Below, piece by piece: positions 1 through 25,997 of a DNA stretch of 25,997 nt; the stretch's first letter is position 1, and every line of letters starts with the position of its first letter. The notes below the pieces were generated by a model that was not told the DNA's origin, did not search any database, and worked only from the letters and a program-made list of their open reading frames with translations. A program made the position numbers and the translations under genes. Source of the DNA: Linderina pennispora (taxonomy: Eukaryota > Kickxellomycota > Kickxellomycetes > Kickxellales > Kickxellaceae); contig NW_024468394.1 of NCBI RefSeq assembly GCF_002104995.1, forward strand, positions 1 through 25,997, given 5' to 3'.

Positions 1-813
1 GGAACTGCTGCCAAGTAAATAGCGACCCCAAGCAGATACGAAGTGTGAGGTTTTTGAGTGTTGGTGCAAAGAATGTTAATAGGTGATAGTTGCGCATGCC
101 ATATGTGTCGTCTAAATCCAGTGTTATCAGGTGTGGAAAATATGTGGAGGTCAAGTGACGGTGTGTTTCTGTGTTCAGATATAGCCGTTTGTTGGAAAGC
201 CTATTGTCAACCGCGTTTAAAACCGGGTTAGATATTCCATAGATGGTGGCAAGAGATGGTGCTAACCCGATAGGTAGGAATGTATCAGATTGGCGTGCTC
301 TTTCTCTCCCAGCTCTGTGTGAAAGGTGTGGTCTCCATGAAAGACGACTTCTTTGAGTGATGGCCATGATGTTTCGCCAAACCCATTTCCATCTAAAAGA
401 GTGTTGAGAGTAGGAAGAGAGCTCGTCGTCGCCGTTGTATATGTATAGTTGCTTCACATGCCGAACTCCACCCATGCCAACAACGGCCCTTATGTTAGAC
501 ATCCAACGTCTACGAGGCTTTTGCAAACGAAACACTCTGTGTACGAGATTAAATTTGCCTGCAGGCGGTTCATCAGAAAGACGAGTAACGATGTAGATTG
601 TGCGTAGAATGTAAGGCACCAAGTATTCCATCCATTGGCGAGAGACAAGAGCGTATCGAATAGCCGTCTGGTGATCTTCGTACAGCATATAGAAATCAGA
701 ATATGGCGAGGGTCTGTCGGAATAAAGCCGAAGGTCGCCTACAAGGTAGCCAAGAATCCGGTCAAGTATCGTGCCACCAGTCGGTGATCAAGAGTAAGCG
801 TGCTCTTGGCCAT
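1..813 (-). CDS. F-box/LRR-like protein, 5' part (runs off left edge, probably frameshifted)
   Basis: On the minus strand a frame stays open from about 776 to position 1. Its start reads ILDRILGYLVGDLRLYS, which resembles the beginning of a fungal F-box domain, and is followed by IRYALVSRQWMEYLVPYIL. Near the left edge it reads FPHLITLDLDDTYG and LTFFAPTLKNLTLR, leucine-rich-repeat-like segments. F-box proteins are SCF ubiquitin-ligase adaptors. The ATG at 811-813 (MAKSTLTLDH) lies in a different frame from the F-box core, so there is a frame change near 770. Between about 250 and 425 the convincing protein (DGNGFGETSWPSLKEVVFHG) lies in yet another frame, with a return afterwards. Either indels or decay account for this. 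The family assignment is inference from the sequence pattern, and the stop codon lies outside the window. Confidence 0.5.
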
Positions 814-1302
814 AGTTAAAATAAACAGTGCGTTATAAGGAAAATAGTGGAACCAAGGAGCATATAGGCAAAGCCCTCTTGTTGCTCCAACCATGGTGGA
901 TTTTTCGCGGATGTTTTGATTCTCATTTTTGCACATTGTGCCAAAAATAGCCATGCAACTATGGTAGAACACTCTTGATCAACACTCTGCACCACTACGA
1001 TTTTGTGCTTAGGATATCAATAAATGTATAAATATCAAATCTACCATTATCCTAGACTTATCTGCATTCGGACAATGCACATCTTGTCTACGAAACAGAA
1101 ACACATGTGCCGTGGGAAGCAGCTTCGACATCCACTGTACATATGCTACCCGAAAAGGTCGTACTGGTAGTAAGCGAGTCGCAGCACAGCCACCAGGTGG
1201 GTCTATAAATAAGGCCAAGTAGCCCACTCGTCTCCGGTCCCTGGCTCACAACCCCGGACGTTTTCCAGTAAATATATTCTTGTATACCACTATATTTTCG
1301 CA
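814..1302. other. Intergenic, nothing recognised
   Basis: This is AT-rich sequence between the F-box-like gene and the first Fanzor relic. The short open frames here give compositions unlike real proteins. The last 40 bases before 1303 are very AT-rich. They share no sequence with the 5' region of Fanzor copy 2, which places the truncation point of copy 1 at about 1303-1310. Confidence 0.4.
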
Positions 1303-1325
1303 TATTAATATTACTCCATCAACTA

Positions 1326-2547
1326 GCTGACGATGATGCTTTTGACCCTGCAACATTTGTGAAAAAGGGATTCTTTCGTTCAATTTATTTATTCATTTAT
1401 CGCAACCTGAAGGCGAAGACTGTCATATCTGCCGAGGATTTCGTCAACCGGAAGGACAGGTCAGAACTGTCGAGTGCAGATTTCGGTGATGTAGTTAGAT
1501 ACCATATTTATGAATATCTATTGCATAATGGCGATATCGAGCTACATGGCGTGCGCGAAATGAATCAAGTAGCAACATACGTGGATACCGAGCTGATGAC
1601 AGCATACAAGAACAACATTGTGTTGCACTGTGGCACTTGCCTACAGCGGATTCTGGCCAAATTGATTGATATTCGCAGCCGCAAAACACACACACAGTAC
1701 AATGGGCAATGTGTCCAAGGCTGAGTTCAATAACGCATGTCAAGTGTATATTTATACGCCTGCACAGAAGCTCCGCCAGGCAGTTGCCTCTAGGCACCCT
1801 GATCTCAGTGTGCTCACCCACCGCCGATGCTTGCAATCTACAACAAGCTGGCACCAGTCCTTAATGCCTATGATGCCAAGGTAAATCCACTTAAGCATCT
1901 GCGTGCATATATTCGCCTATGCCAGCTTATCGAGAATGAGCAGCTTGGCAAGTCTCCCCCCAATGCTTGCCTCTGCGGACATCATGGATCCCAGGCCATG
2001 TGCGCTTAGACAAGCAATAATCAAGCAGGTGTTTATTTCGAAAAATACGCGAGCAGGTTACAGAGATCAAGCAGCAAAGAGGGCAGCAACAGAGGCAAGG
2101 AAAGCAGCAGAAAAGGCGAAAAATTGGCCAAGAAGGCTGCACACGAAGCAGCGAAGATGCCATCGATTAAACAGAGCTACTGCAGCAGACATTCCGGCAT
2201 GTTCCCAACCCGCGGCCCTACCAGAGATCGAAGAACCCAGCTGTGAAGTGCCATGGCCTTCTCCGCTGTACAAGCGAGTCATGTAAGCGGGCCATGGCAC
2301 AATACAGGCGGCCTATTCGTCTCGGCTCTTGAACCGCGATCTCGCAGCAGTTCTAAACTTCAGGCTCATTTTCCAGTCACTCTGTGATTCAGGCAGTATT
2401 CCTGAACGGTTCTGTCGCTCTACGGCCATTGCTGCCAATGCTTCTGGCACCACCCCTGCAACAAAGAGGCCGCGCAAGAGGCGTGCAGCAGCAGCAGGCG
2501 ATTCTGTTGCCAGCAGCAGCGAGCCAGCGCTGAAGCGTCTGCGCTGA
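1326..2547 (+). pseudogene. Fanzor nuclease pseudogene (copy 1)
   Basis: Fragments of the Fanzor protein lie in several frames. An N-terminal block (KKGFFRSIYLFIYRNLKAK, about 1359-1690) is followed by a shift into NVSKAEFNNACQVYIYTPAQ. Next come KVNPLKHLRAYIRLCQLIE and an alanine/lysine-rich block, then the C-terminal block LLNRDLAAVLNFRLIFQSL, ending in ALKRLR and a stop at 2545-2547. Compared with copy 2, the deletion near 2185-2190 removes the region matching residues 47-440 of its RuvC half. The RuvC-I Asp, the RuvC-II Glu and the first zinc-ribbon cysteine pair are therefore gone, while the NRD motif with the third catalytic Asp is kept. Several stops and frame changes remain. It cannot encode an active nuclease. 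Confidence 0.85.
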
Positions 2548-2601
2548 GCAGGCCACCAAGGTGGGAGATGTCCATGATCGACATTGCACCAACAACCATC
2601 C

Positions 2602-2686
2602 GACACGTTCAAATGACCGGTTCGCCGTGATACTCTTATCTACGTGTCAACCCATGCTGACTAGCAGCCGAGCTTGCATCGCGAGC
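2602..2686 (+). other. Structured 3' end of Fanzor copy 1
   Basis: A perfect 7-bp inverted repeat, GACACGT (2602-2608) and ACGTGTC (2642-2648), encloses CGG-TTCG-CCG. A short TGCT/AGCA hairpin follows, then a terminal hairpin at 2672-2686 with arms GCTTGC and GCGAGC. The same three elements are found in copy 2, where the terminal arms pair perfectly. CTAG at 2696-2699 followed by T marks the end of shared sequence apart from a further AT. The region could be the transposon terminus, part of a guide RNA, or both. Confidence 0.6.
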
Positions 2687-2726
2687 GGGGTAATTCTAGT
2701 ATACTCTAAGATCCGAATAAGACATT

Positions 2727-3513
2727 CTACTCCTTGCGGTGGGCAACAGTCGGCGAGTACTGTCCAGTAGCAAGCAGAACGACATCCGACACGACGCAAC
2801 GCTGATGCCTCGACGCCGCAAACACAACGGCCTCGGCCCACATCATCCCCGGTCCATCGGCTCAATGCCGGCGGTAGACATTTGTCAGCCTTCTCTTTAT
2901 CGCCATAGTTTTCCTGATAATCGAGAACTCGGTCTCCACCATGCCCGGATTAATCTCAGTGACCTTGATCGGCACATCCAGGGTCTCGGCACGCAAGGAC
3001 TGCGCAATCGCATGCACAGCATACTTGGATGCACAGTAAATGCTGCCGGTCGGGTAGGCAGTCAGGCCGGCAATCGACCCCATCATAATGACATGGCCGG
3101 AGCCGCGCGCCCGCATCCCGCGCACCACCGCCCGCGTTACATACAATAGACCCTTGACGTTCGTATCCAGGACAGTATCGATCGACTCGTCAGTCACCGG
3201 AGACCACCGGGTCCGTACCCAGCGCCAATCCTGCGTTGTTCACCAGCACATCGATTGCAGAGAATTCTGCAGGGAGCTCAGACACAACCCGGTCGACGTC
3301 CGCACGGTTGCGCACGTCTAGTTCGGCAGTATACACTTGCACTTGCGGGTACTTGGAGCGGATCTCTGCGGCCAAAGCAGCCAGACGGTCGGTGCGACGC
3401 GCAGTCAGAATCAGGTTCGAACCGACTTCGGCGAATAGGCGCGCGCAGCTGGCGCCAATGCCCGAGCTGGCGCCAGTGACCATGACGGTCTTACCCTTCA
3501 GACGATCAAACAT
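2727..3513 (-). pseudogene. Short-chain dehydrogenase/reductase, frameshifted (YMR226C/YdfG-like)
   Basis: The protein begins MFDRLKGKTVMVTGASSGIG, with the Rossmann TGxxxGxG motif at residues 13-20. NNAG follows later, and the active-site YxxxK (YCASK) is in the second fragment, so this is a classical NAD(P)-dependent SDR. The closest pattern is the YMR226C/YdfG group of 3-hydroxy-acid (serine/threonine) dehydrogenases. Three frame changes break it, near 3190, 2911 and 2838. Reading through them gives the expected C-terminus (GDKEKAD..TGDDV..AEAVVFAASR) and a stop at 2727-2729, for about 262 residues, normal for the family. The start at 3513 is preferred over an upstream ATG at 3624 because it matches the family N-terminus. 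Either indel errors in the assembly or a young pseudogene would explain it. Fanzor copy 1 ends 27 bases past its stop. Confidence 0.75.
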
Positions 3514-3659
3514 AATTGTACTGGTATTAGAGTATTGAAGTGGAAAAATAGAATAAAATGAAGAAACCAGGAGAAAAGAGAAAGTCGATGACAAATCTTT
3601 TTTATGAGGGCCTGAGTTTCCCACAGTTTCAGATTTCCCGGTCCCGGACTAGGGGGAGA

Positions 3660-5234
3660 TCACTCGTCGCGGTTCAATGACACGACGGTAACGGAAATGT
3701 CGTCGCGGAAGCGACGCGAGTGCGGCGGGGGAATGGCCAGCAGGCGGCGAATCACATGGTCGCCGCGACGGCCCAGACGGTCGGTCGACAGAGCCGTGCG
3801 TATCAAATGCGTAGCAGCGTTGTCGTCTGGAGCGCTCTTCCCCTCATACCACTGGGCCACGGTCTCGACGACCTCAGCGTCCGACAGCTGGTCATACAGC
3901 CCATCCGAAGCAATGACGATGAAACGGTCCGTCTCCGCCAGCTTATGACGCACAATAACCGGCCGCGCAGTCACATATGGGGGCGTGGTCAGGCCCGGCG
4001 GCGTGGTCGCATAGCGGTGGCCGCGGGCATGCAGAACCGGGAACAAATCCTGCTGCGTCTCCAATGCCCATTTGTACCGCGAGTCGCCAAACGCGCGTGT
4101 CGGCATCAGACCGCCCAGCACGCGGTTCTTCTGCAAAACCACTTCCCCGGGGTGCTCGCGCGACAGCCGCGCCCGCTCCTGCGCATTGTCGGCGGTCTGG
4201 TCCTCGCTCAGCCGCACCGCCCGCCACCGCCCGTCGGCCAGACGCACGCCCAGCAGTGCGCGGCTGTCGCCAGTATTGGCCACCACCACCTCATTGGAGT
4301 CCACCACGGCCACCAGCCCACAGCTGCCCGACACGGCCGGGCCTAGAAGTGCGTCGATGCGCGCCAAATCCTGCGACCGGCGGAACTCGGCCAGCGCATC
4401 CTGCACCAGCTCCCGGTCCATATTAATGAAGGTCGCCGTCAGCGCCAGCGCCGTGTGGTCCCAGCCGCGCCCAGCCTCCTTCTGCAGCTGCCGCACGGTG
4501 CTGGCCAGCGCCGAGACATCCTGATCGTCCGACTCCGCCGCCGCCAGTGCTATCGACCGGTTCAGCATCGGCGCCAGGCGCTGCGCAAGCTGCTCAGCGC
4601 ACATGTACCCAGCGTGGCCATCGAAGACGCCAAACATCAGGCGGTCGGGGCCCAGCTCCGACCACGCCAAGTAGTCCTCAATCGGACTATTCGATGCCAC
4701 CTGGTTCGTATCCACACGCACACGCTGGCCCTTCCCGCCAGCGCACCACGATTTCTCTTGCGCATGCAGGATTGCATCCACCTCCTCCTCTGTCAGTAGC
4801 CCCAGCTTGCGCGCCGCCTCGCGCCGCTCTGCCCGCGTCAGCTTGTCCAGCTCCTGACGAGCTGCCTCCCGCTTCCGCTCCACCGACTGCAAGGTTTCTG
4901 TGGCTTGCGGTGGCAGAGTCACGGAGGGGGCTGACACAGCTGTGCTAGGCTCCGATTGCCGCAGACTGAACGTGTAGCTAGCCACGCCCAGAAGCGTCAG
5001 CACACCGCCGATGGCAAATGTCAGCGAGCGCTTGTTGGATGTCGGCGGCACATCGTCTTTATCGGCTGCCTTGGTCTCCTTGGGCTTCTGCGAGCTGAAC
5101 CCGCGCCGGTGCGTCAAGTTGCGAGTAGCCAAATTCATCCTGTGTGCTGCCTGGAGTCGGGTGGTGTATGTGTGCAGACCAAAGCCTCTGTGTCCGAGAC
5201 CGCGTACTAGCAAATGTGCTTGCATTCGTGCCAA
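3660..5234 (-). CDS. Mitochondrial PP2C-type phosphatase (pyruvate dehydrogenase phosphatase / Ptc5-like)
   Basis: This 524-residue protein has a basic, Arg-rich N-terminus typical of a mitochondrial presequence (residues 1-50). One hydrophobic segment at about 71-90 suggests membrane anchoring. The PP2C catalytic domain covers about 180-520. Metal-binding motifs are visible: FDGH at 204-207, ASDG at 442-445 and RDD at 510-512. VANTGDSRA (318-326) and EDQTADN (344-350) are also PP2C hallmarks. The stretch HPGEVVLQKNRVLGGLMPTRAFGD is characteristic of the PDP/Ptc5 branch, which dephosphorylates and so activates the pyruvate dehydrogenase E1 alpha subunit. The length is close to that of yeast Ptc5. 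The frame is uninterrupted. Its 5' end faces the Faf1-like gene across 185 bp, so the two may share a bidirectional promoter. Substrate assignment is inferred from family similarity. Confidence 0.88.
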   Translation of the reverse strand: MARMQAHLLVRGLGHRGFGLHTYTTRLQAAHRMNLATRNLTHRRGFSSQKPKETKAADKDDVPPTSNKRSLTFAIGGVLTLLGVASYTFSLRQSEPSTAVSAPSVTLPPQATETLQSVERKREAARQELDKLTRAERREAARKLGLLTEEEVDAILHAQEKSWCAGGKGQRVRVDTNQVASNSPIEDYLAWSELGPDRLMFGVFDGHAGYMCAEQLAQRLAPMLNRSIALAAAESDDQDVSALASTVRQLQKEAGRGWDHTALALTATFINMDRELVQDALAEFRRSQDLARIDALLGPAVSGSCGLVAVVDSNEVVVANTGDSRALLGVRLADGRWRAVRLSEDQTADNAQERARLSREHPGEVVLQKNRVLGGLMPTRAFGDSRYKWALETQQDLFPVLHARGHRYATTPPGLTTPPYVTARPVIVRHKLAETDRFIVIASDGLYDQLSDAEVVETVAQWYEGKSAPDDNAATHLIRTALSTDRLGRRGDHVIRRLLAIPPPHSRRFRDDISVTVVSLNRDE

Positions 5235-5419
5235 ATAAGAAAAGAGTATGGAAAAAATTTTATCAAGCAGAAAGCAGGCTTGTCACTGTAAATGACGAAA
5301 CTCGCCACTGCTTTGAAATGACCCAAGGCGGATAGTAATTTTTTTTCCAGATCAAGAACTTTTTTTCTTCTTCCTCCCCCACCCTTCAATACCTTTGTCT
5401 CAATTCACAGCAGCCCGCA
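5235..5419. promoter_or_regulatory. Divergent promoter region between PP2C and Faf1-like genes
   Basis: A 185-bp spacer separates two divergent start codons. The side next to the plus-strand gene is pyrimidine-rich (T-runs and CTTCTTCCTCCCCC at about 5365-5385), a common feature just upstream of fungal start codons. No clear TATA box was found. Confidence 0.5.
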
Positions 5420-6082
5420 ATGCCGCCGACAAGGATAGCAACAACGCCCAAAAAGAAGAAGGCACCTGAGGTCGTCGTCTTCGACGCCAGTGGCCTGGCT
5501 CCCAAGCCAGCAGCCAGCAAGCTTGAGTACAAAAGCTTCATGTCGTCGAAGATCGCCAAGCTCACCGCCTCCGCCAGCGCAGCGGCAAACCCCAAATCCA
5601 CCAAGGAGCTGAAGCAAGAGGCCGAGGACCGCGCCAACGACCGCGAGCTGAAGGCCCTGTTGGAGGGCAAGGTAATGATCGAGCAGCTGCACGAATCGCA
5701 GCTGTCCGGCAAGGACCGGCTTAAATACAACGCGCAAAAGCTGGAGCGCCTGGGCATGAAGAAAAAGACCAAAGAGAAGATGCCGGCCAACCGCTGGTTC
5801 ATGGTCGACGAAAACCGCAAAATGCGCGCCAAAAAGTCCATCGAGGACGCGAAGAACCGCGGCATCCTGAATCACTCAATGAAGCGCGAATTGGAGGTCC
5901 TGCATACGGGCAGGGCCTCGGAGGGGAAGCAGAGGAAGCGCGAGCGTGGTCCGAGGCTCGATGGCGGGAGGGTCAGGGACGGCGTCTTGCATGTTGCGCA
6001 GAGCCAGATCGACAGAATCAATGGCGGTGCGGCCACCCGCATTGCGAAGCGAAAGAGCTCCCATGGCCGCAAAAAGCGGTGA
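5420..6082 (+). CDS. Faf1/C1orf131-like small-subunit ribosome assembly factor (DUF4602)
   Basis: This is a 220-residue, very basic protein. The N-terminus has KKKKAPEVVVFD, followed by an Ala/Ser-rich segment. A charged helical region at about 70-155 contains RLKYNAQKLERLGMKKKTKEKMP, the signature of the DUF4602 family. The C-terminal part (RDGVLHVAQSQIDRI, then an Arg/Lys-rich tail) also matches the end of that family. Yeast Faf1 and human C1orf131 are nucleolar components of the 90S/SSU processome and act in 18S rRNA maturation. The frame is clean and intronless. Recognition comes from motif pattern only, with low sequence conservation in this family, so the family call is good but not certain. 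Confidence 0.7.
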   Translation: MPPTRIATTPKKKKAPEVVVFDASGLAPKPAASKLEYKSFMSSKIAKLTASASAAANPKSTKELKQEAEDRANDRELKALLEGKVMIEQLHESQLSGKDRLKYNAQKLERLGMKKKTKEKMPANRWFMVDENRKMRAKKSIEDAKNRGILNHSMKRELEVLHTGRASEGKQRKRERGPRLDGGRVRDGVLHVAQSQIDRINGGAATRIAKRKSSHGRKKR

Positions 6083-6469
6083 GGATTATTTGGCTTCTAT
6101 TGCATCCAAACGGGCACATCGATTTTATTTTCTACACTTTTCGCCTATTGTGAATGCAATTATGAATGCAAAAGCCCTTGGCCAATCTTGGCTATTGTAA
6201 TGTGTCTGAATAGTGGGACATAATGGTCGGTTCGCTTATATGCAAAATAAGATCACGCGCGGAATGACCCTTCCCTCACCCGAGAAATCTGCAGACTGCC
6301 AACCTGCCGCATTGCCCAATTGCCTATTGTGTGAAGCCCATCCTAGGACCATGCTCCCTCGGTGTATTTAATACAAAAAGCCAGTGCAGCGCCCACCAGA
6401 GCTCACTTTTCATTAAATGCTCTTATCTTCGTCTCCTCACCTCTCCTCTACAGTTCCATTTATTACACA
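6083..6469. promoter_or_regulatory. Spacer and likely promoter / 5'UTR of the MFS gene
   Basis: This 387-bp gap lies between two genes on the plus strand. The end is CT-rich (about 6420-6455, CTTCGTCTCCTCACCTCTCC), as expected of a fungal 5' leader. An upstream in-frame ATG at 6362 would translate this leader into an unlikely extension and was not used. Confidence 0.4.
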
Positions 6470-8194
6470 ATGTCGGAGCCTATCCCCAATACCTCGGCCA
6501 CCACAACTGCAGCAGAACCCAGCTATGTCCGGGCAGCAAAATCCGTCGAATTCAAGGACTCGCAGTCAACAATAACTGATAATATCCAAGTGGACACCAA
6601 GGGTCTCAAAGCAACCATCACCGAGGCAGTCGAAGACGACTCGCACAAGCCAACCCTGGCCCGCCTTGTGGCCATCATGGTGTCACTCTCGCTGGCCTCG
6701 TTCCTGGCTGGCCTGGACACCAGCATCCTGGGCTCGGCGCTGCCGGCTATCAGCAACAGCTTCGACGGGCTCTCGCAGGTAGCGTGGATCTCGGCCGCCT
6801 ACATTTTGACATTCACCTCGCTGCAGCCAATCGTGTCCAAGGTGTCAGAGATCTTTGGCCGGCTGCCGGTGTTGGTGGCAGCGCTGCTAGTGTTCTGTGC
6901 GGGCTCGGCAGTGTGCGGCGCCGCCTCGTCAGTCACGATGCTGATAGCCGGGCGGGCGCTGGCCGGAATGGGTGGCTGCGGATTGGTGACGATGGTGCAG
7001 GTGATCATTATCGACGTTCTGCCGCTGCGCGAGCGCGGCATCTACATGAGCTTCACCAATCTGGCCAGTACCGCAGCGGTGGCAGCCGGCCCACTGATGG
7101 GCGGGGCAATCACCGACCACTGGCTGTGGCGCTGGTGCTTCTATCTGAACATTCCAATCTGCGCCCTAATTCTGGTAGTCTCAATTCTGTCGGTGCGCAC
7201 TGCGCCAGCCCAGGGCACTGTGCGTGACAAGCTTAAGCGCGTGGACCTGCCAGGAGCTCTGTTGCTGCTGGCTGCCCTGGTACTGCTGATCCTGGGGCTG
7301 AACTGGGGCGGGAAGGACTATTCGTGGAAATCGCCCGCAGTCATCACCACACTGGTGCTCGGCCCGCTGCTCCTAGTGGGCTTTGTATGTGTTGAGCGCT
7401 GGGTGGCCAAGGAGCCAATCATCCACCTACGTTTGTTCACCAGCCACAGCACGCTGCCGATTCTGGTGGCCCAGTTCTTCCTGGGCATCGGCATAATCTT
7501 CACCACCTTCTACATGCCCATCTATTTCACAGTGGTGCGCGGCACCAGCAGCACAATCGCCGGTGTCTACATCCTGCCCTACCTGGTAGGCATGCTGGCC
7601 ACCGGCCTGGTCATGGGCCAGATCATTGCACGGTTCAACACCTACCGCCCATTCATCTGGACCGGTTTGGCTGGCATGACCATAGTCTCGGGGCTGTTCA
7701 GCCTGATAACTTCGTCGACGTCAATCGCTGTAGTGCTGGTATTAATGGGCGCATTCGGCGTGTTCTCCGGCATGGGTCTGATGCCATTGATGATTGCCAT
7801 TCAGGCCACCTGCCTGCCCAAGGACGCCGGCATGGCGGCAACCCTGGCACTGTTCTTGCGGAACATCGGCCAGATCGTCGGTATTGCGATTAATGGCGCT
7901 GTGTTGAACAACCAGCTGGTCAAGCATCTGGGCAAAATTGCCCTGGAGTTTCCCATGCATGCAGACACTGTGCGCTCAGCGCTGGATAATGGATCGTTGG
8001 CGTGGAAGAGTGGGCTGCCGGAAGACGTGAAAGTGGCGATTCGCGAGGCGTACGCAAAGTCCCTGAAGGCCACCTATGCGGCCAATGCGCCGTTTGTCGG
8101 CGTTGCCTTTTTGCTGTGTCTGCTGATTAAGCACAAGTCGCTGGGCAACCGCGTAAAGTCCTTTAGGAAGAAAAACAAGGTGTCGCCTGCGTAG
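6470..8194 (+). CDS. MFS drug:H+ antiporter, DHA2 (14-TM) family
   Basis: A 574-residue membrane protein with a polar N-terminal tail of about 65 residues followed by roughly 14 hydrophobic helices. The first helix ends in LDTSILGSALPAI, the DHA2 motif D1. EIFGRLP fits motif A, and GPLMGGAI fits the antiporter motif C. LNIPICALIL and the long C-terminal bundle match the fungal multidrug, siderophore and toxin exporters of this family at the plasma or vacuolar membrane. The C-terminus is basic. The start at 6470 (MSEPIPNTS) is chosen over 6362 because the earlier codons overlap a pyrimidine-rich leader. The frame is clean over 1.7 kb. It converges on RMI1 with 232 bp between stops. The substrate cannot be deduced from sequence. 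Confidence 0.9.
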   Translation: MSEPIPNTSATTTAAEPSYVRAAKSVEFKDSQSTITDNIQVDTKGLKATITEAVEDDSHKPTLARLVAIMVSLSLASFLAGLDTSILGSALPAISNSFDGLSQVAWISAAYILTFTSLQPIVSKVSEIFGRLPVLVAALLVFCAGSAVCGAASSVTMLIAGRALAGMGGCGLVTMVQVIIIDVLPLRERGIYMSFTNLASTAAVAAGPLMGGAITDHWLWRWCFYLNIPICALILVVSILSVRTAPAQGTVRDKLKRVDLPGALLLLAALVLLILGLNWGGKDYSWKSPAVITTLVLGPLLLVGFVCVERWVAKEPIIHLRLFTSHSTLPILVAQFFLGIGIIFTTFYMPIYFTVVRGTSSTIAGVYILPYLVGMLATGLVMGQIIARFNTYRPFIWTGLAGMTIVSGLFSLITSSTSIAVVLVLMGAFGVFSGMGLMPLMIAIQATCLPKDAGMAATLALFLRNIGQIVGIAINGAVLNNQLVKHLGKIALEFPMHADTVRSALDNGSLAWKSGLPEDVKVAIREAYAKSLKATYAANAPFVGVAFLLCLLIKHKSLGNRVKSFRKKNKVSPA

Positions 8195-8426
8195 ACCAAC
8201 AAAAGATGATATGTCATGTACAAAAAATTAGTTATTTTTTGATGTTAATACAGCTTTGTGAATGAAAGAGACCAGGACATACGTTAGCTTATTTAAAATA
8301 CAGCAAACTACCGTTTCTGCATAGACACGATACTGCTGGTTCCTGACACTTTGTGATAGGCACATATTAAGCAAATCGTGGTGATTTCCAAAATGATAGT
8401 ATATGAGCAAGCATTTTTACTGTCCT

Positions 8427-9125
8427 CTATCTCTGTCCTTCTGGATGCAGAATCTTCTCCAGCCGCTGTTTTAGCGTAAACTGTGCGTACTGCGGCGGCG
8501 CGCCTCCCAATACCTTAACACACCCTGGTTCCAGCTGAAATACCCCAAGTGGCATAAGCTTTCCGCCCGAAACCATCACCTTGGTCCCAATTGGCAACTC
8601 CACATGTAGCTGCTCTATCTTGGCCATTTCCACGGCCGAAAACCTCGTCCTGCCATCTGTCAGCATAAGCTTCAGCATTCCGCGCGGGATCTTAGGCTCC
8701 TGATCCACTGGTTCCACGGGCTCCGCTGCTTCGCCTGTATTGACTTCTTCGTCCTCGTCCAAGGGCGGCAGATAGCTCGGCCGCATCCCACGCACCTCAT
8801 AGTCCTCTTTGGCGCGCACAGCCTCGAGCATGGCGAACTTGCTCACGCCAATGTCCATGATTTCTTGAATCTGCAAAAATGCGCCTGGCGGGTTTAGGAA
8901 CTGCCTGGCTTGCAAATCAGCAGAAAGTGTGGCCTGGCAGGACTCACCGATCTCGGAGTTCAGCAGTTGTTCAACAACTAGTCGGATCTGTGCCTCGATA
9001 TGCAGATTGCTGGTGCCCGCCATGTCATTGTTGATGTGGTGCAAACAGTGAGTCAGCCAGCTTGGATTCAGCTGCACACCGTATCGCCGCTTAATTGCGT
9101 CAGCCACTGATGCTCTGTCGATCAT
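8427..9125 (-). CDS. RMI1: RMI1, RecQ-mediated genome instability protein
   Basis: A 232-residue protein, close to yeast Rmi1 (241 residues) and lacking the long C-terminal extension of animal RMI1. The N-terminal helical region (WLTHCLHHIN, then IEAQIRLVVEQLLNSEIGES) is followed by ILQI-like GAFLQIQEIMDIGVSKF, then an acidic linker (DEDEEVN). The OB-fold begins at PRGMLKLMLTDGRTRFSAVEMAKIE and runs through VKVLGG. RMI1 holds the Sgs1/BLM helicase and Top3 together in the dissolvasome, which resolves double Holliday junctions and limits crossovers. The frame is intact. The 3' end of Fanzor copy 2 lies only 150 bp upstream of this start codon, so the element occupies the promoter side and may influence expression. 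Confidence 0.85.
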   Translation of the reverse strand: MIDRASVADAIKRRYGVQLNPSWLTHCLHHINNDMAGTSNLHIEAQIRLVVEQLLNSEIGESCQATLSADLQARQFLNPPGAFLQIQEIMDIGVSKFAMLEAVRAKEDYEVRGMRPSYLPPLDEDEEVNTGEAAEPVEPVDQEPKIPRGMLKLMLTDGRTRFSAVEMAKIEQLHVELPIGTKVMVSGGKLMPLGVFQLEPGCVKVLGGAPPQYAQFTLKQRLEKILHPEGQR

Positions 9126-9274
9126 ATTAGCTTAATGTGGTAGGAGAATAAAGCAACAGTATATGGAAATACTCTGTTTTTATGACTCAGACTATGTACT
9201 CAATTGTTACGGATAATCGTTTGTGGGTACGCTCTTCAACAAACCACAGTTTCAATGAAGTTTGCTAATAGATA

Positions 9275-9425
9275 CTAGAAATATCTGCTCGCGATGCGAG
9301 CTCGGCTGCTAGTCAGCATGGGTTGACACGTCGATAAGGGCATCACGGCGAACCGGTCATTTGAACGTGTCGGATGGCTGTTGGTGCAATGTCGATTATG
9401 GACATCTCCCATCTTGATTGCCTGC
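9275..9425 (-). ncRNA. Candidate omega/guide RNA region at the Fanzor 3' end
   Basis: In TnpB and Fanzor systems the guide RNA comes from the 3' end of the nuclease gene and the adjoining transposon end. This 151-bp stretch from the stop codon to the element end is highly conserved between the two copies and contains strong pairing potential. There is a 7-bp stem (9365-9371 with 9325-9331), a short hairpin (9305-9318) and a terminal hairpin at 9287-9301 with 6-bp arms GCTCGC/GCGAGC and a 3-nt loop. If the family rule holds, the guide would be read from the flanking bases below 9275. Expression is not shown by sequence. Confidence 0.4.
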
Positions 9426-11108
9426 TCAGCGCAGACGTTTCAGGGCTGGTTCGCTGCTGCTGGCAGCAGAATCACCTGCAGCTGGTCCACGCCTCTTGTG
9501 CGGGTTCTTTGTTGCAGGGGTGGTGCCAGAAGCATCGGCAGCAATGGCCGTAGGGCGACAGAAGCGTTCAGGAATATCGCCTGAATCACAGAGTGACTGG
9601 AAAATGAGTCTGAAGTTTAGAACTGCTGCGAGATCGCGGTTCAAGAGCCGAGACGAATAGGCCCGCCTGTATTGTGCCATGGCCCGCTTACATGACTCGC
9701 TTGTACAGCGGAGAAGGCCATGGCACTTCACAGTTGGGTTCTTCGATCTCTGGTAGGGCCGCGGGTTGGGAACATGCCGGAATGTCTGCAGTGACTTTTC
9801 GCAGCAGAACGGGCACATCGACGATGTCCGGAATTCGTCGATCAGATAGACTTCAAAGCCATGGTGCTTGAACTTGTCGCGCCATCCCTTGCCACGAATC
9901 GGCGCATGGTGTCGGGCCATTGGCGCACTCCAATTGCCCATGATCAGCACTGGATCTGGACCGAACTTGCTCCGGAGTTTTGCGGCAAGCCTGTGGTCTG
10001 CACGGGCCTGGTTCATGAATGAATCAAGGCGCAGCTTGCGGTGAAGCGGGTACACCCTGGGACTGGTCCCGACACCCGGATGGGCCTTCCAGCGCCTCTG
10101 GTGCTGCTTGTTTGACTTAGTGAGCTGCTGCTCTGGTAACCTTCGCGCTGTCATCGTGCTGGCATAAAACGGTGCTAGGACACACCGCACAGATGCACGG
10201 GCAGCAACGTAGGCACGGAATTTTGCTGGGCTAAGGGTCCGGCAGCAGTGCTTGGAAAGCTCTGCCTCTGCTCTGCGGACAGCATCTTCTGGGACTTGAT
10301 CCTTTGTAGCCCGACGAATCCTGTCATAGTGGCGCAGCTTGAGCTCCTTATTGTGCTGCTGCCGTGTGTAGCGGTAGAGCATTCTCTCACCCTCTTTCCC
10401 ATTGCTGCTATTTTCGTGCATCATGTATAGCAAATCGCCCCGACCTGGATCGATGAATACACAGCGGCCTTTCAGATTCTGCAGCTCTGGCTGTGGGATC
10501 TGGTGGATATAGCGACAGTCAGCTATAGTATTGCCTCCCACAGCATCACCTCCTGCAACATCACCTGTAGCATCGCCTGTAGCATCGCCTCCCACAGCAT
10601 CGCCTGTAGCATCGCCTCCCACAGAATTGCCTCCTGCAGCATCGCCTCCCGCAGCATCGCCTCCTGCACCATCAGCATCTACTGCACCATCAGCCTTGGA
10701 TATCTTGTCTTGCAACAAAATGCATATCGTTACACCATCTGTTGTTGCCATTCCGTGGAATTTTCTATCACCATGCGCCTTAAATGGCTTTGATGTTAGA
10801 TCTGCGACCCGGCCCCACACATCCCACACAGGTTGTGTGATCCCTTGGACCGGGTCGTGTGCACAGACTGGGGGTGCTGGTGCATATGCACTGTTAAGTG
10901 CTGCAACAGTGTCTGCTGCTGCCGCCGATGCAGCAGCAAGTGAATCAGCTGCTACTGCTGCAGTTGCTGCAGTAGCCTCTGTTGCATCCGATGGCATCTT
11001 CGCTGCTTCGCGTGCAGCCTTCTTGGCCAACTTTTCAACCCCTTTCTGCTGCTTTCCTTGCCTCTGTTGCTGCCCTCTTTGCTGCGTTGATCTTGGTAAC
11101 CTCCTCAC
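9426..11108 (-). CDS. Fanzor (eukaryotic TnpB-like RNA-guided nuclease), RuvC and zinc-ribbon half
   Basis: This 560-residue open frame carries the catalytic half of Fanzor. The RuvC-I Asp is D220 in VFIDPGRGDLLYMM. The RuvC-II Glu is E425 in LIDEFRTSS. The zinc ribbon is C432-x2-C435 with C468-x4-C473, and the RuvC-III Asp is D492 in LLNRDLAAVLNFR. YRYTRQQHNKELK (245-257) is a typical Fanzor segment after RuvC-I. The first 40 residues are in frame with lysine/alanine-rich sequence that overlaps the end of the N-terminal frame by 74 bp. Residues 42-75 are Ala-rich, and about 142-192 form a Gly-Gly-Asp-Ala repeat just before RuvC-I. Fanzors make RNA-guided double-strand breaks in DNA. All catalytic residues are present, but the N-terminal half is in another frame, so activity depends on that split. 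Confidence 0.88.
   Translation of the reverse strand: MRRLPRSTQQRGQQQRQGKQQKGVEKLAKKAAREAAKMPSDATEATAATAAVAADSLAAASAAAADTVAALNSAYAPAPPVCAHDPVQGITQPVWDVWGRVADLTSKPFKAHGDRKFHGMATTDGVTICILLQDKISKADGAVDADGAGGDAAGGDAAGGNSVGGDATGDAVGGDATGDATGDVAGGDAVGGNTIADCRYIHQIPQPELQNLKGRCVFIDPGRGDLLYMMHENSSNGKEGERMLYRYTRQQHNKELKLRHYDRIRRATKDQVPEDAVRRAEAELSKHCCRTLSPAKFRAYVAARASVRCVLAPFYASTMTARRLPEQQLTKSNKQHQRRWKAHPGVGTSPRVYPLHRKLRLDSFMNQARADHRLAAKLRSKFGPDPVLIMGNWSAPMARHHAPIRGKGWRDKFKHHGFEVYLIDEFRTSSMCPFCCEKSLQTFRHVPNPRPYQRSKNPTVKCHGLLRCTSESCKRAMAQYRRAYSSRLLNRDLAAVLNFRLIFQSLCDSGDIPERFCRPTAIAADASGTTPATKNPHKRRGPAAGDSAASSSEPALKRLR
10536..10690 (-). repeat. GC-rich minisatellite inside the Fanzor gene
   Basis: On the plus strand, units such as CATCGCCTCC and CATCGCCTGTAG recur about a dozen times with 12- and 15-base spacing. 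On the coding strand this gives alternating GGDA, TGDA and GGDAV units without breaking the frame. It sits between residues 142 and 192, directly before the strand carrying the RuvC-I Asp. Confidence 0.8.
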
Positions 11109-12030
11109 GTGTTTTCGAAATAAACACCTGCTTGATTATTTGCTTGTCCAAACGCACATGGCCTGGGATCCATGATGTCCGCAGAGGCAAGCATTGGGGA
11201 GGAGACTTGCCAAGCTGCTCATTCTCGATAAGCTGGCATAGGCGAATGTATGCACGCTGATGCTCAAGTGGATTTACCTTGGCATCATAGTATCGGCTGT
11301 CTTTAGCGAATCTGTACTTGCAATCTACAGCAAACTGGCACCAGTCCTTAATGCCTATGATGCCAAGCATCGGTGGGGTGAGCACACTGAGATCAGGGTG
11401 CCTAGAGGCAACTGCCTGGCGGAGCTTCTGTGCAGGTGTATAAATACACACTTGACATGCGTTATTGAACTCAGCCTTGGACACATTGCCCATTGTACTG
11501 TGCAGTGTGTTTTTGCGGCTGCGAATATCAATCAATTTGGCCAGAATCTGCTGTAGGCAGATGCCATAGTGCAACACAATGTTGTTCTTGTATGCTGTCA
11601 TCAGCTCGGTATCCACGTATGTTGCTACTTGATTCATTTCACGCACGCCATGTAGCTCAATATCGCCATTATGCAATAGATAATCATAAATATGGTATCT
11701 AACTACATCACCGAAATCTGCGCTCGACAGTTCTGACTTGTCCTTCCGGTTGACGAAATCCTTGGCAGATATGACAGTCTTCGCCTTCAGGTTGCGATAA
11801 ATGAATAAATAAATAAAACGAAAAAAACCCTTTTTCACAAATGTTGCTGGGTCAAAAGCATCCCCGTCAGCTAGCTGATGGAGTAGTATCCATCGTGCAA
11901 GCATGTATGTATGCTCTTTGATGGTATTAACGCTGTGTACAAATTGCTCTAGGCGGGGCAACATAGAATCACGGAAGCCAATACCACCAAGTGATGTCTT
12001 TATGACAGTAGTGCTGCGGGTAATATCCAT
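11035..12030 (-). CDS. Fanzor N-terminal half (frame-split from the RuvC half)
   Basis: A 331-residue frame starts MDITRSTTVIKTSLGG and includes FIYLFIYRNLKAK, NVSKAEFNNACQV and PLRTSWIPGHVRLDKQII. The last motif (PLRTSxIPxHxxID-like) is characteristic of Fanzor proteins, just ahead of the linker to the RuvC domain. This half should form the REC and wedge parts that hold the guide RNA. It ends in AAKRAATEARKAAERG and a stop. The downstream half lies in a frame offset by one base, joined within an A/G-rich stretch (GCAGAAAGGGG, near 11050-11060). Copy 1 is also out of frame at this point. A single-base change or a recoding event could rejoin the halves. No plausible intron was seen: the local GT-AG candidates are far shorter than the 98-99-nt introns elsewhere in the window. 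Confidence 0.85.
   Translation of the reverse strand: MDITRSTTVIKTSLGGIGFRDSMLPRLEQFVHSVNTIKEHTYMLARWILLHQLADGDAFDPATFVKKGFFRFIYLFIYRNLKAKTVISAKDFVNRKDKSELSSADFGDVVRYHIYDYLLHNGDIELHGVREMNQVATYVDTELMTAYKNNIVLHYGICLQQILAKLIDIRSRKNTLHSTMGNVSKAEFNNACQVCIYTPAQKLRQAVASRHPDLSVLTPPMLGIIGIKDWCQFAVDCKYRFAKDSRYYDAKVNPLEHQRAYIRLCQLIENEQLGKSPPQCLPLRTSWIPGHVRLDKQIIKQVFISKTREEVTKINAAKRAATEARKAAERG
11278..11367. repeat. 12-bp inverted repeat inside the Fanzor coding region
   Basis: CTTGGCATCATA at 11278-11289 and TATGATGCCAAG at 11356-11367 are perfect reverse complements enclosing 66 bp. In copy 1 the enclosed part is present in the opposite orientation, so this inverted repeat appears to have promoted an inversion. 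Confidence 0.9.
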
Positions 12031-12599
12031 TTGAGAAGTTCAATAGGCAAGTAAGAAGAGAAATGATGCTGTTCAGTTTTGCTGTATTGCGTATGCATAG
12101 CATTAAGAACTTTTTATTAATAATGATCTGGCTTGCATGGTTCTTGGGGCCCTTAGCATTGATACAGTCTCTTGAATCAGTCTATACAGACTGGATCCAT
12201 TGTGGCCCAAATACTACTGCTTACACATGTTCATAAGACAAATTAATTTGTAAAATAAACCCACAAATATTGCATGACTGCTAGAAGAGCTATATGGCCT
12301 TATTCAATAGGTGCTCATAAATAAATATCCTAAGAGTGTTGCGCAGCCGGTGATGACCACCATGATGACATCATGGAAGTTATCGGGCCAACTGACAATG
12401 AGAGCAGCTCTTGCGCTGAACCAATGGAGATATCTAGTGGAGACCTATGACCACTACAATAACAACTCGTCACCCTGGTTTCACTGATGAGGTCAGATGC
12501 CGCACAAGATCAAGGAGTTTACAGAGCAACCCACCCAAACTCGTGTTGAAGCTTAAGAGTTTTTTTAACCAATTAAATAATTTCTAGCGGACGGTCGGA

Positions 12600-12627
12600 C
12601 ACTTTTTGGACTATAAAATCTTATATA
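12600..12627 (+). repeat. Dispersed repeat, unit 1
   Basis: This 28-base segment, starting CACTTTTTGGACTATAAAAT, recurs on the opposite strand at 15556-15582 with only one T missing from the T-run. Flanks are unrelated. It may be a fragment of a transposon terminus; upstream lies CGGACGGTCGGAC. Confidence 0.8.
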
Positions 12628-12635
12628 AAGGTAGG

Positions 12636-12660
12636 TAAAGATAAAGATAAAGATAAAGAT
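12636..12660 (+). repeat. TAAAGA hexanucleotide tandem repeat
   Basis: Four perfect copies of TAAAGA plus one T, directly after the dispersed repeat unit. Confidence 0.95.
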
Positions 12661-13211
12661 ATTAGTAAAGCGAATATAGATTAGCGCTGGAATATTTTTC
12701 TGAATGCGGAGCATCAGCATATCACTCAGGATGATGGTCTTATCACTAAATAGCGATAGGTGTGGCAAAGAAAGTTTTGCCACGATACCCCCAATAAACT
12801 AGTAGCGAATGTCATGCGCTTATTTCGAGTGATACTACATATCAAACTCACATTTAAAAGAGCTGCAACGTCTCCACATCATGACAGGCATGTACATAGG
12901 TCCAGCCGGAGCACTCTAGTGAACATGGGCTACATCTGAAGAGTAACCCAGGCAGCAAAACTCCAGCAAGATCCTGGGGGTCAAGAGCCGCTCCAGCATG
13001 TTAGCACAAGCTACCATATGCTACTCATCAAGTGAAACCAGTGTCTCTTGACACTGACTCTAGCCCTAGTCATGTAATGGAACAGTTTTACCTCTGCCGA
13101 TATGCAGAGGCAGTTTTTGAACTCTGGGAACTTGCGGGCACTTTAGCTCTTGACATACTAATTGGGTACTGTCCATATTCACGCAGCTGATTAAATTGGG
13201 ACCACGTACAG

Positions 13212-13453
13212 TCTAGACCTGGTATCATGACATTTCATAAATCATGATCTATTGCCGGAATCCGAAGTGTGGTCGTACACAGGGCCGACACCAAAATCGC
13301 TCATATGACAGGAAATATAAAGACAGTAGCCCTTGATATAGCTTGCGCATGGTTCCAAAGGGCTGCTACCAAAGGGCTACTACCAAAGGGTGCGGTCCGT
13401 GCTGAAGCGGGTTTATCTCGGCAAAGGATATTATTTGCTAAACCAGGTCTAGA
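13212..13453. repeat. Inverted repeat pair enclosing 218 bp, possible MITE relic
   Basis: TCTAGACCTGGT at 13212-13223 and ACCAGGTCTAGA at 13442-13453 are perfect reverse complements. No matching target-site duplication is evident outside them, so a MITE is only one possibility. Confidence 0.6.
13355..13390 (+). repeat. 14-bp minisatellite (about 2.5 units)
   Basis: The unit CCAAAGGGCTRCTA is repeated twice with one substitution, then CCAAAGGG. It lies 109 bp upstream of the tRNA gene. Confidence 0.9.
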
Positions 13454-13498
13454 GTTCTACAAATCCCAAAGTCAGCGATTGATCTAGGAAGCGGATCA

Positions 13499-13570
13499 GC
13501 CCTTATGGCTCAGCGGCAGAGCGTCTGTCTCGTAAACAGAAGGTCCTGAGTTCAATTCTCAGTGAGGGCA
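13499..13570 (+). tRNA. tRNA-Thr (anticodon CGU)
   Basis: The 72-nt sequence folds as a cloverleaf. Acceptor arms GCCCTTA and TGAGGGC pair with one G-T wobble and are followed by discriminator A. The D-arm contains the A box (TGGCTCAGCGG). The anticodon stem TCTGT/ACAGA closes the loop CTCGTAA, giving anticodon CGT, which reads the Thr codon ACG. The T arm is CTGAG-TTCAATT-CTCAG and contains the B box. There is no intron. A run of five T residues at 13574-13578 is a good RNA polymerase III terminator. The CCA end is not encoded, as expected in eukaryotes. Confidence 0.95.
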
Positions 13571-13573
13571 CTC

Positions 13574-13578
13574 TTTTT
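13574..13578 (+). terminator. RNA polymerase III terminator of tRNA-Thr
   Basis: TTTTT four bases after the tRNA discriminator base. Confidence 0.85.
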
Positions 13579-14034
13579 GTTCCAGTTTTAGCTATGCGGT
13601 TTGTAAATCATTTTTTATTTTCAACACTTTTATACTGTGTTGCGTTCTGAGTTTTTGGCAAGAATTGGAATGTAGAGTTTGTTTAAAGAAGGAAAGTAAC
13701 CAACAGCGTTGCTGCCCTTGGATTGATGTAGGTGTACTGAGTAGCAGGTGTGAGCAATTTATTGGTAGGCGTTAAGACGAAGCGTACAGATATGTTGCTG
13801 AACATTTCGGGCTTTCATATTTTGGCAATTGCCAGGGACTCGGGTCATTTTCGTATATGGTATGAGATGGTTGGCTATCTACAGGTTGCATGTGAATTTC
13901 TCGTATTGTTTCTGCATTTAGAGACACCATATTCCGTATTGGCACCACTAGAACAGTATTTGGACAAATAAGCGAATTTCCAATGTGAAATACACACAAA
14001 ACAGAGTCAGTCTAAAAATTGTACAATGTCTAAT
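13579..14034. other. Intergenic between tRNA-Thr and AOX, no gene recognised
   Basis: Open frames of 73 and 75 codons overlap on opposite strands here. The minus-strand one (13772-13999) has a fairly protein-like composition, but no family was recognised and it lacks support, so neither is called as a gene. Confidence 0.4.
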
Positions 14035-15063
14035 CTAGTTTTTGATATGCGGCTGGTCAAAGTCGTCAAACAGGCTCTCGCGCTTGGCAAGGATGCGGTC
14101 GCTGAAGTGGTGGTTCGTGTCTCTGTGCAGGGCCTCATCAGCGCGCACAGCCAGGACCACATCGCGCAGCCTGGCATCGGGCCTCAGGTTCCAGTACGCA
14201 ATGGCGATCTCGGGCGCCTGCACGTTCTCGATCCGGCCCGCATCAATTTCGTTGATAAAGTGCGTGTACGAGGTGACGGCCTCCTCCTCCAGATATCCCA
14301 CGACGCGGTGCGCAGTGCGGGGGCTGACCATGTAGAGCAGAGAGAAGGCCGCAAAGAAGCCGGTCTGGACCGTGGCAATCAAGGCGCGCTCCCAGAGCAC
14401 AGGCTTGCCGACCTCCATCCATGTCATCAGGTGCATGCGCTCGTTCTCGGCTTCATGCAGCAGATGACCAATCCACCCACCGTCGTGCCGCATGCCCTGC
14501 AGCGACTTGATGTGGCGAATCAAGGCACCAACCATGCCAGGTACAGCAGCGACGACCTCGAGCATGACCGAGCGGTGCAGGTACTTGTTGCGGAAGAAGA
14601 TGTCGGTGGGCTTGCGTGCGTTTTTGACAAACCACAGCGCCATTTTATCGCTGATCAGGTCTGGAATGCGGTGCTTGGTAGTGCCGACATCGAGGGACTC
14701 AAGCTCGTTCGAGTTCCACTTGTGGTCCATGATTTCGGGCCGCATGGGTTTCGGGTCGACTGGGACGCGCAGCTCGTCAGGCATCGCAGAGAAGACCATG
14801 GCGGTGCGCGGCTCAGGCTTCTTCTCCATGGCCTTCTTTGCAAGTTTCACCGGAGCAGTGTCCTTGACGGTGTTCTCGACGGCACCAGCAGTAGCTGAGG
14901 TGGAGGAGGCACGGGTTTTGTTCTGGTGCTCAGACTTCAGCGCTTTGGAGATGTACTCTTGTACACGCAGAGTGGTCTTGATGCCAAAGGCGCGACGCTG
15001 GATGCCATAGGCGAGCGAGGCAGTTGCGGGCGAGTGTTTAATAGTGCTAAGGGTATAGAGCAT
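14035..15063 (-). CDS. AOX: Alternative oxidase, mitochondrial
   Basis: A 342-residue protein with an N-terminal presequence rich in Arg, Ser and Ala (first ~60 residues). The di-iron domain is complete. E169 lies in MLEVVAAVPGM, E208 and H211 in NERMHLM, one glutamate of 259-261 in YLEEEAV, and E310 with H313 in VRADEALHRD. AOX takes electrons from ubiquinol at the inner mitochondrial membrane and reduces oxygen to water without pumping protons, bypassing complexes III and IV. Hydrophobic helices around residues 165-185 and 225-247 form the membrane-facing surface. The length is typical of fungal AOX. The frame has no intron or frameshift. The C-terminal DQPHIKN lacks any further domain. Confidence 0.96.
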   Translation of the reverse strand: MLYTLSTIKHSPATASLAYGIQRRAFGIKTTLRVQEYISKALKSEHQNKTRASSTSATAGAVENTVKDTAPVKLAKKAMEKKPEPRTAMVFSAMPDELRVPVDPKPMRPEIMDHKWNSNELESLDVGTTKHRIPDLISDKMALWFVKNARKPTDIFFRNKYLHRSVMLEVVAAVPGMVGALIRHIKSLQGMRHDGGWIGHLLHEAENERMHLMTWMEVGKPVLWERALIATVQTGFFAAFSLLYMVSPRTAHRVVGYLEEEAVTSYTHFINEIDAGRIENVQAPEIAIAYWNLRPDARLRDVVLAVRADEALHRDTNHHFSDRILAKRESLFDDFDQPHIKN

Positions 15064-15685
15064 GGTTTAAAAGGAATATTTGTTGGTGGGTTGTGGTGTA
15101 TGGACAAGAAACCCCGATGGTCCTGCTGCGGTTGCTAATATACCCTGCATTCGACTAGTGTCGTCACCGGGAATGCATGCACGGATGTTATTTTTGGGGA
15201 ATGGGGAACGGTATCGAGATAATAGCACGCGGGGCGAGACGTGCTGGCCATCTAGGCCACGAAGTGTCTCCGTTATCGTCCGCGCCCATCTATTTGACCA
15301 CCAATCCCGGCTGTGCATTGATTTGTAGCGAGGTCTCACCGACACGGGGCCGGCCAGGAAACAGCCACAAAAAGTCAGTCATTGGATGCATGGCGCACCG
15401 GGAGTGCATAAAGGGAATGCTTTTGCAGAAAACGTCAACCGTGCAGCCGCAAGCAGATATCCATCGCCAGGAACGGCTTCTGGAACCGTGCTGAACCCGG
15501 CTCTCTGCCAGAACCCAGTCTGAAAATACCCGCGTATTTAATAAGCAACAGTAAATATATAAGATTTTATAGTCCAAAAGTGAATTTGTAAGACATTGCT
15601 TACGCTAAAGTAAAGAGCGCACATGCTTGGGGGAGGGGCGTTGTGTTCCGAGAACTGCCGACTGGGGGACAACTCGTGTGCGTCT
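15064..15685. promoter_or_regulatory. AOX upstream region and spacer to ISA2
   Basis: This 622-bp spacer between two minus-strand genes should hold the AOX promoter and the 3' flank of ISA2's neighbour side. No clear TATA box or known operator was identified. The dispersed repeat (unit 2) lies at 15556-15582, near the ISA2 3' end. Confidence 0.35.
15556..15582 (-). repeat. Dispersed repeat, unit 2
   Basis: Read on the minus strand, these 27 bases match 12600-12627 except for one T fewer. The two units are in inverted orientation 2.9 kb apart, with the tRNA and AOX genes between them. Confidence 0.8.
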
Positions 15686-16255
15686 TCAGTCCAGCTTGAT
15701 CTCAAATGACGAGCCGCAGCCACACCCTCCACTCGACTGCGGGTTGGCCACCACAATAAAAGCCTGGCCGATAAGCCGGTCCTGCCAGTCGATGGTCGCC
15801 CCCTGGACCAGCGGCAGCGACACGTCGTCCACGACCATCTTTGCGCCCTTGCGATCAAACACTATGTCGTTCTCTTCGGGGGTCTCGGTCATATCCAGCA
15901 TGTACGAGAACCCATAGCAGCCGCCCGAGTCGACCCGTAGCCGCAGGTACTGCATCTTGTTGCGCTTTTCTGACAAGTACAGCAGCCGCTTGATGGCGCT
16001 GTCTGTTAGTGTAATCTCGCTGCCCACGCCTGTTGGCTTGGGCTCGGCGGCCTCTGTCGGTGGTTGTCCGTACGATGCAATTTTGTCTGCGAGCGCGGCT
16101 GTCTCTTTGGCGTTGAGTTTGGGCAGGCTGTATTTGGTTGCCGTCGAGTTGTATCGCAGAGCTGGTACTGTGACTGCTGGTTGCTGTGGCCGCGCCCGGG
16201 CTGCCAAGCAGCCTATGCGTCTGAGCTGTGTCCGTGTCCGTAGAAGAGCGTTCAT
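15686..16255 (-). CDS. ISA2: ISA2-type iron-sulfur cluster assembly protein (A-type carrier)
   Basis: A 189-residue protein. The first ~40 residues are Arg-rich with few acidic residues, a likely mitochondrial presequence. The HesB/IscA domain covers about 79-189. RLRVDSGGCYGFSYML carries the first conserved Cys (C113), and the C-terminal GGCGCGSSFEIKL carries C178 and C180. The SGGCxGF plus NPQSSGGCGCGSSF pattern is closer to Isa2 than Isa1. Isa1-Isa2 with Iba57 makes [4Fe-4S] clusters in the matrix for aconitase, lipoyl synthase and others. The frame is intact. It is divergent from the small membrane protein gene at 16574, with 318 bp between starts. Confidence 0.9.
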   Translation of the reverse strand: MNALLRTRTQLRRIGCLAARARPQQPAVTVPALRYNSTATKYSLPKLNAKETAALADKIASYGQPPTEAAEPKPTGVGSEITLTDSAIKRLLYLSEKRNKMQYLRLRVDSGGCYGFSYMLDMTETPEENDIVFDRKGAKMVVDDVSLPLVQGATIDWQDRLIGQAFIVVANPQSSGGCGCGSSFEIKLD

Positions 16256-16573
16256 TTATGCAGCTGTTGAAGGGGGTGTGCCGAGTTCGAGTAGCAGAAA
16301 TGAGCGAGAGGGAAGCAGAGGAAGCAAAAGTGGTCCTGAGCTCGGCGTGACAAATCATCAATGCTTTAAAAGATAAAAATCGAGATTGCCCAATCACCGG
16401 AGCAAAAGATACCGCAGGCCATCTGTTGCCAGCGGCTCTGGACCCACACAAATTCAAATTTGGCGCATTTTTCGCTTTTTTACTTTTTCACTTTCAATTC
16501 AGCTTCCGTTCTTCTTTTGAGCATTTTATCTGTTCAATTCACCCGTCACGAATCAACACCACACACAGCTAAA

Positions 16574-16825
16574 ATGGCCCCTATTCTGTCGATGTTTGTC
16601 GGTGCCACTGTCGGTCTCGGAACCGGCATGTACGCTATGGGCCTGCAGGGCCGTGCCGTGCTGAAGCCGCGCATCAGCTACGCTGTGTATGTGTCCGCCG
16701 GCGCGCTTATCGGCTACAAATACTACTCGTTCAAGCAGTACGAGAAGCAGCTGATCGAGAAGCGCCGGACACACCTGCTGGAGAAGCGCGCGCAGCGTTT
16801 GGCCGAGGCCACTGCCGAGAACTAA
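16574..16825 (+). CDS. Small two-TM protein, possibly mitochondrial (unknown function)
   Basis: This 83-residue protein starts MAPILSMFVGATVGLGTG. It has two hydrophobic segments (about residues 3-22 and 35-50) separated by LQGRAVLKPRIS, then a strongly charged C-terminal helix rich in Lys, Arg, Glu and Gln (52-83). The frame continues upstream to an ATG at 16460. That extension reads a pyrimidine-rich leader (TTTTTCGC, CACTTTCAATTC), and the context AAAATGG at 16571-16577 is better, so the later start is used. The architecture is like small accessory subunits of inner-membrane complexes, and the neighbours ISA2 and AOX are mitochondrial, but I do not recognise the family. It could be a respiratory accessory subunit; this is only a suggestion. 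Confidence 0.65.
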   Translation: MAPILSMFVGATVGLGTGMYAMGLQGRAVLKPRISYAVYVSAGALIGYKYYSFKQYEKQLIEKRRTHLLEKRAQRLAEATAEN

Positions 16826-17156
16826 TCAGTCCCTAGCTATTTCAGTGGTGTTTCCTATATACAATGCTCTACATGCCAAAAGCGATCACCAATGTTACTT
16901 TTATGTTGTCACTATCTGGGCATGCTTCGGCTGGTAAAAGTGCCCGCTTGGCCCAGCAAGGATCAGCTGTGATCACGGGCACACGCTTTGCCAGATCAAT
17001 GGCCCGGGCCGCGCACGTCGCGTGATTTAATTGGTCGCTCCAGGAGCTGGTCGCTCTCATTTTCGCCGAATAGCCCTCAGCTAGCCGTTACGCGCTCCGC
17101 CCCGCATCTCTTCTCATTCCCATCTCTATTGAATTTTATACTTTTTTCTTTTAACA
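16826..17156. promoter_or_regulatory. Spacer with SEC61 gamma promoter
   Basis: A 331-bp gap upstream of SEC61 gamma. An inverted CCAAT (ATTGG) lies at about 17029-17033, and a T-rich stretch (17140-17150) precedes the ATG. No other site stands out. Confidence 0.35.
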
Positions 17157-17387
17157 ATGCAGAAGCAGGAGACGCAGACTCCGACGGCCAACGTCATCCA
17201 GGAGGCGCCCAAGCAGTTCGTCAAGGAGGCATCGTGGCTGCTCCGCCGCTGCAGCAAGCCTGACCAGAAGGAGTACGCAAAGATCGTGCGCGCTGTGCTC
17301 ATGGGCTTCCTTGTCATGGGCTTCATCGGCTACTTTGCCAAGCTCATCCACATTCCCATCAACAACATCATTGTCGGTGGTGCTTAA
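17157..17387 (+). CDS. SSS1: Sec61 gamma subunit (SSS1)
   Basis: A 76-residue tail-anchored-like protein with a polar N-terminal half. It contains [24 protein letters not shown], the conserved amphipathic region of Sec61 gamma/SecE. One transmembrane helix (about 47-63, [19 protein letters not shown]) and a short tail (NNIIVGGA) follow. Sec61 gamma clamps the two halves of the Sec61 alpha channel in the ER translocon and is essential in yeast. Length and organisation are typical. The gene is intronless and the frame is clean. Confidence 0.95.
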
Positions 17388-17798
17388 TACCAGTGCTTCT
17401 CGCGGATTATTCTAGAACATCACCAAAAAAAACCAATATAATATGCGTAACACACATGTACAAGCCTCCTCGCACTGTGCTATACATGTCTGCATGACAG
17501 CCTGCAGCAGCAGCAAAAGCAGCAGGTGTCGCTGCTTCTAGCAGGCCCAGACACGGGCTGTGCCCCACGATCCGCAGGCTAGCCGTATTGAAACGGTCTC
17601 TGGCCTGAGCTGCACCTAGTGGCTTATCACGTGACCTGATATGATCGGCTCGCCATTCATGCTCCCCGCGGCTCGCCTCAACATCGTGGCCGCAGAGACG
17701 AAAATTTTTGCGAATTGCAGAGCGTAGGCAGATTTCTCTTCTCTACTTTTCATTCTTGAAAAATACACATTTTTGCAAGCAAATAGCAAAAAGCCGGC
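17388..17798. promoter_or_regulatory. Spacer with eIF1A promoter
   Basis: This 411-bp gap contains a TCACGTGA palindrome at 17627-17634 (an E-box, bHLH-type site). It lies 165 bp before the eIF1A start codon and is a plausible activator site. A CAG/GCAGCAG-rich patch at about 17500-17540 can form a weak hairpin. Confidence 0.4.
17627..17634. promoter_or_regulatory. E-box palindrome TCACGTGA
   Basis: CACGTG is the core site of bHLH factors such as Cbf1 and USF. The position upstream of a translation-factor gene is reasonable, but there is no direct evidence of use. Confidence 0.35.
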
Positions 17799-18311
17799 AT
17801 GCCGAAAAATAAGGGCAAGGTACGGAGGCGGCAGCGCAGAGGAGCCTGGGAGCTGGGCCAGATGAGCTGTAAATTGGGCAGCCCCAATTCAGAGATTCTA
17901 ACAAAGCAGAGTGTGTAGGGAGGAAAGAACCGTCGTCGCGGAAAGAACGACACAGAGAACGAGAAGCGCGAGCTGGTGTTCCGGGAGGAGGGCCAGGAGT
18001 ACGCGCAGGTCGTCAAGATGCTCGGAAGCGGGCGTGTTGAGGCTCTGGGATTCGATGGCACCAAGCGTCTTGCACACATCCGCGGAAAGATGCGCAAGAA
18101 GGTGTGGATCAACCAGGGTGACATTGTGCTGATCTCGCTGCGCGACTTCCAGGACGACAAGGCCGATGTTATCATGAAGTACTCGGCCGATGAGGCTCGT
18201 GCTCTGAAGCAGTACGGCGAGCTGCCAGAGAACGCCAAGATCAACGAAACCGAGGCATTCGAGGCCGAGGACGATGATGTCGACTTTGACTTTGAGATCG
18301 ACGAGATCTAA
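17799..18311 (+). CDS. TIF11: Translation initiation factor eIF1A (one intron, 17820-17918)
   Basis: Exon 1 (17799-17819) encodes MPKNKGK. An intron of 99 nt begins GTACGG, has a CTAAC branch site at 17898-17902 and ends GTGTAG. Exon 2 (17919-18311) continues [21 protein letters not shown]. The joined product is 137 residues. The intron falls within the conserved basic N-terminal tail, and the splice restores the family sequence exactly. The OB-fold spans roughly 28-105 ([22 protein letters not shown], then [19 protein letters not shown]). The acidic C-terminal tail ([16 protein letters not shown]) is typical. eIF1A binds the 40S A site and promotes scanning and start-codon selection. Unspliced, the gene would appear to start at an internal codon near 17976. 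Confidence 0.94.
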
Positions 18312-18809
18312 ATACATTATTTGTGTGTTGGCTGCGATTATACAGACGCAAATGGCTCATTTTCCGAATACATCTCATCATGTCTTGCAAATATGGATTC
18401 TCAATAGATGACCAGTGTGACGATGGGCTGGCTGGGCGGCCTCAGAATGCAAGCGAGGGGAGGGGCGATCACTGCCTACTGGCTCCACCGGGCTAGCCTG
18501 CCGGAATGTGATGACATAGCTAGACTCATTTATGCTGGCTGGGAACAGTGGCAGGTGCGTTGTGACTCACTGACCAAGTAGATCAACAGCGACGGAAATG
18601 GACCTTTAAAAGGTTCGATACTGGACCGAGATTAGGATTCCCTCTATCTCTGTCCCAGACACATCTTCACCCAACTTCCCGAATCGTCGGCGCTTCCGTT
18701 ATCAGCAAGACAAGCGAGCCTAGAACGCCCAGTGAATCAGAAACACGCGCTTATATAAAGCCCACTCCACTGATACTCTTTCCCCATTGCAAAGACCTCT
18801 TCACTCCAG
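18312..18809. promoter_or_regulatory. Spacer with OTC promoter
   Basis: This 498-bp stretch holds no gene that I can see. The last 60 bp include a TATA box. A 13-base palindrome (ACCTTT-A-AAAGGT) at 18602-18614 is the only other notable element. Confidence 0.4.
18752..18758 (+). promoter_or_regulatory. TATA box of the OTC gene
   Basis: TATATAA lies 52 bp before the ATG at 18810, a suitable distance for a fungal core promoter with a short leader. Confidence 0.5.
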
Positions 18810-19905
18810 ATGTTTACCAAACTTTCCGCCTTCAAGCCGTTATTCACACCCATGCCCCGCTTGCCTCGTCTGTAATTCCTATGGCCACCAACGGGTCGTC
18901 GGTGCGCGCACTCCACACACTGCACTCTCGACGCTGCCGCGCGACATGATCTCGTTAGCAGACTACACGCCGGAGCAGATCGCGGCCTGGTCGAGTCAGC
19001 TGCCGACTTCAAGGACAAGACCAAGAACCACGGACAGGCCTTCCACCCTGACGAGCCCCTGAAGGGCAAACCATCGGGCTGCTGTTCTCGAAGCGGTCAC
19101 GCGCACGCGCGTAGCTAGTGAGACCTCGATCGCGTACCTCGGCGGTCACGCAATGTTCCTCGGCAAGGACGACATCCAGCTGGGCGTCAACGAGTCGCTG
19201 AGGGACTCGGCAATCGTCATCTCGAGCATGGTCGACGGGCTGTTTGCCCGCGTGGGCGCACACTCGGAGATCACAGGCCTGGCAAAGTACTCGTCGGCAC
19301 CCATTGTCAATGCTCTGTGTGATGAAACCATCCGACGCAGATCCTGGCCGACCTCCTGACCATCTGGGAGGTGTTTGGCAAGCGCAAGCCCGAGGCCAAG
19401 ACGGTCTTCGACGTGGTTCGCGGTCTCAACGTCGCCTGGGTCGGTGACGCCAACAACATCGTATACGAGATGCTGTCGGCGTTCCCCAAATGCGGCATCA
19501 ACATGAACGTGTGCACGCCGTCCAAGTACCCGATCCCGAGTCGGTGCAGCAGATGGCCAAGTCAGATGCCGACAAGGCGCAGTCGAATGTGTCGTACTTT
19601 ACTGATCCGGTACAGGCAGTCCAGAACGCCGATATCATTGTCACCGACACGTGGGTCAGCATGGGCCAGGAGACAGAGAAGGCACAGAGACTGCAGGATT
19701 TCGCCGGATATCAGGTTACACAGCAGCTGGTCGATGCGGGCAAGCCCAACAAGGACTGGATTTCATGCACTGCCTGCCGCGCAAGCCCGAGGAGGTGTCT
19801 GATGAGATCTTCTACTCGGACCGGTCGGTTGTGTTCCAGGAGGCCGAGAACCGCAAATGGACCATCCTCGCCGCGTTCAGTGCGCTGTTCTCCAAGCGAG
19901 CCTAA
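18810..19905 (+). pseudogene. Ornithine carbamoyltransferase, broken by single-base losses
   Basis: Reading across frames gives a full mitochondrial OTC, the arginine-biosynthesis enzyme that joins ornithine and carbamoyl phosphate to make citrulline. The presequence starts MFTKLSAFKPLF. It is followed by ISLADYTPEQIAAW, FSKRS(T)RTRVASETS (carbamoyl-phosphate site), [16 protein letters not shown], a broken [35 protein letters not shown], and [13 protein letters not shown] (catalytic Cys loop). Frame changes occur near 18990, 19070, 19098, 19329, 19537 and 19762, and in the presequence. At each of the six mapped sites one missing base would restore the conserved protein. This fits sequencing or assembly loss better than old decay, because the encoded residues are otherwise well conserved. 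It ends 38 bp from the FYVE gene stop, convergent. Confidence 0.85.
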
Positions 19906-19943
19906 AGACGTTTGTTTTATTAGGTTGTAGTCATAAAAAAGCT

Positions 19944-21670
19944 CTACTTGTAACAGTCAGTGCCATCATCGACATCGTCGACATCGGCATTTGTAAACAG
20001 GACCGTCGACAGTGGCCGCCTCGCATGACGGTCCGGCTTGACTCTAGTGACGCCCGAGCCATCGACCACCGCCGCGGCGCGCTGGGCAGCAATCTGCATG
20101 ACCACGTCGCCCGCGGGCAAATACTCGGCCGCCCTTCTGCCCAGCGTATGCAGCGACGGCGACGGCTTCGGCACCAGCGCGCCCTGACGGCCCGAGCACC
20201 GCACACACAGCCTGCGCTTGTCCTCAACCGTCGAGCAGCGGTAGCAAATGACCAGTCCGCATGCGCGGCAGTGGTGGCGCCGGACCATCATCGAAAACGC
20301 AGTCTTGCGGCAGACCATGCAGACCGACGTCTCGTGGTCTGGCACCCACAAAACACCGCCCTGCGCCTGGCGCTTGCGGAGCCGCGAGCCCAGAGCCGTC
20401 ACGCTTTCGGCGTTGGCCACCGAGCCCGCAATCGAGCTACGCCCACGTGCCAGCAGTGGAACCGGTGGCCGCTCCACGTAGTCCTCCTCGTCGAGCCGCA
20501 GGTCTTGCAGGAGTATCTCCAGGCGCGTGCGTGCCTGTAGCGCCTGCTCCACCCACAGGCGCCCCCAGAGGGAAATCTAAGCACCATCGACTGCTCGTCG
20601 TCAGACACATGCACCAGCGTCTCGTCATTGTCGTCCACACGCACCACCAGCTCGTCACTGAAATCCACAGCCCTCAGCTCCTGCGGCGTCTCGTCCTCGG
20701 GACCGGCCGCGCAAGACCACAATTGATTCAGAGCACAGCAATACATCGACGGCTCGGCCGTCCAATTCACCTTGCCTCGCCCAGTACCCTTCTCAAATCG
20801 CTCAGCAGCGGGAAGGGTTGGCCGAAGTGTGCTCGGCCTTGGCCAGCCGGTGCAGAGAATCAAACGGCTGGCGCAGCCCAAGACACCGGCGCGCATACCA
20901 CCGCCTGCGCATCCCTTCCTCCCACTCTTCCTCGCCCAGCGCGGCAATATACTCGCTGGCCGTCGACCCCACCGACTCCACACGCCGCCTGAACGCGGTC
21001 TTGGGCGGCTCTCCCTCGCTCTCGGAACTGCTTGGATCGTCCAAGACAATCCTGCCCCCTCGAATCTCCACGCTCTTCATCGTCAGCGCATCCGACAGCT
21101 CGTCCTGCCGCCGCGCGCGACACATGCGACCGCGTGCGCTGCGGTGCCCGCCGTGCCCCGTTAATCACCGGCATCGACGCCCGCGGCCGCACCTTCTCCG
21201 GCTCCTGCGCCAGCTTGTGTGCGCTCAGGATCATCTGGTGCGCCAACATCGACGAGCCCGAGGATCGCGGCACATTGAATGTCGTCGGCCACCAGCCCGT
21301 CCTGCACAGAGGGCTGGGCGGTTGCTGCGAATAGCGCGCGCGAGTCGCCGCGTCGTTTGGTGTCTGGCCCACGCGACTTGCCCGTCACCGAGCTGGCTGC
21401 GCTGGTCGGTGCGCTTGCTTCCGTCGAGTTTAGGCGCCGCCGCCGCCCGTACTGCCGGCTGATCGACCGCAGCGTCTCCTCCATCGTCTGCCGTCGGATC
21501 GACGATGATGAGGTGCGCTTGAGCCGCGGCGTGGGCTCTGTGGCCGGCTCCATACTACTGAGCGACGCGTTGCGTTGGGGGGCGTCTGTGGGCGGAAACA
21601 GACCGAGCGCAGTGCGCGTGCGTGTGCGGCGCGGGGGACTGGCTAGCACGGCTGGATCCTCAGTGTTCAT
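19944..21670 (-). pseudogene. FYVE zinc-finger protein, frameshifted
   Basis: The C-terminal 200 residues contain a complete FYVE domain. WVPD precedes CMVC, then VRRHHCRACG, CYRC and CVRC supply the eight zinc-binding cysteines. FYVE domains bind phosphatidylinositol 3-phosphate on endosomes. The N-terminus starts MNTEDPAVLASPP at 21670 and is Arg/Ser-rich and probably disordered. The middle has conserved-looking acidic segments (DDPSSSESEGEP, YIAALGEEEWEEGM, FSDELVVRVDDNDE). Pieces lie in different frames, with changes near 21280, 21120, 20815 and 20560. Joined, it would be about 570 residues. Only the FYVE part is recognised; the specific orthologue is not known. It could be a true gene with assembly indels or a recent pseudogene. 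Confidence 0.75.
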
Positions 21671-21896
21671 AATATTAGGTGGTAGTATGGAAATGCAATG
21701 AAGGTGGAAAAAATATATATGGGAAATGAGAAAGAAGAAAATAAAAACGAGTATTTGGAAGATTGAAAAAGTGGGGAAGAGAAGGGAGAAAGTCCAGCAG
21801 ACCGCCAAAACAGCAGGCGTAAAGACCACCAAGAAAAACTTTTTGTTTATTTTCAAAATTCGCTTTCCGGCTAGTATTTTGATTTTCAACAGCATG

Positions 21897-22382
21897 TTAG
21901 TCAACATAGTAGCCGTGGGTTTTATGCCACTCCTCCAGCGAGTATGGCGGATACTCGTCGTACCTCTCGCCGTCTTCAGGTACGGCCCACTTGGCTGCAC
22001 TGCCCATCATGATGTGGGTGGCGCGCTCGGGCTTTGGCAGCTCCGTATCGATGCACGACGCATACGGTAGAACCACTCTGGCCACTGCTCGTCATATGCA
22101 TACAAATAGAGGCACATGTGGGGCAAAAGAACCGGTCCTGGCACAGCACCTGCTGGTCCTTTGGAGCCGTCTTGTCTTTGACAGCCCGGTAGCTTTCACT
22201 AGGTCCTTGCCCTTGGTGACTTTGAGCGTTGCGTACTGCCCAAGCATGTTGACTGTGTAGCCGCCGCCGCCAGACGTCTTGCGGCAGATGGAGCAGTAGC
22301 AGCGCATAAAGGGCGCTGGCGCATGGGTCGAAAAGGTGAACGCGATGGCACCGCAGTGGCAGGATCCGCTGAGCTGCTTCAT
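21897..22382 (-). pseudogene. GFA-family (glutathione-dependent formaldehyde-activating-like, CENP-V) zinc protein, frameshifted
   Basis: The N-terminus reads MKQLSGSCHCGAIAF, then CYCSICRKTSGGGGYTVN, the Zn-binding signature of the GFA/Mss4-like fold. The middle, in another frame, has RAVKDKTAPKDQQVLCQDRFFCPTC, with the expected late CxxC. The end is VLPYASCIDTELPKPERATH, then a WAVP..YPPYSLEEWHKTHGYYVD tail, typical of fungal GFA proteins. About three frame changes (near 22190, 22110 and 22070) separate the pieces. The full length of roughly 160 residues is normal. Fungal members are numerous and mostly of unknown substrate, so no reaction is claimed. The start at 22382 is used because family members begin close to the first SCHCG; an earlier in-frame ATG lies at 22451. 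Confidence 0.75.
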
Positions 22383-22806
22383 CTTGAAAGGAGAGGTGCT
22401 GGAATAAGGATGCGGGAAAGCTGAAGGAGAGATGGGCTGTTTCTCCGCCACGCGCGCTGGCTATTTATAACCCCGCTGGCATCATCACATAGCACGCTCA
22501 AAGACCACATGGCACGCAATTCCCCTTGATCTACATTGGCACCATTACCGCTGCCACTCAAGCCGAGCATGTCGCCAGCACGGCTGTCAAGAGGGGTATT
22601 TGGGGTTTGCAAATGCCATTGGTTTATTAGCACCTTTGTGAAGCAGAGAGAAGAATTGAGAAAGAGAAAAGGGAGGGGAAAAAAAGCAAAGCGACGCAGA
22701 TTGGGTTCTGCGACCTCCTCCTCCCCTCCAGCAGCGACCGAGCAAGGGAGAAGGGGGCTGGGTTATGCAACAGGGAAAAAAAAGAAGCGAAACGGGGGAA
22801 GCATCA
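22383..22806. other. Intergenic between GFA gene and ARL8 stop
   Basis: 424 bp containing the GFA promoter (a TTTATAA-type sequence near 22461-22470 on the plus strand) and A/G-rich DNA (about 22640-22800) downstream of ARL8. No gene or repeat was recognised. Confidence 0.35.
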
Positions 22807-23370
22807 TTACGATGCCGATGCCGACGACGAATGGCCAATGAGCCATTTCAGGGTGATGTCGATGTTGACCTGGTTCTTGGCTGAAATCGAGTAGCACGCG
22901 ACCTCCCGCGTATTGATTGCCTGGAGGTTCATTGCCTCAATCAGCTGCTCCACGCTCAGCGCCTCCTCCAAATCGTTCTTGTTGCCCAGCACCAGCACCG
23001 GGATATTTGCCAGCTGCGGCTTCTCCAGCAGACTCCACAGCTCCGCCCGCGCCTGGTCCAGCTTGGCATGATCTGCCGCATCGATAACAAACACTATCGC
23101 GTTCACCCCGCGGCAGTATCGCTCCCACATGCTCCGGAACCGCGGCTGGCCGCCGATATCCCACAGCTTCATCGTCACGTTGCCCTTGGTCACCTTGCGC
23201 ATGTTGAAGCCCACCGTCGGAATCATGTCCTCTGTAAACTGCCCCGATGCGATTACATTTACTAGTGTTGTTTTGCCAGAGTTCTGCAGCCCGACCAGCG
23301 TTAGCTCCATCTCCTCCTTCCAAAATAGGCTCCGGAGCCAGTCCAGTATCGCCTTGATCACCGATGCCAT
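22807..23370 (-). CDS. ARL8: ARL8 Arf-like small GTPase
   Basis: A 187-residue protein with an amphipathic N-terminus ([20 protein letters not shown]). The P-loop is GLQNSGKT (27-34), and [20 protein letters not shown] is switch [20 protein letters not shown] (70-88) is switch II, NKND (130-133) the guanine-specificity motif and SAK (163-165) the G5 motif. It is very close to animal ARL8, which sits on lysosomes and links them to kinesin and to fusion factors. The N-terminus lacks a Gly2 for myristoylation, as in ARL8, which is N-acetylated. Saccharomyces lacks ARL8, so its presence fits an early-diverging fungus. The frame is intact, in contrast to its neighbours. Confidence 0.95.
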
Positions 23371-24204
23371 GTGTGTCTCCGCCTGCTTGCGGTTGTGTGT
23401 GTATAGTACAGAAATATAGGTTTGCTGGTGCGGGTGCTACTCCAGAGATATAAAAGCCCAATCCCCCGGTGTTTTGGCCCGTGGCTCTGCAATTAGAAAA
23501 ACAAAGTGGGGGCTCCCTTCTACAGAGTTGAAATGCAGCTGATTAGAATGCGCCAAAGTCTGTGCAATCCTGTGTCTTCCAATAGCGGCTGTGCGCGCTG
23601 TTGTCATACCTGTTCAGGAGAAAATAGTAAGAGTAGCAGGTAGAAAAAAACTGTGTAAAAGCTGCAAAACGAAGAGGTAAAATGGGGCCAAAGGGCAAAA
23701 GCACAGTATCGCACAAAAAAATAGAAGCGTCAACAAGAAAAAGTGCTCGGCCCAGCAGCACCAATCATCTGATTTTCACGTGGCCCCTCGAGGTCGCATT
23801 GCTACTGGGCAGCATGTAGATCCTCTGGCCATTTCCTACCGCAGCCGGTTGTTTGCATTGGGAAAGGGCAGCCCCTGGCTCTAGGGAAGTCAACGGGGAT
23901 TCATGCCAAGGGATTCGTTGTTACACTCTGTGGACCGCTGGCAAGGAATCGGTCCAAGCGGCGCTTCTCATTTGCCCAAAGGGGCGCTTGGACTACAGGG
24001 AACATAGCACCAACTTTTTTCCGACCACTGATCGGTATTTTTCTCCTTTTGTGCGCCACGGCGACAGTCTGACACCAAGCGCGCTTCAGCACCTTCAAAT
24101 AGTGGCGGACAAGGGACTGCTAGGCCGGTCTCCTCCCTCTTCTTTTTTCTTTTTCGCCCCTGGCACTTTCGCTTTATTCTTTTCGTCATTTTTGCTTGTT
24201 GCCA
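23371..24204. other. Long intergenic region between divergent ARL8 and PLD genes
   Basis: 834 bp with no convincing gene. It should contain the promoters of both flanking genes. AT-rich and T-run stretches are scattered through it, including a pyrimidine-rich block at about 24130-24190 just before the presumed PLD start. Short open frames on both strands look spurious. Confidence 0.35.
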
Positions 24205-25997
24205 ATGGTGTTCATACCTGACGAGCCACCGCGGCATTCGCTAGATGCAGCAAGAAATTCCACGCCAACAACGGAACAGCAGCGGTGCAGCATGCAATAA
24301 GCGAGCACGGCACCAACAGCACGACGCCGCGTGCGGGCACCATCGGACAGCAGCACAGAAGACAGCAAACCGGATGTCGTATGCGCACCAGCGGAGCCAG
24401 AGCGGCTGGGACAAGCTGTTCCGCAACATGTCGCAGCGGTCCGAGTCGCACCCGGCCGAACACACGCACAGCCCAGCGCCGACGGCGGCACCGAGTCGCG
24501 GGTGCCGGGCATCGGCGAAGACACGCTTCTGCACGAAGACGTTCAGTATGTTGACGAGTAAGCCTATCCATCTTTCGCCCCCTCCCACCATTCATGCGCA
24601 TCCCACGTGTCCATATGCGCAGGTTCGCGAACGCATACTAACACTTTAATATTAGGTCTGATGATGCTGGCGATGCCTTGGCTCTAGGCGGATTCCCACG
24701 TGGCGGGGTCGATAACCGCGGGCGGTCAGACACCGGCGCGTCGTCAACCGGCTCGGCTATTCAGTACGCCAACAGCCACATTGGCTCGACCACGCAGCTG
24801 AACACCCACTACGACATTCCGCCCGATCCACAGGAGCTCTCGCAGCCGCCAGAAAAGGTCATGAAGCCGCCGCCCGATGACGATGAGGAGCACCCGACGT
24901 TTCTGCGGTACTTTCACAATCACCACGGCGAAGGCAATTCACAGGAACAAGAGCGCAGCGGTCGATGGGCAAATTCACACGATTCCTGCACCAGGACAGC
25001 GAGGGTCTGCACCGCTCATCGTCGGCACCGTCGTCGGCATCGTCCTCATCTAGCGCGACGGGGGGCGAGGAGGACGAAGAGAAGACAAACAAAAATAAGC
25101 GCATGGAGGAGCTCCGGCACAAGTTCAAGCGGCTGTTCTCAAGGCCTCGGTGATGACGCGCAAACCCCAGCAGAAGATGAAGAGCTCGTTCCCGAATGGC
25201 ATGTTCCCGTTCCTGCAGGACGCGCTGTTCGTGCCCATGTTTTACTTTATGCGCGATGAGCACGGCCACCGCGCCCCGCCAGTCATCTTCGATGCGATTT
25301 CGCTTGCAGTCACGGTCTCTGGCACCACCTTCGACTCTGAAGACCAGCACCACTTTGTTGTCCGCATCGAGCTCCAGTACGGTGACATCAAATGGGTGAT
25401 CTACAGACGCCTCCAGGACTTCATCACCCTGCACACCATGCTGACGCTGCGCAAGTTCCAGGGCCGCGTCCACAAGCTGCCGACGTTCCCGCAGCAGTTC
25501 TCGTATGCCATCGAAAAGGCCAAGTCGTTTACGCCGGGCCACCAGCGCGTCAACCGCATGAATCAGGCCACGGTGACCGCAAGCAGGCGCTCGAGAACTA
25601 TCTGATCAAGGTGCTGCGCGCGATGAACATGCGGCCTGCGTACGAGATCTGCACGTTCCTGGAGCTCAGCGCCGTGTCGATTGTCAAGGATGTCGGATGG
25701 AAGGGCAAGGAGGGCAACTGGACAGGCGAGTCGAGCACACGACTGGCCAGTGGTGCACCCCGCGTGACTTGCGGCGGTGGACGCGCAATGGGTGATTGTG
25801 CGTGATTCATACATTGCCTTCTGCAGCCACATCTCCGATCCCTACCCGACCGACGTGCTGTTTGCAGACTCGCAGTTTGACATCAAATTCCGCAAAAAGA
25901 CCGGCCGCAATCCGCTGTTTCCGTACCGGATCACAGTATCGAACCAGTACCGGCGGATCCAGCTGCGCAGCGATAGTGAACGCGTGATCAACGAATG
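24205..25997 (+). pseudogene. Phospholipase D (Spo14/PLD1 type), N-terminal PX-PH part, frameshifted, runs off right edge
   Basis: A likely start at 24205 reads MVFIPDEPPRHSLDAARNST. An intron at 24558-24655 (98 nt, GTAAGC start, TACTAAC branch site at 24636-24642, ATTAG end) joins VDE to SDDAGDALALGGF. A disordered segment follows. Then comes FPFLQDALFVPMFYFMRDEHG and a PX domain (ISLAVTVSGTTFDSEDQHHF, then VIYRRLQDFITLH). After it lies LSAVSIVKDVGWKGKEG, a PLD1 hallmark, and a PH domain start (WVIVRDSYIAF). The HKD catalytic motifs would lie beyond the window. Frame changes occur in exon 1 and near 24955, 25150, 25570 and 25790. The enzyme hydrolyses phosphatidylcholine to phosphatidic acid and acts in membrane trafficking and sporulation. 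Assembly error or decay could explain the breaks. Confidence 0.75.

Follow-up and report, generated by a model that had tools for sequence, protein, structure and literature searches.

We found that the window, a stretch of 25,997 nucleotides of the Linderina pennispora genome (contig NW_024468394.1), holds a damaged Fanzor1 gene carried as cargo by a Helitron (Table 1). RepHel-type 3′ ends in this genome are joined head-to-tail to the 5′ end that the Fanzor element shares with RepHel Helitrons.

Table 1. Features of the Fanzor1 Helitron and its surroundings in the window.
Feature	Position	Strand	Details
Whole Helitron, Fanzor1 its only protein gene, 3367 bp	9275–12641	−	5′-TCTTTACC at 12641, CTAG-3′ at 9275
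N-terminal Fanzor1 half, REC/WED side (first frame)	11035–12030	−	ATG at 12030; 3.2e-23 to PpFz1 9cf0
C-terminal Fanzor1 half with TDG motif, RuvC and TNB zinc ribbon (second frame)	9426–11135	−	
RuvC Asp in the DPG motif, D229 of the 569-aa frame	10449–10451	−	Aligns with SpuFz1 D383; D in 33/34 aligned proteins
RuvC Glu, E434	9834–9836	−	Aligns with SpuFz1 E541; E in 32/34
RuvC Asp, D501	9633–9635	−	Aligns with SpuFz1 D606; D in 31/34
Four-cysteine zinc ribbon C441, C444, C477, C482	9690–9815	−	
51-bp in-frame inversion	11317–11367	−	Flanked by short inverted repeats; private, orientation in 1/22 copies compared
3′ non-coding region, putative omega-RNA (reRNA) scaffold	9275–9425	−	Stem 9371–9365/9331–9325, ACTAG 9313–9309, terminal hairpin, CTAG
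Helitron 3′ terminal hairpin GCTCGC-ATC-GCGAGC	9287–9301	−	
Host flank, TA + putative guide	9253–9274	−	Guide role suggested by published Fanzors
Second copy	1308–2699	+	First ~753 bp absent and ~1.17 kb deleted internally; 3′ end retained, with CTAG|TA

The Fanzor1 protein at 9275–12030 is split over two minus-strand frames, 11035–12039 (334 aa) and 9426–11135 (569 aa), which overlap by about 100 bp. In sequence searches, Fanzor1 of Parasitella parasitica (PpFz1, PDB 9cf0–9cf3) matched the C-terminal half with E = 8.1e-60, the N-terminal half with 3.2e-23 and an intact natural copy on contig C46 with 2e-83 (all to 9cf0), values that exclude a chance likeness. The original prediction of a near-complete Fanzor element in this interval was therefore correct, and its low end, 9275, is the exact 3′ terminus of the transposon; the interval is too short on the other side, where the element continues to its 5′ end at 12641. 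Of the checks it had proposed, structure prediction bore it out: the predicted fold, like the sequence, matches both the Parasitella and the Spizellomyces Fanzor1 and is a Fanzor1 fold. The profile searches did not, as the window protein reached the cut-off of neither Pfam TNB (E 0.048) nor NCBIfam TnpB (0.78, a wide miss); the TNB profile was therefore not taken as proof of identity. The window protein is a Fanzor1 rather than a Fanzor2. Structures of TnpB, Cas12 and Fanzor2 ranked lower in the structure comparison, and these proteins may be its distant kin. A protein search with residues 525–830 as query returned 108 relatives, and an earlier one, which scored the 8000 candidates with most words in common, returned 12.

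The catalytic residues predicted as D220, E425 and D492 are D229, E434 and D501 (numbering +9, spacing equal), and they align with the published catalytic residues D383, E541 and D606 of SpuFz1 (PMC10432273; numbers are those of chain 8gkh minus 394). The zinc ribbon expected between the last two was also located, with all four cysteines between E434 and D501. The Fanzor1 signature D-X(125,275)-[TS][TS]-X-X-[C4]-X(5,50)-RD (PMC3627910) is present as D229, 207 residues, T437–S438, two residues, C441/444/477/482, 17 residues and R500–D501. The DPG motif and the TDG motif in WED, both described as Fanzor1 features (PMC10711439), occur as FIDPGR and ATTDGV, and the Asp of TDG is found in 33 of 34 aligned proteins. 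Set against PpFz1, an Ala/Gly-rich linker between these two motifs belongs to the window family. The motif in the N-terminal half that had been named as a known Fanzor feature, PLRTSWIPGHVRLD, aligns with CFPLRRTFIPCYMTVD of PpFz1 and lies in a block conserved among 28 aligned sequences. Fanzors of the window family, being Cas12-like, would be expected to cleave DNA under RNA guidance.

Aligned to copies at unrelated sites, the element has sharp ends and the design of a canonical Helitron (Helitron1): 5′-TC, a 3′ hairpin followed by CTAG (CTRR-3′) and insertion at an A/T target, A|TA. Visual inspection of the aligned ends showed neither terminal inverted repeats nor target duplications, hence the Helitron reading. 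CTAG is followed by T in 40/40 other copies and by TA in 39/40. An A precedes TC in 18/18 rows of the 5′-flank tally, which leaves out three fetched copies attached to RepHel (L022, L030 and L040) and one lying within Helitron-like repeats (L037), takes in one RepHel element (L041) and counts the window and L021, which are the same site. These flanks were read ahead of a (TCTTTA)n repeat, with the boundary of L031 set by our choice.

Searching the genome with up to three mismatches, we found the 3′ end pattern at 211 places and the 5′ end pattern at 143, against none for either backward control. Nine full open frames, each 857 codons or longer, occur among 133 N-terminal matches, some of which are pieces of one copy. 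Most copies listed are 85–97% identical to the window protein, and many are partial or carry stops. Among eight intact copies (28 pairs), dN/dS is 0.30 at a mean dS of 0.089. This demonstrates purifying selection on the Fanzor1 protein, and thus that its function was kept while the family spread.

The 3.4-kb Fanzor unit encodes no RepHel itself. A same-ended Helitron1 relative that does so is L041, with Helitron_like_N (2e-49) and PIF1 (2e-78) domains and three long open frames, which are putative exons. Its 5′ end is 96% identical over 99 bp; its 3′ end differs in sequence and is alike in design. The shared 5′ motif lies 1.7–1.8 kb upstream, on the same strand, of six of seven RepHel loci (HUH Rep plus Pif1 helicase), and both ends stand 5.5–5.6 kb apart in only three of six. 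Behind all eight RepHel-type 3′ ends, the shared 5′ motif follows 26–30 nt downstream on the same strand, and in six of the eight the Fanzor coding sequence comes next at the normal distance; at C2, the RepHel 3′ end had no visible Fanzor after it. Of the 20 Fanzor 3′ ends fetched, two (L025 and L040) have a further 5′ end of this kind behind them.

A guide RNA would come from the right end of the Fanzor element. Nucleotide diversity in this 3′ region is 0.045 (0.032 in the last 64 nt), compared with 0.035 and 0.036 at codon positions 1 and 2, 0.058 at third positions and 0.060 in the 5′ UTR, so that the whole region is more conserved than third positions and the 5′ UTR only, not than codon positions 1–2. 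The predicted RNA fold is plausible but no better than those of shuffled sequences (z −1.0, equalled by 31 of 200 shuffles), and it consists of nearly invariant pairs with almost no covariation. Because of this z value and the near invariance, RNA structure was rejected as proof of a guide RNA. Rfam at gathering thresholds found only a tRNA in the window. The RepHel 3′ end of L041, which lacks a Fanzor, carries an inverted repeat comparable to the terminal ACTAG/CTAGT, whose pairing may thus have its role in the Helitron.

The A|TA target contains the published TAM of PpFz1, 5′-ATN-3′ (PMC11423790), and would act as the TAM of the window-family Fanzor; the A|TA rule could also reflect a RepHel preference alone. 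All four 'empty' sites differ at the junction where the element would have inserted, and two of them keep A|TA; this is a small set without a neutral control in which the second contigs are either alleles or duplications. The count leaves out L036, whose 'empty' sites are members of a repeat family; L025, L037 and L040 also lie outside the comparison.

We consider it probable, by analogy, that these elements are a eukaryotic counterpart of IS200/IS605, in which RepHel would paste copies and the Fanzor, guided by a right-end RNA, would cut empty sites. RepHel would copy either the single Fanzor unit in trans or, running past the inner CTAG terminator, the joined RepHel–Fanzor unit, and paste the copy between A and TA. 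The last ~100–150 nt of the element would be transcribed as an omega-RNA, with the Helitron hairpin and CTAG|T forming the end of its scaffold and the host flank behind them serving as guide. The Fanzor would then cut the unoccupied homologous site, with A|TA as its TAM, and the break would be repaired from the occupied copy, which would spread or restore the element, sometimes incompletely. More tentatively, Fanzor and RepHel may constitute one peel-paste-and-cut system, with A|TA as TAM and the hairpin plus CTAG|T in the guide scaffold, where each insertion writes its own guide and a homing drive converts empty alleles; altered (resistant) empty alleles and internally deleted copies would be its traces. 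The resemblance to IS200/IS605 (TnpA HUH plus TnpB) would lie in pairing an HUH single-strand transposase with an RNA-guided RuvC nuclease and a right-end/flank guide. It is a likeness of working principle only: TnpA Y1 is lacking, and the partner is a eukaryotic RepHel with a PIF1 helicase.

The Fanzor might instead be a captured passenger without homing advantage on a Helitron moved by RepHel alone, the joined units being ordinary tandem insertions. We regard this as rather unlikely. In its favour, many copies that lack a full frame have spread as well, as the 211 3′ ends and nine full frames among the 133 N-terminal matches attest; Helitrons capture downstream DNA by read-through (PMC4778049); and Helitrons inserted in tandem have been described elsewhere (PMC5148889), an arrangement that could account for the joined units in place of a joint transposon. 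The dN/dS among the intact copies speaks against a mere passenger, as does the shared 5′ end found behind every RepHel-type 3′ end, set against its rarity behind Fanzor 3′ ends. Against the homing reading, Helitrons are replicative, so the donor loss that usually accounts for TnpB homing need not arise here.

It is less probable still that the Fanzor acts in trans, as a regulator, or to attack rival elements or alleles, using guides from scattered 'ghost' copies, and not for copying its own element. Such a role would fit the scatter of 3′ ends without a full gene, which resembles the ghost loci of Spu-1 (PMC10432273), but every guide would derive from the flank of the element itself and so point first to that element's own empty site. 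That the family is dead, leaving relics only and a window pseudogene without wider meaning, seems very improbable. The frame change and inversion of the window copy and the many partial or stop-bearing copies listed are what a dead family would leave, whereas the open frames, the high identity of most copies listed, the sharp element ends and the long RepHel frames of L041 are not.

Fanzor1 has been described as a Helitron's gene in CRe-1, CRe-2 and CRe-3 of Chlamydomonas (Bao and Jurka 2013, PMC3627910), whose 5′ ends likewise match RepHel Helitrons and which likewise show many 5′-truncated copies and an excess of 3′ ends. In that account they are Helitron2 elements with a TTTT target and a 5′ hairpin, described as non-autonomous, whereas the window family has canonical TC...CTAG ends, an A|TA target and RepHel units head-to-tail with the Fanzor unit. 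Spu-1/SpuFz1 of Spizellomyces (PMC3627910, PMC10432273) shares with the window element Fanzor1 as the only gene, gene-less 'ghost' copies and the catalytic residues; unlike it, Spu-1 is described with 33-bp terminal inverted repeats, putative TA duplications and no transposase found. The canonical Helitrons Helraiser and Helibat share the 5′-TC, 3′ hairpin, CTAG-3′, insertion at AT and 3′-end read-through, but their description (PMC4778049) mentions no Fanzor and no fixed A at the second flank base. A parallel between Fanzors and HUH transposons was already proposed by Saito et al., who drew it without a Spu-1 transposase (PMC10432273); in the present case a Fanzor is physically linked to an HUH transposase and has the same 5′ end. 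With intact copies, some directly behind a RepHel gene, the role of Fanzors for their transposons becomes testable. A single 26-Mb genome holds full Fanzor open frames together with copies lacking the gene and pairs of occupied and empty sites, which allows a direct test of homing, of TAM–target co-evolution and of a Helitron end doubling as guide-RNA scaffold.

The window copy itself is broken by a frame change and the 51-bp in-frame inversion. A reading of the latter as a programmed switch was rejected because the flipped orientation is seen in only one of 22 copies. The intact frame on contig C46 lies in a region 97% identical to the window copy.

The Fanzor gene of the window is carried by a Helitron. 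Twenty copies of the element were taken from the genome with their flanks and aligned to define the ends, both of which are sharp. The 5' end reads 5'-TCTTTACC..., and the 3' end consists of the hairpin GCTCGC-ATC-GCGAGC, 8 or 9 bases and CTAG. An A precedes the TC in all 18 rows used (17 sites), and the flank behind CTAG begins with T in 40/40 copies and with TA in 39/40. Canonical Helitrons share such end and insertion-site marks (PMC4778049), and Fanzor1 genes in Helitrons are already known from Chlamydomonas, there in a non-autonomous Helitron2 (PMC3627910). The relatives named in Fanzor protein searches include Coemansia, Dichotomocladium, Rhizopus, Mucor and Parasitella; Linderina is absent from the named rows. 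In several copies, among them those of the window (upstream of 12641) and of locus L021, the 5' end is preceded by a (TCTTTA)n repeat whose length varies.

Features in the window and on contig C157, with window positions on the forward strand
Feature	Position	Strand	Remarks
Fanzor Helitron	9275-12641	-	aligned ends
Second Fanzor element copy	1308-2699	+	5'-truncated and internally deleted; 3' end intact
RMI1 homologue	8427-9131	-	PF08585, 3.7e-25; starts ~150 bp downstream of element 3' end
tRNA gene	13499-13570	+	Rfam RF00005, 69.5 bits; ~0.9 kb past element 5' end
Sequence like Helitron 5' end	15555-15582	+	25-28 nt (nearly) identical; no adjoining Fanzor or RepHel match
Succession of RepHel locus, 3' end of RepHel type, the shared 5' end and a complete Fanzor open frame	C157:1107572-1120585		Fanzor ~4 kb farther on than normal

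The window copy is damaged. It has a single frame change, within the overlap of its two frames, and 51 bp (11317-11367) bounded by short inverted repeats are flipped in frame, an inversion seen in this copy only among the 22 compared. The flanking region of the element is not unique: together with the element it matches 9.8 kb of contig C46 at 97% identity, and that stretch holds an 894-codon open frame. Genome-wide, the 3' pattern occurs at 211 places and the 5' pattern at 143 (≤3 mismatches; backward controls 0 for each). At least 133 matches to the N-terminal 300 residues of Fanzor were found (scored: 131 of the 308 candidates, with some copies split into pieces), nine of them in frames that run for 857 codons or more without a stop. 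Among eight intact copies, dN/dS was 0.30 (28 pairs, mean dS 0.089; 21 elements read).

A search of the genome with PF14214 identified six similar loci of the Helitron transposase (RepHel, HUH Rep plus Pif1 helicase) and a divergent one on contig C68. At all six similar loci, the 5' motif that they share with the Fanzor elements lies in the same orientation, 1.7-1.8 kb upstream (among the 5' matches listed, ~100 of 143). L041, a RepHel element read end to end, matches Helitron_like_N (2e-49) and PIF1 (2e-78) in its three long open frames, which are taken as exons. Its 5' end is 96% identical to that of the Fanzor element over 99 bp; its 3' end is its own, distinct from the Fanzor element 3' end. 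This RepHel-type 3' end occurs at eight places in the genome. Five belong to RepHel loci, with 5'-to-3' end distances of 5.5-5.6 kb in three, 3.5 kb in C112 and 10.6 kb in C171, and the remaining three to shortened RepHel units (L022, L030 and L040); none lies near the sixth RepHel locus (C212:572350).

Behind every one of the eight RepHel-type 3' ends, the shared 5' motif stands 26-30 nt downstream in the same orientation; of the Fanzor 3' ends in the 20 copies taken with flanks, by contrast, only 2 have another such 5' end behind them. Among the Fanzor matches listed, Fanzor coding sequence stands at the normal distance behind six of the eight, and none was found behind the one on C2; at C157:1114964 an open Fanzor lies ~4 kb farther away than normal. 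The RepHel part begins at different points upstream of L022, L030 and L040, and their 3' flanks are unlike one another, which points to separate insertions of the joined unit. Terminator read-through is known for the Helitron Helraiser (PMC4778049), and tandem Helitrons are known in other genomes (PMC5148889). Given these precedents, the head-to-tail joining and the apparent separate insertions, RepHel and Fanzor together probably make up the autonomous form here, and the 3.4-kb form is the Fanzor unit alone. We found no report of a RepHel-Fanzor unit in the titles and abstract starts among the matches listed from the open-licence literature. Two 3' flanks carry further Helitron sequence: in L040 (~650 bp), the Fanzor element adjoins a short, diverged derivative of a Helitron that ends in a CTAG|TA of its own, and in L025 the element adjoins two Helitron 5' ends, one forward and one inverted, as a folded-back pair.

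A second version was sought for 17 of the 20 fetched sites and found at 11, seven occupied on both contigs and four empty; no clear second version was seen at L023, L030, L032, L034, L036 and L039. On the other contig, the flanks are just ~2.1 kb apart at L029/C169 and ~1.7 kb apart at L038/C212, with element sequence and a 3' end between them, and 1.2 kb apart at L028/C1, a putatively occupied site counted among the seven. Several small contigs (C161, C173, C203, C140 and others) look like alternative versions of stretches of the large contigs, at which the element is either present or absent.

All four empty sites are altered at the insertion point. L026 has T changed to A within A|TA (its 5' flank is another repeat, which limits the match on that side to 9 bases), L024 has 8 additional bases and one substitution, and L033 has 11 additional bases. 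In L031, ~42 bases are deleted between GTCAC repeats. The right end of this deletion lies 17-22 bases into the flank, where cuts like those of the Spizellomyces Fanzor1, SpuFz1, would fall; SpuFz1 cuts after bases 16-17 and 20-21 (PMC10432273). In this small set of four, which has no neutral control, the alterations fit alleles that resist a homing nuclease, but they may also be scars of excision or the outcome of ordinary divergence.

In published Fanzors, the guide is the flank, carried on RNA from the right end, and the scaffold of Fanzor1 RNAs takes in transposon-end bases (PMC10432273, PMC10711439). A guide RNA here would likewise come from the right end of the element, with host flank as guide. 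A long stem is possible in the predicted fold of the 151-nt 3' region, in which an internal ACTAG could pair with the terminal CTAG and the first flank T, enclosing the Helitron hairpin. The pairing is kept in 39/39 distinct sequences, with hardly any variation to test it; flank letters TA were appended to every row of this check, the T being real in 40/40 copies. Because the predicted fold is no better than that of shuffled sequences and the RepHel 3' end (L041) bears a similar inverted repeat, the pairing may belong to transposition. Diversity of the 3' region (0.045; 0.032 in the last 64 nt) falls between that of codon positions 1-2 (0.035, 0.036) and third positions (0.058). The TAM, a short motif beside the target, is ATN for Parasitella parasitica Fanzor1 (PMC11423790); if TA is counted with the scaffold, a register that we infer, the A|TA site would supply ATA as TAM. 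In the window, the putative guide sits between the element 3' end and the RMI1 homologue.
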